64,000 bases of DNA from Thermoleophilaceae bacterium (GTDB taxonomy: Bacteria; Actinomycetota; Thermoleophilia; Solirubrobacterales; Thermoleophilaceae): NCBI GenBank assembly GCA_036378175.1, contig DASUWY010000005.1, positions 1-64,000 on the forward strand, read 5' to 3'. How positions within the stretch are numbered: the first letter of the stretch is position 1; every line of letters begins with the position of its first letter. Under the pieces are notes generated by a model. That model made no database searches. It was not told the origin of the DNA and worked only from the letters and a program-made list of their open reading frames with translations. This document shows positions 1 through 64,000 of the stretch, piece after piece. The translations under genes were made by a program, and so were the position numbers.

Positions 1-170
1 TCTCGCGCGACCACGCGGTGCTCGTGCGCCGCTCGGGTGCCTGGTACCTCGACGACTCCGGGTCGCTGAACGGCACCTACGTCAACCGCCGGCGGATCGA
101 CTCGCACAAGCTCGAGGACGGCGACGAGCTGCAGGTCGGCAAGTACAAGCTCACCTATCTGGCCCGGTGA
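1..170 (+). CDS. FHA-domain protein, C-terminal end only (partial)
   Basis: The window opens inside this gene; the reading frame runs from base 3 to the TGA at 168-170. The 55 visible residues are the end of an FHA phosphothreonine-binding domain, with the typical SRDHA loop, SLNGTYVN loop and a closing GDELQVGKYKL strand. FHA proteins of this kind (GarA/OdhI family) bind phosphorylated protein kinases and regulate metabolic enzymes. That role is inferred from the C-terminal half and from the neighbour: the stop overlaps the GTG start of an FtsR-like MerR gene, an arrangement known from Mycobacterium (garA next to ftsR). The N-terminal half, where a phosphorylatable threonine motif would lie, is outside the window. 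Confidence 0.85.
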   Translation, partial: SRDHAVLVRRSGAWYLDDSGSLNGTYVNRRRIDSHKLEDGDELQVGKYKLTYLAR

Positions 171-934
171 GCGCGGTGTCCGACGATGCCGTCAGTGGCG
201 AAGACGTAGCGGCTGTGGCCCCGCCGGAAGCGCCCCGGCAGGCCAAGTCGCTGACCATCGGCGCGGTCTGCAAGCAGCTGGAGCGCGAGTTCCCGGATAT
301 CTCGATCTCCAAGATCCGCTACCTCGAGGGCCAGAAGCTGCTGCAGCCGCGACGCACCCAGGGCGGCTACCGGCTCTACACGCCGGCGGACGTGGCCCGC
401 CTGCGCACCATCCTGCGTCTCCAGCGCGACGAGTTCCTGCCGCTGCGGGTGATTCGCCAGGAGCTTGCGGCCGGGCGCGCGGACTCGGACACGCCAACGG
501 GCGGGGCGCCTGACCCGCGCACGCTGCGGCGCGCCAGCGTGGCGGTGCGCAGCTCGGGCGCCGTCTACTCGATGGCGGACGTGCTGGACGACACGGGCGC
601 GGACGCCAAGCTCGTCCGCGAGCTGGAGGACTTCGGCGTGATCAAGGGAGAGCGGCGCGACGGCGAGATCTGGTACGACGACACAGAGCGCGAGGTGGTG
701 CGCGCGGCCCGGGAGCTCGCCCGCTTCGGCGTGGGCGGCCGCAACCTGCGCGTGTTCCGCACCTCGGCCGACCGCGAGGCGTCGCTGCTCGAGCAGATCC
801 TCGCGCCGTCCCTTCGCTCGCGGAACCCGGAGCGCCGCAAGGAGGCGGTGGAGGCGCTCGAGAACCTCGCGGCGATCGCGTCCCACATGAAGTACCTGCT
901 CCTCGTGAGGGATCTCCGCAGGCTTGCGTCCTAG
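167..934 (+). CDS. ftsR: MerR-family regulator, FtsR-like
   Basis: A 255-residue protein starting at a GTG that overlaps the stop of the FHA gene (GTGA). Residues about 28-100 form a MerR-type winged helix: a LTIGAVCKQL start, the ISISKIRYLEGQKLL recognition region and the GGYRLYTPADVARLR wing. A second region (residues about 125-200) is a further helical domain containing YSMADVLDDTGAD, as in the FtsR group. FtsR of Corynebacterium and Rv1828 of Mycobacterium lie next to the GarA/OdhI-type FHA gene, and FtsR is described as an activator of ftsZ. The pairing here supports the same family. The effect on cell division in this organism is inference, and the symbol is assigned by family and context. 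Confidence 0.75.
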   Translation: MSAVSDDAVSGEDVAAVAPPEAPRQAKSLTIGAVCKQLEREFPDISISKIRYLEGQKLLQPRRTQGGYRLYTPADVARLRTILRLQRDEFLPLRVIRQELAAGRADSDTPTGGAPDPRTLRRASVAVRSSGAVYSMADVLDDTGADAKLVRELEDFGVIKGERRDGEIWYDDTEREVVRAARELARFGVGGRNLRVFRTSADREASLLEQILAPSLRSRNPERRKEAVEALENLAAIASHMKYLLLVRDLRRLAS

Positions 935-938
935 CGGC

Positions 939-1460
939 GTGAATCTTCGGGACCACATCACCGACATCCCCGACTATCCCCGCGAGGGGATCGTCTTCAA
1001 GGACGTCACGCCGTTGCTCCTGGACGCCGGCGCGCTCAAGCACGCGGTGAAGCTGCTGAGCGATTACGCGAACACGCTTGGGGTGGAGTACGTGGTGTCG
1101 GCGGAGGCGCGCGGCTTCATGCTGGGCGGGGCGGTGGCGGCCGAGATCGGCGCCGGCTTCATCCCGGCGCGCAAGCCGGGCAAGCTGCCGCGTGAGGTGA
1201 ACAGCGTGGAGTACGTGCTCGAGTACGGGGTGGACGCGCTCGAGGTTCACAAGGACGCACTTGCGGGCGGTGCGCGCGTGCTCGTGCACGACGACCTGCT
1301 CGCCACCGGCGGCACCGCACGGGCCCTGTGCGACCTCGTGGAGCAGGCGGGCGCCCATGTGGCCGGCTGCGCGTTCATCATCGAGCTCGCGTTCCTCGCC
1401 GGACGTGGACGGCTCGCGCCGCACGACGTGCACAGCCTGGTCGTGTACGAGGAGGAGTAA
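939..1460 (+). CDS. apt: Adenine phosphoribosyltransferase
   Basis: A 173-residue cytosolic enzyme converting adenine and PRPP to AMP in purine salvage. The N-terminus NLRDHITDIPDYPREGIVFK and the PRPP-binding segment VLVHDDLLATGGTA (residues about 112-125) are characteristic, and the length matches the family. I chose the GTG at 939 because it begins the conserved NLRDHI segment. A TTG at 924 in the same frame would overlap the preceding regulator and add five unconserved residues. It follows ftsR by 4 bases and is probably co-transcribed with it. Confidence 0.93.
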   Translation: MNLRDHITDIPDYPREGIVFKDVTPLLLDAGALKHAVKLLSDYANTLGVEYVVSAEARGFMLGGAVAAEIGAGFIPARKPGKLPREVNSVEYVLEYGVDALEVHKDALAGGARVLVHDDLLATGGTARALCDLVEQAGAHVAGCAFIIELAFLAGRGRLAPHDVHSLVVYEEE

Positions 1461-1464
1461 CGCG

Positions 1465-1908
1465 GTGCCCACCGTGAGGCGCGCTTGCACGATTGGAGCG
1501 GGCGCACAGGAGCTGTGGGACGTGGTGGCCGATCCCTCCACGCTCCCGCGCTGGTGGCCCGACGTGGTGCGGGTGGAGGAGGCCACGCCACTCGCATGGA
1601 CCACGGTGTCGAGCACGCCCAAGGGCTCGCTCATACGCGCCGACTTCACGCGGCTCGCCGCCGAGGAGCCGCGCCGCGTGGCCTGGCGCCAGGAGATCGA
1701 GGAGTCGCCGTTCGAGCGGATCCTCTCGGAGAGCTCGACCGAGGTCAGCCTCGACCCCGGCAGCGACGGGTCGACCCGCGTGGAGCTGCGCACGCAGCAG
1801 CGCCTGCGCGGTTACGCCCGCTTTGGCGGATTCCTCTTCCGGCGTGCAATGCGCCGGAAGCTGGACGACGCGCTGGCGGGGCTCGAGCGGCTGGTGGTGG
1901 AGGAGTGA
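1465..1908 (+). CDS. SRPBCC-fold protein (polyketide cyclase/START-like)
   Basis: A 147-residue protein starting at GTG 1465, four bases after the apt stop. The opening RACTIGAGAQELWDVVADP, followed by LPRWWPDVVRVEE, is typical of the SRPBCC ligand-pocket family, as is the C-terminal long helix RRAMRRKLDDALAGLERLV. Members bind hydrophobic ligands or act as cyclases, and the sequence alone does not show the ligand. It overlaps the downstream FAD oxidase by GTGA, suggesting translational coupling. No signal peptide or membrane segment is visible. Confidence 0.8.
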   Translation: MPTVRRACTIGAGAQELWDVVADPSTLPRWWPDVVRVEEATPLAWTTVSSTPKGSLIRADFTRLAAEEPRRVAWRQEIEESPFERILSESSTEVSLDPGSDGSTRVELRTQQRLRGYARFGGFLFRRAMRRKLDDALAGLERLVVEE

Positions 1909-3548
1909 GCACGCGCTGGTCCGGCTGGGGAGCCGAGGGGAGCCCCCCAGCGGAGCTGCCCGGCGCGGCGGGCGCTCTCCTGCGCGAGCGGCTCGGCGTG
2001 AGCGAGCGACACACGCCTGCCGTGGCGCTCGACGAGGTGCGGCTGCCGCGGATCGCCCTCGCGGAAGGCGTCCTTGCCCGGCTGCGCGAGGTGGTGGGGG
2101 AGGAGCACGTCCGTCAGGACCGGCTCGAGCGCGTGACGCACGCCGTGGGGAGGAGCTACCCTGACCTCGTCCGCGTGCGCTCGGGCGACGGCTCGGGTGC
2201 GCCCGATGCCGTGGTCTACCCGCGCGATCGCGACCAGGTGGCGGAGCTGCTGAGCGTCTGCTCCTCGGAGGGAGTGGCGGTGGTGCCGTTCGGCGGCGGC
2301 ACGAGCGTGGTCGGCGGTGTGGAGGCGCTGCGCGGGGAGTTCGCCGCCGCGGTCACGCTGGACCTGTCGCGCATGGACGCGCTGTTGGCCGCGGATCGAG
2401 CCTCGCTGGTGGCCACCTTCGAGCCGGGCGTCACCGGGCCGCGCGCCGAGACGCTCCTTGCCAGCCGCGGGCTCACTCTCGGCCACTTCCCGCAGTCGTT
2501 CGAATTCGCCACGATCGGCGGCTATGTGGCCACGCGCTCGGCGGGTCAGGCGTCCACCGGGTACGGCCGGATCGACGAGCTCGTGCTCGGCCTACGCTGC
2601 GCCACGCCGACCGGCGAGCTGTGGGTGAAGCCATTTCCCGCCACCGCCGCCGGGCCGTCGATGCGGGAGCTGATCCTTGGATCGGAGGGCATTCTCGGCG
2701 TGATCACCGAGGCCACCCTGGCGGTGCGCCCCCTGCCACGGGAGCGGCGGTACGAGGGGTGGTCCTTCCGCTCGTTCGAGGAGGGGTGCGAGGCGTTTCG
2801 CGAGCTCGAGCAGGCGGATGCGTCGCCGGACGTCGCGCGGCTCTCCGATGAGCACGAGACGGCAATGTCGATGGCGCTCGCGTCGAGCGGGTCGGCCGCG
2901 GAGCGGGCCGGCAAGGCCTATCTGCGCCTGCGCGGCCACGACCAGGGCTGCATCGCGATCGTGGGCTTCGAGGGCGACGAGCTCACTGTCGCGCTCCGCC
3001 AAGCGCACGCCCGCAGCGTGCTGGGCCGCGGGGGCAAGCTCGCGCTCGGCAAGGCGCCGGGCCGTGCCTGGCTCCGCAGCCGCTACCACGGCCCGTACCT
3101 GCGCGATGCCCTGCTCGACCGCGGTGTGATGGTCGAGACGCTCGAAACCGCCACGAGCTGGACCAACCTCGCCAACCTGTACAGCGCCGTGGGAGACGCG
3201 CTGCGCGACGCGCTCGCCTCGCACGGCACACCGCCGCTCGTGATGTGCCACGTGTCGCACCTCTACCGCACGGGCGCCTCCCTCTACTACACGTTCATCG
3301 CGGCCCAGGAGGAGGGTGCCGAGATCGAGCAGTGGCAAGCGGCGAAGACCGCGGCCGGCGACGCGATCGTCGCGCACGGCGGCACGATCACACATCACCA
3401 CGCGGTCGGCCGCGACCACACGCGCTGGATGGAGGCGGAGGTGGGGGAGCTGGGCCTCGACGTGCTGCGTGCCGCGAAGGCACGGCTCGACCCGCTGGGC
3501 ATCATGAACCCCGGCAAGCTGCTGCCGGAGCCGGGCCTGCAAAGCTGA
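1905..3548 (+). CDS. FAD-linked oxidase, alkyl-DHAP synthase-like
   Basis: A 547-residue flavoprotein starting at GTG 1905, overlapping the SRPBCC stop. The FAD-binding PCMH domain contains VVPFGGGTSVVGGVEAL, the later FEFATIGGYVATRSAGQAS and GSEGILGVITEATLAV. The C-terminal FAD-oxidase domain ends in HHHAVGRDHTRWMEAE and the usual LDPLGIMNPGKLLPE tail. This combination is closest to the alkyldihydroxyacetonephosphate synthase/glycolate oxidase GlcD group, such as the mycobacterial AGPS-like proteins. In bacteria the substrate of these proteins is mostly unproven, so ether-lipid synthesis is only a possibility. It is the last gene of a tight run that begins at the FHA protein. Confidence 0.8.
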   Translation: MSTRWSGWGAEGSPPAELPGAAGALLRERLGVSERHTPAVALDEVRLPRIALAEGVLARLREVVGEEHVRQDRLERVTHAVGRSYPDLVRVRSGDGSGAPDAVVYPRDRDQVAELLSVCSSEGVAVVPFGGGTSVVGGVEALRGEFAAAVTLDLSRMDALLAADRASLVATFEPGVTGPRAETLLASRGLTLGHFPQSFEFATIGGYVATRSAGQASTGYGRIDELVLGLRCATPTGELWVKPFPATAAGPSMRELILGSEGILGVITEATLAVRPLPRERRYEGWSFRSFEEGCEAFRELEQADASPDVARLSDEHETAMSMALASSGSAAERAGKAYLRLRGHDQGCIAIVGFEGDELTVALRQAHARSVLGRGGKLALGKAPGRAWLRSRYHGPYLRDALLDRGVMVETLETATSWTNLANLYSAVGDALRDALASHGTPPLVMCHVSHLYRTGASLYYTFIAAQEEGAEIEQWQAAKTAAGDAIVAHGGTITHHHAVGRDHTRWMEAEVGELGLDVLRAAKARLDPLGIMNPGKLLPEPGLQS

Positions 3549-3552
3549 TTCT

Positions 3553-4680
3553 GTGCAGGTTGCCACGGCAACCGGCCGGGCAAGGGCGCTCGTGGGCTTC
3601 GCGGCCCTTGGCATCTTCTGGGGAAGCTGGGGCGCCGAGCTGCCGGCCGTTCAGTCCCACGCGGGCGCGAGCGACGCCGCGCTCGGAGCCGCGCTGTTCT
3701 GCATCGGAGCGGGCGCGCTCGTGGCGATGCGTGGTGCGGGCGTGCTCGTGGATCGCGGCGGGCGCGGCGTTCTGCCCGGCATCGCGGCGGTGTTTGCCGT
3801 CTGCGGCTTCCTGCCCGCGCTGGCCACGTCGCCGGCAGCCCTGGCGGGAGTGCTGCTGCTCCTCGGAGCGTCGTCAGGGTCGCTCGACGTGGCCATCAAC
3901 GCCGAGGGCGTGCGCTCGGAGGCCGTGGGGCGGCCGGTGCTGCGCCTCGCCCACGGCATGTTCTCGCTTGCGGCCGTGATCGCCAGCCTCGCCACCGGCG
4001 GATTACGGGCCGCCGGGGCGGGTCCGGCGGTGGTGTTCGGGGTGACGGCGGGGGTGGTGCTCGCCGCCGCGGCCGCGGCGGCCGTCCTCAGCGCCGCACC
4101 TCGCGGCGCGGAGGAGACGCCGGACCTGCGCGAGCTGCTGAGGGCGCCGCGCCCGCTGCTTGTGCTGGGCGGACTGTGCGCGCTCGCGTTCTTCGTCGAA
4201 GGCGCGTGGCAGAGCTGGGGCGCGGTGCATCTCCAATCCACGCTGGGCGCCGGCGCGGCGGTGTCGGCCGCTGCTCCAGCGCTGCTGGCGGCCGCGATGG
4301 CCACCGGGCGGATCGGGGGGCAGCGGCTGAGCGGATCCGAGCGCGTCCTGCTCGCGCTCGCCGCGGTGATTGCCGCGGGCGGCAGCGCGCTGGCCGCTCT
4401 CGCAGGTTCGACCCCCACTGCCCTGGCCGGGATCCTGGTGGCCGGGCTCGGCATCTCCATATGCGCGCCCACGCTGATCGTCATGGGAGGCCGCCTGTCC
4501 ACGGCCGAGCGGCGTGGCAGCGCGGTGTCGGTGGTCACCACCGTGGCCTATCTCGGCTTCGTCTTCGGGCCCGCGGCGGTGGGACTCGCGGCGAACGCGA
4601 CATCGCTCAGAGCGGCGCTTGCGGGCGTGGCCGCGGTGGCCGTGCTGCTTGCGGCGCTCGCGAGGCGGGCGCCCGGCTAG
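3553..4680 (+). CDS. MFS transporter
   Basis: A 375-residue polytopic membrane protein with about twelve hydrophobic segments, beginning at GTG 3553 five bases after the FAD oxidase. It has the MFS organisation of two six-helix halves. The loop VAMRGAGVLVDRGGRGVLPG corresponds to the conserved loop 2-3, and an analogous GRIGGQRLSGSERVLLA lies in the second half. The short length and Ala/Gly-rich helices resemble the YbjJ/fucose permease-like MFS group. The substrate is not evident. Its TAG stop shares the CTAG at 4677-4680 with the convergent gene on the minus strand. Confidence 0.8.
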   Translation: MQVATATGRARALVGFAALGIFWGSWGAELPAVQSHAGASDAALGAALFCIGAGALVAMRGAGVLVDRGGRGVLPGIAAVFAVCGFLPALATSPAALAGVLLLLGASSGSLDVAINAEGVRSEAVGRPVLRLAHGMFSLAAVIASLATGGLRAAGAGPAVVFGVTAGVVLAAAAAAAVLSAAPRGAEETPDLRELLRAPRPLLVLGGLCALAFFVEGAWQSWGAVHLQSTLGAGAAVSAAAPALLAAAMATGRIGGQRLSGSERVLLALAAVIAAGGSALAALAGSTPTALAGILVAGLGISICAPTLIVMGGRLSTAERRGSAVSVVTTVAYLGFVFGPAAVGLAANATSLRAALAGVAAVAVLLAALARRAPG

Positions 4681-5732
4681 CCGCCCGTGGTGCCGCTGCC
4701 ACCCGTCGTGCCCTTGGTGGGCACGGCGGTCATGGTCGCTCGCAGGACGATCCCGGAGGGCGACTTCGGATTGGTCCCCACCTTCTCGCGGGACAGCACG
4801 ACGTACTTGAAGTTCTGCCAGTTGCCCGGAAGGCTGCCGCGGCCCTGGAGGTTGCCCTGCTGGTCCGTGAACTGGGCCCCGAGCGGAGCGGCGTCGCTCG
4901 ACGAGTTGTAGAGCCACACCTCGTACGCCGTCTGGCGGTCGGTGGGCTGCAGCTTGGTGGCCTGAACCACGAGTTGGACCTGATTGCCCTGCTGGAGGAT
5001 CACGGCGATCCCCGTGCCCTGCTCGCCGCTGGCCGCCCGCAGCACACCCTCCTTGAGGAACTTCGTGGGAGTACCACCCGTAGTGCCATTGGCCGCGGTG
5101 GTGGAAGCGCCGGAGTCGTTGCCACCCCCACCACTGAACACGCCGGCAATGGCGAGGATCGCCACAACGATGACGGCGAGGCCGACGGCAGCGCCGATGA
5201 TCCGCCGCCGCCGAACAATGGCCTGAGCAGCAGGGGAGAGAGCCCCACCCGACCGCCGAACCTCCGGCCTCCGACCTCCGGCCTCCGACCTGGGCGGCGC
5301 AGCCGCCACAGGAGGCGCCGCAGCCGCCACAGGAGGCGCCGCAGGCTCGGGCGCCGCAGCAGGCGCCGGCTCCCCAGCCGCCTCCGGCACCTCAGGCATC
5401 CCCCCATTCGGATACAGATGCCCCAGCGAGTCGAGCAGCGAGTAGGCCCACGCGCGCGCCGGCTCCGAGCGCCCCAAATGGCTCCTGGTCGCGGTGGCCT
5501 CCGGCCCGGTCTGCTGCCCCAGCACGTAGTCCGCGATCTGTCCGCGCCACTGCGGATCCACACGTGCGGCCGTGGCCGGCGCGAGGTCGCCAAGCGCCTC
5601 GCGCGCGAGATCGCGAACGCGGGCGGCGGGCATTCCGAGCATCCCCGACAGCTCGTCGTAGGTCTGTCCCCGTCCCACGACAAGCTCGAGAATGGCCCTT
5701 TGCTCCGCTGGAAGCTGGTCGAAAGTGGCCAT
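4677..5732 (-). CDS. Membrane protein with sigma-region-4-like HTH and RskA-like C-terminal domain
   Basis: A 351-residue protein starting at ATG 5732. Residues 6-47 (LPAEQRAILELVVG, then YDELSGMLGMPAARVRDLAR) look like the region 4 helix-turn-helix of ECF sigma factors. Residues 60-105 are a short helical segment, 110-165 a Pro/Ala linker, and 178-199 a single membrane helix after RRRR. Residues 205-351 form an outer domain with YEVWLYNSSSDAAPLGAQF, as in the anti-sigma-K (RskA) C-terminal domain, followed by a Gly/Thr tail. No zinc-type HXXXCXXC anti-sigma motif is visible. The cytoplasmic HTH and outside sensor on one chain suggest a membrane-tethered regulator; this is inference. No separate ECF sigma gene lies beside it. 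Confidence 0.6.
   Translation of the reverse strand: MATFDQLPAEQRAILELVVGRGQTYDELSGMLGMPAARVRDLAREALGDLAPATAARVDPQWRGQIADYVLGQQTGPEATATRSHLGRSEPARAWAYSLLDSLGHLYPNGGMPEVPEAAGEPAPAAAPEPAAPPVAAAAPPVAAAPPRSEAGGRRPEVRRSGGALSPAAQAIVRRRRIIGAAVGLAVIVVAILAIAGVFSGGGGNDSGASTTAANGTTGGTPTKFLKEGVLRAASGEQGTGIAVILQQGNQVQLVVQATKLQPTDRQTAYEVWLYNSSSDAAPLGAQFTDQQGNLQGRGSLPGNWQNFKYVVLSREKVGTNPKSPSGIVLRATMTAVPTKGTTGGSGTTGG
5298..5339. repeat. 21-bp tandem repeat, two copies
   Basis: Two exact head-to-tail 21-bp copies (5298-5318 and 5319-5339), with a partial third after them, encode the PVAAAAP-type Pro/Ala linker of the HTH-RskA-like protein. The period is a multiple of three, so the frame is kept. This is probably slippage in low-complexity linker DNA, not a regulatory element. 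Confidence 0.8.
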
Positions 5733-5761
5733 GAGCAGGGAGGAAGGGTACCCTGCCGCGC

Positions 5762-6163
5762 GTGCTTCCCGGCGAAGACTTTCCGAAGGAGACCCTCCAC
5801 ACCACCCTCGGCATCGAGCTGACGGAGCACGGCGATGGCTTTGTGAAGGGGCTCGTGCCGGTCACGGACCGGGTGAAGCAGGAGCTCGGACTGGTGCACG
5901 GCGGCGTGTACGCGGCCATGGCGGAGGGCCTCTGCTCAGCGGGCACGTGGATGGCACGCCAGGCGGAGGGCGTGATCGTGAGCGGCCAGCAGAACGACAC
6001 GAGCTTCCTCCGCCCGGTCACCGAGGGCACCGTCTACGCCCACTGCCGTGCCCGCCACAGGGGCCGCACCACCTGGGTGTGGGAGTGCGAGTTCACTAAC
6101 GAGGAGGGCAAGCTCTGCGCCCTCTCGCGCGTGACGATCGCTATCCGCCCACCGCGGGGTTAG
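5762..6163 (+). CDS. Hotdog-fold thioesterase, PaaI/MenI type
   Basis: A 133-residue hotdog protein starting at GTG 5762. The segment LGLVHGGVYAAMAEGLCSAG is the family signature HGG(V)-x-AxxxE, where the downstream Glu is the likely catalytic residue. The central strand block VYAHCRARHRGRTTWVWECE and the end LCALSRVTIAI complete the fold. Such enzymes hydrolyse aryl- or acyl-CoA thioesters, for example phenylacetyl-CoA derivatives or DHNA-CoA in menaquinone synthesis. Neither pathway is encoded next to it, so the substrate is open. The gene is divergent from the HTH-RskA-like gene with only 29 bases between starts. Confidence 0.82.
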   Translation: MLPGEDFPKETLHTTLGIELTEHGDGFVKGLVPVTDRVKQELGLVHGGVYAAMAEGLCSAGTWMARQAEGVIVSGQQNDTSFLRPVTEGTVYAHCRARHRGRTTWVWECEFTNEEGKLCALSRVTIAIRPPRG

Positions 6164-6204
6164 GCTCGCACCGGAAGCAGTCCGCAACCGGTACGGAGGG
6201 CAAC

Positions 6205-6618
6205 ATGCTGAAGGACTTCAAGGAGTTCCTGCTACGCGGAAACGTCGTCGATCTGGCCGTGGCGGTGGTTGTGGGTACCGCGTTCACCGCGGTGGTCGCG
6301 GCTCTGGTGGCGGACCTCCTCACCCCGCTCATCGCCGCGATCTTCGGCAAGCCGGACTTCTCCAACCTCACCTTCACGATCCACCACAGCACGTTCAGGT
6401 ACGGGAGCTTCATCAACGCGTTGATCACGTTCCTGACAGTGGCGGCCGCCGTCTTCTACCTCGTGGTGGTGCCGGTGAACGCGCTTATGAAGCGGCGCCG
6501 GACCGAGCCGCCGGTGGACGAGACGGTGAGGCCCTGCCCGGAGTGCCTCAGCGAGATCCCGGTGGCCGCGCGCCGCTGCGCGTTCTGCACGGCGGAGGTG
6601 GGTACCGCGACGGCCTAG
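6205..6618 (+). CDS. mscL: Large-conductance mechanosensitive channel with C-terminal zinc ribbon
   Basis: A 137-residue channel that opens under membrane tension to release solutes during hypo-osmotic shock. The N-terminal amphipathic helix MLKDFKEFLLRGNVVDLAVA and TM1 VVVGTAFTAVVAALVADLL are classic, and TM2 is YGSFINALITFLTVAAAVFYLVVV. Instead of the usual cytoplasmic bundle, the tail carries CPECLSEIPVAARRCAFC, a two-CxxC zinc ribbon. That tail occurs in a subset of MscL proteins, as I recall. Start ATG 6205 has GGAGGG nearby. Its stop shares the CTAG at 6615-6618 with nadE on the other strand. Confidence 0.95.
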   Translation: MLKDFKEFLLRGNVVDLAVAVVVGTAFTAVVAALVADLLTPLIAAIFGKPDFSNLTFTIHHSTFRYGSFINALITFLTVAAAVFYLVVVPVNALMKRRRTEPPVDETVRPCPECLSEIPVAARRCAFCTAEVGTATA

Positions 6619-8351
6619 CTGCCGCGGAAGCGGTTGGTGATCGGCAGGCGCCGGTCGCGCCCGAAGGCCTTCGTGGACACGCGGACGCCCGGGGGCGCCT
6701 GCCGGCGCTTGTACTCCGCGAGGTCCACCAATCGGACCACCTTCTCCACGTCCTCGCGCGAGAAGCCCTGGCGCTCGATCTCCTCGGCGTCGAGGTCCTG
6801 CTCGACGTAGTGCTCGAGGATCGGGTCGAGCACGTCATAGGGCGGGAGCGAGTCCTCGTCGCGCTGCTCGTAGCGCAACTCCGCGGATGGCGCGCGATCG
6901 AGCACCGAGCCGGGCACGAGCTCGCGCCCCTCGCTCTCGTTGCGCCACCGCACCAGGCGGTACACGTCGTTCTTGAAGACGTCCTTCAGCACCGCGAAGC
7001 CGCCTGCCATGTCGCCGTAGAGCGTGGCGTAGCCAACCGACATCTCGGACTTGTTCCCGGTGGTGAGCACCAGCCAGCCGAACTTGTTCGACAGCGCCAT
7101 CACGATGTTGCCGCGGATGCGGGCCTGCAGGTTCTCCTCCGTGATGTCCGGCTCCGCGCCGTTGAAGGCGGGCTCGAGCAGCCGGTCGAACCCCTGCATC
7201 GCCTCCTCGATGCCGAGCTCGAGGAACTGCGCGCCGAGGTTCTCGGCGATCGCCCGGGCGTCGGACTTCGTGCCCTCGGACGAGTAGGGGGAGGGCATGG
7301 AGACGAACGTCACGCGCTCTGGGCCGAGCGCGTCCACGGCGATCAGCGCCACGAGCGCCGAGTCGATCCCGCCGGACAGCGCCACCACCACGCGCTTGAA
7401 GCCGTTCTTGTCCACGTAGTCGCGCACGCCCAGCTCGAGCGCCCGGTAGAGCTCCTCCTCCGGCGCAAGCACGGGCTTCACGTTGCCCGCCACCTCGCGC
7501 GCCGTGGCGGGCGGCACCTCGAGCCGCGCGAGGGTGGGAACGTCCCTGCCCGTTTGCAGGCGGCGCACCGCCGGACGGTGCCGCGCGTCCTGAAGCCTGC
7601 GGGCGAAGATCGCCGAGGGATCGAGCGTGCAGACCGTGAATGCCTCCTCGAACTGGGGGGCGCGGGCCAGAATCTCGCCATCCACGTCGATGGCCACGCT
7701 GTGGCCGTCGAACACGAGCTCGTCCTGCCCGCCCACGAGGTTGCAGAAGAGCACGGCCACGTTGCTGTCGCGCGCCCTCTGAACCAGCATCGCCTCGCGC
7801 TCGGAGCCCTTGCCGGCGTGGTACGGGGAAGCCGACAGGTTCACGATCACGCGCGCGCCCGCGAGCGCCTCGTCCGTGGCCGGCGGGCCGGGTTCCCAGA
7901 TGTCCTCGCAGATCGTGAGCCCGATCGGCACCCCGTTCAGCTCGATCAGGCCGCCGTGGTCGCCCGATTGGAAGTAACGCTGCTCGTCAAAGACGCTGTA
8001 GTTCGGGAGATAGACCTTGCGGTACACCGCCGCCACCGCGCCGTCCGCGAGCACCGCCGCCGCGTTGTAGACGTCGTCCGAGCGCTCCGGATAGCCCACG
8101 AGCGCCACCACGTCCTCCGCGTCCTCGGCGAGCTCGAGCAGCGTGGCCTGAGCGGCGTCGAGGAAGTGAGTCTTCAGCAGCAGGTCCTCCGGCGGGTAGC
8201 CCGTGAGGGTGAGCTCGGGGAACACCACGAGCTGGGCGCCCTCGTCGCGGGCGCGCGCGATCCCCTCGCGGACCTTCGCGGCGTTGCCGTCGAGGTCACC
8301 GACGGTGGTGTTGATCTGCGCCAGGGCGACTCTCAAGAGTGCGTCGCTCAT
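6615..8351 (-). CDS. nadE: Glutamine-dependent NAD+ synthetase
   Basis: A 578-residue two-domain enzyme for the last step of NAD synthesis, converting nicotinate adenine dinucleotide to NAD with glutamine as nitrogen donor. The N-terminal nitrilase domain (about 1-265) shows the Glu-Lys-Cys triad in VVFPELTLTGYPPEDLL, VYRKVYLPNYSVFDEQ and IGLTICEDIWEPG. The C-terminal synthetase domain has the ATP pyrophosphatase loop VVALSGGIDSALVAL and the later GNKSEMSVGYATLYGD. The length fits the short glutamine-dependent type, not the longer mycobacterial type. It is divergent from nothing and convergent with mscL. The ATG start at 8351 gives the expected LRVALAQINTTVGD N-terminus. Confidence 0.95.
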   Translation of the reverse strand: MSDALLRVALAQINTTVGDLDGNAAKVREGIARARDEGAQLVVFPELTLTGYPPEDLLLKTHFLDAAQATLLELAEDAEDVVALVGYPERSDDVYNAAAVLADGAVAAVYRKVYLPNYSVFDEQRYFQSGDHGGLIELNGVPIGLTICEDIWEPGPPATDEALAGARVIVNLSASPYHAGKGSEREAMLVQRARDSNVAVLFCNLVGGQDELVFDGHSVAIDVDGEILARAPQFEEAFTVCTLDPSAIFARRLQDARHRPAVRRLQTGRDVPTLARLEVPPATAREVAGNVKPVLAPEEELYRALELGVRDYVDKNGFKRVVVALSGGIDSALVALIAVDALGPERVTFVSMPSPYSSEGTKSDARAIAENLGAQFLELGIEEAMQGFDRLLEPAFNGAEPDITEENLQARIRGNIVMALSNKFGWLVLTTGNKSEMSVGYATLYGDMAGGFAVLKDVFKNDVYRLVRWRNESEGRELVPGSVLDRAPSAELRYEQRDEDSLPPYDVLDPILEHYVEQDLDAEEIERQGFSREDVEKVVRLVDLAEYKRRQAPPGVRVSTKAFGRDRRLPITNRFRGS

Positions 8352-8372
8352 GGCTTGCAGTATGGCGAGCTG

Positions 8373-8756
8373 TTAAGCGGCGTCCGCGCCGACCAGCATC
8401 CGAAGCTTGGTGCCGCTGTCGCTCGTCTCGAGCTCGAATTGGCGCGTGAGCCGCTCGATCAGGCCAAGTCCCCGTCCGCCGGTGGCTTCCCGGTCCGGCT
8501 CCACCGCCTCGCGGTGATGGAACCGCCCGCGATCGCCCACCTCGATGGTGAGCCCCTCGTTGCGCCAGACGCAGGTCACGGAGATCGGCCTGCGGCCGCC
8601 CGCGCTGCCGTGGCGCATCGCGTTCGTCACAGCCTCGGTGGCCACCAGCTGGGCCTGGAATGCCTCGCCGTCGTCGAGCCCGTGCTCCTTGGCCCGCCGA
8701 CGGATGAACTGCCTCATCCGCGACAGCTCCGCGGGATCCGGGCGCAGCTCCAGCAT
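8373..8756 (-). CDS. Anti-sigma factor-like ATP-binding protein (HATPase_c_2)
   Basis: A 127-residue protein of the RsbW/SpoIIAB type. Motifs in order: VATEAVTNAMRHG (N-box with the catalytic-type ExxxNAxxHG), VGDRGRF (G1 region) and GGRGLGLIERLTRQFE (G2 loop). These proteins bind ATP and sequester a sigma factor or phosphorylate an anti-anti-sigma factor. I place the start at ATG 8756, which follows a clear AGGGGAG ribosome site. A farther in-frame ATG at 8807 would lie inside the hairpin downstream of glnA. No partner STAS or sigma gene is adjacent, so the target is unknown. Confidence 0.82.
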   Translation of the reverse strand: MLELRPDPAELSRMRQFIRRRAKEHGLDDGEAFQAQLVATEAVTNAMRHGSAGGRRPISVTCVWRNEGLTIEVGDRGRFHHREAVEPDREATGGRGLGLIERLTRQFELETSDSGTKLRMLVGADAA

Positions 8757-8777
8757 GTCTCGCTCCCCTGTCACAGT

Positions 8778-8811
8778 GGTTTTGGTTCCCGGCGAGTTGC
8801 GGGCCAAAACC
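8778..8811. terminator. Strong hairpin between glnA and the HATPase gene
   Basis: The arms GGTTTTGG (8778-8785) and CCAAAACC (8804-8811) are perfect complements. An inner CCCG/CGGG stem continues them after a 2-base bulge, around an 8-base loop. It lies 19 bases after the glnA stop on the transcribed strand and just before the ribosome site of the next gene. There is no long T run, so it may be a factor-assisted terminator, an RNA stabiliser or a processing site. Confidence 0.5.
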
Positions 8812-8830
8812 CCCTAAGCGACGGGTTACA

Positions 8831-10315
8831 TCAGGCGTCGTAGTAGAGGGCGAATTCCCAGGGGTGAGGCCGCAATCTCACTGCGTCCGCCTCGTTCTTG
8901 CGCTTGTAGGCGATCCAGGTCTCGATCAGGTCCTCGGTGAACACGCCGCCCTGGAGCAGAAAGTCGTGATCTTCCTCCAAGGCGTCCAAGGCCTCGTCCA
9001 GCGAACCGGGCACGTGGTGGATCTCCCGGAGCTCCTCCTCGGACAGCTCGAAGAGGTCCACATCCACCGGCTGGCCCGGGTCGATCCGGTTCTGGATCCC
9101 GTCGAGGCCCGCCATCAGGAGCGCCGAGAACGCCAGATACGGGTTGGCGGTGGGATCCGGAGGCCGGAACTCGAGCCGCTTGGCCTTGGGCGAGGCGGAA
9201 TAGACCGGAATCCGCACCGCAGCTGAGCGATTTCGCTGCGAATACACGAGGTTCACCGGCGCCTCGTAGCCCGGCACGAGCCGGCGGTACGAGTTGGTGG
9301 TGGGGGCGCAGAACGCCATCAGGGCCCGTCCGTGCTTGAGGATGCCGCCGATGTAGTTGAGCGCCTCGCGCGAGAGCTGTGCGTAGCCGTTGAAGTCGTA
9401 CATCACGTTCTCGCCGCCCTTCGAGAGCGACTGATGCACGTGCATGCCCGAGCCGTTCTCCTCGAACAGTGGCTTGGGCATGAAGGTGGCCGTCTTGCCC
9501 GCCTGCGCGGCCACGTTCTTGATCACGTACTTCTGGAGCTGGATCTGGTCAGCCATCCGGAGCAGGGTGTTGAACCGCACGTTGATCTCCGCCTGGCCGG
9601 CCGAGCCCACCTCGTGGTGGTGGAACTCGCAGCGCACGCCCATGGCCTCGAGCTCGGTGACCATGCGGGCGCGAAGGTCGCCGTGGGTGTCCGACGGCGC
9701 ACTGGGGAAGTAGCCCTGCTGCGAGCGGATCTTGTAGCCGAGGTTCGAGTCCCCGTTGCGGTTCACGGCGTCGCTGCCGAAGCCGCGGCCCATGTTCCAG
9801 TAGGCCTCGCTCGAGTCCACCTCGTAGAACGCGGTGTGGGCCCGCTGGTCGAAGGCCACGTGGTCGAAGATGAAGAACTCGGCCTCGGGGCCCATGAAGC
9901 AGGTGTCCGCGATGCCCGTGGCCGCGAGGTGACGCTCGGCCTTCATCGCCACGTAGCGCGGGTCACGCGAATACGGCTGGCGGGTGATCGGGTCGATCAC
10001 GTCGCAGATGATCGAGAGCGTCCTCTGCTCGTGGAACGGGTCGATCAGCGCGCTCGAGGCATCCGGCACGAGCACCATGTCCGAGTCGGAGATCTCCTGG
10101 AAGCCGCGGATCGACGAGCCGTCGAAGCCGAGTCCCTCGGTGAACGCGTCCTCGTCCAGCGAGTGGATCGAGAGGCCGAGGTGCTGCCAGGTGCCCGGCA
10201 GGTCGGTGAACTTGAAGTCCACCATCCGAACGCCGTGCTCCTGGGCGAGCGCGAGCACGTCCTTCACCTCCACGCTGCGCCCGCCCACGAAGCGCTCGAC
10301 GGTGAGCGGCGTCAT
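8831..10315 (-). CDS. glnA: Glutamine synthetase type I, lacking the adenylylation tyrosine
   Basis: A 494-residue enzyme making glutamine from glutamate, ammonia and ATP; the active form of the family is a cytoplasmic dodecamer. Signature blocks are FTDLPGTWQHL, GLGFDGSSIRGF, the PKPLFEENGSGMHVHQSL ATP/glutamate site and NRSAAVRIP. The C-terminus GGVFTEDLIETWIAYKR...EFALYYDA matches the GSI-beta type of actinobacteria and proteobacteria. In that type a KNLY(E/D)LP loop carries the adenylylated tyrosine. Here the equivalent is VDVDLFELS, with Phe422 in its place. ATG 10315 is preceded by GAGGAG and overlaps the stop of the SPFH gene (ATGA). It is the last gene of the amtB operon. Confidence 0.95.
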   Translation of the reverse strand: MTPLTVERFVGGRSVEVKDVLALAQEHGVRMVDFKFTDLPGTWQHLGLSIHSLDEDAFTEGLGFDGSSIRGFQEISDSDMVLVPDASSALIDPFHEQRTLSIICDVIDPITRQPYSRDPRYVAMKAERHLAATGIADTCFMGPEAEFFIFDHVAFDQRAHTAFYEVDSSEAYWNMGRGFGSDAVNRNGDSNLGYKIRSQQGYFPSAPSDTHGDLRARMVTELEAMGVRCEFHHHEVGSAGQAEINVRFNTLLRMADQIQLQKYVIKNVAAQAGKTATFMPKPLFEENGSGMHVHQSLSKGGENVMYDFNGYAQLSREALNYIGGILKHGRALMAFCAPTTNSYRRLVPGYEAPVNLVYSQRNRSAAVRIPVYSASPKAKRLEFRPPDPTANPYLAFSALLMAGLDGIQNRIDPGQPVDVDLFELSEEELREIHHVPGSLDEALDALEEDHDFLLQGGVFTEDLIETWIAYKRKNEADAVRLRPHPWEFALYYDA

Positions 10316-11652
10316 GCCAGCTCCTCGGCGTCGGCCTCCACGGCGTCATGTCCATTTGCCACCTTCGGGATCCGCTTGGCGAGGTCCTCGAGCTTCATCC
10401 CGGTGAGGGCCTCGAGCACGGCGGGCAGCTCGGACATGACGGTGGTCACGTCCTTTGTGATCTTTGAGGCGCCGGAGCTGCCGTTCGACCCGATCATCAC
10501 GATCTTGTCTGTGCGCGCCAGCGGCGCGGACACGGCGGCCGCGAGCTCGGGCAGGATCTCGAGCACGCGGTCGGTGATCGCGGCCTCGTTGTAGTCGCCC
10601 CAGCTCTTGGCCTTGGCGGCCATTGCCTCGGCCTCGGCGAGGCCCTTGAGCCTCATGGCGTCAGCCTCGCCCGCGCCCAGCGCCGCGGCCTCCTCGCGCT
10701 GAGCCTCGGACACCGCGGCGATCTCCCGGGCCCGCGCGAGGGCCGGCTCCACGATCTCGGCCTCCAGCTCGCGCCTGCGCCGCTCCACCTCGGCCTGCAT
10801 CAGCTCGATCGCCTTCTGGCGCTCCACGATCTCCACCTTCAGCTCCTCCGCGCGCACCTGCTGGCGCGTGATCGCGCGCTGGAGGTCGTAGGAGAGGTCC
10901 GCCTCGGCGGCCGCGCGCTTGCCCTCGGCCTTGTAGGCGGCGCGCTCGGTCTCGTAGTCGCGGCGAGACTTCTCGATCGCGAGGTCCGCCTCGTAGCGGG
11001 CGGCCTTCGCCTCGCGCTCCGCTTCGGCCTCGCCGCGGATCGCGTCGCGCTTCACCTGCGCTGTGCGCGGCCGCCCGAGCGCCTCGAGGTAGCCCTGCTT
11101 GTCACCGACGTTGCGCACGGTGAGCGAGACGATCTCGAGGCCCATGCGCTCGAGGTCCGGCTCCGCCAGCTCGCGCACGGCGGCCACGAGCTTCTGCCGC
11201 TCGCGGTAGATGTCCTCGATCGAGAGGCCGCCCACCGCGGCTCGCATGTGTCCCTCCACAGCCTGCAGAGCGGTGCGCACGATGTCGTCGGGCCCGCGCG
11301 AGAGGAACTGCTGCGCTGCGCGCTCGATCCCGCCGGGGGAGCCGTCGATCTTCACCATGCACACGCCGTCGATCGCCACCGGCACGCCGTGCACGGTGTA
11401 CGTCTCCGCCGTGCGGACGTCGAACTGCATCAGCTCGAGCGACATCCGCTGCACCTTCTCCTTGAACGGCCTGACGTAGGTGCCGCCGCCCCTCACGATC
11501 CGGTAGCCGTGATCGTCTCCGCGGCCCTTGCGGCCCGAGATGATCAGCACCTCGTTGGGGCCGACCTTCGTGTACTGGTGCGCCCACACCGCGAATGCGA
11601 TGAGAAGCGCCGCCGCCAGCACGGATGCGACGACGATGATGGCTACGACCAT
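10312..11652 (-). CDS. Flotillin-like SPFH/band 7 membrane protein
   Basis: A 446-residue protein with an N-terminal membrane helix (residues 2-22, VVAIIVVASVLAAALLIAFA), an SPFH domain beginning VGPNEVLIISGRKG, and a long Ala/Glu/Arg coiled coil (about 200-345). The coiled coil includes EAEAEREAKAARYEADLAIE and an EIAAVSEAQREEA repeat region, as in flotillins. Flotillins form oligomeric membrane scaffolds in ordered lipid zones. I chose ATG 11652, with GAGGAGG ten bases upstream, because it directly opens the membrane helix. A longer frame upstream lacks coding character. It sits between an unknown gene and glnA, which suggests a scaffold role linked to ammonium uptake or assimilation; this is inference. 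Confidence 0.85.
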   Translation of the reverse strand: MVVAIIVVASVLAAALLIAFAVWAHQYTKVGPNEVLIISGRKGRGDDHGYRIVRGGGTYVRPFKEKVQRMSLELMQFDVRTAETYTVHGVPVAIDGVCMVKIDGSPGGIERAAQQFLSRGPDDIVRTALQAVEGHMRAAVGGLSIEDIYRERQKLVAAVRELAEPDLERMGLEIVSLTVRNVGDKQGYLEALGRPRTAQVKRDAIRGEAEAEREAKAARYEADLAIEKSRRDYETERAAYKAEGKRAAAEADLSYDLQRAITRQQVRAEELKVEIVERQKAIELMQAEVERRRRELEAEIVEPALARAREIAAVSEAQREEAAALGAGEADAMRLKGLAEAEAMAAKAKSWGDYNEAAITDRVLEILPELAAAVSAPLARTDKIVMIGSNGSSGASKITKDVTTVMSELPAVLEALTGMKLEDLAKRIPKVANGHDAVEADAEELA

Positions 11653-12758
11653 GTGGAATGAACCTCCTCGGGGTGTGTCCAGATGGAGTCCGTCTCGAGC
11701 CGCTCGGCGCGGGGCGCCGCGGCAGCGTGTATCTCGACCTCGTCGGCGAAGCGCAGGAAGCCGGCGGCGGCCAGGTAGCTGCCCACCTGCCGGGCCAGCG
11801 CGTTCTCGCCATGGGCCAGGAAGACGTTGATGTGGCGGTCCTCGAGCGCTACGGCCACGTCGCCCGCGCCGGTGCGGCGCACGTTCAGCTCGAGCCGCGT
11901 GGACTCGCCGTCGTCGAGGTAGGCCACGAGCCGCGAGCCCGCATCCTCGGTGCGGCACTCGGCGGCCGCCCAGATCTCGGGGCGAACCTCGCAGGCGTAC
12001 AGCGCGTCAGGATCGGTGTTCGAGCGCATGCGCTCGAGCTCCGCGCGCACGAAGCGGATCAGCGAGATCACCTCGGGCGCCGCGGGAGCGGTGTCCTGGG
12101 CTGCCGGACCCGCGCCCGCGCGGCGGCGCTCAGCGGGCCGCAGCTGGGCGGCGTGGCCGAGTACGCCCACGACCGGCCCCTCCGCCGACGTGCCCTCCAC
12201 GGTGGGGATCCACATCGCCGGATCGGCCAGCGAGCGGATGATCGCGGCCGGCGCCACCAGGCTGAGATCGCTCGGGCGCAGCACGCCCACGGTCACCTCC
12301 TCGGCGTCGTTCACATAGCCGGTGCTCACGAGGTAGCGGCACACCTCGCTGCGGATGCCGGCGAGGTCGCGCGACTTCAGGTTGGGACCTCCGATCACAG
12401 GGGAGACGATGTGGCCGTCGTCCTCGTACACCGGCACCACGTAGTCCATGGCCGGAACGCGGAAGTAGGCGAGCGGGAGGGAGCGCGAGGGGGCGATCGA
12501 GTCGAGCAGCTGGGCCACCTTCTCGCGCAGCGCGTAGACGTTGGCGGCCTCGAGCACGCGGCCGGCCACCTCGCAGTGGTGGATTTCCTTCAGCACCGGG
12601 TGCGGGTCCGGGTTGATGCGCTTGCCCACCGGGATGCGGGCGGTGTCGTGCCCGCCGATGCCCGCGCGCAGCCCGAGCCGGAAGCTGTAGCTGTCCTCCT
12701 CGCCACCCTTCTCGAGGAAGATCGGCACGGGCTCGTGCTCGCCGCGGTCGGCGATCAC
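11643..12758 (-). CDS. Unrecognised two-part protein in the nitrogen operon
   Basis: A 371-residue soluble protein that I do not recognise. Residues about 1-200 form one block (SYSFRLGLRAGIGGHDTARI, YFRVPAMDYVVPVYEDDGH, PAMWIPTVEG). A charged Ala/Pro linker spans about 205-224. Residues 225-360 form a second alpha/beta block (VISLIRFVRAELERMRSNTD, DALYACEVRPEIWAAAE, RHINVFLAHGEN). No membrane helix or signal peptide is present. It lies between glnB and the SPFH gene, with 10 bases of overlap with the latter. The GTG at 12758 is the first standard start, but the frame stays open to the glnB stop and upstream codons read GRIWRWIRA, so a CTG start nearer glnB is possible. A P-II or membrane-scaffold partner role is speculation. 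Confidence 0.7.
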   Translation of the reverse strand: MIADRGEHEPVPIFLEKGGEEDSYSFRLGLRAGIGGHDTARIPVGKRINPDPHPVLKEIHHCEVAGRVLEAANVYALREKVAQLLDSIAPSRSLPLAYFRVPAMDYVVPVYEDDGHIVSPVIGGPNLKSRDLAGIRSEVCRYLVSTGYVNDAEEVTVGVLRPSDLSLVAPAAIIRSLADPAMWIPTVEGTSAEGPVVGVLGHAAQLRPAERRRAGAGPAAQDTAPAAPEVISLIRFVRAELERMRSNTDPDALYACEVRPEIWAAAECRTEDAGSRLVAYLDDGESTRLELNVRRTGAGDVAVALEDRHINVFLAHGENALARQVGSYLAAAGFLRFADEVEIHAAAAPRAERLETDSIWTHPEEVHSTWS

Positions 12759-12798
12759 GGCGCGGATCCAGCGCCAGATGCGTCCCGCCGGGCGCAGC

Positions 12799-13167
12799 TC
12801 AGTAACCCCAGCCCACCGGCGTCTCGTGGCGCACGGTGTCCTCGCCGCGCTCGCCGGTGCGGATCCGGATGGCCTGCTCCACGTCGTACACGAACACGCG
12901 GCCGTCGCCGGTCTCGCCCGTGTAGGCGCCGCCCACGATCGCGTCCACCGCCCGGTCCACCAGCGTGTCCGACACCACCGACTCCACCTTCAGCTTCGGC
13001 AGCAGCGAGATGTTGGCCCGCGAGCCGCGGTACTGCTCGGTGTAGCCCTTCTGCCGGCCGCAGCCCATCACCTCTGTGACGGTGAGGCCGGACACGCCGA
13101 GCTCGTCGAGCGCGTCCTGCACGTGCTGGAGACGCTCGGCGCGGATGATCGCCTCGATCTTCTTCAT
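12799..13167 (-). CDS. glnB: Nitrogen regulatory protein P-II, without Tyr51
   Basis: A 122-residue P-II signalling protein; the family binds ATP/ADP and 2-oxoglutarate and controls AmtB and nitrogen enzymes. The N-terminus MKKIEAIIRAERLQHVQDAL, the T-loop start TVTEVMGCGRQKGYTEQYRG (residues 29-48) and the C-terminal DGRVFVYDVEQAIRIRTGE are typical. An ungapped alignment with E. coli GlnB, made from memory, puts Ala at 51 instead of the uridylylated/adenylylated tyrosine; the loop reads YRGSRANIS. Ser49 is retained, the residue phosphorylated in cyanobacterial P-II. The ATG directly follows the amtB TAG (TAGATG), so the genes are coupled. A C-terminal tail ending VGWGY is longer than in E. 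coli. glnK would be an equally fair name. Confidence 0.95.
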   Translation of the reverse strand: MKKIEAIIRAERLQHVQDALDELGVSGLTVTEVMGCGRQKGYTEQYRGSRANISLLPKLKVESVVSDTLVDRAVDAIVGGAYTGETGDGRVFVYDVEQAIRIRTGERGEDTVRHETPVGWGY

Positions 13168-14532
13168 CTACGCCTCCTGACCTAGGCCGATGGGAACCGG
13201 TCGCGGCCTCGGCCGCTGCGCCGGCGGTGCGGGCGGGTGGTACTCCGAGCCCGGCACCGGCATGAACTGCTCGGGGTAGCCCCACATGCCGTGCTCCACG
13301 ATGTCGAGGCCGTAGCGCTCCTCCTCGGGCTTCACGCGCAGGCCGTAGGTGGCCTTGATCACGAAGAAGACGAGGAACGAGACCGCGAACACGGACACGA
13401 ACGCGGCGGTCACGCCGAGCGCCTGGGCGCCGAGCTGGTGGAACGAGCCCGTGTACACGAGCCCGCCGTGCCCCACGCCGTTGAGCTTCGCGAGGGCCGG
13501 CGCCGTGAAGATGCCGCACGAGAGCGTGCCCCACACGCCCGCCACGCCGTGCGCCGAGAGCGCGCCCACCGGGTCGTCGAGCTTCTTGTCGATCGCGATC
13601 ACGCAGAGCACGACGATCACGCCGGCCACGAAGCCGATGATCGGCGCCGCCCAGTAGTTGACGTAGCCCGACGGGGCGGTGATCGCCACCAGCGCCGCGA
13701 TCGCGCCGTTGCCGGTCATGCCGATGTCGAACGTGCGCGTGATCAGGTAGATCGTGAGCATCGCGCCCAGCACGCCGGCGGCGGCGGCGATGTTCGTGAC
13801 GATCGCCACCTCGGCGAAGCGGCCACCGATCGCCCCGAGGGTCGACCCCGGGTTGAAGCCGAACCAGCCGAACCACAGGATCAGCACCGCCAGGCCCACG
13901 AACGGCATCGAGTGGCCCGGGATCACGTTCGGTTTTCCGTCGCGGCCGTACTTGCCCTGACGCGGGCCGAGCAGAAGCAGCGCCGCGAACGCGCCCGTGG
14001 CGCCGATGAGGTGCACCACCGTGGAGCCGGCGAAGTCCTGCATCCCGATGTTCTTCGCGAGCCAGCCACCGCCGAAGATCCAGTGCGACACGATCGGGTA
14101 GATCAGCGTCGAGAAGATCACGGCGTAGATCAGGTACGCCCCGAACTTGATGCGCTCGATCGTGGTGCCCCACACGATCGCGAGCGACACGGCACAGAAC
14201 ACGAACTCGAAGAACCACTTGGAGGCGACCGTGGCGTGCGAGAAGGCGATCGCCGGGAAGAGCGCGTTGTTGCTGGTGTTGAGGAAGGTGCCGTGCGTGC
14301 CGGCGAACCAGCCGGAGCCCCCGAACGCGAGCGCGAAGCCCACCGCCCAGTAGCCCAGCGAGGCGATCGACAGGTTCGCGATCACCTTCGGCACGATCGT
14401 GCCGGCGTTCTTCATGCGCGAGAAGCCGATCTCGAGCAGCAGGAAGCCCGCCTGCATGAAGAACACGAGGATGGCGGCCACCATCACCCACATCGACTCG
14501 ATGGCCGTTACTGAATCGGGAAAGCTAGGCAA
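13168..14532 (-). CDS. amtB: Ammonium transporter
   Basis: A 454-residue Amt/MEP channel with eleven expected membrane helices. The twin-histidine pore residues are His174 (STVVHLIGATGAF) and His328 (SAHGVAGVWG). The selectivity and signature regions FVFCAVSLAIVWGTTIERIK and NAGTIVPKVIANL are intact. It conducts ammonium/ammonia into the cell and in the family is plugged by P-II. I use the TTG at 14532 because AAGGAAAGGAAC precedes it; an internal ATG at residue 14 would cut into the first helix. The tail is Pro-rich. It heads the operon amtB-glnB-unknown-SPFH-glnA. Confidence 0.95.
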   Translation of the reverse strand: MPSFPDSVTAIESMWVMVAAILVFFMQAGFLLLEIGFSRMKNAGTIVPKVIANLSIASLGYWAVGFALAFGGSGWFAGTHGTFLNTSNNALFPAIAFSHATVASKWFFEFVFCAVSLAIVWGTTIERIKFGAYLIYAVIFSTLIYPIVSHWIFGGGWLAKNIGMQDFAGSTVVHLIGATGAFAALLLLGPRQGKYGRDGKPNVIPGHSMPFVGLAVLILWFGWFGFNPGSTLGAIGGRFAEVAIVTNIAAAAGVLGAMLTIYLITRTFDIGMTGNGAIAALVAITAPSGYVNYWAAPIIGFVAGVIVVLCVIAIDKKLDDPVGALSAHGVAGVWGTLSCGIFTAPALAKLNGVGHGGLVYTGSFHQLGAQALGVTAAFVSVFAVSFLVFFVIKATYGLRVKPEEERYGLDIVEHGMWGYPEQFMPVPGSEYHPPAPPAQRPRPRPVPIGLGQEA

Positions 14533-14594
14533 GCGGGTTCCTTTCCTTGCGACGGACCTAGCCCGAATGGTCGGTCGCGCGGATCCCGCTGTCT

Positions 14595-14622
14595 TTCGCC
14601 CGCTGTACAGAGTTCGGGCGAA
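14595..14622. promoter_or_regulatory. Inverted repeat upstream of amtB
   Basis: TTCGCCCG (14595-14602) and CGGGCGAA (14615-14622) are perfect complements around a 12-base centre that itself contains the palindrome CTGTACAG. It lies 63-90 bases upstream of the amtB start in the 112-base gap after ybaK. No T run follows on either strand, so I read it as an operator candidate for nitrogen control rather than a terminator. The binding protein is not known, and the sequence does not obviously match a GlnR or AmtR site. Confidence 0.45.
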
Positions 14623-14644
14623 GGTGTTTGTACGGATGGAGAAG

Positions 14645-15103
14645 CTAGGAGCTGGCTCCTACCGGCGCCACCGTGGCCCCGGTGCGCTCGGCTAGCTGGC
14701 CCGCGTCCACCTCGAACACGGTGTTGCCGTCGCCGCCGGCGGCCCACACGTGGCCCTCGTCGATCAGCGCCTGGTCGATCACCACGGGCAGCCCGTGGGA
14801 GAACGGGGGCACGCCGCCGGGGGAGAACCCGGTGGCCGCCCGCACCTCTTCCGGCGTGGCAGGGCGCGCCTCGGCGCAGTCGAGCACGTGGCAGAGCGCA
14901 TCCGGGTCGATGCGGCGGGCGCCGCTCGCCACCACCACCACCGGATCGCCATCTGCCACGAACACGATCGACTTTGCGATCTGCGCGGGCTCGCAGCCCA
15001 CGGCCGCCGCGGCCTCGTTCACCGTCCGGGTGGGGCGCTCGAACTTGGTCATGTCAACTTCCAGGCCCAGTTCGCGCGCGGCGGCCAGTACTCGCTCATG
15101 CAT
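14645..15103 (-). CDS. ybaK: YbaK/EbsC-type aminoacyl-tRNA deacylase
   Basis: A 152-residue protein of the YbaK/ProX family, which clears misacylated tRNAs such as Cys-tRNA(Pro). The fold is shown by RTVNEAAAAVGCEPAQIAKS with the conserved Lys, the VASGARRIDPDAL region and TGFSPGGVPPFSHGLPVVID, the family glycine-proline loop. The length fits free-standing members. ATG 15103 opens a good MHERVLAAARELG helix. The exact tRNA specificity (Cys-Pro, Ala or other) cannot be read from the sequence. A terminator for the upstream WS/DGAT gene lies in its 5' flank. Confidence 0.88.
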   Translation of the reverse strand: MHERVLAAARELGLEVDMTKFERPTRTVNEAAAAVGCEPAQIAKSIVFVADGDPVVVVASGARRIDPDALCHVLDCAEARPATPEEVRAATGFSPGGVPPFSHGLPVVIDQALIDEGHVWAAGGDGNTVFEVDAGQLAERTGATVAPVGASS

Positions 15104-15125
15104 CTGTTCTCAGTCCTTCGAGTAG

Positions 15126-15145
15126 AAAAGTGACGCTCCCGTCAC
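15126..15145 (-). terminator. Rho-independent terminator after the WS/DGAT gene
   Basis: Read on the minus strand, GTGACG-GGAG-CGTCAC forms a 6-bp stem with a 4-base loop, followed by TTTTCT. It lies 27 bases beyond the wax ester synthase stop. A short CCTCAG/CTGAGG palindrome at 15152-15164 precedes it. Confidence 0.7.
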
Positions 15146-15171
15146 ATCGTGCCTCAGGCTGAGGATATTCG

Positions 15172-16638
15172 CTAGGTGGGGACGCGTTTGCGGCGGTCGC
15201 GGGTGGCAGGTCGCAGGGTCGCAGGCGGCGGGCCGGTCAGCTCGACTCCGGCCGCGGCAGCCAGGTCTTCCAGTGAGGCCTGCAGGTCGTCCGCCAGGTC
15301 CGGGAGATCTGACATCGCGTCCCAGTCGCCCAGGAGGCCGAAGTTCATGCGGCCGTTGTAGCTCATGATCGCGATGCCGAGCGCCTGTCCCTTCGCGAGC
15401 GGCACCATCGGATAGATCTCGCGGAGCTCGCGGCCAAGGAGGTAGAGGGGGTACTGCGGCCCCGGCACGTTCGTCACGACCAGGTTGAAGAAGCGCTCGG
15501 TGGACACGAGGCGCGAACCCTGGGCCATCAGGGTGGGCGGGGCGAAGCCGGTGAGCTCGGTGAGAACCTGCGCGCCGATCGCCTGGCCGGAGCGCTTGAT
15601 GCCCTGCATCGCCGCGGCGATGGCCGCAAGGCGGCGCCGCGCGTCGAGCTCCGCCACGGGCAGCGGCGCCATCATCGCGGCCACACGGTTGCCGAGGCTC
15701 CCGCGCTCCTCGTCCAGGCGCACGCTCACGGGCACCATCGCCCGCAGCGGAACCCGCGGCTCCACGCCGCGCCGCCGCATGTGGCGGCCGAGCGCTCCCG
15801 CCACGGTGGCCAGCACAACGTCGTTCACCGTGCCGCCGAGCGAGTCCTTGATCGCCTTCACGTCACCGAGCGAGGCTCTCACCCACGCGAAGCGGCGGTG
15901 CGGGCCGATCCCCGTGTTGTACGGAGAGTGGGGCGGGGGCCGGAGGCCCGCCCACGCCAGCGCGCCGAGGCCCACCGCCTCCTCGCCGAGCTTCCCAATC
16001 ACGCGCCGCGGGCCGCGGAACAGGGCCCGCAGCGAGCGCGCGGCCTCGCGAGGCACTGTGGCCCGCTCTACCAGCGCCTCGGCCAGCAACTGGGCGCTCG
16101 AGGGCTCGGGCCTCGGACTCCAGTGCGACAGCATGTCCGGCGGCGCGGCGGGCTCGGGGGACGCATCGAAGAGCACGCTCACGATGTCCACGCCCGAGAT
16201 GCCGTCCACGAGCGCATGGTGGGTCTTGCTGAGAACCGCGAAGCGAGATCCCTCCGGCCCGGGCTCAACGCCCTCCACGAGCCACATCTCCCACAGCGGC
16301 TTGTCGCGGTCGAGCGGCTGTGAGAACACGCGCCCGGCAAGCGCGCGGAGCTGGTCCTCACTGCCGGGGCTCGGGAGCGAGGTGCGGCGGATGTGGTAAC
16401 GGAGGTTGAAGTGCGGGTCGTCTATCCAGCGCGGGCGGCCCTGCCCGAGCGGCACGAATGCCAGCTTCTGGCGATAGCGCGGCACCAGGTGAAGGCGCGC
16501 CTCGGTGGCCTCCATCAGCTCCTCGTACTCGGGCGGCTCACCGTCGAACAGCATCACCGCCGCCACGTGCATATGCGCGCCGCCGTTCTCCAGGTGGAGG
16601 AACGAAGAGTCGAGACCTGTGAGCCGCCCTTCGGCCAT
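15172..16638 (-). CDS. Wax ester synthase/diacylglycerol acyltransferase (WS/DGAT)
   Basis: A 488-residue acyltransferase of the bacterial WS/DGAT family, which makes triacylglycerol or wax esters from acyl-CoA for storage lipid. The catalytic HHxxxDG motif is HHALVDG at residues 140-146. The N-terminal LTGLDSSFLHLE and PRYRQKLAFVPL blocks, and the C-terminal LVVTNVPGPQYPLYLLG and IMSYNGRMNFGLLGDWD blocks, are family landmarks. The DUF1298-type C-terminal half is complete. The family is common in actinobacteria, often in many copies. ATG 16638 lies within CCATGG, back to back with the amidohydrolase on the other strand. Confidence 0.93.
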   Translation of the reverse strand: MAEGRLTGLDSSFLHLENGGAHMHVAAVMLFDGEPPEYEELMEATEARLHLVPRYRQKLAFVPLGQGRPRWIDDPHFNLRYHIRRTSLPSPGSEDQLRALAGRVFSQPLDRDKPLWEMWLVEGVEPGPEGSRFAVLSKTHHALVDGISGVDIVSVLFDASPEPAAPPDMLSHWSPRPEPSSAQLLAEALVERATVPREAARSLRALFRGPRRVIGKLGEEAVGLGALAWAGLRPPPHSPYNTGIGPHRRFAWVRASLGDVKAIKDSLGGTVNDVVLATVAGALGRHMRRRGVEPRVPLRAMVPVSVRLDEERGSLGNRVAAMMAPLPVAELDARRRLAAIAAAMQGIKRSGQAIGAQVLTELTGFAPPTLMAQGSRLVSTERFFNLVVTNVPGPQYPLYLLGRELREIYPMVPLAKGQALGIAIMSYNGRMNFGLLGDWDAMSDLPDLADDLQASLEDLAAAAGVELTGPPPATLRPATRDRRKRVPT

Positions 16639-16666
16639 GGCGCGCGCCTACTCTACGCTTCGCCGC

Positions 16667-17824
16667 GTGAATCCCCAAGAGCTCCTCCGCCCGTGGATGG
16701 ACGCGACGCTCGGCGAGCTTCGCGACGTCCCGCTGTTCGACGCGCACACGCACACCGGCTTCAACGACCCGGACGGCATGAAGGCGAGCCTCGAGGAGCT
16801 CACCGAGATGCTCGACTCGGTTGACGCCCGCGCGGTCTTCTTCACGATGCACGAGCCGGACGGCTACCGGGAGGCGAACGACCGGGTGCTCGCCGAGGCC
16901 GAACGGAGCGGCGGGAGACTCGTCCCTTTCTGCCGCGTGGACCCACACAGCGACGCTCCGGGCGAGGCGCGCCGCGCGCTCGACGCCGGCGCGCGCGGGA
17001 TCAAGCTGCACCCGCGCGCCGAGGAGTTCACGCTGGACCACCCGCAGGTGGGCGAGCTCTTCGCCATCGCCGAGGAGCGCGGCGTGCCGATGCTGATCCA
17101 CGCCGGGCGCGGGATCCCGGCGCTCGGCAAGCACGTGGTGCAGCACGCCGAGCGCCACCCGGGCACAAACGTGATCCTCGCCCACGCCGGCATTTGCGAT
17201 CTCGCCTGGATCTGGCGCAGCGCGCTCGAGCTGCCCAACCTCTTCTTCGACACCTCGTGGTGGAACCCGGCGGATCTGATCACGCTGTTCTCGCTCGTGC
17301 CGCCCGGGCAGATCCTCTACGGCAGCGACGCTCCCTACGGCCGCCCGGTGCTGAGCGTCACCCTGTGCGTGCGCACCGCGCTCCAGGCGGGCCTCGGCGA
17401 CGAGCAGCTGCGCTCCGTGCTCGGCGGGCAGATCGAGCGCCTGCTCGCGGGCGAGCCCGCGGAGGATCTCGGGCCGCCACCCGGCACGGCGATCACCGAG
17501 TCGGACCTGCTGCTCGAGCGCGTGGCGACGTCGCTCGTGTTCGCGATGGGCGGGGCCTTCGCCGGGATCGAGCAGCTCGCCGGGGAGGCGATCTCGCTGG
17601 CGCGGCTGGCGTGCGAGGTGGGAGACGAGGCCGAGGAGTCAGAGGTGTGCCGCTCGGTGCTCGCGGCCCTCGAGGTGATGGAGATGCTGGGCGGGACCTC
17701 CGAGCTGCGGCGCGGACAGCCCGCGCTCGCGGCCGTTCTCCTGGCGCTGTGCATCGCGCGGACGCCGAACGCGCCGCTCCCAGCGCCGCCCGCGGCGGCC
17801 GATGTGGCCGAACGCACCGCTTAA
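16667..17824 (+). CDS. Amidohydrolase-family metal-dependent hydrolase
   Basis: A 385-residue TIM-barrel hydrolase of the amidohydrolase-2 family. Metal and active-site motifs visible are LFDAHTHTGFNDPDG (HxH), IKLHPRAEEF, MLIHAGRG, VILAHAGICDLAW and ILYGSDAPYG with the terminal Asp. The last about 110 residues (from ATSLVFAMGGAFAGIEQLAG) are an all-helical extension not typical of the barrel. I chose GTG 16667 because it is closest to the conserved start. An in-frame ATG at 16637 would add ten residues and overlap the WS/DGAT start. The substrate is unknown. A strong terminator follows immediately. Confidence 0.82.
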   Translation: MNPQELLRPWMDATLGELRDVPLFDAHTHTGFNDPDGMKASLEELTEMLDSVDARAVFFTMHEPDGYREANDRVLAEAERSGGRLVPFCRVDPHSDAPGEARRALDAGARGIKLHPRAEEFTLDHPQVGELFAIAEERGVPMLIHAGRGIPALGKHVVQHAERHPGTNVILAHAGICDLAWIWRSALELPNLFFDTSWWNPADLITLFSLVPPGQILYGSDAPYGRPVLSVTLCVRTALQAGLGDEQLRSVLGGQIERLLAGEPAEDLGPPPGTAITESDLLLERVATSLVFAMGGAFAGIEQLAGEAISLARLACEVGDEAEESEVCRSVLAALEVMEMLGGTSELRRGQPALAAVLLALCIARTPNAPLPAPPAAADVAERTA

Positions 17825-17847
17825 AGGCTTAACAAAGAAGCCTTTTT
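17823..17847 (+). terminator. Rho-independent terminator after the amidohydrolase
   Basis: AAAGGCTT (17823-17830) pairs perfectly with AAGCCTTT (17838-17845) around a 7-base loop and runs straight into Ts. The left arm overlaps the TAA stop. This is one of the few textbook terminators in the window. Confidence 0.88.
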
Positions 17848-17848
17848 G

Positions 17849-17864
17849 TGTGATGCGGATCACA
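17849..17864. promoter_or_regulatory. CRP/FNR-type operator candidate
   Basis: TGTGA-TGCGGA-TCACA is an exact match to the classical CRP core TGTGA-N6-TCACA. It lies just after the terminator and about 220 bases ahead of the RlpA-like gene, before the structured leader, in the right place for promoter control. Actinobacterial CRP-like proteins recognise very similar palindromes. No CRP gene is in the window, so the regulator is inferred. Confidence 0.5.
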
Positions 17865-17940
17865 TACGCTCGCGGCAGTAGTGGGAACCCTCGGAACAGT
17901 TGTTTCGAACGGCCCGCGCCGTCTGCCTGCTTATTAGACA

Positions 17941-18050
17941 CCGCAGGTAGAGGGCAGGACCGCCTCTAACCCGGGCGCTAGGGGCCCGGGCTGGAACGGG
18001 GCGAATCCGACCGGATCTCCGGTCTTGCGCGCTGCGGCGCGCGCCTGCGG
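17941..18050 (+). ncRNA. Structured 5' leader of the RlpA-like gene, riboswitch candidate
   Basis: The 5' region folds by inspection into a multibranched RNA. CCGCAGG (17941-17947) closes with CCTGCGG (18044-18050). Inside lie AGAGG/CCTCT (17949-17953/17963-17967), CCCGGGC/GCCCGGG (17970-17976/17984-17990), GACCGG/CCGGTC (18009-18014/18019-18024) and GCGCGC/GCGCGC (18027-18032/18037-18042). Between them is the unpaired GGAACGGGGCGAATCC. In actinobacteria, cell-wall hydrolase and RlpA/NlpC genes are often preceded by the ydaO (c-di-AMP) riboswitch, and this segment recalls its 5' half. The usual CAGCTAACC segment is not seen, so the class assignment is weak. Confidence 0.45.
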
Positions 18051-18085
18051 CCATGCGCCGTGGGAAGGGCTGAGAAAGGGAATGA

Positions 18086-18796
18086 ATGCAGCTCGATACC
18101 GCTGCGCGAATGCGCAGTGTCGGCGTGGGTGCCATCGCATCCGGCACGGCCGCGATGGCCTCGGTGGGCATCGTGGCGGCTGCCACGCCGGCAAAGGCAG
18201 ATGCTCCGGCTCCGGCCTCTCCGCCGCAGCCGCTGCACGCCAACTTCAAGAGGAAGAACGTCCTTTACGGCGGGCGCGTGCCCGTGGCGGGCGTTCTGCT
18301 CACCGGGCAGGCGGGCCGCCGCGTCCTCCTGCAGGTGGACAAGGGCCACGGCTGGCACACGGTCGCCCGCACCCGGACGGGTGCGCGCGGCCGCTTCCAT
18401 GCGAGCTTCCGTCCGCACGGCCTCGGCCGTTACCGGATGAGGGTGCGGCTGGTGGGACCGGTGGCGGCGTCGTCGAGCACGACGCTGAATACGGCCGCGG
18501 TGCACACCCGAGGCAAGGTCACGGTCTACCGCCAGACGGTGGCGTCCTGGTACGGCCCGGGCTTCATGGGTGGCCGCACCGCCTGCGGCGGAACGCTCGG
18601 CGCCGGCACGCTCGGCGTGGCCAACAAGACGCTCCCCTGCGGGACGCGCGTGACATTCCACTACCACGGCCACACGGTTACGGCTCGCGTGGTGGACCGC
18701 GGTCCCTACGTGGCCGGGCGCGAGTGGGACCTCACGCCGGCGGTGAAGGCGCGGCTCCACTTCCCGTCCACCGGCACGGTCTGGTCGACGCGGTAG
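18086..18796 (+). CDS. Secreted RlpA-like double-psi beta-barrel protein
   Basis: A 236-residue exported protein. Residues 1-39 form a signal-like N-terminus ending ATPAKADAPA. Residues about 50-145 are an Ig-like beta region (GRVPVAGVLLTGQAGRRVLL). Residues about 152-232 are the RlpA-like DPBB domain with VASWYGPGFMGGRTACGG, LPCGTRVTFHYHG and VVDRGPYVAGREWDLTPA, including the conserved catalytic-type Asp of RlpA lytic transglycosylases. A cell-wall remodelling role is likely. ATG 18086 is preceded by AAAGGGA. It follows a structured leader and a CRP-like site, suggesting control by a small molecule. An in-frame internal ATG at residue 9 is a weaker choice. Confidence 0.85.
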   Translation: MQLDTAARMRSVGVGAIASGTAAMASVGIVAAATPAKADAPAPASPPQPLHANFKRKNVLYGGRVPVAGVLLTGQAGRRVLLQVDKGHGWHTVARTRTGARGRFHASFRPHGLGRYRMRVRLVGPVAASSSTTLNTAAVHTRGKVTVYRQTVASWYGPGFMGGRTACGGTLGAGTLGVANKTLPCGTRVTFHYHGHTVTARVVDRGPYVAGREWDLTPAVKARLHFPSTGTVWSTR

Positions 18797-18814
18797 ATCC
18801 CGCTTCCGCCGAGA

Positions 18815-18855
18815 TGGCAGATGCTGGCCGTGGATACCGCGGTCGGTGTCTGCCA
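18815..18855. repeat. 41-bp inverted-repeat element, copy 1
   Basis: The element begins TGGCAGA and ends TCTGCCA, 41 bases in all, with GGATACCG near the centre. The outer arms extend further, CGCCGA on the left against TCGGCG on the right, with two mismatched bases between the arms. It lies in the 228-base gap between the convergent RlpA-like gene and dinB. See also 18883-18923. Confidence 0.75.
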
Positions 18856-18882
18856 GTTCGGCGAGTGCGGCCCTGGAGGGGG

Positions 18883-18923
18883 TGGCAGATTCTGCCGTCG
18901 GTATCCGACTCCATTGTCTGCCA
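18883..18923. repeat. 41-bp inverted-repeat element, copy 2 (opposite orientation)
   Basis: Again exactly 41 bases from TGGCAGA to TCTGCCA. Its reverse complement shares the central GGATACCG and a TGG block with copy 1. It contains a small perfect hairpin, GTCGG-TAT-CCGAC. The two copies are 27 bases apart and head to head. The rest of the gap to 19024 shows no coding potential. Confidence 0.75.
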
Positions 18924-19024
18924 CATCGGGATCAGCCTTTATTGCTGCCGTAAACGCGCCAGGCGATGAGCGGTAGGCACGGTGTCGCCCACGACGGCGA
19001 GTTCTTCGCGGGCTTCGGTTTCTC

Positions 19025-20083
19025 TTAGACCGCGAGCTCCAGCTGCCCCGCCTCGGCGAGCGAGCGGCCCTCGTCGAGCCCGGCCACGCGCACGCCGAGT
19101 AGACGCACTGGGCGGGAGGGGTTGAAGTCCCGCAGGAGCTGCCGCGCGATGCCGAGCACGGTGCCGAGGTGGTTCGTGGGCTCGCTGATGCTCTTCGCGC
19201 GCGTGTGCGTGGAGAAGTCGTCGAGACGGACCTTGATGCCGATCGTGCGACCGGACTGCTCCTGCTTCACCAGCGTCTCGCACAGCTCCCGCGTGAGCTT
19301 CTCGAGTACGGGCTCGAGGGCAGCGAGGCCGCGGAGGTCCGTCTCGAAGGTGGTCTCGCGGGATTCCGACTTCGCGATCCGCACCGTCTCCACGTCGCGC
19401 TCGTCCTCGAAACGCGCGAGCCGGGCCAGGTGCGGGCCAAGCCGTCCTCCGAACATCTCGGCAAGCGCCGTGTCCGGCGTCTCGGCGAGCTGGCGGAGCG
19501 TTTCGATGCCTCGCTGCTTGAGCCGCTCCGCCGTCTTCGGCCCGATGCCGGGCACGAGTCCGGGCGGCTCGGGACCGAACCGCTCGAGCGCCATCTCCCG
19601 GCTCAGCACCACGAAACCGTCGGGCTTCTCCGCGTCAGACGCCATCTTCGCCACCAGCTTGTTGGGGCCGATGCCGATCGAGCAGCAGAGCCCGGTGCGT
19701 TCCTGTATCTCCGCCTTCACCCGGCGCGCGGCCGCCTTCGGGCGGTCGATGCCCGTGAGGTCGAGGTACGCCTCGTCGAGGCCGACGATCTCCACTCGCT
19801 CGATCTGCTCCCTCGGCACCGCCATCACCTCGCGCGAGCGCGCGCGGTAGTGCTCGAAGTCCGGGGGGATGAAGATCGCGTCGGGGCAGCGGCGCCGCGC
19901 CCACGCGGCGGGCGTGGCGGAGAACACGCCGAACCTTCGCGCCTCGTAGCTCGCCGTGGTGACGACGGCACGGGCGCCACTGCCCGCCACCACCACCGGC
20001 TTCCCGCGGAGCTCGGGCCTGCGCGCCAACTCAACGCTCACGTAGAACGCGTCCATGTCGAGATGCGCGATCACGCGCCCCAT
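19025..20083 (-). CDS. dinB: DNA polymerase IV (Y family)
   Basis: A 352-residue error-prone translesion polymerase. The catalytic palm has HLDMDAFYVSVELARRPEL at the N-terminus and GLDEAYLDLTG at residues about 103-113, with the metal-binding Asp and Glu intact. The TTASYEARRFGV and CCSIGIGPNKLVAKMASDAE blocks, the helix-hairpin-helix region PGIGPKTAERLKQRGIETL, and the little-finger domain ending RLLGVRVAGLDEG complete the family profile. No obvious C-terminal beta-clamp peptide is visible, the end being AGQLELAV, although QLEL is partly clamp-like. ATG 20083. No LexA box was recognised. Confidence 0.95.
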   Translation of the reverse strand: MGRVIAHLDMDAFYVSVELARRPELRGKPVVVAGSGARAVVTTASYEARRFGVFSATPAAWARRRCPDAIFIPPDFEHYRARSREVMAVPREQIERVEIVGLDEAYLDLTGIDRPKAAARRVKAEIQERTGLCCSIGIGPNKLVAKMASDAEKPDGFVVLSREMALERFGPEPPGLVPGIGPKTAERLKQRGIETLRQLAETPDTALAEMFGGRLGPHLARLARFEDERDVETVRIAKSESRETTFETDLRGLAALEPVLEKLTRELCETLVKQEQSGRTIGIKVRLDDFSTHTRAKSISEPTNHLGTVLGIARQLLRDFNPSRPVRLLGVRVAGLDEGRSLAEAGQLELAV

Positions 20084-20114
20084 GGAGCGAACGCTAGTTC
20101 GGAGACCGGATGCT

Positions 20115-20627
20115 TCAGCCGCGAGCCATGTCGTCGATCGCGACGGTGAGCGCGAGGATCAACGCCTCGTCCTCGCCAGGCCCGACCTCGATCCCGTAGC
20201 TGTCGCGCACGCGGAACCATTTCTTCGAGATGGTGGCGACCACGTCGCCGTCCCGTTTGATCTCGTACTCGTGCTGAAGGAAGTTGCCGCGCGCCTTCAG
20301 GTCCTCGCCGCCCTCCACATCGATGTCATAGCGGTCGCGAATCCCGACGAGGGCCTTGTGGACGGTGGCCAGCTTGTGGTCCCCGCGCTCCACGGTCATC
20401 TTGTCGCGGACGCTCAGCTTCTTCTCCTTGATCTTCGCGACCTCGCGCCCATCGCGGTCCTCGAGCACAAAGGTGTCGCGGATGCGCATCGCCTTCCCGT
20501 CCACCTTGTAGGCCTTGTCGCCCTGCTCGTCCTCGATCCAGAAGTCGTCGCCGATCGCGAGCAGCTTCTCGCGCATCTGGAAGCGGTGGCCGCCCGGGCC
20601 GTCGTCGCGGTGCCGTAGAAGTCCCAT
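20115..20627 (-). CDS. LURP-one-related (Tubby C-like) protein
   Basis: A 170-residue protein built of repeated beta hairpins, with the family rhythm RFQMREKLLAIGDDFWIED, KAYKVDGKAMRIRDTFVLED, EVAKIKEKKLSVRDKMTVER and VATISKKWFRVRDSYGIE. LURP-one-related proteins adopt a beta-barrel around a central helix, here ALILALTVAIDDMA at the C-terminus. They are phospholipid-scramblase-like in fold, and no enzymatic role is established in bacteria. It lies 31 bases upstream of dinB on the same strand. Function unknown. Confidence 0.85.
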   Translation of the reverse strand: MGLLRHRDDGPGGHRFQMREKLLAIGDDFWIEDEQGDKAYKVDGKAMRIRDTFVLEDRDGREVAKIKEKKLSVRDKMTVERGDHKLATVHKALVGIRDRYDIDVEGGEDLKARGNFLQHEYEIKRDGDVVATISKKWFRVRDSYGIEVGPGEDEALILALTVAIDDMARG

Positions 20628-20679
20628 GCCGGCGACGCTACGCCAGGGATCGGCGAGCTACCTCACCCGGAAGGGGTGA

Positions 20680-21363
20680 CTAGGTGCCCTGTCGCGCCGG
20701 CCGGATGAGGATCTCGTTGATCTCCACCGACGCGGGCTGGGTGAGGGCGAACATCACCGAGCGCGCCACGTCGTCGGCCGCGAGGGCGGTGTCCGGCGCG
20801 TTCTCGAAGAAGGGAGTATCCACCGCGCCAGGCTCGATCAACGTGACCCGGATGCCGCTGTCCGCCACCTCGGCGCGGAGCGAATGGCCCATCGCGGTGA
20901 CCGCGTGCTTCGTGGCCGAGTAGAGCGAGCCGGGAAGGTTCACCCGGCCGGCCACGGAGCTCGTGAGCAGGAAGTGCCCCGCGTTGCGCTCGCGAAAGTG
21001 GGGGAGGGTGGCGCGGATCGTGAGGGCGCAGCCATAGATGTTCGTGTCGATCATCGACCTCCAGTGCTCCACGCTCTCCTCGAGGAAGCCGCGCTTGGCG
21101 CCGAAGCCGGCGTTGGCGAACATGGCGTCCACCTGGCCGTACGCCTCGATGGCCGCGCGGACGAATTCACGCTGGTCGTCCCAGTCGGTCACGTCGAGGC
21201 GGATCGCGAGCGCGTTCGCCTCGCCGCCGAGGTCCTCGGCGAGGGCCTCGAGCTTGTCCACGGAGCGGGCGCCGAGCACCACCTGCCAGCCCGCCTTCAC
21301 CGCGGCGTGCGCGGTGGCGGCGCCTATTCCGGTGCTGGCGCCTGTGATCGCGAGGACGGGCAC
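20680..21363 (-). CDS. SDR-family oxidoreductase
   Basis: A 227-residue short-chain dehydrogenase. The Rossmann nucleotide loop ITGASTGIGAATAHA (residues about 6-20), the MFANAGFG motif, the catalytic Ser in LLTSSVAGR and the YxxxK motif LYSATKHAVTAMGHSL are all present. The Asp in AIRLDVTDWDD is consistent with the adenine pocket. This is the classical SDR type; the substrate cannot be inferred. The GTG start at 21363 gives PVLAITGAS. It is divergent from the lipocalin-like gene with 38 bases between starts. Confidence 0.88.
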   Translation of the reverse strand: MPVLAITGASTGIGAATAHAAVKAGWQVVLGARSVDKLEALAEDLGGEANALAIRLDVTDWDDQREFVRAAIEAYGQVDAMFANAGFGAKRGFLEESVEHWRSMIDTNIYGCALTIRATLPHFRERNAGHFLLTSSVAGRVNLPGSLYSATKHAVTAMGHSLRAEVADSGIRVTLIEPGAVDTPFFENAPDTALAADDVARSVMFALTQPASVEINEILIRPARQGT

Positions 21364-21401
21364 GGCGGCGGTTGTATCACGCCCGTTAGGCTGCGCGCCG
21401 G

Positions 21402-22382
21402 ATGGACGATCCGACTCGCGCCCGCTTCACCGACGTCCCCGCCACAGCCGGTCACTACGAGAGCTTCTACCTGCGCGCGGCGCATCCGTCGCAGCCGCTC
21501 GGCGTGTGGATCCGCTACACGGTGCACAAGCGGCCGAACGGGCAACCGAACGGCTCGCTGTGGTTCACGCTCTTCGACGGGAATGCGGACGCGCCGTGGG
21601 CGGTGAAGGTGACCGAGCCGGGCCTGCGGCTGCCCGACGGCGCGTTCATCGAGATCGCGAGCGCCACGTTCGGGCCGGGCGCGGTGAAGGGCTCCGCCGG
21701 GGAGGCCACCTGGGACCTTCGCTACACGAGCGACGCCGAGCCGCTCTTCCACCTCCCGCGCGGCTGGATGTACACCGCCAAGGTGCCGCGCACGAAGACG
21801 CTCAGCCCGCACCCCGCCGCTCTCTACAGCGGCACGGTGGCGGTGGGCGGGCGCACGATCGAGCTCGACCGCTGGCCGGGAATGGTCGGCCACAACTGGG
21901 GCGCCGAGCATGCTGAGCGCTGGGTGTGGATGCACGGCATCGGCTTCGACGGCAGGGGAGAGGACACGTGGATCGACGCCGCCGTGGGGCGCATCAAGCT
22001 CGGTCCGCTCACCACGCCCTGGATGGGCAACGGCGCGATCGCGATCGATGGCCGCCGCCACCGGCTGGGCGGGATCGAGAGGACGCGCTCGGTGCGCGTG
22101 ACCGAGCGGCCCACGCGGTGCGACTTCCTCCTGCCGGGCGAAGACGTGACCGTGCGCGGCACCGTGGGATCCGACGCGAAGAACTTCGTGGCCTGGGTGT
22201 ACGCCGACCCGGCCGGGCCCGAGCACAACACCGCGAACTGCTCGATCGCGGACATGGAGCTCACCGTGAGCCGCAAGGGCGAGCCGGACGTGGTGCTGAA
22301 CACGCGCGCGGGCGCGACCTATGAGCTCGGGATGCGCGAGACCGACCACGGGATCCCGGTTCAGCCGTTCCCCGATGGCTAG
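21402..22382 (+). CDS. Lipocalin-like protein of the CrtC/tocopherol cyclase type (putative)
   Basis: A 326-residue soluble beta-rich protein. The central block DRWPGMVGHNWGAEHAERWV and the earlier HLPRGWMYTAKVPRTKTLSP resemble the double-lipocalin family that includes hydroxyneurosporene/carotenoid hydratases (CrtC), AttH and tocopherol cyclase-like proteins. There the HNWG-type motif lies between the two barrels. I see no signal peptide. No carotenoid or quinone gene is adjacent, so the substrate is open. It is followed closely by msrB; the end of the gene contains an in-frame candidate start for that gene. The family assignment is by pattern and moderate. Confidence 0.55.
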   Translation: MDDPTRARFTDVPATAGHYESFYLRAAHPSQPLGVWIRYTVHKRPNGQPNGSLWFTLFDGNADAPWAVKVTEPGLRLPDGAFIEIASATFGPGAVKGSAGEATWDLRYTSDAEPLFHLPRGWMYTAKVPRTKTLSPHPAALYSGTVAVGGRTIELDRWPGMVGHNWGAEHAERWVWMHGIGFDGRGEDTWIDAAVGRIKLGPLTTPWMGNGAIAIDGRRHRLGGIERTRSVRVTERPTRCDFLLPGEDVTVRGTVGSDAKNFVAWVYADPAGPEHNTANCSIADMELTVSRKGEPDVVLNTRAGATYELGMRETDHGIPVQPFPDG

Positions 22383-22392
22383 CATCAAAGCC

Positions 22393-22794
22393 ATGGGCAC
22401 CAAGATCGAGAAGTCGGACGCGCAGTGGCGTGACGAGCTCACGCCCGAGCAGTACGAGGTGCTGCGGCGCAAGGGCACCGAGCCGCCGTTCACCGGCCGC
22501 GACGTGCACAGCAAGGAAGACGGCATGTACCGCTGCGCCGGCTGTGGCGCCGAGCTCTTCAGCTCTGACACCAAGTTCGAGTCCGGCACCGGATGGCCGA
22601 GCTTCTACGAGCCCGCCGCGAGCGCCAACATCGAGCTCGTGGAGGACCGCAGCCACGGCATGGTCCGCACCGAGGTGGTGTGCGGCACGTGTGGCGGCCA
22701 TCTCGGCCATCTCTTCCCGGATGGACCGGCGCCCACGGGCCAGCGCTACTGCATGAACTCGTGCGCGCTCGAGCTGGATACGAGCGCGAAGTAG
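22393..22794 (+). CDS. msrB: Peptide-methionine (R)-S-oxide reductase
   Basis: A 133-residue repair enzyme that reduces methionine-R-sulfoxide in proteins. The zinc-binding pairs CAGC and CGTC, the substrate loop FESGTGWPSFYEP and the end GPAPTGQRYCMNSCALEL with the catalytic Cys are all present. An additional Cys follows in NSCAL, where NSASL is usual. I chose ATG 22393 (MGTKIEKSD); ATG 22375, which overlaps the upstream stop, would add six residues. The gene overlaps the probable start of the next gene. Confidence 0.93.
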   Translation: MGTKIEKSDAQWRDELTPEQYEVLRRKGTEPPFTGRDVHSKEDGMYRCAGCGAELFSSDTKFESGTGWPSFYEPAASANIELVEDRSHGMVRTEVVCGTCGGHLGHLFPDGPAPTGQRYCMNSCALELDTSAK

Positions 22795-23558
22795 CCGGGA
22801 CGGACAACAAGCCGCAGCTGCGACTGCACCGGCAGTCGTTCCACGAGAGCCCGGAGCTCGACATCGCGGTGTCGCGCGCGATCCTGTTGCGTGTCGCGGC
22901 CGGCGAGCAGCCCGAGACGATGCGGCTCACGCGCCCGCCCGCGATGGTCGCGTTCGGGCGCCAGGACGTGGCCAGCGCCAACTACGCGGAGGGTGTGAAG
23001 GCTGCGCGCGACGCCGGGTTCGCGGCGATCGAGCGCCTGGCCGGCGGCCGCGCCGCGATCTTCCACGAGCAGACCCTCGCGATCGCGCACGCGCGCCCCG
23101 ACGAGGAGCCGCAGGCGCACATCTACCCACGCTTCGACGAGGCGTCCGGCTGGATCGAGCGCGCGCTGAAGCGGGTCGGGATCGACGCGCGCGTGGGGGA
23201 GGTGCCGGGCGAGTACTGCCCCGGCGGCTACAGCGTGAACGCGCGCGGCCAGAAGAAGCTCGCCGGGATCGGCCAGAAGCTCATCAAGAATGCGGGGCAC
23301 CTTGGCGGGGTGCTCGTGGTGGACGGCAGCGAACGCGTGCGTGCTGCGCTCGTGCCCGTGTACGAGGCACTCGGTCTCGAGTTCGACCCGTCAACCGCGG
23401 GGAGCGTGGCCGACGAGCTTGCCGAGGTCACGCTCCTCGAGGTGGAGAACGCGCTGCTGGCCGACCTGGGCGAGCGGTACGAGATCGAGGAGGCGCCGCT
23501 CGAACCGGCCACGCTCGAACTGGCCGAGCGGCTGGCGCCCGAGCATCGGTCGCCCTAG
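22761..23558 (+). CDS. Lipoate-protein ligase A-like (BPL/LplA/LipB fold)
   Basis: About 265 residues. The conserved core runs from LRLHRQSFHESPELDIAVSR through RPPAMVAFGRQDV and ERLAGGRAAIFHEQTLAIAH, the substrate-loop block, to PGGYSVNARGQKKLAGIGQ, whose Lys is the family's catalytic-type lysine. The family attaches lipoate, octanoate or biotin to carrier proteins. The lipoyl target and exact reaction are unknown. The start is uncertain: there is no ATG or GTG between the msrB stop and the conserved region. The nearest standard start, GTG 22761, lies 34 bases inside msrB, and a CTG near 22811 is the alternative. The stop shares CTAG 23555-23558 with the convergent gene. Confidence 0.75.
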   Translation: MRARAGYEREVAGTDNKPQLRLHRQSFHESPELDIAVSRAILLRVAAGEQPETMRLTRPPAMVAFGRQDVASANYAEGVKAARDAGFAAIERLAGGRAAIFHEQTLAIAHARPDEEPQAHIYPRFDEASGWIERALKRVGIDARVGEVPGEYCPGGYSVNARGQKKLAGIGQKLIKNAGHLGGVLVVDGSERVRAALVPVYEALGLEFDPSTAGSVADELAEVTLLEVENALLADLGERYEIEEAPLEPATLELAERLAPEHRSP

Positions 23559-24232
23559 CGAACGGTCACGCGGACCGGGCGGCTCGCCGCGATCCCGAAC
23601 ATCCCGTCGCCGGGGAACAGCGCGCGGTACACGCCGCTGCGCCGCACGCGCAGCCGCAGCCGGAAGGTGGAGGCCGATGACGAAAGCGTGTGGGACACGG
23701 TCCTGAAGCGCCCGTGGCGGTCCGCCTGCTGAAGGTCGATCGTGGCGCCGGGATGGGCGGGGGCGCCGGTGCCCGTGAAGGTCACGAGGCTCTTGCGCTT
23801 CACTCGCGTCCGGCTTGCCCTGAAGTGCTGCAGCTTCATCGGGAGCTTCACGAGCCTGTCCTTGCTCTGCACCGGAGCGGCCGTCTGCCAGATCGCGCGG
23901 TAGGTCGTGTTCTGCGTGATCGTCTGGTGGTACGTGAAGTAGCCCTCGAAGTCGGTGGTGAGCGTCGCCACCGGCGTCCACGCGGTGAACGGGAAGGTGC
24001 TCGCGTAGAGCACCACGGTCTGGCCGGCCACGTCGCTGGGGGGCTCGGTGGGCGGCACCTCGGCGTGGCCATAGACGTAGGTGAGGCCGAATGGCCTCGG
24101 GTACTGATGGGCGCCGAGAATCAGCGTTGGGACGGCCGGCTGCGCGGCCGCCTGCGAGGTCATGAGCAGTGCAGCGACCATCGCCGCCGCGAGTGCGGCA
24201 TGAATCGAGCGCGGGCGGCCCCTACCGGTCAT
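23555..24232 (-). CDS. Secreted beta-sandwich protein, function unknown
   Basis: A 225-residue protein with a Sec-type signal (residues about 12-31, AALAAAMVAALLMTSQAAAQ). It is followed by beta-rich, Ig-like repeats such as GQTVVLYASTFPFTAWTPVA and TIDLQQADRHGRFRTVSHTL. The second repeat resembles the Ig-like part of the RlpA-like protein at 18086 (GRFHASFR against GRFRTVSH), the kind of domain found in extracellular actinobacterial proteins. I use ATG 24232; a TTG at 24244 is also in frame. No enzymatic motif is visible. Confidence 0.7.
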   Translation of the reverse strand: MTGRGRPRSIHAALAAAMVAALLMTSQAAAQPAVPTLILGAHQYPRPFGLTYVYGHAEVPPTEPPSDVAGQTVVLYASTFPFTAWTPVATLTTDFEGYFTYHQTITQNTTYRAIWQTAAPVQSKDRLVKLPMKLQHFRASRTRVKRKSLVTFTGTGAPAHPGATIDLQQADRHGRFRTVSHTLSSSASTFRLRLRVRRSGVYRALFPGDGMFGIAASRPVRVTVR

Positions 24233-24298
24233 CGCACGTTGCAAAACAAGAGACGGCTAAAGGTATCGGTCCTGGCCGAGCCGTCCTCAGAGTGCTAG

Positions 24299-24314
24299 CT
24301 TACGTTCACGTAAG
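24299..24314. promoter_or_regulatory. Perfect palindromic operator ahead of the MFS-MerR operon
   Basis: CTTACGT-TC-ACGTAAG has perfect 7-bp arms and ends seven bases before the ATG of the exporter. TTACGT half-sites of this form are known for some MerR-family regulators (LiuR type, from memory). A MerR gene is the second gene of the operon, so autoregulation by the product of 25796-26245 is the simplest reading. Confidence 0.6.
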
Positions 24315-24320
24315 AAACTC

Positions 24321-25799
24321 ATGGCACTGCTCGACACCTCAGCCATCACTGCCCGCAGGCGCCTCGGCGTAGGCGCCGAGCACCCGCACTACAAGTGGTG
24401 GGCGCTGTCCTGCACGAGCCTGGGCATGCTGCTCGCCACCATCAACTCGGGCACGCTGATCATCGCGCTGCCCGACCTCGAGCGCAGCCTCGGCACGTCG
24501 CTCTTGCAGCTCGTGTGGGTGATCCTCGTGTACATGATCGCCAGCACCGTGCTGGTACTCACCGCGGGCCGGCTGGCCGACCTGTTCGGCCGAAAGAGGG
24601 CCTACGTGGGCGGCTTCCTCGTGTTCGCGCTCGCATCCCTCGGCGCCGGCTTCGCCGGGGGAGGCACCGAGCTCATCCTCTGGCGAATCCTGCAGGGAAT
24701 CGGCGGCGCGTTCCTGTTCGCGAACTCGGCCGCCATCGTCACGGACGCGTTCCCGCGCGAGCAGCTTGGCCTCGCGATGGGCACCAACACGATGGTCGCC
24801 GCGGTGGGTCTCGTGATTGGACCGGTGCTTGGCGGCGCGCTCGTTGCGATCTCCTGGCACTGGGTGTTCTGGTTCAACGTGCCGCTCGGCATCGCCGGCA
24901 GCCTGTGGGCCGCCGCGGTGCTGCACGAGCTCGCGAGCCCGGACCCGGAGCGGCGGCTCGACCTGCTCGGGACGACGGTCTACGTGGTCGGCCTCACCGG
25001 CCTGGTGCTGGGCATCTCGAAGGGCGGCCTCTCCGGCTGGAGCAACACCACGGTGATCGCGAGCCTGATCGCGGCCGCCGTGCTGCTGCCGCTGTTCGTC
25101 CTCATCGAGACGCGCCAGCGCGCGCCGATGCTCGACCTCTCGATCTTCAGGAACAAGCTCTTCGCCGCGGCGTCCGGCGCGGCATTCATCAACGGCCTGT
25201 CGCGCTTCGCGCTGATGTTCATCTTCGTCTTCTACTTCCAGGGCCCGCAGGGAGACACGCCGATCATCGCGGGCGTGAAGCTCGCGCCGATGGCGATCGC
25301 GATGCTCATCTCCTCGCCGATCGCCGGCATCGTGGCCGACCGCCATGGTTCGCGCGGGCTCGCTGCGGCGGGCATGGTCGTCACAGCGGTCGGGCTGGCG
25401 CTGATGACCACCCTCCAGATCGACTCGCCCTACTGGCAGAGCGGCCTGTGGCTCTTCATCGTGGGCATCGGATCGGGCATGTTCAACAGCCCGAACACCG
25501 CCGCCATGATGGGCGTGGTGCCCGTGGCGAGGCGCGGCATCGCCGCGGGCGCGCGCGTGATGCTCCAGAACACGGGAGCGGTGATCTCGATCGCGTTCGT
25601 GATCGCGGTGCTCACGGCGGCGGTGCCGAAGACCGTGATGTTCAAGATCTTCTCCGGCCTTGCCAGCGGCCTGTCGAGCGCCAAGCTCGACCCGTTCATT
25701 TCGAACATGCACCTCGCACTGTGGTGTCTCGCGGGCGTGTCGCTCGTCGGCGCCGTGGTGTCGATGATGCGTCCCAAGCACGCGGGGGCAGAGGTGTGA
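24321..25799 (+). CDS. MFS exporter of the DHA2 (EmrB/QacA) type
   Basis: A 492-residue membrane protein with about fourteen helices. Its markers are NSGTLIIALPDLERSLGTS after TM1, the GRLADLFGRKRAYVGGFLVF loop, the RILQGIGGAFLFANSAAI helix and the antiporter motif VGLVIGPVLGGALV. The second half has APMAIAMLISSPIAGIVADR. DHA2 proteins are proton-driven drug or metabolite exporters. The ATG lies directly downstream of a palindromic operator, and the gene overlaps the MerR regulator, so induction by a substrate of the pump is likely; this is inference. Confidence 0.9.
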   Translation: MALLDTSAITARRRLGVGAEHPHYKWWALSCTSLGMLLATINSGTLIIALPDLERSLGTSLLQLVWVILVYMIASTVLVLTAGRLADLFGRKRAYVGGFLVFALASLGAGFAGGGTELILWRILQGIGGAFLFANSAAIVTDAFPREQLGLAMGTNTMVAAVGLVIGPVLGGALVAISWHWVFWFNVPLGIAGSLWAAAVLHELASPDPERRLDLLGTTVYVVGLTGLVLGISKGGLSGWSNTTVIASLIAAAVLLPLFVLIETRQRAPMLDLSIFRNKLFAAASGAAFINGLSRFALMFIFVFYFQGPQGDTPIIAGVKLAPMAIAMLISSPIAGIVADRHGSRGLAAAGMVVTAVGLALMTTLQIDSPYWQSGLWLFIVGIGSGMFNSPNTAAMMGVVPVARRGIAAGARVMLQNTGAVISIAFVIAVLTAAVPKTVMFKIFSGLASGLSSAKLDPFISNMHLALWCLAGVSLVGAVVSMMRPKHAGAEV

Positions 25800-26245
25800 G
25801 CGAGCGCCGCCTGCGAATCGGCGAGCTGGCCGAGCTCACCGGCACCACACCGCGGACCATCCGCTACTACGAGGAGATCGGGCTGCTTCCGGCTTCGGAG
25901 GAGCGCGAGCAGGGCAAGCGCCGCCTGTACGACGATGCCGACGTCGAGCGCCTCAAGGAGCTCATCCGGCTGCGCGACCTGCTCAACCTGAGCCTCGACG
26001 AGCTCAGCCAGCTCGTGGCCGCCGAAGCGGCGCGGGCCGAGCTGCGCCGCGAGTTCCACGAGACAGACGACGTCGACCACAGGCGGGCGCTGCTCGACCA
26101 GGCGCTCGCCCACATCTGCACGCAGCTCAAGCTCGTGCGCGGCCGCAAGGAGGAGCTCGAGCGGCTCGAGCGGGAGCTCGTGGCGCGGCAGCGCAAGCTG
26201 CGCGGCCGGCTGCGCGAGATCCACACCGAGAACGCCGCGGCATGA
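25796..26245 (+). CDS. MerR-family transcriptional regulator
   Basis: A 149-residue regulator. Residues 5-72 form the MerR winged helix (LRIGELAELTGTTPRTIRYY, then KRRLYDDADVERLKELI). Residues 85-145 form a long antiparallel-type coiled coil rich in Arg, Glu and Leu, used for dimerisation. There are no metal-binding cysteines, so it is not a metal sensor of the classical kind. The GTG start overlaps the exporter stop and its own stop overlaps the next MFS gene (ATGA). It probably binds the palindrome at 24299. Confidence 0.9.
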   Translation: MSERRLRIGELAELTGTTPRTIRYYEEIGLLPASEEREQGKRRLYDDADVERLKELIRLRDLLNLSLDELSQLVAAEAARAELRREFHETDDVDHRRALLDQALAHICTQLKLVRGRKEELERLERELVARQRKLRGRLREIHTENAAA

Positions 26246-27501
26246 CGCCGGCCGCGCCCACGCGCACCGCCGTGGACCGCCGCGGGATGGGAGTGCTCGC
26301 GCTCGGCCACATGCTCGTGGACAGCTGCCAGGGCGCCGTGCCCGCGCTGCTCCCGTTCCTAGTGGCGCAGCGCGGCTACTCGTACGCCGCGGCGTCGGGG
26401 CTCGTGCTCGCCGCCACAGTGTCGTCGTCCGTGATCCAGCCGTTCTTCGGCCACTTCTCCGACCGCCGCTCGCTGGCGTGGCTGCTCGCCATAGGGCCCG
26501 TGATCGGTGGCATCGGCATCGCGCTCGTGGGCGTGATGCACACCTACCCGCTCACCTTCCTCGCGGTGGTGGTGAGCGGCATCGGCGTGGCGGCCTACCA
26601 CCCGGAGGCGTCGCGCTTCGCGAACTACGTGTCAGGCGCGAAGCGTGCCAGCGGCATGAGCCTCTTCTCGCTCGGCGGCAACGTGGGCTTCGCGCTTGGC
26701 CCGGTGCTGATCACCCCGCTCGTGCTCGGCTTCGGCCTGAGGGGGACGCTGTTCATGGCGATCCCCGGTGCCGTGGTGGCGCTCGTGGTGCTCGTGAACC
26801 TTCCGCACCTGGTGGCCTTCCGGCCCGCGCACGCGGGCGATCCCAAGAACCTCGGCAGCCCCGACGACGACTGGTCGGGCTTCACACGCCTCGCCGGTGT
26901 GATCGCCTTCCGCACGTTCGTCTACTTCGGGCTGCTCACCTTCGTGCCGCTCTATTACACCGGGGCGCTAGGCGCGTCGAAGGCGGCCGCGAACACCGCG
27001 CTCACCGCCATGCTCATCGGCGGGGCGTTCGGCACCCTCATCGGCGGGCCGCTCGCGGACCGCTTCGGCCGCCGCGCCGTGCTGTTCGGGTCGATGACGC
27101 TGCTGCCGCCGCTGATCCTGCTCTTCCACGCGCTCGTCCCGCCTGCGTCCACGGTCGAGCTCTTCTTCATCGGCGCCGCGGTGATCGCCACCTTCAGCGT
27201 GACCGTGGTGATGGGGCAGGAGTACCTGCCCGGCCGGATCGGCACCGCGTCCGGTGTCACGCTCGGCCTCTCCATCGGGCTCGGCGGATTGGGCGCGCCG
27301 CTGCTCGGCCTCGTGGCCGACAGGTGGGGCCTCAACACCACGCTCTACGTGCTCGCCGTACTCCCGCTCGGGGCCCTGGCGCTCACCTTCACGCTGCCTC
27401 CCGCGCGCTCGCGCCGCTCTGCCGTAGGATCGCCACCCGCATGGCCAGCATCAACACCACCGCCGGCCCGGTCGACCACGGTGAGCTCGGCCTCACGCTG
27501 A
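26242..27501 (+). CDS. MFS transporter, fosmidomycin-resistance (Fsr) type
   Basis: A 419-residue membrane protein with about twelve helices. GHMLVDSCQGAVPALLPFLV in the first helix, the FGHFSDRRSLAWLL loop and GVAAYHPEASRFANYVSG match the Fsr/YfkF-like MFS group. The second half has GGPLADRFGRRAVLFGSM. The gene overlaps the MerR stop by ATGA. Its last 20 codons overlap the start of the lactonase gene, and that stretch (PPAWPASTPPPARSTTVSSA) is low-complexity and unlike a family C-terminus. The frame may simply run on past the functional end. The substrate is unknown. Confidence 0.85.
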   Translation: MTPAAPTRTAVDRRGMGVLALGHMLVDSCQGAVPALLPFLVAQRGYSYAAASGLVLAATVSSSVIQPFFGHFSDRRSLAWLLAIGPVIGGIGIALVGVMHTYPLTFLAVVVSGIGVAAYHPEASRFANYVSGAKRASGMSLFSLGGNVGFALGPVLITPLVLGFGLRGTLFMAIPGAVVALVVLVNLPHLVAFRPAHAGDPKNLGSPDDDWSGFTRLAGVIAFRTFVYFGLLTFVPLYYTGALGASKAAANTALTAMLIGGAFGTLIGGPLADRFGRRAVLFGSMTLLPPLILLFHALVPPASTVELFFIGAAVIATFSVTVVMGQEYLPGRIGTASGVTLGLSIGLGGLGAPLLGLVADRWGLNTTLYVLAVLPLGALALTFTLPPARSRRSAVGSPPAWPASTPPPARSTTVSSASR

Positions 27502-28388
27502 TCCACGAGCACATGCGCGTGCGTTCGGAGGCGGTGTCCTTCCAGTTCCCGCACCTCTACGACGAGCAGCGCGAATACGAGCGCGCGGTGGCGCAGGTGA
27601 GCGCCGCCATGGAGCGCGGCGTGAAGACGATCTGCGACCCCACCGTGATGGAGGCGGGCCGGGACATCCGCTTCATGTCGCGCATCGCGGAGGAGACGGG
27701 CGTCCAGCTCGTGGCCTCCACCGGCATCTACGCCTACCACTACGTGGCGCCGCACTTCCAGAACCGCGACATCGACTACATGGCCGACCAGTTCGTGCGC
27801 GACATCGAGGTGGGCATACAGGGCACCGCCGTCAAGGCCGGCTTTCTCAAGTGCTGCACCGACCACCAGGGCGTGACCGACGACGTGGAGAAGGTGCTGC
27901 GCGCAACCGCCCGCGCGTCCAACCGCACCGGGCGCCCGATCATGACCCACTCGCACCCGCAGTCCGGCCAGGGGCTGGCGCAGATGAAGGTGTTCGAGGA
28001 GGAGGGCGTCCCGCCCGAGCGCGTGCTGATCGGGCACACCGGCGACACCGACTCGCTCGACTACATCGAGGAGCTCCTCTCGCACGGCCCCTACATCGGA
28101 ATGGACCGCTACGGGCTCGACATCATCCTGCCCACCGAGCAGCGCAACTCCACGGTGGTCGAGCTGGTGAGGCGCGGCTACGCGGAGCGCATGATGCTGT
28201 CGCAGGACGCCTGCTGCACGATCGACTGGTTCCCCGAGGAGCTGGTCGCGAAGATGGCGCCGAACTGGAAGATGACCTACGTGCTCGACGAGATCGTGCC
28301 GGCGCTGAAGGACGCGGGCGTGACCGACGATCAGGTGGACCTGATGATGGTGGGCGCGCCGCGCCGCTGGCTCAGCGCGGCAGCCTGA
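27441..28388 (+). CDS. Phosphotriesterase-like metal hydrolase (lactonase family)
   Basis: A 315-residue TIM-barrel enzyme with a binuclear metal site. The pieces in order are LTLIHEHMRV (HxH), GTAVKAGFLK with the bridging carboxylated lysine, MTHSHPQSGQ, VLIGHTGDTD and LSQDACCTIDW with the terminal Asp. All ligands are present. Phosphotriesterase-like lactonases cleave lactones, including homoserine lactones, and some organophosphates. Which applies here is not readable from sequence. ATG 27441 lies inside the end of the upstream MFS gene, so the four genes 24321-28388 form one operon of export, sensing and hydrolysis. Confidence 0.88.
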   Translation: MASINTTAGPVDHGELGLTLIHEHMRVRSEAVSFQFPHLYDEQREYERAVAQVSAAMERGVKTICDPTVMEAGRDIRFMSRIAEETGVQLVASTGIYAYHYVAPHFQNRDIDYMADQFVRDIEVGIQGTAVKAGFLKCCTDHQGVTDDVEKVLRATARASNRTGRPIMTHSHPQSGQGLAQMKVFEEEGVPPERVLIGHTGDTDSLDYIEELLSHGPYIGMDRYGLDIILPTEQRNSTVVELVRRGYAERMMLSQDACCTIDWFPEELVAKMAPNWKMTYVLDEIVPALKDAGVTDDQVDLMMVGAPRRWLSAAA

Positions 28389-28423
28389 CCCTCGCGGACT
28401 TGTTGCTGCTCCGGTGCGTTGTG

Positions 28424-28546
28424 ATGGCGCGCCTGCGCTCTTTCGCGTACCGGAAGCTCGCGAGACTTCCTGGGGGACTGCGTGTTCTTGAGAGAGGACA
28501 CCCGATGGCCTCTGACGGGGTACGCCGGGTTTGCGAGTCCAGCTGA
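28424..28546 (+). CDS. Possible 40-residue basic peptide
   Basis: ATG 28424 opens a 40-codon frame rich in Arg and Leu (MARLRSFAYRKLARLPGGLR...), with a second in-frame ATG at 28505 after AGAGAGGACACCCG. The stop overlaps the left arm of the strong hairpin at 28545-28579. Small stems (GGAAG/CTTCC near 28450) lie within it. It could be a small protein, a leader peptide or chance. Codon position and placement are suggestive only. The rest of the 28389-28687 gap holds the hairpin and the operator-like repeat listed below. Confidence 0.25.
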   Translation: MARLRSFAYRKLARLPGGLRVLERGHPMASDGVRRVCESS

Positions 28547-28579
28547 AAGCGGCCCGGACCGGATGCCCGGGCCGCTTTC
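28545..28579 (+). terminator. Strong GC hairpin after the lactonase operon
   Basis: GAAAGCGGCCCGG (28545-28557) pairs perfectly with CCGGGCCGCTTTC (28567-28579), a 13-bp stem with a 9-base loop. Bases downstream are CGCGTTCTCTG, only moderately T-rich. The flanking AAAG/CTTT makes it usable on both strands. It most likely ends transcription of the 24321-28388 operon or of a small RNA. Confidence 0.75.
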
Positions 28580-28613
28580 GCGTTCTCTGCCCTCTCAGCA
28601 CGTAACCCGCGCG

Positions 28614-28648
28614 GTTGCAAGGTTTAATGTGTCATCGATCCGTGCAAC
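28614..28648. promoter_or_regulatory. GTTGCA/TGCAAC inverted half-sites ahead of the membrane-protein operon
   Basis: GTTGCA (28614-28619) and TGCAAC (28643-28648) face each other across 23 bases that include the AT-rich TTTAATGTGTCAT, a likely promoter region. The same GTTGC-type half-site recurs at 32827-32874, and the TetR gene lies between the two places. This suggests a shared operator. Confidence 0.4.
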
Positions 28649-28687
28649 ATAGGTACGGAGGATGCGGGAACCGACCTCGGGAGGGTC

Positions 28688-30538
28688 ATGAACACGCTTG
28701 TTTCGACTGTTCTGGCAGCAGGAGAGCCGGCAAAGGGCGCGCCGATCGGCGACGTGATCTGGGGCACAGCGGCCGCGACGGCCGCCACCGCCCTCGTGAT
28801 CTGGGTGGCGATGGCGCACCGCGCGGGGCGGATCTCGTGGCTCCAGCGCGTGGCGGACTTCAGCTCGCGCGTGTCTGGGCTGCCGCCCTGGACCGCGCTG
28901 CCAGGTGCGATCACCGGCGCATCGCTGATCGTCGCGGGCTTCGGCTTCTACTGGGACGTGGCAAAGCACATCGACACGGGTCGCGACCCCGGCCCGTTCG
29001 GCACTGTCGCGCACTATCCGATCCTCATCGGGCTGTTCGGCATCACGATCGGCGGGTTCACCGCGATCGTCCTCGGCACCGGCAAGGGCGTGCCCACGTC
29101 GCTTCGCATAGCCGACGACTGGCGCGCGCCTCTTGGTGGCGTCCTCATCTTCCTGTGCGGCGCGTTCGCCCTGAGCGGCTTCCCGCTCGACGACGTGTGG
29201 CACACGCTCTTCGGCCAGGACGTGACGCTTTGGGGGCCGACCCATGTGCTGATGATCGGCGGAGCGTCGCTGTCGGCGCTCGGCGTCTGGGTCCTCCTCG
29301 TGGAGGGCAGGCGCGCGCTCGGCTGGAGCGAGCAGCAGGAGCGCGAGCAGCCGCTCTGGCTGCGACTGCGGACCACGATGATCGTCGGCGGCTTCCTCGT
29401 CGGGCTCTCCACCCTGCAAGGCGAGTTCGACTACGGCGTTCCGCAGTTCCAGCTCGTCTTCCAGCCGATCATGATCATGTTCGCCGCGGGCGTCGGGCTC
29501 GTGGCCGCGCGCGTGCGGCTTGGCCGCTTCGGCGCACTGCAGGCGGTGGCGTCGTTCCTCGTGGTGCGCGGGCTGTTCACGCTCGTGATCGGACCCGTGT
29601 TCGGGCTGAGCACCCTGCACATGCCGCTCTACCTGGCGGAGGCGATCGTCGTGGAGCTCGCCGCGCTTGCGATTCCGCGCGCGAAGCCCCTCACGCTCGG
29701 CGTTGCGGCGGGCGGCCTCATCGGCACCGTCGGGCTCGCTGCCGAATGGGGCTGGTCCCACGTGTGGATGCCGCTGCCGTGGCCGAGCGCGATGCTTCCC
29801 GAGGCGGCGATCCTCGGCTTCGCTGCCGCACTCGCGGGCGGCGTGATCGGCGGCTATCTCGGCCGCGCGCTGTTGTCGGGCGACGTCGCGCCGCAGCGCG
29901 GTCCGCGCTGGCTGCTGCCGGCCGCCGCGGTTGTCGCGCTCTTCTGCATCGCGTTCCCGCTGCCGATGGACAGCGGCAGCCCGGCCAGGGCCACCGTCGC
30001 GCTCACCACGGCGCAGGGCGGCCCGCACCGCACCGCCAACGCAACCATCAAGATCTCGCCCGCGAGCGCGGCCGCGCACCACGAGTGGCTCACCATGACC
30101 GCGTGGCAGGGCGGCGCCCTTCAGGTGGACCGGCTCAAGCAGGTGGGTCCGGATACGTGGCGCACGACGCAGCCCGTGCCGGTGTACGGCAAGTGGAAGT
30201 CGATGCTGCGGCTCGAGAACGGACGCGGCGTGCGGGCCGTCCCCGTCTACCTGCCGGAGGACCCGGCCATCCCGGCCAAGGGGGTGCCGGCCAAGGCGCA
30301 CTTCACGCGCCCGTTCGTGCGCGACAAGAAGATCCTCCAGCGCGAGGCGGTGGGCGGCAGCACCTGGCTGGCCACGCCCGCCTATCTGCTGCTGCTCGCG
30401 ATCGCCGCGATGTGGCTCCTGTCCCTCGGCTGGGGCCTGCGGCGGCTCGAGCAGACGGCCGGCGAGCCGGTCCGTGGCGACGTGAGCGATCGCACGGCAG
30501 GGGCCTCGCAGGTGCGGGGGAAGGTGCGGACTGCATGA
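28688..30538 (+). CDS. Polytopic membrane protein with extracytoplasmic C-terminal domain
   Basis: A 616-residue membrane protein I cannot place in a named family. Residues 1-440 contain about ten to eleven hydrophobic segments, with conspicuous WDVAKHIDTGRDPGPFGTVA, DDVWHTLFGQDVTLWGPTHV and QGEFDYGVPQFQLVFQP loops rich in His and Asp. Residues about 445-555 are outside and beta-rich. Their PVPVYGKWKSMLRLENG recalls the YtkA-like domain of copper-resistance CopD proteins. A last helix (about 563-583) precedes a charged tail. The start ATG follows GGGAGGGTC. It overlaps the next small gene by ATGA. A metal or redox role is a guess. Confidence 0.7.
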   Translation: MNTLVSTVLAAGEPAKGAPIGDVIWGTAAATAATALVIWVAMAHRAGRISWLQRVADFSSRVSGLPPWTALPGAITGASLIVAGFGFYWDVAKHIDTGRDPGPFGTVAHYPILIGLFGITIGGFTAIVLGTGKGVPTSLRIADDWRAPLGGVLIFLCGAFALSGFPLDDVWHTLFGQDVTLWGPTHVLMIGGASLSALGVWVLLVEGRRALGWSEQQEREQPLWLRLRTTMIVGGFLVGLSTLQGEFDYGVPQFQLVFQPIMIMFAAGVGLVAARVRLGRFGALQAVASFLVVRGLFTLVIGPVFGLSTLHMPLYLAEAIVVELAALAIPRAKPLTLGVAAGGLIGTVGLAAEWGWSHVWMPLPWPSAMLPEAAILGFAAALAGGVIGGYLGRALLSGDVAPQRGPRWLLPAAAVVALFCIAFPLPMDSGSPARATVALTTAQGGPHRTANATIKISPASAAAHHEWLTMTAWQGGALQVDRLKQVGPDTWRTTQPVPVYGKWKSMLRLENGRGVRAVPVYLPEDPAIPAKGVPAKAHFTRPFVRDKKILQREAVGGSTWLATPAYLLLLAIAAMWLLSLGWGLRRLEQTAGEPVRGDVSDRTAGASQVRGKVRTA

Positions 30539-30684
30539 CGCTCGGCGCTCTGTTGGTCCCGCTCGCTCACTTCGGGCACGTGCTGATCGACGCGCCGATC
30601 TTCTTGGGCCCGGTGCTCGTGCTCACGCTGTGGATCCTGTGGATGGGCCGGCGGGACAGGAACCAGCGCTCCGGCAGGCAATAG
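30535..30684 (+). CDS. 49-residue single-span membrane protein
   Basis: The ATG overlaps the stop of the large membrane protein. The product has one hydrophobic segment (about residues 20-37, PIFLGPVLVLTLWILWMG) and a basic tail RRDRNQRSGRQ, so it would be anchored with the tail inside. Such partners often serve as small subunits of the preceding transporter. No family is recognised. The tight coupling makes it more likely real than chance. Confidence 0.6.
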   Translation: MTLGALLVPLAHFGHVLIDAPIFLGPVLVLTLWILWMGRRDRNQRSGRQ

Positions 30685-30711
30685 CGCCGCCGCCTGTGAG
30701 ATCGTGGGGGA

Positions 30712-31293
30712 GTGACCTCCGCGGCCTCACAGGCGAGCCGGCCCGCTGACCGGCCAACCGCAGACGACGCCTTCAGGCTCGCGCGGCGCAAGTTCCTCGG
30801 CGCCGAGCGCATCGACATGAGCGCGCTCGCGGGCGAGCTTGGCGTGAACCGGGTCACGCTTTACCGCTGGGTGGGTTCGCGCAACCGGCTGCTCGTGGAG
30901 GTGGTGTGGTCCGTGGGGCAGCGCACGCTCGAGAAGGTGGACGCGTCCGTGAAGGCGCGCGGCGCCGAGCGCGTGGTGCAGGTGGTCACGCGCTTCCTGG
31001 ACGCCGTTATCACCAGCGAGGGCATGCGGCGCTGGCTCGCAGAGGAGGGCGAGCTCGCGATGCGGCTGCTCACCCGCCACGACACGGGCTTCCAGCCGCG
31101 GCTCATCGACTGGGTCTATGGCTTGCTGCGGCAGGAGAGCGCGGCCGGGCGGCTTTCGCTGCCGGCGGATCTGCACGAGGTGGCGTACGTGATCGTGCGG
31201 CTGATCGAGTCGTACACGTATCTCGATTTGATCACCGGCGAGGACCCGGACGCGCAGCGGGCGGAGCCGATTCTGCGGCTGCTGCTGCGCTGA
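30712..31293 (+). CDS. TetR-family regulator, QsdR-like
   Basis: A 193-residue regulator starting at GTG 30712. The DNA-binding part (residues 20-65) contains IDMSALAGELGVNRVTLYRWVG, a TetR helix-turn-helix with an unusual RVTLYRWVGSRNRLL recognition end. The helical C-terminal ligand domain (FLDAVITSEGMRRWLAEEGE, VAYVIVRLIESYTYLDLITG) looks like the QsdR-type TetR group. It is the third gene of the 28688 operon and ends three bases from the convergent hydrolase. Repeated GTTGC half-sites at 28614 and 32827 are candidate targets. Confidence 0.82.
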   Translation: MTSAASQASRPADRPTADDAFRLARRKFLGAERIDMSALAGELGVNRVTLYRWVGSRNRLLVEVVWSVGQRTLEKVDASVKARGAERVVQVVTRFLDAVITSEGMRRWLAEEGELAMRLLTRHDTGFQPRLIDWVYGLLRQESAAGRLSLPADLHEVAYVIVRLIESYTYLDLITGEDPDAQRAEPILRLLLR

Positions 31294-31296
31294 GGC

Positions 31297-32802
31297 TCAG
31301 CCTGTGCCGTAGATCCCGGTACCGGTCGGCTCGCCGGGGAAGCCCGGGCCGTCAGGCGAGGTGTCCACGGACAGGTACGAGTAGTCGCCGCTCACGCCGT
31401 CGTTCGACACCATGCCCGGGCAGCCGGGTCGCATGTCCTCGCAATCGAAGCGGCCGCCGCCCGGCAGCCCGATGTCGAGCCGCGAGCGGTAGTAGAAGGA
31501 GAACATGTTGCCGTCGCCGTTCGGGTCCACCGCGGCCTCTTGGGAGTCGTGCCGCCAGCGGTCGGTGAGCAGGCGCTTGACCGCGCTGTCCTGACCCTTC
31601 ACGTAGCGGTCGAACCAGGCGGTGGTGTACCAGGCGATCTCGTCAGCTCCGCGCAGTGACGCGGTGAAGCCCGAGTTCGGAATGAAGCTGAAGTCGTAGT
31701 GCGTTCCGCCGCGGATGATGATCTCGCCGGTGTCCACGCCCGCCTTGCTGTACTCGACAGACTCGGTGCTCTTCGCCATCGGATCGGGCTGAGAGGTGTT
31801 GGGCTCGGGCGGGATGAAGTAGTCCGCCGACATGCCAAGCGCGGGCTTCGTGATCGGCGGCACCGTGCGCTGCGACGCGTCCACGCAGCCCTTCTCCTCA
31901 GGCCCGCCGCCGCTCGCGCCCGTGGACTGGTTCGGGTCGGGCTTCGCAAGGTTGTCCCAGGCCACGATCGCCTTCACGCGCGGATCCCATTGCCCGATGT
32001 ACGACACGCCCGCCGCGCCGTACGAGTGCCCGGCGATGCCGAGTTGCTTCGGGTTGAGCAGCTTCCAGAACGGGTTGTAGGCGGCGTCGAAGCCCGCCTT
32101 CACGCGCCGGTTCTGCTTCGCCGCGTGGCTCGTGCCGCTGTTGCATGACGGCACCGGCTCATACGGGTGCGACGGATTGGACAGGAAGAAGTCGATCGCG
32201 TCCTCGGTGCCGTCGAAGAACGGCCGCCCGTCGGACTGCGCCGGCGTGCCCTCCTGCTGATCAGGTGACTCACCTTGGGTGTCCGACTGGCCCTGGCCCT
32301 GCGGATCCCACGTGAACACCACGTAGCCGTCCTTCGCGAGCGCCTGCGCGGCGTACCAGTAGAGCTGCTCGTCCGCCTGCACCGAGCCGTTCGTGATCAC
32401 GATTCCCGGGCGCTTGGCGGGGCCGGCCTTCGTCGCCCACACGTGGCCGGAGATGGTTGCCCCGTTGCGCGCCGTGAACAGAACCGGCTGCACGATGCCG
32501 TAGCCGTTCGTCTGCCAGTCGTAGAGGCGCACGTCGCCCGCGCAGCCGTCGTTGCCGTTCCAGCACAGATCGCTGACGAACTCGCGCTCAGGGTCGGTGG
32601 CCTGCATCTGCAGCGCGTGGAGGCCGTTCTGGTGGCTGACCAGACGCAGCTTGGCCTGGTACTCGGGCGTCATGTAGATCGACTGCCGCTCGAGTCCCTT
32701 GCTGTAGTTCTGCGCCTCCACCACCGGGTCGAACGCATACGCCGCCGACGCCGCCACGAGCAGCACCGCAGCCGACGTCACCGCAACAAGCCATCCCCGC
32801 AT
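31297..32802 (-). CDS. Secreted alpha/beta hydrolase
   Basis: A 501-residue exported hydrolase. Residues 1-23 are a Sec signal (WLVAVTSAAVLLVAASAAYA). The alpha/beta core shows GIVITNGSVQADEQLYWYAA, GYVVFTWDPQGQGQSDTQGE, the nucleophile elbow GIAGHSYGAAGVSYIG, KAIVAWDNLAKPDPN and the late His region IIIRGGTHYDFSFIP. The closest general type is a dienelactone hydrolase/peptidase S15-like fold. The substrate is unknown. Several Cys residues (GCVDASQ, CEDMRPGCPG) could form disulfides outside the cell. Its promoter region contains the repeated GTTGC/GCAAC sites shared with the GMC gene. Confidence 0.85.
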   Translation of the reverse strand: MRGWLVAVTSAAVLLVAASAAYAFDPVVEAQNYSKGLERQSIYMTPEYQAKLRLVSHQNGLHALQMQATDPEREFVSDLCWNGNDGCAGDVRLYDWQTNGYGIVQPVLFTARNGATISGHVWATKAGPAKRPGIVITNGSVQADEQLYWYAAQALAKDGYVVFTWDPQGQGQSDTQGESPDQQEGTPAQSDGRPFFDGTEDAIDFFLSNPSHPYEPVPSCNSGTSHAAKQNRRVKAGFDAAYNPFWKLLNPKQLGIAGHSYGAAGVSYIGQWDPRVKAIVAWDNLAKPDPNQSTGASGGGPEEKGCVDASQRTVPPITKPALGMSADYFIPPEPNTSQPDPMAKSTESVEYSKAGVDTGEIIIRGGTHYDFSFIPNSGFTASLRGADEIAWYTTAWFDRYVKGQDSAVKRLLTDRWRHDSQEAAVDPNGDGNMFSFYYRSRLDIGLPGGGRFDCEDMRPGCPGMVSNDGVSGDYSYLSVDTSPDGPGFPGEPTGTGIYGTG

Positions 32803-32826
32803 CAGGCCCCCCGCCTTTCATCACGG

Positions 32827-32874
32827 TTGCAACAGCGCGAGCCACCGTAGCAACACCTCCCGCGATGTGTTGCA
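32827..32874. promoter_or_regulatory. Operator candidate between divergent hydrolase and GMC genes
   Basis: The 109-base divergent gap holds GTTGCAAC (32827-32834, a palindrome) and GCAACAC (32851-32857) facing GTGTTGC (32868-32874) across 10 bases with perfect arms. The same half-site flanks the 28688 promoter. A TetR-type dimer could control both directions. Confidence 0.5.
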
Positions 32875-32911
32875 GTTCCCACTGAGACCCCGGGTCTGAG
32901 ATGCTCCGCGC

Positions 32912-34501
32912 GTGCCCGCCGCGGACTACGTGATCGTTGGAGCCGGCTCGGCCGGCTGCGTGCTCGCCGCGCGCCTGTCGGAGGACCCGGCGGCAAGGGT
33001 GCTGCTCCTCGAGGCGGGCGGCAGGGCGATGCACCCGAACGTCGCCATCCCCGCAGCTTTCGCCAAGCAGTTCAAGACGAAGCTCGACTGGGACTACGCC
33101 ACGGACCCAGAGCCCGCATGCGACAACCGCTCGCTCTACATCCCGCGCGGAAAGGGTCTCGGCGGCTCGAGCTCGATGAACGCGATGCTGTACGTGCGCG
33201 GGCGGCCGCTGGACTACGACCTGTGGGAATCGGAGGGGTGCACGGGGTGGGGCTGGAACGACGTGCGCCCGTACTTCCTGCGCGCGGAGAACAACGAGCG
33301 CGGCGCGTCCGAGCATCACGCCACCGGCGGTCCGTTGAACGTGGCGGACGAGCGCTCGCCGCGCCAGCTCACCGCGCGCTTCCTCGCGGCCGCCGAGGGC
33401 GCCGGCATCCCGCGCGTGCCGGATTACAACGGGCCGGAGCAGGACGGGGCGTCCCCGGTGCAGGTCACGCAGCGGCGCGGCCGCCGCTTCAGTGCCGCGG
33501 ACGCGTACCTGCGGCCGAACATGAAACGGGAGAACCTCAGCGTGGTGACCGGCGCGCAGGTGCTGCGGGTGGAGCTGGACGGCGGCCGCGCCACGGGCGT
33601 GCGCTACCGGGACCGCCGCCGGCGGGAGCAGATCGCCCACGCCGACCGTGAGGTGATTCTGGCGGCGGGCGCGATCGGCTCACCACAGCTTCTGATGCTC
33701 TCCGGAATCGGGCCGGCGGACCACCTGCGCGAGGTGGGCGTGCAGGTGGTGGTGGACCTGCCGGGCGTGGGGGAGAACCTCCAGGACCACCCCTACGTGG
33801 TGTGCATATGGGAGTCGAAGCTCGGTGGCTCGCTCTACGGCGCGGACAAGCCCAAGCCCCTGCTCGAGTGGCTGCTGCGCCGCAGCGGCCCGCTCACCTC
33901 GAGCGTGGCGGAGGCGTTCGCGTTCGTGCGCAGCCGGCCCGGCCTGCCGGCGCCCGACCTGCAGTTCCACTTCGCGCCCGCGTACTTCAACGACAACGGC
34001 TTCGACGAGTTCGAGGGCCATGCGTTCACGCTCGGCCCCGTGCTCGTCATGCCGAAGAGCCGCGGGCGGCTGCGCCTTCGGTCGTCAGATCCGTCGGCCA
34101 AGCCCAGCATCCTCACGGGCTCGCTGTCGGAGCCCGAGGACGTTCAGGCGCTCGTGGCGGGCATGAAGATCGCGCGCGAGATCGTGGCGGCTGAACCGCT
34201 AGCCGCGGCCGTCGCGCGCGAGATCTTCCCGGGCGACGGCGTGACGAGCGATGAGGACCTGGAGGCGGACCTGCGCAGGCGCGTGGAGCTCATCTACCAC
34301 CCGGTGGGCACGTGCAAGATGGGCGCTGGCGAGGACGCAGTGGTGGACGCCGAGCTGCGCGTTCGCGGCGTGGAGGGGCTGCGCGTGGCGGACGCGTCGA
34401 TCATGCCGGTGATACCCGGCGGGAACACCAATGCGCCGGCGATCATGATCGGCGAGCGCGGCGCGGACCTGATCCGCGGGGCCATCCCAGCGCTCAAGTA
34501 G
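32912..34501 (+). CDS. GMC-family FAD oxidoreductase (choline dehydrogenase-like)
   Basis: A 529-residue flavoenzyme oxidising an alcohol. The N-terminal FAD loop is VIVGAGSAGCVLAARLSED. GMC signature 1 is GKGLGGSSSMNAMLYVRG and signature 2 is GAIGSPQLLMLSGIGP. The C-terminal catalytic His region is LIYHPVGTCKMG, and the tail NTNAPAIMIGERGADLI is typical. The length agrees with BetA/alcohol dehydrogenase AlkJ-like members. The substrate is undecided; there is no betaine aldehyde dehydrogenase gene beside it. GTG 32912 opens PAADYVIVG. It is divergent from the secreted hydrolase. Confidence 0.9.
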   Translation: MPAADYVIVGAGSAGCVLAARLSEDPAARVLLLEAGGRAMHPNVAIPAAFAKQFKTKLDWDYATDPEPACDNRSLYIPRGKGLGGSSSMNAMLYVRGRPLDYDLWESEGCTGWGWNDVRPYFLRAENNERGASEHHATGGPLNVADERSPRQLTARFLAAAEGAGIPRVPDYNGPEQDGASPVQVTQRRGRRFSAADAYLRPNMKRENLSVVTGAQVLRVELDGGRATGVRYRDRRRREQIAHADREVILAAGAIGSPQLLMLSGIGPADHLREVGVQVVVDLPGVGENLQDHPYVVCIWESKLGGSLYGADKPKPLLEWLLRRSGPLTSSVAEAFAFVRSRPGLPAPDLQFHFAPAYFNDNGFDEFEGHAFTLGPVLVMPKSRGRLRLRSSDPSAKPSILTGSLSEPEDVQALVAGMKIAREIVAAEPLAAAVAREIFPGDGVTSDEDLEADLRRRVELIYHPVGTCKMGAGEDAVVDAELRVRGVEGLRVADASIMPVIPGGNTNAPAIMIGERGADLIRGAIPALK

Positions 34502-34531
34502 CACGCCTCCCGGGCCGAGATAGGCCGTGGC

Positions 34532-35083
34532 ATGGATACCGCTGTGTACGTGCTCCTTGCGCTCGCCGCGCTCGTGGTGGTGTGGGCGATCGTCACGCTC
34601 AACAGCTTCGTGCGCGCGCGCAACCAGGTGGACGAATCCTGGAGCGGCGTGGACGTGCAGCTGAAGCGCCGCCACGACCTCGTGCCGAACCTCGTGGAGA
34701 CGGTGAAGGGCTACGCCGCGCACGAGAGCGGCGTGCTCGAAGAGGTCACGCGTGCGCGCGCCGCAGCGGTGGCGGCCACCGACTCCGAGCAGCAGGGGAG
34801 GGCCGAGGCGTCCCTCACGAGCGCGCTCGGGAACATCCGCGCCGTGGCGGAGCAGTACCCGCAGCTGCGCGCAGCCGAGAACTTCCAGCAGCTTCAGGCC
34901 GAGCTCGCCCAGATCGAGGATCAGATCCAGGCCGCCCGGCGCATCTACAACGCGAACGTGCGCGCGTTCAACACGCGCATCCAGATCTTCCCGAACAGCC
35001 TGCTGGCCGGCGCATATCAGCCGCGGCACTTCTTCGAGCTCGACGATCCGGCCGAGCGCGCCGTGCCGGCCGTCGCGTTCTAG
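34532..35083 (+). CDS. lemA: LemA family protein
   Basis: A 183-residue protein with one N-terminal membrane helix (residues 4-22, AVYVLLALAALVVVWAIVTL) and the LemA helical bundle. Landmarks are NSFVRARNQVDESWSGVDVQ, LKRRHDLVPNLVETVKGYA and the late RRIYNANVRAFNTRIQIFPN. Its cellular role is not well defined; it is often next to a membrane protein of the TPM or DUF3137 kind. Here the partner is the gene at 35093, nine bases away. ATG 34532. Confidence 0.92.
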   Translation: MDTAVYVLLALAALVVVWAIVTLNSFVRARNQVDESWSGVDVQLKRRHDLVPNLVETVKGYAAHESGVLEEVTRARAAAVAATDSEQQGRAEASLTSALGNIRAVAEQYPQLRAAENFQQLQAELAQIEDQIQAARRIYNANVRAFNTRIQIFPNSLLAGAYQPRHFFELDDPAERAVPAVAF

Positions 35084-35092
35084 CCCGGCGGC

Positions 35093-35920
35093 ATGGCTGC
35101 CGAAGCATCCGTCAAGGCCGGCACCCGGAAGCACCTCGACGCTGCGCTGCGCAGCCGCGCCGCGTTCTGGGCGCTGTTCGCGGGCGTGGGCGGCAGCGTT
35201 GTGCTCGCCGCGGCGTGGCACGACGCGCGGGTCGTTGCGATCGGGCCGCTCGCCACCATCGTGGTGGTGGCGGTCGTGGCCTACCGGCACGCGAGGAGCA
35301 GCGCCGAGCTCGAGTTCTTCGTCGCGCTCGCGCCTTCCCTCGGAATGACATACGTAGGCGCCGACCAGCCCTGGGGCGTCACGCCGCTGCTCGCCGCGGG
35401 CGATCGCCGCCGGGTCGAGCATGCCATGAAGGGCGGCGGCGCGGAGCTCGGCCTGTACACGTACGAGGTGCGGCACAGGGACACGCGGAACGGGACGGAG
35501 CGCTGGGACCCGTACCACTTCACCGTCTGCATGCTCGACGTCGCGCCAAGCATGCCGTCGTACCCGGGCGTGTACCTGCGCAGGAAGCTCGGCCTCTTCC
35601 ACGGCGACGATTGGCTGCGGCACGAGCATTGCGAGCGAGTGGAGCTCGAGAGCATCGCCTTCAACGAGCGCTACGACCTCCTGCGCGCCTCCGATCAGGA
35701 TGAGGTGGCACTGCGCGAGCTCTTCTCGCCGGCTCTGGTGGACTGGCTGGCCACGCATCCGCTCGCGCCGGGGTTCGAGCTGCGTGCGGGCGTGCTCGTG
35801 GTGTGGCTGCCCGAGCACGTGGAGGAGGCGGGCAGGCTCCAGTTCTTCATGGACGCGGCGCGTCACCTGGCGGGCGCGGTGAGCCGCCAGACAGATCAGG
35901 CAGCCACCACGCGCGTGTGA
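35093..35920 (+). CDS. Membrane protein paired with LemA, function unknown
   Basis: A 275-residue protein with two hydrophobic helices near the N-terminus (about residues 23-42 and 46-63), then a soluble alpha/beta region. It contains LGMTYVGADQPWGVTPLLAA, YEVRHRDTRNGTERWDPYHF and HCERVELESIAFNERYDLLR. The layout of two helices followed by a domain next to lemA resembles DUF3137-type partners, in which a similar ERYDL-like segment occurs; I am not certain of the match. It starts nine bases after lemA and is probably co-transcribed. Confidence 0.65.
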   Translation: MAAEASVKAGTRKHLDAALRSRAAFWALFAGVGGSVVLAAAWHDARVVAIGPLATIVVVAVVAYRHARSSAELEFFVALAPSLGMTYVGADQPWGVTPLLAAGDRRRVEHAMKGGGAELGLYTYEVRHRDTRNGTERWDPYHFTVCMLDVAPSMPSYPGVYLRRKLGLFHGDDWLRHEHCERVELESIAFNERYDLLRASDQDEVALRELFSPALVDWLATHPLAPGFELRAGVLVVWLPEHVEEAGRLQFFMDAARHLAGAVSRQTDQAATTRV

Positions 35921-35935
35921 GAGGATCGCCGCGCG

Positions 35936-36859
35936 ATGGCGAGCGCGGTTCCTGAAGACCAGGTCCACTACCTCTGGGACGAGGGGAACGAGCCCACGCT
36001 GCGCATCACGAGCGGCGAGGAGATCTCCGTGCGCACGCGCGAGGTGAGCGACGGGCAGATCACGCCCGAGTCCACCACCGAGGTGCTCGGCCGGCTCGAC
36101 ATGAACCGGCTCTACCCGCTGGTGGGTCCCGTGTACGTGGAGGGTGCCGAGCCGGGGGACACGCTCAAGGTCGAGATCCTCTCGATTGAGACCCGTGGCT
36201 GGGGCTGGGTGGCGCTCCTCCCGGGCCTCGGCCTCCTTCCGGACGAGTTCCCGGAGCCCTACCTGCGCATCTTCGACCTGTCCGGGGAAACGACCCCGCT
36301 CGGCGACGTGGCGAAGATCCCGGTGGAGCCCTTCTTCGGCACGATGGGCGTGTGTCCCGCCGGCGCGCGGGAGCAGCCCGTTATGCCGCCCGGCCTGTTC
36401 GGCGGCAACATGGACACGCGGCAGCTCGTCCAGGGAAGCACGCTGTACCTGCCGGTGCAGGTGGAGGGCGCGCTGTTCTCGTGCGGCGACGCCCACGGAG
36501 CGCAGGGTGACGGCGAGGTGTGCGTGACCGGCATCGAGGCGCCGATGGCCGGCTCCTTCCGCCTCAGCGTGGAGAACGGGCGCTCGATCCCCGCGCCGCA
36601 GTGGTCGGCGCCCGGGCCGCTCACGCCGCGCGTGGACAGCGGCGGGTTCTTCGCCACCACCGGCGTGGGGCCGGACCTCTACGTGTGCTCGCAGGATGCG
36701 GTGCGAGCGATGATCGACCACCTCGCGGCCACGTACGGCCTGTCCCGCGAGGACGCCTACATGCTGGCCAGCCTGTGCGTGGATCTGAAGATCAGCGAGA
36801 TCGTGGACGCAGGCCAGTACATCGTCAGCGCGGCGCTGCCGCTCGCGGTGTTCGACTGA
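35936..36859 (+). CDS. Acetamidase/formamidase family amidase
   Basis: A 307-residue enzyme of the FmdA/AmdA family, which hydrolyses short amides such as formamide to the acid and ammonia. Supporting blocks are LVGPVYVEGAEPGDTLKVEI, FFGTMGVCPAG, the FGGNMDTRQLVQGSTLYLPV region and ALFSCGDAHGAQGDGEVCVT, where metal-binding His and Asp residues lie. The C-terminal ATYGLSREDAYMLASLCVDL helix is also conserved. ATG 35936. Release of ammonia could feed the nitrogen operon elsewhere in the window, but nothing here links them directly. Confidence 0.88.
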   Translation: MASAVPEDQVHYLWDEGNEPTLRITSGEEISVRTREVSDGQITPESTTEVLGRLDMNRLYPLVGPVYVEGAEPGDTLKVEILSIETRGWGWVALLPGLGLLPDEFPEPYLRIFDLSGETTPLGDVAKIPVEPFFGTMGVCPAGAREQPVMPPGLFGGNMDTRQLVQGSTLYLPVQVEGALFSCGDAHGAQGDGEVCVTGIEAPMAGSFRLSVENGRSIPAPQWSAPGPLTPRVDSGGFFATTGVGPDLYVCSQDAVRAMIDHLAATYGLSREDAYMLASLCVDLKISEIVDAGQYIVSAALPLAVFD

Positions 36860-36895
36860 CTTCTATATGACATCATTTCGTGTAACCTTTGCCGG

Positions 36896-38326
36896 GTGGA
36901 GGCAGCCGAAGCACTCGAGGTTCAGCGCCCGAGCGCGCAGCTGATTGGCGAGGCGTCGCCCTCGCCGGCGGGGCCGATAGAGCAGGGCGAGGCGGACTCG
37001 CTGCCGAGCCCTCCGCTGATCCAGTCGCCGCGCTTCCTGCAGGTGCTGCGCTTCAATCAGCGCCAGATCGAGTTCGTGTTCAAGGCGCGCCGCGAGCTGG
37101 GGGAGGTGTTCCGCATGCGCGGCATGGTGCGCGGCGGACCCGGCGGCGGCCCGGTGATCACGAGCCATCCCGACCACGTGCGCTCACTCTTCACCGCCAA
37201 GCCGGAGCTTGCGCCGTCGCTCACGGGCGAGTCTCCGCTGAGGCCGATAGTGGGGCCAAACGCGGTGCTCACAGCCATCGGCGAGCGGCACATGCGCCAG
37301 CGCAAGCTGCTGCTGCCCGCCTTCCACGGCGAGGCGATCGAGCGCTACATGCAGATGATCAACGACGCGGCCGAGCGGGAGATCTCGAGCTGGCCCGTGG
37401 GCCGCCCGATCGCGCTCGCCCCGCGCATGCAGGCGATCACGCTCGACGTGATCATGGGCGGCATCTTCGGCATCGAGGGGAAGCCCGCGGGCAACTCGGC
37501 CGAGGGTCGCCTGCGCGCCGCCACGCGAGCATCGCTGGCCGTATCCACGTGGCCGGTTGCACAGCTCGCCGAGCTGATGAACATCGGGCATGAGGAACCG
37601 CGCGGCCTCACGAAGATGGGCCTCTCGGCGCTCGATCACGCCACGTACGCCGTGATCTCGGATCGCCGGCGCGCGCAGGATCTCGACGAGCGGGGCGACA
37701 TCCTCTCGATGCTGCTTCAGGCCCGTACCGAGGACGGCGAGGCGCTCACCGACAGGGAGCTGCGTGACGAGCTGCTCACCCTGGTGCTCGCCGGGCACGA
37801 GACCACTGCCAATTCGCTCGCCTGGACCTGGGAGCGCCTCGTGCGCTACCCCGCGGCCTACGACGCCCTGCGTGACGCCGTACGCTCGGACGAGAACGCC
37901 GCCGAGACGATCGAGGCAACGATCAACGAAGGCATGCGCTCACGGCCTGTGATTCCGATGATCGGGCGGCGCGTGACGGTGCCGTGGCGGCTCGGCGACT
38001 ACGCGGTGCAGGCGGACACGCCGGTGGCGATGAGCATCCTGCTCGTGCATCACCGCGAGGACCTCTATCCGGACCCGTTCGCGTTCAAGCCGGAGCGCTG
38101 GATCGGGCACAAGCCGGGCACGTACGAGTGGATCCCGTTCGGCGGCGGCATCAGGCGCTGCCTGGGCGCGTCGCTCGCGATGGCGGAGCAGCGCGTGGTG
38201 CTCGAGCAGATGGTGCGGCGGCTCGACATCGAGGCCGCCGATCCGGAGCCCGAGCACGCCGTTCATCGCAACGTGACGATGATTCCCGCGCAGGGCGCGC
38301 GGGTGATCGTGCGCGGCCGCCGCTAG
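36896..38326 (+). CDS. Cytochrome P450
   Basis: A 476-residue haem monooxygenase. The I-helix oxygen-activation motif is LAGHETTANSLAWTWE, the ExxR helix is NEGMRSRPV, the meander ends with FKPERWIG, and the haem loop is PFGGGIRRCLGASLAMAE with Cys422 as the iron ligand. The first about 40 residues are an Ala/Glu/Pro-rich extension before LQVLRFNQRQIEFVFKARRE. GTG 36896 is the first usable start. The substrate and redox partner are unknown; no ferredoxin gene is adjacent. A short palindrome, ATGACATCAT (36866-36875), lies 20 bases upstream of the start and may be an operator. The stop shares CTAG 38323-38326 with the convergent reductase. Confidence 0.92.
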   Translation: MEAAEALEVQRPSAQLIGEASPSPAGPIEQGEADSLPSPPLIQSPRFLQVLRFNQRQIEFVFKARRELGEVFRMRGMVRGGPGGGPVITSHPDHVRSLFTAKPELAPSLTGESPLRPIVGPNAVLTAIGERHMRQRKLLLPAFHGEAIERYMQMINDAAEREISSWPVGRPIALAPRMQAITLDVIMGGIFGIEGKPAGNSAEGRLRAATRASLAVSTWPVAQLAELMNIGHEEPRGLTKMGLSALDHATYAVISDRRRAQDLDERGDILSMLLQARTEDGEALTDRELRDELLTLVLAGHETTANSLAWTWERLVRYPAAYDALRDAVRSDENAAETIEATINEGMRSRPVIPMIGRRVTVPWRLGDYAVQADTPVAMSILLVHHREDLYPDPFAFKPERWIGHKPGTYEWIPFGGGIRRCLGASLAMAEQRVVLEQMVRRLDIEAADPEPEHAVHRNVTMIPAQGARVIVRGRR

Positions 38327-38964
38327 CGCACGGGCCGGTAGTCGAGATGCATCACGCCGGTGGGGGAGGTGAGCGAGCGCGTGAGCTCGAGCCTGCCCTC
38401 GTTGCCGTCGAACAGTCGCACGCCGCTTCCGAGCAGCAGCGGGGCGACGTGTAGCTGAAGCCGGTCGATCAGGCCGGCGCGCAGGTACTGCTGCACCACG
38501 TCGGCGCCGCCGCCGAGCCTGATCCCTCCGTTGCCTGCCGCCGAGCGTGCCTGCTCCAGCGCGCTCTCTATTCCGTCGCTGACGAAGGTGAAGGTGGTGC
38601 CGCCCTTCATCTCGAGCGGCTCGCGTGCGTGGTGGGTGAGGACGAAGACGGGGTGGTGGAAGGGCGGGTCGTCGCCCCACCACCCGTTCGCGTTGGGATC
38701 GTCCTCCCAGGGGCCGGTGCCGCCGCTGAACATGTGGCGGCCCATGATCGTGGCCGACGCCTGGCCGATCAGTTCTGCGGCGAGATCCGAGTCCGCGCCC
38801 TCCTCGCCGCCCTCCTGGCCGTGCGCCTCGCGCCACGCCTTAGTGGTGAACACCCACTCGTGCAGCTGCATGCCGCCCACGCCGAGGGGATCGTCAAGGG
38901 TCGCGTTCGGGCCGGCGACGAAGCCGTCGAGCGAGACGGAGATGTCGAGGATGAGCTGAGCCAC
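38323..38964 (-). CDS. Dihydrofolate reductase-family protein (RibD C-terminal type)
   Basis: A 213-residue reductase. The N-terminus AQLILDISVSLDGFVAGPN and later ATIMGRHMFSGGTGPWEDD, HPVFVLTHHAREPLEMKG and GGIRLGGGADVVQQYLRAG give the RibD_C/YyaP-YwjB NADPH-binding pattern. It is not a true DHFR of folate metabolism, and its substrate is unknown. I chose GTG 38964 because GCAGGAG lies five bases upstream and the conserved region begins there. A longer frame to 39093 adds 43 unconserved residues into the kdp promoter region. Confidence 0.85.
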   Translation of the reverse strand: MAQLILDISVSLDGFVAGPNATLDDPLGVGGMQLHEWVFTTKAWREAHGQEGGEEGADSDLAAELIGQASATIMGRHMFSGGTGPWEDDPNANGWWGDDPPFHHPVFVLTHHAREPLEMKGGTTFTFVSDGIESALEQARSAAGNGGIRLGGGADVVQQYLRAGLIDRLQLHVAPLLLGSGVRLFDGNEGRLELTRSLTSPTGVMHLDYRPVR

Positions 38965-39096
38965 GTGGTCTCCTGCGTCGGGAATCGGGACCTGAGACCG
39001 CCCCTGCGGGCTGAATTCATCGCCCTTTACGAAATCTCGATGGCGCGGCCTCATTCCTTTGCGCGGTCTTGATGGCGCGCTGATGACACTCAATAC

Positions 39097-39177
39097 ATGG
39101 ATGTCGTGGCCATCGCAATCGCCGTCGCGGCCTTCGCAGTTCTGATCGCCTCGCTCCGCCTCGTTGAACGGATATGA
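39097..39177 (+). CDS. 26-residue single-helix microprotein ahead of kdpF
   Basis: ATG 39097 opens a 26-codon frame whose product is almost one hydrophobic helix (VVAIAIAVAAFAVLIASLRL) with a basic end. Its TGA overlaps the ATG of kdpF (ATGA). Similar tiny one-helix frames precede kdpF in other bacteria, as far as I recall. It may be a second KdpF-like stabiliser of the Kdp complex or a translational leader for kdpF. The 132 bases before it contain a repeated GATGGCGCG (39040-39048 and 39071-39079) and must hold the kdp promoter. Confidence 0.55.
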   Translation: MDVVAIAIAVAAFAVLIASLRLVERI

Positions 39178-39263
39178 GCGCTGCCGACGTTCTCGGCCTC
39201 GCCGTATCGGCGGTCGTCTTCGTCTACCTGGTCTACGCGCTCGTACGCGGGGAGCGCCTTTAG
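39174..39263 (+). CDS. kdpF: KdpF subunit of the K+-transporting ATPase
   Basis: A 29-residue membrane peptide (residues 5-23 hydrophobic, ending YLVYALVRGERL), the characteristic size and sequence of KdpF. KdpF stabilises the KdpABC complex at the membrane. Its start overlaps the upstream microprotein, and its TAG is immediately followed by the kdpA ATG. Confidence 0.88.
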   Translation: MSAADVLGLAVSAVVFVYLVYALVRGERL

Positions 39264-41015
39264 ATGCCCCAGGGCTGGCTGCAGATCGCAGTCTTCCTGC
39301 TTGTGCTCACGGCCATCGTGCCGCTGCTCGGCGGCTACATGGCGAAGGTGTTCACCGGCGAGCGGGTGTTCCTGACGCCGGTGGTGGGACGGCTCGAGCG
39401 CCTGCTCTACCGGCTGATTCGAGTGCGCCCCGACGAGGGTCAGGACTGGAAGCAGTACGCGCGCAGCCTGCTGGTCTTCTCACTGCTGTTCTGGCTCGTG
39501 CTGTACGTGATCCTGCGGACGCAGACGCTCCATCCGTGGAACCCGCAGGGCTTCCACTCGGGCACCTGGGACGTGACCTTCAACACCACGTCGTCGTTCA
39601 TCACGAACACGAACTGGCAGTACTACGGCGGCGAGACCACGATGACCTATTTCAGCCAGATGGCGGGGCTGGCTGTGCAGAACTTCGTGTCGGCGGCGGT
39701 GGGCATCGTTGTGGTGATCGCGCTCATCCGCGGCATCGCGGCACGCAGCGGACGGAGCCTTGGCAACTTCTGGCAGGACCTCACCCGCTGCATCCTCTAC
39801 GTGCTGTTGCCGATCTCGGTGATCGGCGCGCTCGTGCTGGTGTCGCAGGGCGTGATCCAGAACTTCGCGAGCTATGCCACGGCGCACACGCTCGCCGGAG
39901 GGACCCAGACCCTCGCCTTCGGCCCCGTGGCATCCCAGGAGATCATCAAGGAGCTCGGCACGAACGGCGGCGGCTTCTTCAACGCGAACTCGGCCTACCC
40001 GTTCGAGAACCCCACCGCTCTCTCCAACTTCGTCGAGATGGTGGCGATCCTCGCGATTCCGGCATCGCTCACGTTCACCTACGGGCGAATGGTCGGCAGC
40101 AGGCGCCAGGGCTGGGCGATCTTCTCGGCAATGGGGATCCTGTTCCTGATCGGCGTGATCGTCGCGGTGATCGCCGAGCAGCACGGCACCCCGGCCCAGC
40201 ACCTCGCAGGGGTGAACACGCATCATCTCGCCGGCTCCACCGGCGGCAACCTGGAGGGCAAGGAGCAGCGCTTCGGGATCACGAACACGGCGCTGTGGGC
40301 GGCCATCACCACAGTCACGTCGTGCGGGGCGGTGAACGGCGCCATGGAGTCGCTCACCGGCATCGGCGGCGCCGTGCCGTTCTCCAACCTCGGGATGAGC
40401 GAGGTGGTGTTCGGAGGAGTGGGCACGGGGCTCTACTCGATGCTGATCTTCGTTCTGCTCGCCGTGTTCATCGGCGGCCTGATGGTGGGGAGGACGCCCG
40501 AGTACCTCGGCAAGAAGATCGGGGCGCGCGACATCAAGCTGGTGTCGCTGGCCGCGCTGTTCACGCCGCTCACGGTGCTCCTCACAGCCGGCACGGCCAT
40601 AGCGGCGCCCGCAGGCAGGCAGTCGATCTCCGCGCCCGGCCCGCAGGGGTTTTCACAGAACCTCTACGCCTACCTCTCGCAGGCGAACAACAACGGCTCT
40701 GCCTGGGCCGGCTTCACGGGCTACATCCAGCCCCACCCCGGCAACCTCGGCGCCCACGGCGTGAAGCTCGCGACCATCATGGGAGGGCTGACGATGGTGT
40801 TCGCGCGCTACGCGCCGATCATCCTCGTGCTCGCCGTGGCGGGCGCGCTGGCCGGGAAGAAGGTCCATCCCGCCGGCCCTGGGACGATGCGCACCGACAC
40901 TCCCACGTTCGTCGTGCTCCTGATCGGCGTGATCGTCCTCGTCGGCGCGCTCACGTTCTTCCCCGCGATCCTGCTCGGCCCGATCGTGCAGGGGCTCTCC
41001 AACCAGCTCTTCTGA
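39264..41015 (+). CDS. kdpA: Potassium-transporting ATPase, K+-binding subunit
   Basis: A 583-residue channel-like subunit that selects potassium for the Kdp pump. It has about ten membrane helices and selectivity-type loops, for example [40 protein letters not shown] with the TNGGG filter, [20 protein letters not shown] and [15 protein letters not shown]. The size fits the family. It begins directly after kdpF, and its stop overlaps kdpC (TGATG). Confidence 0.97.
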
Positions 41016-41598
41016 TGCGGCGCGATGTGATCACATCCGCTCTCGCCGTGGTGGTGCTCACAGTGCTCCTCGGTCTGGCGTACCCGCTGGTGGTCACCGG
41101 CATCGCGCAGGTCGCCTTTCACGGCAAGGCCAACGGCGAGCAGGTGAGGATGAACGGCAGGCTCCTGGGCTCGAAGCTGATCGGCCAGGACTTCCGCGGG
41201 CTCAGGCGCTACTTCCAGCCGCGGCCGTCCACCGCCACGTCCTACAACGCGGCGGGCAGCGCGTTCACCAACCTCGGCCCCAACAGCAGGACGGCGAGGG
41301 ATACGTTCGCCGCGTCGTTGCGCGCATACCTCGCACGGGAGCGGCCGTTCGACGCGGGTCTCACCGCGGGCAAGGTGCCGGTGGACGCCGTGACCAGCTC
41401 GGCCTCCGGCGTGGATCCGCAGATCTCGCAGGCCAACGCCGCGATCCAGGCCCACCGGATCGTGGCGGTGCGCCACGTTCCGCTGGCGGTCGTGCGGAAG
41501 CTCATCGAGCAGAACACGAGCGCTCGGTTTCTCGGCGTGCTCGGCGAGCCGGGCGTGAACGTGCTCGCGCTCAACCTCGCCCTGGACCGGACGACGAG

Positions 41599-41602
<4 letters not shown>
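41015..41602 (+). CDS. kdpC: Potassium-transporting ATPase subunit C
   Basis: A 195-residue subunit with one N-terminal membrane helix (about residues 8-28, [20 protein letters not shown]). The periplasmic domain contains [56 protein letters not shown] and [18 protein letters not shown]. All are standard KdpC landmarks, although the third block is slightly unusual. It lies before kdpB, whereas the common order is A-B-C. Its ATG is inside the kdpA stop, and its own stop overlaps the kdpB start (ATGA). Confidence 0.95.
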
Positions 41603-43638
<2,036 letters not shown>

Positions 43639-43672
43639 CGTGGAGCTTCCGCTCGCGGAAGAGGAGAGGGTC

Positions 43673-44797
43673 ATGACGGCGCGCGGCAGCTACAAGATCT
43701 TCCTCGGGATGGCGGCCGGTGTGGGCAAGACCTACCGGATGCTGCAGGAGGGTCGCGCCGCGGCTGAGGCTGGGACGGACGTGGTGATCGGCTACCTCGA
43801 GCCGCACGAGCGCGCCGAGACGATCGCGCTCACCGAGGGCCTCGAGAGCGTGCCCCGCCGCCGGGTCCCTTACCGCGACACGTTCACGGACGAGATGGAC
43901 CTCCCGGCGGTGCTCGAGCGCGACCCCGAGCTCTGTCTGATCGACGAACTTGCACACACCAACCCGCCGGGGCTCGACCACGAGAAGCGCTACGAGGACA
44001 TCGACGACGTGCTTACGGCGGGGATCGACGTGTACTCCACGGTCAACGTGCAGCACCTCGAGAGCCTCAACGATCAGGTGGCGGAGCTCACCGGTGTGCG
44101 CGTGCGCGAGACCTTTCCGGACACCGTGCTGTCGTCTGCCGACGAGGTCGTGCTCATCGACCTCACGCCGCAGGCGCTCATTCAGCGGCTGCGCGAGGGG
44201 AAGGTCTATCCGCCGGACCGGGTGGACGCGGCGCTCAACAACTTCTTCAAGGTCGAGAACCTGGATGCGCTCCGCGAGATCGCCCTGCGTCAGGTGGCGG
44301 AGGACGTGGAGGCCAAGCGCGTGGTCACCGAGTTCGTGGGCACGCGCGAGGAGCGCGTGGCCGGCGCGGCGCCGCATGCGGTGGGGGAGCGGCTGATGGC
44401 GCTCGTGAGCGCACGGCCCTCGTCACAGCGGCTGGCACGCCGTGCGTGGCGCTCGGCGCAGCGACTGGGCGCCGAGCTTGACCTGGTTTACGTGAAGAAA
44501 CCCGGAGCGAAGAGCGACGCCGGCCGGCAGGAGCAGCTCGAGGCGCTGCGCAAGCTCGCCGCCGCGCTGGGAGCTCACCTGCTCATCGAGGAAGGACACG
44601 ACGTGGCGGAGACGGCCGCGCGCGTGGGAGCCAGACGCGGAACCACGTACGTGCTGATCGGCGAGCCGCGGTCGGCAACCGGGTTGCGGCGCTTCGGAGT
44701 GTCGCTGCCCGAGAAGCTGCTCGAGCAGATGCCGGGTGTGGACATCCGCATCGTGGCGGACCGGGCCAAGCGGCCCGGGGGAGCGGAGGGACAATGA
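43673..44797 (+). CDS. kdpD: Truncated KdpD: KdpD and USP domains, no histidine kinase
   Basis: A 374-residue protein equal to the N-terminal cytoplasmic part of KdpD. The Walker A is GMAAGVGKTYRMLQEG (residues 12-27), the Walker B is LCLIDELAHTNPPGLDHEKR, and DVYSTVNVQHLESLNDQVAE follows. After residue 230 comes a USP-type domain (SSQRLARRAWRSAQRLGAEL, ending GVSLPEKLLEQMPGVDIRIV). The four membrane helices, GAF, HisKA and ATPase domains of the roughly 900-residue E. coli KdpD are absent, and no KdpE gene follows. Short KdpDs of this type are known in cyanobacteria. I chose ATG 43673, with GAGGAGAGG before it, over GTG 43640. The stop overlaps the next USP gene. Confidence 0.88.
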   Translation: MTARGSYKIFLGMAAGVGKTYRMLQEGRAAAEAGTDVVIGYLEPHERAETIALTEGLESVPRRRVPYRDTFTDEMDLPAVLERDPELCLIDELAHTNPPGLDHEKRYEDIDDVLTAGIDVYSTVNVQHLESLNDQVAELTGVRVRETFPDTVLSSADEVVLIDLTPQALIQRLREGKVYPPDRVDAALNNFFKVENLDALREIALRQVAEDVEAKRVVTEFVGTREERVAGAAPHAVGERLMALVSARPSSQRLARRAWRSAQRLGAELDLVYVKKPGAKSDAGRQEQLEALRKLAAALGAHLLIEEGHDVAETAARVGARRGTTYVLIGEPRSATGLRRFGVSLPEKLLEQMPGVDIRIVADRAKRPGGAEGQ

Positions 44798-45348
44798 TCG
44801 TCGCGCTTGCAATCGTGGCCGGCATCCTGGTGGCGGGGCTCGTTCTGCTCGCATACCGCTGGCATCACCCCGAGAAGGCGCCGAACCGCATCACGCCGGC
44901 GGCGGAACGCATCCTGTTCCCGCTGCTGGGAGACACGATCTCGCAGCCGGCGCTTGATGCCACGCTCCGCCTTGCGCGTGCCGAGGGGGCCACCCTGATT
45001 CCCGCCTACCTGGCCATCGTGCCGCTCCAGCTTCCTCTTGCGGCGCCGCTGCCCGCGGAGTGCGAGCGCGCGATGCCGCTGCTCGAAACGATCGAGCAGC
45101 GCGCGGCGCGGCTCGGGGTGCCGGTGGACTCGCGCATCGAGACCGGTCGCTCGCCGCGGCACGCCCTGCGGCAGCTGCTCGCGGAGGAGCGGTTCAATCG
45201 CATCATCGTCCCCGCCGCCACCGGCAGCACTTCTGGCTTCTCACCCGAGGACATCGCCTGGCTGCTTGAGAGTGCGCCCGGCGAGATCATGGTCATGCGG
45301 GCTGAGCGGTTAAAGCAGAGTCGCAGCGCGCTCGCGCACACGAGCTAG
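44794..45348 (+). CDS. Membrane-anchored universal-stress-type protein
   Basis: A 184-residue protein with an N-terminal membrane helix (residues 2-22, IVALAIVAGILVAGLVLLAY), then a USP-like alpha/beta domain (RILFPLLGDTISQPALDATL, then LLAEERFNRIIVPAATGSTS and LESAPGEIMVMRAERL). The GSTS segment is at the usual nucleotide-loop place. It overlaps the kdpD stop by ATGA, so it belongs to the kdp operon. It may work with the kinase-less KdpD in sensing potassium or a nucleotide, an idea based only on position. A 12-bp palindrome, TAGCCGCGGCTA, covers its stop. Confidence 0.75.
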   Translation: MIVALAIVAGILVAGLVLLAYRWHHPEKAPNRITPAAERILFPLLGDTISQPALDATLRLARAEGATLIPAYLAIVPLQLPLAAPLPAECERAMPLLETIEQRAARLGVPVDSRIETGRSPRHALRQLLAEERFNRIIVPAATGSTSGFSPEDIAWLLESAPGEIMVMRAERLKQSRSALAHTS

Positions 45349-45396
45349 CCGCGGCTATAGGTACCCTCTGCGACCGCGAACGACCGGAGGACGAAC

Positions 45397-45708
45397 ATGG
45401 CCGAGACCCCAACTCTGTACGTCTGCCACGGCGACACCGGCGGCCCGAAGGTGCACCCATGCCGCCGCGTTCAGGAAGCCATGCGCGCGAAGGGCATCCG
45501 GTACGAGAAGGTTGTGGCAGCGCATGGCAGTCCGATCCCCTTTCTGCGCAAGGGTTCTCGCGACGAGCTCGAAGCGGCCACCGGGTCGAAGAAGCTGCCG
45601 GCGCTGAAGCTGCCGGACGGGACCGTGCTCACGCATTCCAAGGAGATCCTCGCGTGGGTCAACCAGCAGAAGTCGGCACCGCCGGACCGTGCTCCGGCGG
45701 GGGCGTGA
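45397..45708 (+). CDS. Thioredoxin-fold GST N-terminal domain protein
   Basis: A 103-residue protein with LYVCHGDTGGPKVHPCRRVQ at the N-terminus and KLPALKLPDGTVLTHSKEIL, the cis-Pro and Ser loop of a glutathione transferase N-terminal/glutaredoxin-like fold. There is no helical GST C-terminal domain. The Cys is followed by HGDTGG rather than the usual CPYC. It may be a redox or thiol-binding protein. GGAGG precedes ATG 45397. The 3' end overlaps the convergent SulP gene by 50 bases. Confidence 0.75.
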   Translation: MAETPTLYVCHGDTGGPKVHPCRRVQEAMRAKGIRYEKVVAAHGSPIPFLRKGSRDELEAATGSKKLPALKLPDGTVLTHSKEILAWVNQQKSAPPDRAPAGA

Positions 45709-47401
45709 CCCACTCTCCGCCGGTCTCCGTACAGAACGCGTCGATCGCGGCGTCGAGCGTGGGGAAGAAGTGCGCGGGGTCGAGCGGCCCGATCAGCTCG
45801 TAGCGCTCCAGCTTCGCCCGCACCGGTTCCTTCAGCTCGGCGAACACCAGCGAGACGCCCTGGGCGTTCAGCTCCTCGTCGAGGTCCTTGAGGATGTCCG
45901 CCGCCGTGGTGTCCACGTCCGTGATCGGCTCCGCCGCCACGACGATCCAGCGCGGCGGCGGGTCGGCATCCGCGAGCCGCCGGAGGTCGTCGCGGAACGT
46001 GCGCGCGTTCGCGAAGAAGAGCGGAGCGTCGAAGCGGAAGATCACGAGCCCGGGCAGCTCCTCACCCTCGGGGTGAAGCTGCCGGTCGTGATAGCCCGAC
46101 ATCCCGGGCACCCGGCCGAGCGTGGCCTCGTAGGGGCGCCAGGCGCGCCGGAAGATGTTGAGGATCGAGAGAGCAACGGCGATGCCGATGCCCGGCAGCA
46201 CGCCGAGCAGTGCGACGCCCAGGAATGCGGCGATGGAGAGCAGGAACTCCGTGCGCCGCTGGTGCCACAGGCGCACCGTGCCCGGGATGTCGGCGAGCGA
46301 CAGCGACGCCGCTATCACCACGGCCGCGAGCACCGGCTGGGGGAGGTCGCTCAAGAGCCCTGGTACGAGCACCAGCATCAGCACGATCGCCCCGGCTCCC
46401 ACCAGGCCGGTCACCTGCGTCTTCGCCCCCGACTGCTCGGCCACCGCGGTGCGTGACCCGCTCGTGCTCACCGGGAAACCCTGAAAGAACGCGGCGCCCA
46501 CGTTCGCGGCGCCGATGCCGATCATCTCGCCATTGCCGTTCACCTCCTGGCCGGTACGCGCGGCAAAGGCCGACGAGGTGGAGATCGTGTCCGTGAGTGA
46601 CACGAGCGCGATCCCGGCGGCACCCGCGAACAGCAGTGGCGCGTCCGACAGCGAGGACGGCACGGTGAACGGCGGGAATCCCTGCGGGAGCTTGCCGACG
46701 AGCGATACCCCATGGCTCGCGAGATCGAGCGCTGCCGACGCCGCTATCGCGGCAACCACCGCCACGAGCACCCCCGGCACCTTGGGCAGGAAGCGCTGGA
46801 GCACGAGGATCACCGCCAGCGCCAGCAGCCCGACGGCCAGCGCGGCGCCCACCACCTTCCCGGACGTGAGGCCGTCCACAAAGCCGCGCGCCTCGGCCCT
46901 CAGGCCGTCACCGTCGACCGAGAAGCCGCACAGCTTCGGCAGCTGGCCGATCAGGATGGTCAGCGCGAGCCCGTTCATGTAGCCGATCTGCGTGGGCTTC
47001 GACAGCAGGTCGGCGATGAACCCGAGCTTCGCCACGCCGGCCACGATCATGATGCCGCCGGTGAGCAGCGCGAGCATCGACGCCAGCTCGATGGCCCGCG
47101 CGGGATCCCCGTTGGAGCCGATGATCGGCAGCAGCGTGGCGGCGATCATCGGCCCGAGCGACGAGTCCGGCCCGAGCACGAGGATGCGTGACGGCCCGAA
47201 GAGCGCGTAGCCCAGGAGGCACAGCACGCTCGTGTAGAGGCCGGTGATCGCGGGCAGACCGGCGAGCTCTGCGTACGCCATGCCCTGGGGCACGAGGAGG
47301 GTGGTGAGCACGAGGCCCGCCACAAGGTCGCGGCGAAGCCACGAGGCCGGATACGAGGCGAGCATGCGCACGCCGGGCAGCCATCGAGAGAGTGTGCTCA
47401 C
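45659..47401 (-). CDS. SulP-family anion transporter with STAS domain
   Basis: A 580-residue permease. Residues about 20-410 are the membrane part, with LVLTTLLVPQGMAYAELAGL, GLYTSVLCLLGYALFGPSRI and the FQGFPVSTSGSRTAVAEQSG motif of SulP proteins. Residues about 440-555 form the cytoplasmic STAS domain (VIFRFDAPLFFANARTFRDD, ITDVDTTAADILKDLDEEL). SulP proteins carry sulfate, bicarbonate or other anions; the ion is not determined by sequence. GTG 47401 start. It lies downstream of kup on the same strand, with 92 bases between. The 3' end runs 50 bases into the opposite GST-like gene. Confidence 0.92.
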   Translation of the reverse strand: MSTLSRWLPGVRMLASYPASWLRRDLVAGLVLTTLLVPQGMAYAELAGLPAITGLYTSVLCLLGYALFGPSRILVLGPDSSLGPMIAATLLPIIGSNGDPARAIELASMLALLTGGIMIVAGVAKLGFIADLLSKPTQIGYMNGLALTILIGQLPKLCGFSVDGDGLRAEARGFVDGLTSGKVVGAALAVGLLALAVILVLQRFLPKVPGVLVAVVAAIAASAALDLASHGVSLVGKLPQGFPPFTVPSSLSDAPLLFAGAAGIALVSLTDTISTSSAFAARTGQEVNGNGEMIGIGAANVGAAFFQGFPVSTSGSRTAVAEQSGAKTQVTGLVGAGAIVLMLVLVPGLLSDLPQPVLAAVVIAASLSLADIPGTVRLWHQRRTEFLLSIAAFLGVALLGVLPGIGIAVALSILNIFRRAWRPYEATLGRVPGMSGYHDRQLHPEGEELPGLVIFRFDAPLFFANARTFRDDLRRLADADPPPRWIVVAAEPITDVDTTAADILKDLDEELNAQGVSLVFAELKEPVRAKLERYELIGPLDPAHFFPTLDAAIDAFCTETGGEWVTPPPEHGPAVPTSAG

Positions 47402-47493
47402 ACGCCGTGAGTCTCGCCGCGCCGGCCGCTCGCTGCCAGGGCGCAGGCACCCTGATTACGGGGGGTGCAGGCTCAGACGGGCCGGCGGCCCGG

Positions 47494-49461
47494 CTAGACC
47501 TCGATCCGCGACCCCATGATCACGGTGCGGTCGCGCGGCAGATGGAAGTAGTCCGCGGCTTCGGAGGTGATCCGGGCGGTGGCAAGGAAGAGCACCTTGC
47601 GCCAGCGGCTCAGGCCCGGCGCATCGCCCTTGTAGAGCTCGATCTTCGATAGGAAGTACGACGCCGTGGCCGGATCGCACGGCGCCTCGAGCTGCGCTTC
47701 CTCCATCCCCTGGAGAACGAGCGGCACGTTCGCGGCGTCCAGGTAGCCGAAGCGCGCTCCCACGTGCGTGATGCCGTCGTCCGAATAGCCGAGGTCGTCG
47801 TAGCTCAGCCGTTTCGCCGGCGGCACGTGGGGGACGGGCTCGGTGTAGATCGACATGATGATCACGCGCTCCGACAGCGCGTGGAGGTGCTCCACGCTCT
47901 CGCGCATCGCGAGCGGCGCCGTCTGGTTGTTGCGGTTGAGGAAGACCGCCGTGCCCGGCACCCGCCGCACGGGATAGCGGCGGCTGTGCAGGTCCGTGAT
48001 GAAGGCCTGCAGCGGCCCCTCCTCGTCCTCACGTCGCCGCGTGACGATCTCGCGGCCGCGCTGCCAGGTGGTGAGGATGGTGTAGGCCGTGATGCCGATC
48101 AAGAGCGGCAGCCAGGCGCCGTGCGTGACCTTGGTGAGGTTCGCGGCGAGGAACATCAGGTCGATCGCGAGGAGGAAGCCCGCCACGGGCGCGATCAGCC
48201 ACAGCGGCTTTCGCCACTGGTGCCGGACGATGAAGAAGAAGAGCAGCGTGGTGATCGTGATCGTTCCGGTGACGGCCACGCCATACGCGAAGGCGAGCGC
48301 TGTGGAGCTCTCGAACGTGAACACGAGCGTGAGCACCGAGACCATCAGGAGCCAGTTGATCCCCGGCACGTAGATCTGCCCGATCGTCTCCGCGGACGTG
48401 TGCGTTATCCGCAGGCGCGGCAGGTAGCCGAGCTGCACCGCCTGATAGGCCACGGAGAAGGCGCCGCTGATCACAGCCTGCGATGCGATCACCGTGGCGA
48501 GCGTGGCGAGGAACACGAGCGGCCACTGCGCCCAGTGCGGCACGAGCAGGAAGAACGGATTGCTGATGTTGGCCGGGTTGTCCAGGACCAGGGCGCCCTG
48601 GCCCATGTAGCTGAGGGTGCACGCGGGAAAGACGAGAAAGAGCCAGGCGCGGGTGATCGGGGCGCGGCCGAAGTGACCCATGTCCGCGTACAGCGCCTCC
48701 GCGCCCGTCACCGCCAGCACCACGCCGGCAAGCGCGAAGAACGCGGTGGAGAAATGGGAGAAGAAGAAGCTCACCGCGTATGTGGGCGACAGCGCCCTGA
48801 GGATCGACGGGTGCTTGGTGATCCCATTGATGCCGCAGACGGCGATCACGGTGAACCAGACGAGCATGATCGGGCCGAACAGCCTGCCGACGACGGTGGT
48901 GCCGGCTCGCTGGAAGAGGAACAGCGCGACGATAATCGCCGCGGTTATGGGAACCACGAGATGGCCGATCGAAGGCGAGGCCACCTTGAGCCCTCCAACG
49001 GCCGACAGCACCGAGATCGCCGGTGTGATCATGCTGTCGCCGAGGAAGAGCGACGCTCCGAAGATGCCGAGCGCCGCCAGCGCGGCCGTGCGGTGGCCGC
49101 GGCCGAGCTCGCGGCCACGCCGGATCAGCGTGATCAGGGCCATGATGCCGCCTTCGCCCTGATTGTCCGCGCGCATCACGAGCAGCACGTACGTGACGGT
49201 TACCACGAGCACGATCGACCAGAAGACCATCGAGAGGATCCCGAGCACGCTCGTGTTGGTGGCCGCGACGGGATGCGGATCGTGCGGGTCGAAGATCGTC
49301 TGGATCGCGTAGAGCGGGCTCGTGCCGATGTCGCCGAACACGACGCCGAGCGCGCCGATCGTCAGAGCGGCCCTCGCCGCTCGGGTGCGGTCCGCGTCGG
49401 TGGTCCTTGCGTGAGGGGACAGGCTTGCGACCCTACAGCCCGGCCGTCCCTGCTTTCTCAC
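47494..49461 (-). CDS. kup: Kup-type potassium uptake transporter
   Basis: A 655-residue low-affinity K+/H+ symporter. The first helix has LTIGALGVVFGDIGTSPLYA, the Kup hallmark, followed by NQGEGGIMALITLIRRG, GDSMITPAISVLSAVGGL and NPANISNPFFLLVPHW. There are about twelve helices and a cytoplasmic tail of about 190 residues (ISHERVIIMSIYTEPVPHVP-like; the exact text begins SERVIIMSIYTEP). GTG 49461 is the only clear start. It sits about 4 kb from kdp on the opposite strand, so high- and low-affinity potassium uptake are clustered. Confidence 0.95.
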   Translation of the reverse strand: MRKQGRPGCRVASLSPHARTTDADRTRAARAALTIGALGVVFGDIGTSPLYAIQTIFDPHDPHPVAATNTSVLGILSMVFWSIVLVVTVTYVLLVMRADNQGEGGIMALITLIRRGRELGRGHRTAALAALGIFGASLFLGDSMITPAISVLSAVGGLKVASPSIGHLVVPITAAIIVALFLFQRAGTTVVGRLFGPIMLVWFTVIAVCGINGITKHPSILRALSPTYAVSFFFSHFSTAFFALAGVVLAVTGAEALYADMGHFGRAPITRAWLFLVFPACTLSYMGQGALVLDNPANISNPFFLLVPHWAQWPLVFLATLATVIASQAVISGAFSVAYQAVQLGYLPRLRITHTSAETIGQIYVPGINWLLMVSVLTLVFTFESSTALAFAYGVAVTGTITITTLLFFFIVRHQWRKPLWLIAPVAGFLLAIDLMFLAANLTKVTHGAWLPLLIGITAYTILTTWQRGREIVTRRREDEEGPLQAFITDLHSRRYPVRRVPGTAVFLNRNNQTAPLAMRESVEHLHALSERVIIMSIYTEPVPHVPPAKRLSYDDLGYSDDGITHVGARFGYLDAANVPLVLQGMEEAQLEAPCDPATASYFLSKIELYKGDAPGLSRWRKVLFLATARITSEAADYFHLPRDRTVIMGSRIEV

Positions 49462-49525
49462 TCAACGCTCGATAACGGAGGTTATGGGAACTCGAATGCG
49501 GCGAAGCCGCGTAGGCTCTGGATGG

Positions 49526-49933
49526 ATGCGCTTCATCCTCAATCTGATCTGGCTGGTGCTGGCGGGCCTGTGGCTGGCTCTGCTGTACGCACTGGCCGGA
49601 ATCGTGGCGTTCATCCTGATCATCACGATCCCGTTCGGATTCGCCGCGTTCCGGATCGCCGCGTTCGCGCTGTGGCCGTTCGGGCGCAGAATCGAACGGC
49701 GTGCGGACGCCGGCGCCGGCTCGACGATCGGAAACATCCTGTGGATCATCCTGCTCGGCTGGGAGCTCGCCCTCGCGCATCTCGTCACCGGGATCCTGCT
49801 GTGCCTGACGATCATCGGGATCCCGCTGGGATTGGCGAACTTCAAGCTGATCCCCGTCTCGCTGACTCCGCTGGGGCGCGAGATCGTGTCCACGGACCGC
49901 GGCGCGTTCGACGCGCGCGCGGCATCGGGCTAA
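49526..49933 (+). CDS. yccF: YccF-family inner membrane protein
   Basis: A 135-residue membrane protein of the YccF type. It shows RFILNLIWLVLAGLWLALLY, the ITIPFGFAAFRIAAFALWPF motif and a second repeat LCLTIIGIPLGLANFKLIPV, two halves each with two helices. The function is unknown. I set the start at ATG 49526 because the family begins MRxILNxIW; an upstream in-frame ATG at 49484 adds 14 basic residues. It is divergent from kup. Confidence 0.87.
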   Translation: MRFILNLIWLVLAGLWLALLYALAGIVAFILIITIPFGFAAFRIAAFALWPFGRRIERRADAGAGSTIGNILWIILLGWELALAHLVTGILLCLTIIGIPLGLANFKLIPVSLTPLGREIVSTDRGAFDARAASG

Positions 49934-49946
49934 CCGCGCGGCCGCG

Positions 49947-50318
49947 TCAGAGCAGGTGGACGAGGATGTCCACCACGATGGCCGCGGGGATCAGCACGAA
50001 CAGGGTGCCGGCCACCGCGGCCACTGCGCCCGTGCGGCGCATCCAGCGCCTCACGTGCACCCCGGCCACGAGCTTCGCGCCCTCGAGCCGGTACGCCATC
50101 GGCACGCCGCGCTGGTTCACGAGAGCCGCGCGCACCCGGCGCTCCCAGGCGACCACCATGCGCGAGGCTTCCCGGCGCGCGGTGACCCGGTACCACGGCA
50201 GCCGGCGCCGGCGCTCCCGCCAGTACGCCAGGCACTCTGAGCCCTCGCGCAGGTCCGGCGGCGCTTGAAGCCGCGCCAGCAGCAGGTCGTCTTCGCGAGG
50301 GGCCGAGAGCGTGTGCAT
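49947..50318 (-). CDS. Hypothetical tail-anchored protein
   Basis: A 123-residue protein. Residues 1-95 are Arg-rich and soluble (REGSECLAYWRERRRRLPWY, EASRMVVAWERRVRAAL). Residues about 98-118 form one hydrophobic helix (VAAVAGTLFVLIPAAIVVDI) near the C-terminus. I recognise no family. It lies 13 bases from the YccF stop, convergent. Coding is supported by Arg/Leu composition and a compact reading frame only. Confidence 0.5.
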   Translation of the reverse strand: MHTLSAPREDDLLLARLQAPPDLREGSECLAYWRERRRRLPWYRVTARREASRMVVAWERRVRAALVNQRGVPMAYRLEGAKLVAGVHVRRWMRRTGAVAAVAGTLFVLIPAAIVVDILVHLL

Positions 50319-50357
50319 GGGCCGATTGTGGCAGAGCTTTGGACGGCCGCCCGCGGC

Positions 50358-50726
50358 TCAGGCGCGGCTGGTGAGCGCGCGCCGCGAGATCAGCGCCCGG
50401 CAACCCAGCACCAGAAGCAGCGTGAACCCGAGCGCGACGATCAGGAAGGCCAGCTGGTGGCCGTTGATGCTCCGGCCGAGCACGAGCGCTCGGAGCGCCA
50501 CACCGGCTGTGACTCCGCACAACCACGTGAGCAGGAAGGCCCGCTTGCCGGGCGGTCGGTAGGCGCCGAACACAGCCGCAGCGGCGAACCAGCCGGCGAG
50601 GATCGGCAGCGCATCGTGGGCAAAGCCGGCGAGAGACACTCCGCCGTGATGCGACAGCTGGCCGATCGCCGCGAAGAGGACGATCGCGATTGCGTCGGCG
50701 GCGGCCAGCCGCCCGGCTCGGTTCAC
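50358..50726 (-). CDS. DUF3054 membrane protein
   Basis: A 122-residue protein with four hydrophobic segments. The pattern AAADAIAIVLFAAIGQLSHH, then PILAGWFAAAAVFGAYRPP and TWLCGVTAGVALRALVLGR, matches the DUF3054 family of actinobacteria. Its function is unknown. It is divergent from the LAL regulator with 59 bases between starts. Confidence 0.8.
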   Translation of the reverse strand: MNRAGRLAAADAIAIVLFAAIGQLSHHGGVSLAGFAHDALPILAGWFAAAAVFGAYRPPGKRAFLLTWLCGVTAGVALRALVLGRSINGHQLAFLIVALGFTLLLVLGCRALISRRALTSRA

Positions 50727-50785
50727 GAGATCACTGTAGGCGCGCTGACGTGAGAGCGCCGGAAGCCGGGGTTAGGATCGCCTGA

Positions 50786-53380
50786 ATGGAGCGCCTGCTC
50801 GAGCGTGACGGGCCGCTCGCGATGCTCGAGGCGGCGGTGGCTGATGCCGTGGCGGGGCACGGGTCGCTCGTCCTGGTGGGCGGCGAGGCGGGCGTGGGCA
50901 AGACGTCGATCGTGCGCGCGCTTAGAGAGCGAATGCCGGACGGCACAGCGTTCCTCGTCGGCGCGTGCGAGCCGCTGTCGGTGCCCGTCCCGCTCGGACC
51001 CCTACGCGAGCTGGCCGAGCAGGCCGGCCTGGGCGACCTTCAGGAGAGCGGCGACAGGCTCACCCTGGCGCGCGAGCTGATCGATGCCCTCGCCCGCCGC
51101 GCGCCGGCGGTGGCGGTGGTGGAGGACGCGCACTGGGCGGATCCGACCACCCTCGATGTGATCCGCCTTCTCCCCCGCCGCCTCGAGCAGCGCCAGATCG
51201 TTCTCGCGATCACCTACCGCGACGACGAGGCAGCCGCGAACCCACCGCTGCGCCAGCTGCTCGGCGATCTCGCCACGAATCCCGCCGCGCGCCGAGTGAT
51301 GCTCAGCCCGCTCTCCGAGCCGGCGGTCCGCGAGCTGGCCGAGCCGGCGGGCATGGACGCCTCGCGGGTGGCGCAGCTCACGGGTGGTAATCCCTTTCTC
51401 GTGGTGGAGGTGATCGCCGCGGGCCACCGCCTCCCCACCACCGTGCGCGACGCGGCGCTGGCACGCGCGGCGCGGCTCACCCCGGCTGCCCGCCACGTGG
51501 TGGACGCCGCGGCGGTGATCGGCCAGCGCGTGCCCCAGGCGGTGCTGGGCGCGGTGGCCCCCGGCAGCGGGGACGCGGTGGAGGAGGCGCTGGCACGAGG
51601 CGTGCTCGTGGTGGACGACGACGTGCTGGGCTTCCGTCACGAGCTGATCCGCGAGGCCATCGAGCGCTCGATCGCGCCGCCACGCCAGGCTGAGCTACAC
51701 GCGCGTGTGGTGGACGCCCTGGAGCAGCAGCCGGGCGCGGCGGACCACGCGCGGCTCGCGCATCATGCGGAGCGCGCGGGGCGCCTCGACGCCGCCTGCC
51801 GCTACGCGGTGCTGGCGATGGCCGACGCCGAAGGCCTGGGCGCTCTCGGCGAGATGAGCCTCCAGGCCGACCGCGCGCTCCGGACCGGCGTGGGGATGAA
51901 TCCGGAGGAGCGCTTCGAGCTCCTGCTCAAGCGCTCGCGCGGCGCGAACTTCAGCGACACGCGGCTGCAGGAGGCGGTGACGCCGGCCGAGGAGGCGATC
52001 GCCCTCGCGGTGGAGATGCGCGACCCGGCTCGGGAGGCACGGGCGCTCACCGCGCTGGCCGGTGCGCTGTGGTCGCTCGACCGCGTGGTGGAGGCGCGGC
52101 AGGCCACGCTACAGGCCGTCGATCTGCTCGAGCGGACCGACGAAGTGGCAGGGCTGGCACACGCCCACGCCACGCTTCTGCGGATGGAGGCCACCGCGTT
52201 CGATCCCGAGCGGGCGATCGAGCTGGGTCCGAGAGCCCTCGAGCTGGCGCGCGCGGCCAGGCTGAAAGAGACCGAGATCGACATCTCGATCAGCGTCGGG
52301 CTCGCCCGCGGACACCGTGGTGAGGCCGACGCGCTCGACGCTCTGGGGGACGCCTGCCGGGCCGCACGCGCGGAGGGTCTCGCGATCCAGACCGTCCGTA
52401 CGTACGTGAACCTCGTGTACCTGGGCGTGCAGCTGCGAAAGCACGCCTTCGTAGACGAGACGGTGCGCGAGGCGCTCGCGCTCTTCGACGAGTACCAGAC
52501 CACGATCCCCGGCAACGCGATCGGGCTCTACAGGGCGCGCAGCCTGATCGACCGCGGCCGTTTCGACGAGGCGCTCGCCACGGTCACGCGCACCGACCTC
52601 GACTGGGCCGCCGAGGTGCCGACGGCGCACGCGATGGCCGCGATAGTGCGAGCCCGCCGGGGCGAGCCCGGCGCCTATGAGGTGCTCGAGCAGGCGTGGG
52701 AAGAGCTGCGCGGGATACCGGAGAGCTCCCGGCACGGCGCGCTGCGCACGATGCTCGTGGAGGCGGCGTGGCTGCGAGGCGATCGCGCGGCGGCACTCAC
52801 CCGGCTGAGCGACGCCCGCGACGTCCCGGTCGGACGCTTCATGCGTTCCGCGAGCGACCTCGCGGTGTGGGCGTCGCGCTTCGGAGTCGAGCTCGCCCCT
52901 CCGCCGAACGCGCCCGAGGCGGTGCAGCTGGAGCTGGCCGGCGATTGGCGCGGCGCGATCCGCGCGTGGAAGGAACTGGAGGCCCCGCACGAGGCAGCCC
53001 TCGCGGCACTCCCGGGAGACGAGCGAGCGGCGCGCGAAGCCGTGGCCGAGCTGCACCGGCTGGGCGCCGCCGGCAGCGCCCGCGCGTTCGCCCGCGAGCG
53101 GGCGGCGCACGGCGGGAGCGCTCCGCGCGGGCCGCGACGCTCCACGCTGGCGAATCCGGCCGGCCTCACACGGCGCGAGCAGGAGATCCTCGCCGAGCTG
53201 GCCACCGGCGCGACCAACTCCGCGATCGCGCGCACGCTGCACCTCTCAGAGCGCACCGTCGCGCACCACGTGTCGGCGGTGCTCGGCAAGCTCGGCGCCT
53301 CCACCCGGCTGGCCGCGGTGGAGCAGGCCAGGGCCAAGGGGCTGCTCCCTCAAGATAGGCATACGGGCGCGCAAACTTAG
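50786..53380 (+). CDS. LAL-type LuxR regulator (AAA ATPase plus HTH)
   Basis: An 864-residue regulator. Residues 1-260 form an AAA/AfsR-type ATPase with Walker A GGEAGVGKTS (residues 32-41) and Walker B-like VAVVEDAHWADPTTLDVI. The middle about 500 residues are helical, TPR-like repeats (EEAIALAVEMRDPAREARAL, ARAARLKETEIDISISVGLA). The C-terminal about 60 residues are a LuxR winged HTH (TRREQEILAELATGATNSAI, SERTVAHHVSAVLGKLGAST). Large ATP-binding LuxR regulators respond to small ligands and activate nearby operons. The adjacent cupin genes are plausible targets. ATG 50786. Confidence 0.92.
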   Translation: MERLLERDGPLAMLEAAVADAVAGHGSLVLVGGEAGVGKTSIVRALRERMPDGTAFLVGACEPLSVPVPLGPLRELAEQAGLGDLQESGDRLTLARELIDALARRAPAVAVVEDAHWADPTTLDVIRLLPRRLEQRQIVLAITYRDDEAAANPPLRQLLGDLATNPAARRVMLSPLSEPAVRELAEPAGMDASRVAQLTGGNPFLVVEVIAAGHRLPTTVRDAALARAARLTPAARHVVDAAAVIGQRVPQAVLGAVAPGSGDAVEEALARGVLVVDDDVLGFRHELIREAIERSIAPPRQAELHARVVDALEQQPGAADHARLAHHAERAGRLDAACRYAVLAMADAEGLGALGEMSLQADRALRTGVGMNPEERFELLLKRSRGANFSDTRLQEAVTPAEEAIALAVEMRDPAREARALTALAGALWSLDRVVEARQATLQAVDLLERTDEVAGLAHAHATLLRMEATAFDPERAIELGPRALELARAARLKETEIDISISVGLARGHRGEADALDALGDACRAARAEGLAIQTVRTYVNLVYLGVQLRKHAFVDETVREALALFDEYQTTIPGNAIGLYRARSLIDRGRFDEALATVTRTDLDWAAEVPTAHAMAAIVRARRGEPGAYEVLEQAWEELRGIPESSRHGALRTMLVEAAWLRGDRAAALTRLSDARDVPVGRFMRSASDLAVWASRFGVELAPPPNAPEAVQLELAGDWRGAIRAWKELEAPHEAALAALPGDERAAREAVAELHRLGAAGSARAFARERAAHGGSAPRGPRRSTLANPAGLTRREQEILAELATGATNSAIARTLHLSERTVAHHVSAVLGKLGASTRLAAVEQARAKGLLPQDRHTGAQT

Positions 53381-53458
53381 GCAACCAGGCCGATGTTTGG
53401 CCGCCCAGCTCGCCGTACGTTGCTCCTCGTCAGCCGCCAAGACGAGAGGAGCCACACG

Positions 53459-53839
53459 ATGAGCGAATACACGATGAAGCCGATCGACGAGATGGCGTCC
53501 ATACACGACGGCCTCGTGAAGCTGGCCGGCGCTGAGCTCGGCATCGAGTCGTTCGGGATGCAGGTGCTCGACGTGCCCGCCGGTTTCGCGCACTATCCCG
53601 AGCACGACCACTCCGAGGACGGCCAGGAGGAGGTCTACGTGGTGCTGCGCGGCTCCGCGAACTTCGAGGTGGACGGTGAGCGCGTGCCGCTCGACAGGGG
53701 CCGGATCATCCGGATCGCGCCGCAGTCGAGGCGCCGGCTCGACCCGGGGCCCGAGGGAGTGCGGATCCTCGCGATTGGCTGCGTGTCCGGCAAGGCGTAC
53801 GAGCGGCCCGAGGACTTCCAGCTGGCGGCGCGGTCATGA
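53459..53839 (+). CDS. Cupin-domain protein
   Basis: A 126-residue single-cupin protein. The motif HYPEHDHSEDGQEEVYVVLR supplies the His/His/Glu metal ligands of cupin motif 1, and PLDRGRIIRIAPQSRRRL is the second part with few His residues. ATG 53459 follows GAGAGGAG. The gene overlaps the next cupin by ATGA, and both follow the LAL regulator. The substrate is unknown. Confidence 0.82.
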   Translation: MSEYTMKPIDEMASIHDGLVKLAGAELGIESFGMQVLDVPAGFAHYPEHDHSEDGQEEVYVVLRGSANFEVDGERVPLDRGRIIRIAPQSRRRLDPGPEGVRILAIGCVSGKAYERPEDFQLAARS

Positions 53840-54363
53840 ACGACGAGACGTTCTGGTTCCTGGGCACGCTTGTGCGCATGAAGGTGGACGGGCGGCAGAC
53901 GGGCGGGCGCCTGGCCCTGTGGGAGGGGATCCTTCCGCGCGGCGCCGCTCCCCCACTCCACTCGCATCCGCAGGACGAGACGTTCTACCTGCTCGACGGG
54001 CGGCTCACCGTGTGGGTGGTCGAACCCGAGCTCGCCCGTGCCGGCGGCGACCCTCCGGAATGGGTCTCCACGCACGCGCGCGCGTGCGAGGTGGGCGGCG
54101 CGCTGTGCGCGCCCGGCGGCACGCCGCACACCTTCCGCGTGGAGTCCGACACGGCCAAGATGCTGTTTCTCTCAACTCCGGCGGGCATCGAGGACTTCGT
54201 CCGCGGGCTCGCGGAGCCGGCGCAGTGGCCATGGCTCCAGCCGCCACCCGACGGGCCGCGTGTGTCCGCCGAGCAGATGGCGGCGGTGGAGCGCCACACG
54301 GGGATGGTGCGGTACGGACCTCCGCCTCCGTCGCCGATGAAGCGGGAAATCACACGAACGTGA
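53836..54363 (+). CDS. Cupin-domain protein
   Basis: A 175-residue protein of the quercetinase-like single-cupin type. Motif 1 is PLHSHPQDETFYLLDGRLTV, with His, His and Glu ligands, and motif 2 lies in LCAPGGTPHTFRVESDTAK with the final His. The C-terminal 50 residues are Pro-rich. The start overlaps the preceding cupin's stop. The pair may act on one pathway; nothing in the sequence names it. Confidence 0.82.
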   Translation: MNDETFWFLGTLVRMKVDGRQTGGRLALWEGILPRGAAPPLHSHPQDETFYLLDGRLTVWVVEPELARAGGDPPEWVSTHARACEVGGALCAPGGTPHTFRVESDTAKMLFLSTPAGIEDFVRGLAEPAQWPWLQPPPDGPRVSAEQMAAVERHTGMVRYGPPPPSPMKREITRT

Positions 54364-54405
54364 TGATTCGGCGCACTGGCGCGCACGGGAGCCTTGCTCT
54401 TCCAC

Positions 54406-54780
54406 ATGACGGATGACCCCACTCGCCAGCTGCCGCCAGACGCGCCTCGGCCATGCCCGGAATGTGGGAACCCGGTGCCGCCAGGCTCCGAGTTCTGCCC
54501 CACGTGCGGACACAGAATGCGGCCCAGGCGGTCCCCTTGGCCGATCGTGCTCGCCGCGCTGGTGGCGCTGGCGGCGGGCGTGGGCATCGCGCTGGCGGTG
54601 TCGAACGGCGGGAGCAGCGACAACTCAGCCACCGTGACGAAGCCGGTGGTGTCGACCGTGACCACGTCCCACACCACGAGCGTCACGGTGAAGACGCCCA
54701 CCCGGACGGTCACGGCTCCCGCCCCCACCGTCACCGTGACCGCCCCCACGCCCACCCGGACGAACGCGACCGCTCCGTAG
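54406..54780 (+). CDS. Zinc-ribbon, single-helix membrane protein
   Basis: A 124-residue protein. Residues 16-35 hold two CxxC pairs (PCPECGNPVPPGSEFCPTCG) of a zinc ribbon. A helix follows at about 46-64 (IVLAALVALAAGVGIALAVS), then a Ser/Thr/Val-rich tail (repeated TVTAP-like units), probably outside the cell. Such proteins are frequent in actinobacteria and have no assigned task. I use ATG 54406; a TTG at 54394 is also in frame. Confidence 0.7.
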   Translation: MTDDPTRQLPPDAPRPCPECGNPVPPGSEFCPTCGHRMRPRRSPWPIVLAALVALAAGVGIALAVSNGGSSDNSATVTKPVVSTVTTSHTTSVTVKTPTRTVTAPAPTVTVTAPTPTRTNATAP

Positions 54781-54798
54781 CGCTGGCATGCTTCGGGC

Positions 54799-55707
54799 GT
54801 GCGCGACGACGTGCCCATCCACATCGACGACGTCCGCCCGCACCGCTGGGACGCGGGCGAGATCGGTGCCTCTCGCAAGCGGCTCGCACAGGCCGCGGGC
54901 GCGAAGCGGCTCGGCGTGGCGATCATCGAGATCGATCCCGGCAAGCGCTCCACCCCACCCCACAGCCACGCCGACGAGGACGAGGCGTTCCTCGTGCTCG
55001 CCGGGCGCGGCCTGAGCTATCAGCTCTCCGCGCGGGGCGAGGCGCGCACCTACGAGATCGGGGTGGACGACCTGCTGTGGCATCCGTCCAACGGGGACGC
55101 CCACACCCTCATCGCGGGCCCGGAAGGCCTGACGGTGCTCGTGGCCGCCGAGGGCACTCGCAACCACGTGACCTACCTGCCGCGCACGAACCAGTTCTGG
55201 ATGGGACCGGTGTGGTCGCCGGCCGACACGCCGCCGCCGTTCAACGCAGACGCGGAGCTCGGTCCGCTCGAGCTCCCGGAGCCGACGAGGGAGCGGCCGC
55301 CCACGATCCGCAACCTCAGCGAGTTGCCGATCGAGGAGTTCCGCCAGGGCAGGCTCGCGTCCGCCGCGCGAGGCGTCCACCAGATGGGCGCGGACAGGAT
55401 CGTGCTCGCGCAGGACGAGATGCCGCCGGACACTCACAACACGGACCTTCACTTCCACTCCGCGCGCGAGGAGGCGTGGTTCGTCCGCGGCGGCAGCGGC
55501 ATTGCGCGGCTCGGCGAGCAGGCACACGAGCTGCGCACCGGCTCGTTCTGGCTCTGCCGCGAGAACACGGGCGTGGGACACCGCGTGGAGGTGGGCGCGG
55601 GTGGGATGCAGCTCGTGACGATGGGCGATCTCATCCCGGGCGACGTGTGCGTGTATCCCGAGAAGCGCACGTTCAAGCCGGCGCGCGGCCTGGAGGTTCC
55701 GTACTAG
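54799..55707 (+). CDS. Bicupin protein
   Basis: A 302-residue protein with two cupin domains. The first (residues about 25-120) has TPPHSHADEDEAFLVLAGR and the second (about 195-285) has LHFHSAREEAWFVRGGSG. The layout resembles the homogentisate 1,2-dioxygenase/oxalate decarboxylase style of duplicated cupin, but neither enzyme's signature is clear. GTG 54799. It follows the zinc-ribbon gene by 18 bases and may share the LAL-controlled run. Confidence 0.78.
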   Translation: MRDDVPIHIDDVRPHRWDAGEIGASRKRLAQAAGAKRLGVAIIEIDPGKRSTPPHSHADEDEAFLVLAGRGLSYQLSARGEARTYEIGVDDLLWHPSNGDAHTLIAGPEGLTVLVAAEGTRNHVTYLPRTNQFWMGPVWSPADTPPPFNADAELGPLELPEPTRERPPTIRNLSELPIEEFRQGRLASAARGVHQMGADRIVLAQDEMPPDTHNTDLHFHSAREEAWFVRGGSGIARLGEQAHELRTGSFWLCRENTGVGHRVEVGAGGMQLVTMGDLIPGDVCVYPEKRTFKPARGLEVPY

Positions 55708-55732
55708 CGCTTCCGGGTAGGCGTGTCGGACC

Positions 55733-56788
55733 ATGAGAGTCGTAGTACTCGGAGCCACCGGCAACGTCGGGACGAGCACGGTGAGGGCGCTGTCCGGCGA
55801 CCCCGAGGTCGATTCGATCGTCGGCGTGGCGCGCCGCCTGCCGGAGCTGAACGTGCACAAGGTCGACTGGCGGCAGGCGGACATCCGCACGGCCGACCTC
55901 ACATCGCTCTTCCACGGCGCGGACGCCATCGGGCACCTCGCGTGGCTGATCCAGCCCTCGCGCGACCTTCAGACCACCCGCTCGGTGAACGTCGACGGAA
56001 GCGCGCGCGTGTTCCGTGCAGTGGCGGAAGCCGGCGTGCCGGCACTCGTGTACGCGTCGTCGGTGGGCGCCTACTCGCCCGGCCCCAAGGACAGGCTCGT
56101 GGACGAGAGCTGGCCCACGAACGGCGTGGAGAGCTCGTTCTACGGTCGCCACAAGGCGGAGGTGGAGCGCCTGCTCGACGACTTCGAGCGCGAGCACGGC
56201 GACGCCGTCCGGGTCGTGCGTATGCGCCCGGGTCTCATCTTCAAGCGCGGGGCGGCTTCGGGCATCAGGCGGCTGTTCATCGGCCCGCTCGCTCCGAGCC
56301 CGCTCATGCGCGCGGGTGTCATCCCGCTCGTTCCCGACATCCCGCGGCTGCGCTTCCAGGCCGTGCATTCCGCGGACGTTGGCGAGGCGTACCGTCTGGG
56401 CGTCACCCGTGACGTCCGCGGGGCCTTCAACGTCGCGGCGGACCCTGTGCTCGACCCGCAGGAGCTCGGCCGGCTGCTGGGCGCCCGCCCCGTGCGGATT
56501 CCGGCGGGAGTACTTCGCGCACTTGCCGACATCAGCTGGCGCGTGAAGCTTCAGCCCACCCCTCCCGGCTGGCTCGACCTCGCGCTCGGAACGCCCCTCA
56601 TGGACATCACGCGCGCGCGGGAGGAGCTCGGCTGGACACCGCGGCACACCTCTGGCGAGGCGCTCCTCGAACTGCTCGACGGGTTGAGCAGGTCCGACGG
56701 CGAGCCCACTCCCCCACTCTCGCCGAGCGGCGGCGGGCCGCTCCGCGTGCGCGAGCTGCTCACCGGAGTGGGCAAGAAGGCCACCTGA
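55733..56788 (+). CDS. NAD-dependent epimerase/dehydratase-type protein
   Basis: A 351-residue extended SDR. The Rossmann loop is VVVLGATGNVGTSTVRAL, and the catalytic Ser/Tyr/Lys region is LVYASSVGAYSPGPKDR followed by SSFYGRHKAEVERLLD. The substrate-binding half holds HSADVGEAYRLGVTRDVRGA, and a GWTPRHTSGEALLELLDGL end is seen. The sugar or other substrate cannot be deduced. ATG 55733. Confidence 0.85.
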   Translation: MRVVVLGATGNVGTSTVRALSGDPEVDSIVGVARRLPELNVHKVDWRQADIRTADLTSLFHGADAIGHLAWLIQPSRDLQTTRSVNVDGSARVFRAVAEAGVPALVYASSVGAYSPGPKDRLVDESWPTNGVESSFYGRHKAEVERLLDDFEREHGDAVRVVRMRPGLIFKRGAASGIRRLFIGPLAPSPLMRAGVIPLVPDIPRLRFQAVHSADVGEAYRLGVTRDVRGAFNVAADPVLDPQELGRLLGARPVRIPAGVLRALADISWRVKLQPTPPGWLDLALGTPLMDITRAREELGWTPRHTSGEALLELLDGLSRSDGEPTPPLSPSGGGPLRVRELLTGVGKKAT

Positions 56789-56864
56789 GCCAGGCGCGCG
56801 ATTCGCCCGGGACGAACCGGGTATCCCGCCTAGCGTCCACAACGTCGAACGACGAGGAGGAACC

Positions 56865-57101
56865 ATGGAGGCAGGCCAGCAGGAGGCCGGACACGTAACC
56901 GGCACCAAGGACAAGGACTACAACCTGATCTGGTTCACCGAGCAGTCACTCAGCAACGCGCTTCGCCTCGAGACCTACATCCAGGACGCCGAGCGCGACG
57001 GCGACTCCGACCTGGCGGAATTCTTCCGCCGCGCCCAGGCCGCAAGCCGCAAGGGCGGCGAGCAGGGCAAGGAGATGCTCCGCAGCCGGCTCTCGAGCTG
57101 A
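56865..57101 (+). CDS. Small helical protein, function unknown
   Basis: A 78-residue, strongly helical, acidic protein. The segment NALRLETYIQDAERDGDSDL, then AEFFRRAQAASRKGGEQGKE, suggests a two-helix hairpin. It resembles small actinobacterial and cyanobacterial proteins with a half ferritin-like helix pair, as I recall. AGGAGGAACC precedes ATG 56865. It lies 16 bases before the cysteine hydrolase gene, probably in one transcript. Confidence 0.65.
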   Translation: MEAGQQEAGHVTGTKDKDYNLIWFTEQSLSNALRLETYIQDAERDGDSDLAEFFRRAQAASRKGGEQGKEMLRSRLSS

Positions 57102-57117
57102 CGCGCCGGGAAACCAG

Positions 57118-57651
57118 ATGAGCTCGGCGCTCCTCGTGATCGACATGCTCAACCCCTACGACCACGAGGACGCCGAGCCCCTCATGGAATCGGCGCGCGA
57201 CGTCGTGCCGACGATGGCCAGGCTGATCGGACGGGCACGCGATGCCGATCTGCTCACGGTCTACGTGAACGACAACCACGGCGACTGGACGGCGGGCCGC
57301 GGCAAGATCAGCAGGCGGGCGCTCGAGGGACGGGCGCCGGAGCTGATCGAGCCCATCCTCCCGCCGGCGGAACTGCCGTTCGTGGTGAAGGCCCGCCACT
57401 CCGTGTTCTACGAGACCCAGCTCGAGTACCTCCTCAGGCAGGAGGAGATCGACACCCTCTTCCTCACGGGCCAGGTCACGGAGCAGTGCATCCTGTACTC
57501 GGCGCTCGATGGCTATGTGCGCCACTTCTCCGTGAACGTCGTAGCCGACGCCGTGGCTCACATCGATCGCGGGCTCGCGGATGCCGCGCTGCGCATGATG
57601 GAGACGAACATGCGCGCGGACATCGTGGATGCGGAGTCCGTGAAGCTCTAG
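57118..57651 (+). CDS. Isochorismatase-family cysteine hydrolase
   Basis: A 177-residue hydrolase. The triad is Asp9 (LLVIDMLNPYDH), the Lys in FVVKARHSVFY and the Cys in TGQVTEQCILYSALDGY. All are intact, as in nicotinamidase and related enzymes. The substrate is unknown; the family ranges from nicotinamide to N-carbamoyl compounds. ATG 57118. Its stop shares CTAG 57648-57651 with the convergent glutamate decarboxylase. Confidence 0.88.
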   Translation: MSSALLVIDMLNPYDHEDAEPLMESARDVVPTMARLIGRARDADLLTVYVNDNHGDWTAGRGKISRRALEGRAPELIEPILPPAELPFVVKARHSVFYETQLEYLLRQEEIDTLFLTGQVTEQCILYSALDGYVRHFSVNVVADAVAHIDRGLADAALRMMETNMRADIVDAESVKL

Positions 57652-59012
57652 TGCCGGAAGGCCTCGCGCTCCTCCTTGCTGCGCTCCGGCAGCGGGTGGC
57701 TCAGCTTCTGCAGCGATTCCGTCTGCTCGCGCAGATCCCGCACGAACAGGTCGGCCATGTCGTGTGTCATGCCGGCGCGAACCACCACCCGAAGCACCGC
57801 CAGATCCTCGCGGTTCGCGGGGAACGTGTAGGCGGGAACGAGCCAGCCGCGCTCGCGTAGCCGCAGAGAGACGTCGAACACCGAGTAGTTCTCAACATCC
57901 GGCGCCACCGTGAAGGCGAACACCGGCAGCTGGCTGCCGTCGGTGATCAGCCGGTACTGGCCGATCTTCTCGACGTCGGACGCGATGTGCATCGCCACGT
58001 CGCGCGCCACGCCCTGCACGGTCCGGTAGCCCTCGAAGCCGAGGCTGATCAGCATGAAGTACTGCGCCACCACCTGGCTGCCGGGGCGCGAGAAGTTGAG
58101 CGCGAACGTCGGCATCTTGCCGCCCAGGTAGTTCACCTCGAACACGAGGTCGCGGGGCAGCGCCTCCTTGTCGCGCCACAGCGCCCAGCCCACGCCCGGG
58201 TACACGAGGCCGTACTTGTGCCCGGAGGCGTTGATCGACTGCACGCGCGGCAGGCGGAAGTCCCACTCGAGGTCGGGGTCGAGGAAGGGAGCGATGAAGC
58301 CGCCTGAGGCAGCGTCGACGTGGATCGGGACGTCCGGCCCTCCCCCGGCCGCGAGCTTGTCGAGCGCGTCCGAGATCTCCTTCACAGGCTCGTAGCTTCC
58401 GTCGAAGGTCGAGCCGAGGATGGCCACGACGCCGATCGTGTTCTCGTCGCAGAGCTTCACCGCCTCCTCGGCCCCGAGGTTGAAGCGGTCGCCCTCCATC
58501 GGCACGTATCGCGGTTCCACGTCCCAGTAGCGGCAGAACTTCTCCCAGCACACCTGCACGTTGATCCCCATCACGAGGTTGGGCCGCTCCGCGGGCTTCC
58601 CGGCCGCGCGCATGCGCTCGCGCCAGCGCCACTTGAGCGCGAGCCCGCCGAGCATCGCCGCCTCGCTGGAGCCGGTGGTGGAACAGCCGGTGGCGGGGGC
58701 GCCGCCGGGCGCGTGCCAGAGGTTGCCGAGCATGTTCACGCAGCGGTTCTCGAGCTCCGCCGTCTGCGGGTACTCGTCCTTGTCGATCATGTTCTTGTCG
58801 GCCGTCGCCGCCATCAGCTGCGCGCCTGCCGGCGGCATCCAGGTGGTGACGAAGGTGGCGAGGTTGAGCCTCGAGTTGCCGTCCAGCAGCAGCTCGTTCG
58901 AGATCAGGTCGCTCATCACGTCGCCGAAGCCGTCCTTCGGAACCTCGTCATGCGGCAGACGGCCGAGAAGTTCCTCGAGCACGAGGCGTGAGTCGTCGCT
59001 GGTGCGGGCCAA
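57648..59012 (-). CDS. gadB: Glutamate decarboxylase
   Basis: A 454-residue PLP enzyme converting glutamate to GABA with uptake of a proton. The PLP-binding segment is INASGHKYGLVYPGVGWALW with the Schiff-base Lys, the Asp region is HVDAASGGFIAPFLDPDLEW, and the front contains CSTTGSSEAAMLGGLALKWR. The length fits bacterial GadB. I chose TTG 59012 because AAGGAG sits six bases upstream and the following residues, ARTSDDSRLVLEELLGRLP, look authentic. A longer frame to 59087 would overlap the divergent oxidoreductase. No GABA antiporter is adjacent, so a role in acid resistance is possible but unproven. Confidence 0.93.
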   Translation of the reverse strand: MARTSDDSRLVLEELLGRLPHDEVPKDGFGDVMSDLISNELLLDGNSRLNLATFVTTWMPPAGAQLMAATADKNMIDKDEYPQTAELENRCVNMLGNLWHAPGGAPATGCSTTGSSEAAMLGGLALKWRWRERMRAAGKPAERPNLVMGINVQVCWEKFCRYWDVEPRYVPMEGDRFNLGAEEAVKLCDENTIGVVAILGSTFDGSYEPVKEISDALDKLAAGGGPDVPIHVDAASGGFIAPFLDPDLEWDFRLPRVQSINASGHKYGLVYPGVGWALWRDKEALPRDLVFEVNYLGGKMPTFALNFSRPGSQVVAQYFMLISLGFEGYRTVQGVARDVAMHIASDVEKIGQYRLITDGSQLPVFAFTVAPDVENYSVFDVSLRLRERGWLVPAYTFPANREDLAVLRVVVRAGMTHDMADLFVRDLREQTESLQKLSHPLPERSKEEREAFRH

Positions 59013-59077
59013 GGGGGCTCCTTTCTGCGGGGCCAGACGGTGGTGCCTGTGCCTAGCGTGGCAGGATTCCGAAGTCC

Positions 59078-59965
59078 GTGAGGGCAATCGAGGTCACAGA
59101 ATTGGGCGGACCCGAGGTGCTGCGGCCCGCCGAGCGCCCTGAACCTGAGGCAGGGCCGGGGCAGGTGGTGGTGCGCGTGCGCGCCGCCAACGTCAATCCC
59201 ACGGACCTCGGCGCCCGCACCGGCCACGGTCCGCGTGGCGTGCCCGAGCCGCCCTTCGTGCTCGGCTGGGACTTCGCTGGAGACGTGGAGTCCACAGGCG
59301 AGCGGGTGGTGGGGATGATCCACTGGTACGACAACGAGGGCCAGGTGGGCGCCTACGCCGAGGCCATCGCGGTGGACGCCGACTGGATCGTGCCGCTCCC
59401 CGATGGGCTCGACTACGTCCCCGCCGCAACGATCCCGCTCAACGCGCTGACCGCCGTGCAGGGCCTCGAGCTGCTCGGGCTCCCGCCTTCGAGCACCCTG
59501 CTCGTGACCGGGGCGAGCGGGGCGGTGGGCGGGTTCGCGGTGCAGCTCGCGGCGCGCGCGGGCCACCGCGTGATCGCCACGGCGAGCACGGGCGACGAGG
59601 AGTGGGTGGCGAGCCTCGGCGCCCACCAGGTGCTGCCGCGCGACGCGGACCTCGGCGCGCTCGACCCGGTGCCGGCGGTGTTCGACGCCGTGCCGCTGGG
59701 CGAGCCGGCGCTCGCGGCCGTGCAGGACGGTGGGACCGTGGTGTCCACCCGCAAGGTGCCCGGCGCGGATCCGGCGCGCGGCATTCGCCAGGAGGTGTTC
59801 CTCATCCATCCCGATCGCGACATGCTCGCTCGGCTGGTCGACGATGTCGCGGAGGGCCGCCTGAGGACGCGCGTGGACCGCACGCTGCCGCTCACCGACG
59901 CCGCCGAGGCGCACCGCCTAAACGAGGCCGGTGGGCTGCGCGGCAAGGTCGTGCTCCTGCCCTAG
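59078..59965 (+). CDS. Quinone oxidoreductase-like NAD(P)-dependent protein
   Basis: A 295-residue medium-chain dehydrogenase of the zinc-free quinone oxidoreductase group. It has the N-terminus RAIEVTELGGPEVLRPAERP, the NVNPTDLGARTG loop, the nucleotide motif VTGASGAVGGFAVQLAARAG and the C-terminal HRLNEAGGLRGKVVLLP. No zinc-binding Cys cluster is present. GTG 59078 leads the conserved start. It is divergent from gadB with 65 bases between starts. The substrate is unknown. Confidence 0.87.
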   Translation: MRAIEVTELGGPEVLRPAERPEPEAGPGQVVVRVRAANVNPTDLGARTGHGPRGVPEPPFVLGWDFAGDVESTGERVVGMIHWYDNEGQVGAYAEAIAVDADWIVPLPDGLDYVPAATIPLNALTAVQGLELLGLPPSSTLLVTGASGAVGGFAVQLAARAGHRVIATASTGDEEWVASLGAHQVLPRDADLGALDPVPAVFDAVPLGEPALAAVQDGGTVVSTRKVPGADPARGIRQEVFLIHPDRDMLARLVDDVAEGRLRTRVDRTLPLTDAAEAHRLNEAGGLRGKVVLLP

Positions 59966-59988
59966 CACTGCCGCGCCATGTTCGTGGG

Positions 59989-60002
59989 GTGACAACAGTC
60001 AC
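59989..60002. promoter_or_regulatory. Small palindrome ahead of the FAD oxidoreductase gene
   Basis: GTGAC-AACA-GTCAC is a perfect 5-bp inverted repeat in the 152-base gap, 116 bases before the ATG at 60118. It may be an operator. I see nothing else in the gap besides the AAAGGAG ribosome site. Confidence 0.25.
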
Positions 60003-60117
60003 AACACCGGCGAGGCGATCCGTGGTAGGACACGCAGTGACGCCGAGTGATCCACACGGTACACCCGTCCCGTAACTGCCCCAATCACTCCCTCCCTGGC
60101 CCAAAGGAGTTCCCCTC

Positions 60118-61506
60118 ATGTCAGATGTACTCGCAGGCGCGTCGCGAATCGACGGCTTCAGCGGCGATCAGCTGCGCCCCGGTGACGCGGGTTACGACGA
60201 GGCACGCATCCTCTGGAATGGCCTCTTCGATCGCCATCCCGCGCTGATCGCACGCTGCATCAGCACGGACGATGTGGTGGCCGCGGTGAACTACGGCCGC
60301 GAGAACGGCCTCGAGATCGCTGTGCGCTCGGGCGGCCACTCCGCCGCCGGCCACAGCTGCGTGGACGACGGTCTCGTGATCGACCTCAGTCAGATGAAGG
60401 CCATCGACATCGACGCCGAGACCCAGACCTGCCGCGCGCAGCCCGGCCTCACCTGGGCCGAGTTCGACGGTGCCACGCAGGCATATGGCCTGGCGGTCAC
60501 CGGCGGCCGCTTCTCCACCACGGGCATCTCCGGCCTGATCCTCGCGAGCGGCAGCGGCTGGCTCGAGCGGAAGTGTGGCCTCACCGCCGACAACCTCATC
60601 TCCGCCCAGGTGGTGACCGCGGACGGCCGCGTTCTGCGCGCCAGCAAGGACGAGAACCCGGACCTCTTCTGGGCGATTCGTGGCGGTGGCGGCAACTTCG
60701 GCGTGGTCACGGAGTTCGAGCTCGGCCTCCACAAGGTCGGCCCGATGATCTACGGCGGGCTGCTGGTCTGCGCGCCTGACAGCGGCGCCAAGGTCCTCGA
60801 GTTCATGCGCCAGTACATGGCGGACGCTCCGGCGGATCTGGGCGCGGGCGTGGCGTTCGTCAGCGCTCCGCCCGAGCCGTTCGTGCCGGAGGAGATGCAC
60901 TTCAAGCCCGTCGTCGGTGTCCTGATCTGCTGGACCGGCTCGATGGAGGAGGGCGAGAAGGTCGTGGCCCCGATCCGCGAGGCCGTCCAGCCGCTCATGG
61001 ACATGGTTGGCGAGATGCCGTACGTCGCCCTCCAGACCATGCTCGACGGCGGCGCGCCGTACGGCACGCGCGCGTACGTGAAGGCCGAGTTCCTGAGCGA
61101 CCTGAGCGACGACGCGATCGCGACCCTCGTGGATCAGGGCGGCCGGCGCCCCGGTCCGATGGTTCAGCTCCTGCTCGAGCCGCTCGGCGGCGCGATCGCG
61201 AACGTCGGCGAGGAGGAGACGGCGCTCGGTCGCCGCGACGTGAAGTGGTGCTACCACGCGCTGTCGATGTGGATGGATCCGGGCCAGGAGGCGGAGGACG
61301 CGCACGTCGGCTGGGCCAAGGGGCTCAAGGAGGCCATCAAGCCCCATACGCGCGACGGCGTCTACCTCAACTTCACGAGCGAGGACGACGACGAGCGCGT
61401 GCGCTCGACCTACGGGCCGAAGTACGAGCGGCTGCAGGCTCTCAAGGCCAAGTACGACCCCGAGAACCTGTTCCACCTCAACTCGAACATCAAGCCCGCC
61501 GCCTAG
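60118..61506 (+). CDS. FAD-binding oxidoreductase of the BBE type
   Basis: A 462-residue flavoprotein of the berberine-bridge/VAO group. The FAD domain shows IAVRSGGHSAAGHSCVDDGL, where the His of GGHS is the usual covalent FAD anchor, and SGLILASGSGWLERKCGLTA. The second covalent anchor (a Cys before the GLILASG stretch) is not seen, so it is probably monocovalent. The end YLNFTSEDDDERVRSTYG and DPENLFHLNSNIKP is the BBE domain. AAAGGAG precedes ATG 60118. The substrate may be a sugar, alcohol or alkaloid-like compound. The stop shares CTAG 61503-61506 with the SDR. Confidence 0.9.
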   Translation: MSDVLAGASRIDGFSGDQLRPGDAGYDEARILWNGLFDRHPALIARCISTDDVVAAVNYGRENGLEIAVRSGGHSAAGHSCVDDGLVIDLSQMKAIDIDAETQTCRAQPGLTWAEFDGATQAYGLAVTGGRFSTTGISGLILASGSGWLERKCGLTADNLISAQVVTADGRVLRASKDENPDLFWAIRGGGGNFGVVTEFELGLHKVGPMIYGGLLVCAPDSGAKVLEFMRQYMADAPADLGAGVAFVSAPPEPFVPEEMHFKPVVGVLICWTGSMEEGEKVVAPIREAVQPLMDMVGEMPYVALQTMLDGGAPYGTRAYVKAEFLSDLSDDAIATLVDQGGRRPGPMVQLLLEPLGGAIANVGEEETALGRRDVKWCYHALSMWMDPGQEAEDAHVGWAKGLKEAIKPHTRDGVYLNFTSEDDDERVRSTYGPKYERLQALKAKYDPENLFHLNSNIKPAA

Positions 61507-62339
61507 GACTCGGCGGTTTGGCGCTCGTCGCCGGCATGCTTGCGCCCCCAGCGCTTCTGCCGGCGGCGGGCGTCCGCCATCATCGCGGGCACGAGTGCGG
61601 TGGCGAGCCGCGGCGCGCTCCCGAACGCGCGTGCCACGCCTCCGCGCCAGCGGGGCATGCTCACCACCGGACGTGGGTGGTCGAGCAGCTGGACCGCGCG
61701 TTGCGCCACCTCATCGGGCTGTAGGAGCACTCCCGACCATGAGGGCGCGGCCTGCGGGTCGTCCACCTTGTCGTAGAGCATCGGCGTCCAGATGCCGTCC
61801 GGGCAGATGGCGCTGATGCAGACGCCCTTGCAGCCCGCCTGGCGCAGGTCGTACAGCGTGCCCACGGTGAACGCAATCGCCGCGTGCTTCGTTGCCGCGT
61901 AGACGGTCTCGCCGGGTGGCGCGGCCAGGCCCGCGAGCGAAACCACGTTGATCACGTGGCCGCTGTTCGCGGGGCGCATCAGCTCGAGCGCGGCGATGGT
62001 GCCGTTCATCAGGCCGTGCACGTTCACGTCCACAAGCGCCCGGCGCTCGGCATCGGTGTGAGACCACGACGGACCTGTGCGCAGGATGCCCGCGTTGTTC
62101 ACCCACACCGCCAAGCCGCCGCCCCGCTCGGAGGCGGCACGCGCGGCCGCGCGGCAGGCGTCCGGATCGGTCACGTTGAGACCCCTCCCCCACGCGGCGC
62201 CGCCGATCCTCTCGGCGGCGGCCAGGGCGCCCGCCTCATCCACGTCCGCCACATTCACGGTCAGGCCACGCTGCGCGAGCAGCCGCGCGATCTCGAAGCC
62301 GAGCCCCCGCGCCGCGCCTGTCACCACCGCCGCCGTCAC
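61503..62339 (-). CDS. SDR-family oxidoreductase
   Basis: A 278-residue short-chain dehydrogenase. The nucleotide loop is VVTGAARGLGFEIARLLAQR with the Asp of VNVADVDEAG suggesting NAD preference. WVNNAGILRTG, the Ser in INVVSLAGLAAPPG and YAATKHAAIAF complete the set. The last 20 residues are a basic extension (RRQKRWGRKHAGDERQ). The substrate is unknown. It lies 39 bases downstream of queA on the same strand. Confidence 0.88.
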   Translation of the reverse strand: MTAAVVTGAARGLGFEIARLLAQRGLTVNVADVDEAGALAAAERIGGAAWGRGLNVTDPDACRAAARAASERGGGLAVWVNNAGILRTGPSWSHTDAERRALVDVNVHGLMNGTIAALELMRPANSGHVINVVSLAGLAAPPGETVYAATKHAAIAFTVGTLYDLRQAGCKGVCISAICPDGIWTPMLYDKVDDPQAAPSWSGVLLQPDEVAQRAVQLLDHPRPVVSMPRWRGGVARAFGSAPRLATALVPAMMADARRRQKRWGRKHAGDERQTAES

Positions 62340-62378
62340 CGCGGCGAGACTAACCGGATCAGCGGCCGCGCGGCATCG

Positions 62379-63422
62379 TCACGGCAGGATCAGGTGGCTG
62401 TCGCCGAACTCGTGCCAGAGGTAGCCGTGCTCGAGCGCCTCGTCGTAGCTGTGCGCGAGCAGCTCGTGGCCCGCCACGGCCTCGAGCATCATCAGGTGGG
62501 AGGCCTGAGGATCGTGCCAGCCGGTGATGAGGCCGTCAGTGGCCCGCAGTTCGCGATCCGGAGTGACCACGAGGTTGGTCCACCCGCTGCCCGCTTCGAC
62601 TGTGCCGTCCGGCCGCGCCGCGGTCTCGAGCGCTCGTACAGCCGTGGTGCCCACGCAGATCACGCGCCCTCCCCAGCCGCGCACCGTGTTCACGAGCCGA
62701 GCGCTCTCGGCGGACACCTCGTAGCGCTCGGGGTACGGCGGCTCGTGGCGCTCCGGCGAGGAGACGCCGGTGTGCAGCGTGAGCGGCGCGAACAGCACAC
62801 CGCGCGACACGAGCTCGCCCACCAGCTCGTCCGTGAACGGGCGGGCGGCGCTGGGCATCTCCGCGCTTCCCGGGCTCAGGGCAAACGCGGTCTGGTATGC
62901 CTCGAGGGGCCAGGCGCGCGGCACGTACGAGTAACGGATCGGATGGCCGTGGCGGCCGAGGTAGCGGTGGAGCGGCTCGTGCGGATCAAAGTGCGCGAGC
63001 CATAGACGCGAGCCCGCCACGTATGGCGCCACCAGCTCGAGGTCGCCGTTGCCGGCGAGCGTGAGATGCTCGCCTGCCTCGCCGCCCGGGTGGGGCGCCA
63101 GGCCGTCACCCGTGCGGAGCTCGACGACCCACCAGCGGCCGTCGGGGAGATCGGGCGCGGCGGTGGAGAAGCGCAGCTCGAGGGAGGAGCCGTCGCTGCG
63201 CCGCGCCGGCACGGCCGCCGGCAGGGTCGCCGAGGTGTTCACCACGAGCAGGTCGCCGGCGCGCAGGAAGCCCGGGAGGTCGCGGAAGCTCGCGTGCGCG
63301 ATCGCGCAGTCGTGCTTCGAGGCGACCATCAGGCGCACCTCGTCGCGCGCCAGCCCGCGCGCCTCGGGCGGCTCGTGCGCCTCGAGCACCGTGGGCAGGT
63401 CGAAGGCGGGGGCGGCGGTCAC
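62379..63422 (-). CDS. queA: S-adenosylmethionine:tRNA ribosyltransferase-isomerase
   Basis: A 347-residue enzyme that transfers the ribosyl part of SAM to preQ1-modified tRNA in queuosine synthesis. The typical RFS-like and SYVPRAWPLEAYQTAFALSP, HTGVSSPERHEPPYPERYEV and VICVGTTAVRALETAA blocks, and the end HLMMLEAVAGHELLAHSYDE, are present. The GTG start at 63422 overlaps the stop of the SDR upstream (GTGA). No tgt gene is in the window. The length is at the usual size. Confidence 0.9.
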   Translation of the reverse strand: MTAAPAFDLPTVLEAHEPPEARGLARDEVRLMVASKHDCAIAHASFRDLPGFLRAGDLLVVNTSATLPAAVPARRSDGSSLELRFSTAAPDLPDGRWWVVELRTGDGLAPHPGGEAGEHLTLAGNGDLELVAPYVAGSRLWLAHFDPHEPLHRYLGRHGHPIRYSYVPRAWPLEAYQTAFALSPGSAEMPSAARPFTDELVGELVSRGVLFAPLTLHTGVSSPERHEPPYPERYEVSAESARLVNTVRGWGGRVICVGTTAVRALETAARPDGTVEAGSGWTNLVVTPDRELRATDGLITGWHDPQASHLMMLEAVAGHELLAHSYDEALEHGYLWHEFGDSHLILP

Positions 63423-64000
63423 CTTGCCTCCACTTTCACGAGGTCCGCGCTGCGGTAGCGGCCGCTCGGCAGGTCACCTTCGATCAGCGCTATGAAGCCG
63501 GGCACGCTCTCCTCCGGCGGCGGGCGGTCCGAGATGTCCTCGCCGGGGAACGCCTCCTGGTGCATCTGGGTGCGCATGTCCCCTGGGTCGACGGCGTACA
63601 CCCGCAGGTCCGGGTTCTCCACGCCAAGCACGGCGCTGATCTGCTCGAGAGCCGCCTTCGCCGAGCCGTACCCGCCCCAGCCCTCGTACCCCTCCACGGC
63701 GGCGTCGGAGGTGGCGTTGATGATCGTCCCGCCCTCCGGAATGTGCGGCAGCGCGAGCTGGATGAGAGCCACGGGCGCGAGCACGTTCACGCGGAACACG
63801 CGCTGCAGCTCCGACGCCGGGTAGAGCGCAAGCCGCGGCTGCGGGCTCGGCCCGAGCGTGCTCGCGTTGTTCACGAGCAGATCGATCGTCCCGCCGGCGG
63901 CGTCCACCAGCTCGCGGCGATGCACGGGATCGGATACGTCGCCTGGCAGCGCGGTCACGTCGCCGAGCTGGCCCAGCTCGCGCGCCACGGATTCGAGATC
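63419..64000 (-). CDS. SDR-family oxidoreductase, partial (5' end beyond the window)
   Basis: The frame is open through the right edge of the window, so the N-terminal Rossmann loop is missing. Visible parts are VSDPVHRRELVDAAGG, LLVNNASTLG, a Ser region IINATSDAAVEG and the catalytic YGSAKAALEQI. The C-terminus ends GRYRSADLVKVEAR. A classical SDR. It overlaps queA by four bases (GTGA). GTG 63986-63988 could serve as a start only if the family N-terminus were lost, which is unlikely. Confidence 0.85.
   Translation of the reverse strand, partial: DLESVARELGQLGDVTALPGDVSDPVHRRELVDAAGGTIDLLVNNASTLGPSPQPRLALYPASELQRVFRVNVLAPVALIQLALPHIPEGGTIINATSDAAVEGYEGWGGYGSAKAALEQISAVLGVENPDLRVYAVDPGDMRTQMHQEAFPGEDISDRPPPEESVPGFIALIEGDLPSGRYRSADLVKVEAR

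What the first reader, a model, noticed from the sequence alone, without database searches (positions are those of the whole stretch)
43673..45348. Kinase-less KdpD coupled to a membrane-anchored USP protein
KdpD stops after its KdpD and USP domains and no kinase or kdpE follows. An ATGA-coupled second USP protein with a membrane helix comes next. Together they might form a two-piece sensor that acts on the pump directly instead of on transcription. USP domains of some KdpDs bind c-di-AMP, which would also connect to the possible riboswitch at 17941.
Basis: partly seen in the sequence, partly recalled or inferred. Interest (0 to 1): 0.62.

Follow-up and report, generated by a model that had tools for sequence, protein, structure and literature searches.

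The report
Split KdpD with a membrane-anchored USP partner
A bacterium's emergency potassium pump is encoded with a shortened regulator of a kind already known to switch such pumps off by phosphorylating them, and next to it a small membrane-anchored partner protein that looks new as a conserved companion; the missing 'gene switch' half of the regulator is still in the genome, elsewhere.

Summary
In detail: kdpF-A-C-B is followed by a 374-aa KdpD with only KdpD and USP domains (43673-44797), and an ATGA-coupled 184-aa protein with one membrane helix and a USP fold (44794-45348). Short KdpDs are a published class: in Deinococcus geothermalis one phosphorylates KdpB on the serine of TGES and is stimulated by c-di-AMP (PMC11018627). 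All catalytic residues and the KdpB target serine are conserved here. But transcriptional control is not lost. The genome carries a separate DUF4118 histidine kinase plus KdpE-like regulator on contig C1, of the kind that sits beside kdp in relatives. A paired direct repeat upstream of kdpF (39025-39074), found with a matrix built only from relatives, recurs in this genome only next to that kdpE gene. So this is a split KdpD. Least documented is the anchored USP: 47 of 48 strong matches in 299 class genomes lie directly after a KdpD that carries no kinase domain. I found no paper on it and propose that it tethers the soluble serine kinase to the pump. The riboswitch suggested at 17941 has no Rfam support, although the genome has 11 c-di-AMP riboswitches and DisA elsewhere.

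The parts
39025..39074 (+). predicted KdpE operator: two pairs of 11-bp-spaced half-sites, 32 bp apart (39025-39042 and 39057-39074)
   Evidence: ranks 1 and 2 of 127,966 window positions with a matrix built from relatives only; only other copy in the genome lies by the kdpE gene on C1 (pattern drawn from these two copies)
39097..39177 (+). 26-aa hydrophobic leader ORF before kdpF, overlapping it by ATGA
   Evidence: a similar tiny hydrophobic ORF precedes kdpF in 16 of 17 kdp loci of the class
39174..39263 (+). kdpF
   Evidence: Pfam PF09604, 25.1 bits
39264..41015 (+). kdpA
   Evidence: PF03814 744.9 bits; TIGR00680 over cut-off
41015..41602 (+). kdpC (before kdpB, as in relatives)
   Evidence: PF02669 202.8 bits; order F-A-C-B in relatives
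41599..43638 (+). kdpB, with target serine Ser151 of the TGES motif (E. coli Ser162)
   Evidence: TIGR01497 1023.7 bits; residue mapping
43673..44797 (+). short KdpD (KdpD domain + USP domain, 374 aa), predicted atypical serine kinase of KdpB
   Evidence: PF02702 311.5 bits; fold 2r8r and 7ji4; catalytic residues conserved
44794..45348 (+). USP2: membrane-anchored USP-fold protein, 184 aa, ATGA-coupled to the short KdpD
   Evidence: structure model and fold match; conserved pair

Best explanation
This is the pump-inhibiting half of a split KdpD. The soluble short KdpD is an atypical serine kinase that phosphorylates KdpB Ser151 (TGES) and shuts the KdpFABC pump when K+ is ample, probably in response to c-di-AMP made by DisA. 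The co-translated USP2 anchors in the membrane by its N-terminal helix and is proposed to bind the USP domain of the short KdpD, holding the kinase at the pump and possibly adding a second ligand input; it replaces the membrane tether that full-length KdpD has in its own chain. Transcription of the operon is controlled separately by an unlinked DUF4118 histidine kinase and KdpE-like regulator acting at a paired direct-repeat operator before kdpF. Shown here: architecture, conservation, catalytic and target residues, presence of kinase, regulator and DisA, and the operator by comparative genomics. Shown elsewhere in another species: serine kinase activity and c-di-AMP stimulation. Inferred: USP2 tethering, its binding to KdpD', and that the C1 regulator binds the operator.
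For: Short KdpD as serine kinase of KdpB, c-di-AMP-stimulated, and ASK/HK split on two chains: PMC11018627. Walker A GKT, Walker B DE and Arg190 identical in all aligned class members, Trp39 replaced by Tyr as in the Deinococcus sequences; KdpB TGES serine conserved. KdpD' has no hydrophobic segment typical of a membrane helix. USP2: one helix plus USP fold, anchor in 28 of 30, 4-base overlap with kdpD' in 27 of 30, 47 of 48 strong hits directly after a KdpD without the kinase half. Unlinked kinase and regulator; the regulator is the best match in the genome to a kdp-linked KdpE of a same-family genome, 61% identity against 43% for the next; in relatives the same pair adjoins kdp. Operator: 12 of 17 loci against 0.6 expected from shuffles, copies exactly 32 bp apart; top two sites of the window. 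DisA 469 bits.
Against: No interaction, phosphorylation or ligand binding was tested. USP2 is missing after some short KdpDs, including G282 of the same family, so it is not essential to the function. Two of 30 USP2s lack the helix. The Firmicutes c-di-AMP motif is not met in KdpD' (2 of 5). The regulator scores 243.7 bits against the KdpE model's cut-off of 325. The operator motif was first recognised by eye in the same upstream regions that were then counted.
Confidence: 0.62

Rival explanations
1. One reading: KdpD' and USP2 form the only K+ regulator of the operon, acting on the pump alone, with no transcriptional control by a KdpDE pair.
For: No kinase or regulator gene beside the operon; one PF02702 match in the genome; [quoted passage not shown]
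Against: A KdpD C-half kinase and KdpE-like regulator exist on C1 and a KdpE-type operator stands before kdpF and by that regulator gene.
Confidence: 0.1
2. USP2 is itself the nucleotide sensor (c-di-AMP, ATP or AMP) of the pair and passes the signal to KdpD' or straight to KdpFABC; anchoring is secondary.
For: USP fold with nucleotide-binding relatives, including 7ji4 with c-di-AMP and 5ahw with cAMP; invariant polar residues R59, E101, R114, R119, E164 and W156; its nearest domain in the genome is the USP domain of the APC permease encoded beside the kdpE gene.
Against: By eye it lacks the G-X2-G-X9-G-S/T loop of ATP-binding USPs and replaces it by a short variable loop; binding not tested.
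Confidence: 0.2
3. USP2 has a general stress role and is merely co-transcribed with kdp, with no function in Kdp regulation.
For: USPs occur in many operons (general knowledge); some short KdpDs lack USP2.
Against: 47 of 48 strong matches directly follow a KdpD without the kinase half, mostly with translational overlap, across many genera.
Confidence: 0.08

Closest known systems
Short KdpD of Deinococcus geothermalis (KdpD/Usp architecture; PMC11018627)
   Same: KdpD plus USP domains only, serine-kinase residues conserved, diadenylate cyclase present in the genome
   Different: here an anchored USP protein follows in an overlapping gene; none follows the short KdpD in the Deinococcus, Allomeiothermus or Trichormus plasmid loci I read; D. 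geothermalis itself did not appear in the plasmid hits
Split ASK/HK Kdp systems (Acidobacteriota, Chloroflexota; D. radiodurans, Anabaena; PMC11018627, PMC5716572)
   Same: serine-kinase half by the pump, histidine kinase and regulator on separate genes
   Different: in this genome the kinase/regulator pair is unlinked from kdp and lies by an APC permease with a USP domain
UspC of E. coli, which binds the KdpD USP domain (PMC2714519)
   Same: a separate USP protein as proposed partner of the KdpD USP domain
   Different: [quoted passage not shown] USP2 is membrane-anchored, encoded with kdpD', and its binding is untested
TeaD of Halomonas elongata (USP named with the TRAP transporter TeaABC; PDB 3hgm)
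   Same: USP fold; a USP associated with a transporter
   Different: different transporter; kinship beyond the USP fold was not examined; its role is from general knowledge, not read here

Membership tests
Short KdpD (KdpD/Usp, ASK-only) | N-terminal KdpD domain | tested here: met
   PF02702 311.5 bits; 2r8r TM 0.95
Short KdpD (KdpD/Usp, ASK-only) | USP domain after the KdpD domain | tested here: met
   fold 7ji4 TM 0.84, profile match E 4.9e-6; Pfam Usp only 21.4 bits against 24
Short KdpD (KdpD/Usp, ASK-only) | no TM, GAF or DHpCA domains in the chain | tested here: met
Short KdpD (KdpD/Usp, ASK-only) | Walker A, Walker B and Arg190 equivalents; KdpB TGES serine | tested here: met
   (Trp39 is Tyr, as in the Deinococcus, Trichormus and Allomeiothermus sequences)
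Short KdpD (KdpD/Usp, ASK-only) | phosphorylates KdpB, stimulated by c-di-AMP | not testable with these tools
   needs purified proteins
NCBIfam NF038185 KdpD_non_kinase | score over the curated cut-off of 550 bits | tested here: not met
   332.2 bits, so it is not filed under this model although it is the best match
Firmicutes-type c-di-AMP-binding KdpD USP | motif (A/G/C)XSXSX2N(Y/F) | tested here: not met
   2 of 5 positions; Deinococcus radiodurans KdpD also fails it
Split KdpD with separate kinase and KdpE | DUF4118 histidine kinase and KdpE-like regulator on other chains | tested here: met
   regulator's best model is KdpE at 243.7 bits, under that model's cut-off of 325
USP family (for USP2) | USP fold and Pfam Usp over cut-off | tested here: met
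   25.1 bits against 24; fold
ATP-binding USP (USPFG) | G-X2-G-X9-G-(S/T) loop | tested here: not met
   read by eye in the alignment of 30 USP2s

The most novel reading that the evidence does not exclude
Thermoleophilia have a three-piece Kdp control in which a dedicated membrane-anchored USP recruits and gates the soluble serine kinase KdpD' at the pump, while a separate KdpD kinase half and KdpE, unlinked in this genome, co-regulate kdp and an APC permease carrying a related USP domain through one shared operator with 32-bp spacing.
Probability: 0.35. Interest if true: 0.62.

Novelty: new variant of a known kind. Interest (0 to 1): 0.45.

Why it matters
The published work leaves open how KdpD serine-kinase activity is controlled when the K+-sensing membrane domains are missing. 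A conserved, co-translated membrane-anchored USP partner offers a testable answer, and also a way for a soluble kinase to find its membrane target. The predicted operator turns the question of who controls orphan short-KdpD operons into a defined, two-site experiment.

Tried and rejected
Riboswitch at 17941: no Rfam match at gathering, only two unrelated weak ones at E up to 1. USP2 as a duplicate of the KdpD' USP domain: profile comparison finds no similarity (probability 0.4%). USP2 outside the class: one genome of 36 in the class of G601. APC-USP as a KimA relative: KimA 6s3k matches at 3.5e-15, but amino-acid transporters match better, so its substrate is left open. D. geothermalis KdpD was not among the plasmid hits, so D. 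radiodurans stood in for it. Papers on an anchored USP in kdp operons, or on KdpD in Solirubrobacter: none found in the held library.

Full report
What is there. The window holds a complete kdp operon, kdpF (39174), kdpA (39264), kdpC (41015), kdpB (41599), followed by a KdpD of 374 aa (43673-44797) and, overlapping it by ATGA, a 184-aa protein here called USP2 (44794-45348). kdpC before kdpB is the rule in the class loci read. KdpD' has a KdpD domain (311.5 bits) and a USP domain (fold match to 7ji4, TM 0.84) and nothing after them. USP2 is one membrane helix plus a USP fold (pLDDT 89.9; best VIA Z 14.8, 3.0 A over 130 residues).

Short KdpD is a published kind. Silberberg et al. 2024 (PMC11018627) showed that the KdpD domain is an atypical serine kinase that inhibits the pump by phosphorylating KdpB Ser162, that many species have KdpDs with only KdpD and USP domains, and that the one from Deinococcus geothermalis is stimulated by c-di-AMP. 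Mapping to E. coli: Gly36, Lys37, Thr38, Asp109, Glu110 and Arg190 are identical in KdpD' and in every one of the 27 aligned relatives; Trp39 is Tyr here and in most, as in D. radiodurans; the KdpB target is Ser151 in TGES. So acting on the pump directly is the expected mode, by established precedent, not shown in this organism.

c-di-AMP. DisA is encoded (469 bits, cut-off 201) and the genome has 11 c-di-AMP riboswitches over gathering score, none in the window. The c-di-AMP motif of Firmicutes KdpD (PMC8214093) is met at 2 of 5 positions in KdpD'. D. radiodurans KdpD fails it too, so failing it says little; binding remains open.

The kinase half is not lost. The genome (4.29 Mb, 95% complete) has one KdpD domain, this one, but also a 472-aa protein with DUF4118, HisKA and HATPase domains followed by a 231-aa OmpR-type regulator whose best NCBIfam model is KdpE (243.7 bits, under the cut-off of 325) on contig C1. 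A kdp-linked regulator from a same-family genome (G282) finds this C1 regulator as its best match at 61% identity, the next at 43%. In relatives the usual order is kinase, regulator, kdpF-A-C-B, kdpD', USP2: in at least 24 of 47 loci a DUF4118 match lies 3-14 kb upstream on the same strand, and at least 42 of 47 have one somewhere in the genome (lower bounds, because the tables were cut). Here the pair sits apart, beside an APC permease with a USP domain; G160 (L103) carries both sets in one locus.

Predicted operator. Upstream of kdpF in relatives I noticed repeats of the form CTTnAC-n5-CTTGAYG. A loose pattern finds them in 12 of 17 upstream regions against 0.6 expected from shuffles (largest of 200 shuffles: 3), always on the coding strand; where two copies occur they are exactly 32 bp apart, which the pattern did not require. 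Since the pattern was drawn from these same regions, the count alone is not independent. A matrix built from the relatives' sites, without this genome, ranks 39025 and 39057 first and second of 127,966 positions in the window, 32 bp apart, with a paired score of 42.2; the best pair at that spacing not overlapping it scores 8.1. In 12 kb around the C1 genes its best pair lies at the end of the regulator gene, before the permease (18.4 against 6.6). A pattern drawn from these two sites, allowing 3 mismatches, finds nothing else in the genome. I infer that the C1 regulator controls kdp and the permease. This argues against 'instead of on transcription'.

USP2. In 299 genomes of the class, which two named relatives place in Solirubrobacterales, Thermoleophilia, 48 strong matches were found and 47 directly follow a KdpD that has no kinase half in its chain; the 48th covers half of the protein, in a genome without a KdpD match over cut-off. 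In 30 read in full, 27 overlap kdpD' by four bases and 28 have the helix. One related pair was seen outside the class, with kdpB and kdpC (L104). The Deinococcus, Allomeiothermus and Trichormus short KdpDs on plasmids have no such neighbour. Some short KdpDs of the class lack it too, e.g. G282. USP2 is not a copy of KdpD's own USP domain; its nearest domain in this genome is that of the C1 permease. I propose tethering: KdpD' has no membrane segment, its target is a membrane pump, and E. coli KdpD's USP domain is known to bind another USP protein, UspC (PMC2714519, abstract seen). This step is inference and the main thing to test.

Verdict. New variant of a known kind: a split, serine-kinase-type KdpD with a conserved membrane-anchored USP companion that I found no description of, under a separately encoded KdpDE-type system.

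Noticed in passing
window 39097-39177: A 26-aa hydrophobic ORF overlaps the start of kdpF; a similar tiny ORF precedes kdpF in 16 of 17 kdp loci of the class. It may be a second small pump peptide.
   Followed up: partly
G000 contigs outside the window (e.g. L109-L116): 11 c-di-AMP riboswitches over gathering score in one genome; none in the window.
   Followed up: no
L067:1853-3787 (G000 C1): APC permease with a C-terminal USP domain next to the KdpE-like regulator, with the same paired repeat before it; may share the regulator.
   Followed up: partly
window 47494-49461, minus strand: Long ORF near kdp; its translation finds genes at 69% and 55% identity beside kdp in L095 and L098. It reads as a Kup-type K+ transporter by my recognition; no family search was run.
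   Followed up: no
L059 / G288:C134:18369-18995: A short KdpD copy with one internal TGA, next to an intact-looking USP2.
   Followed up: no
L089 (G151): Two short KdpDs within 7 kb; only one is followed by USP2, and an operator-like pair lies between USP2 and the second KdpD.
   Followed up: no
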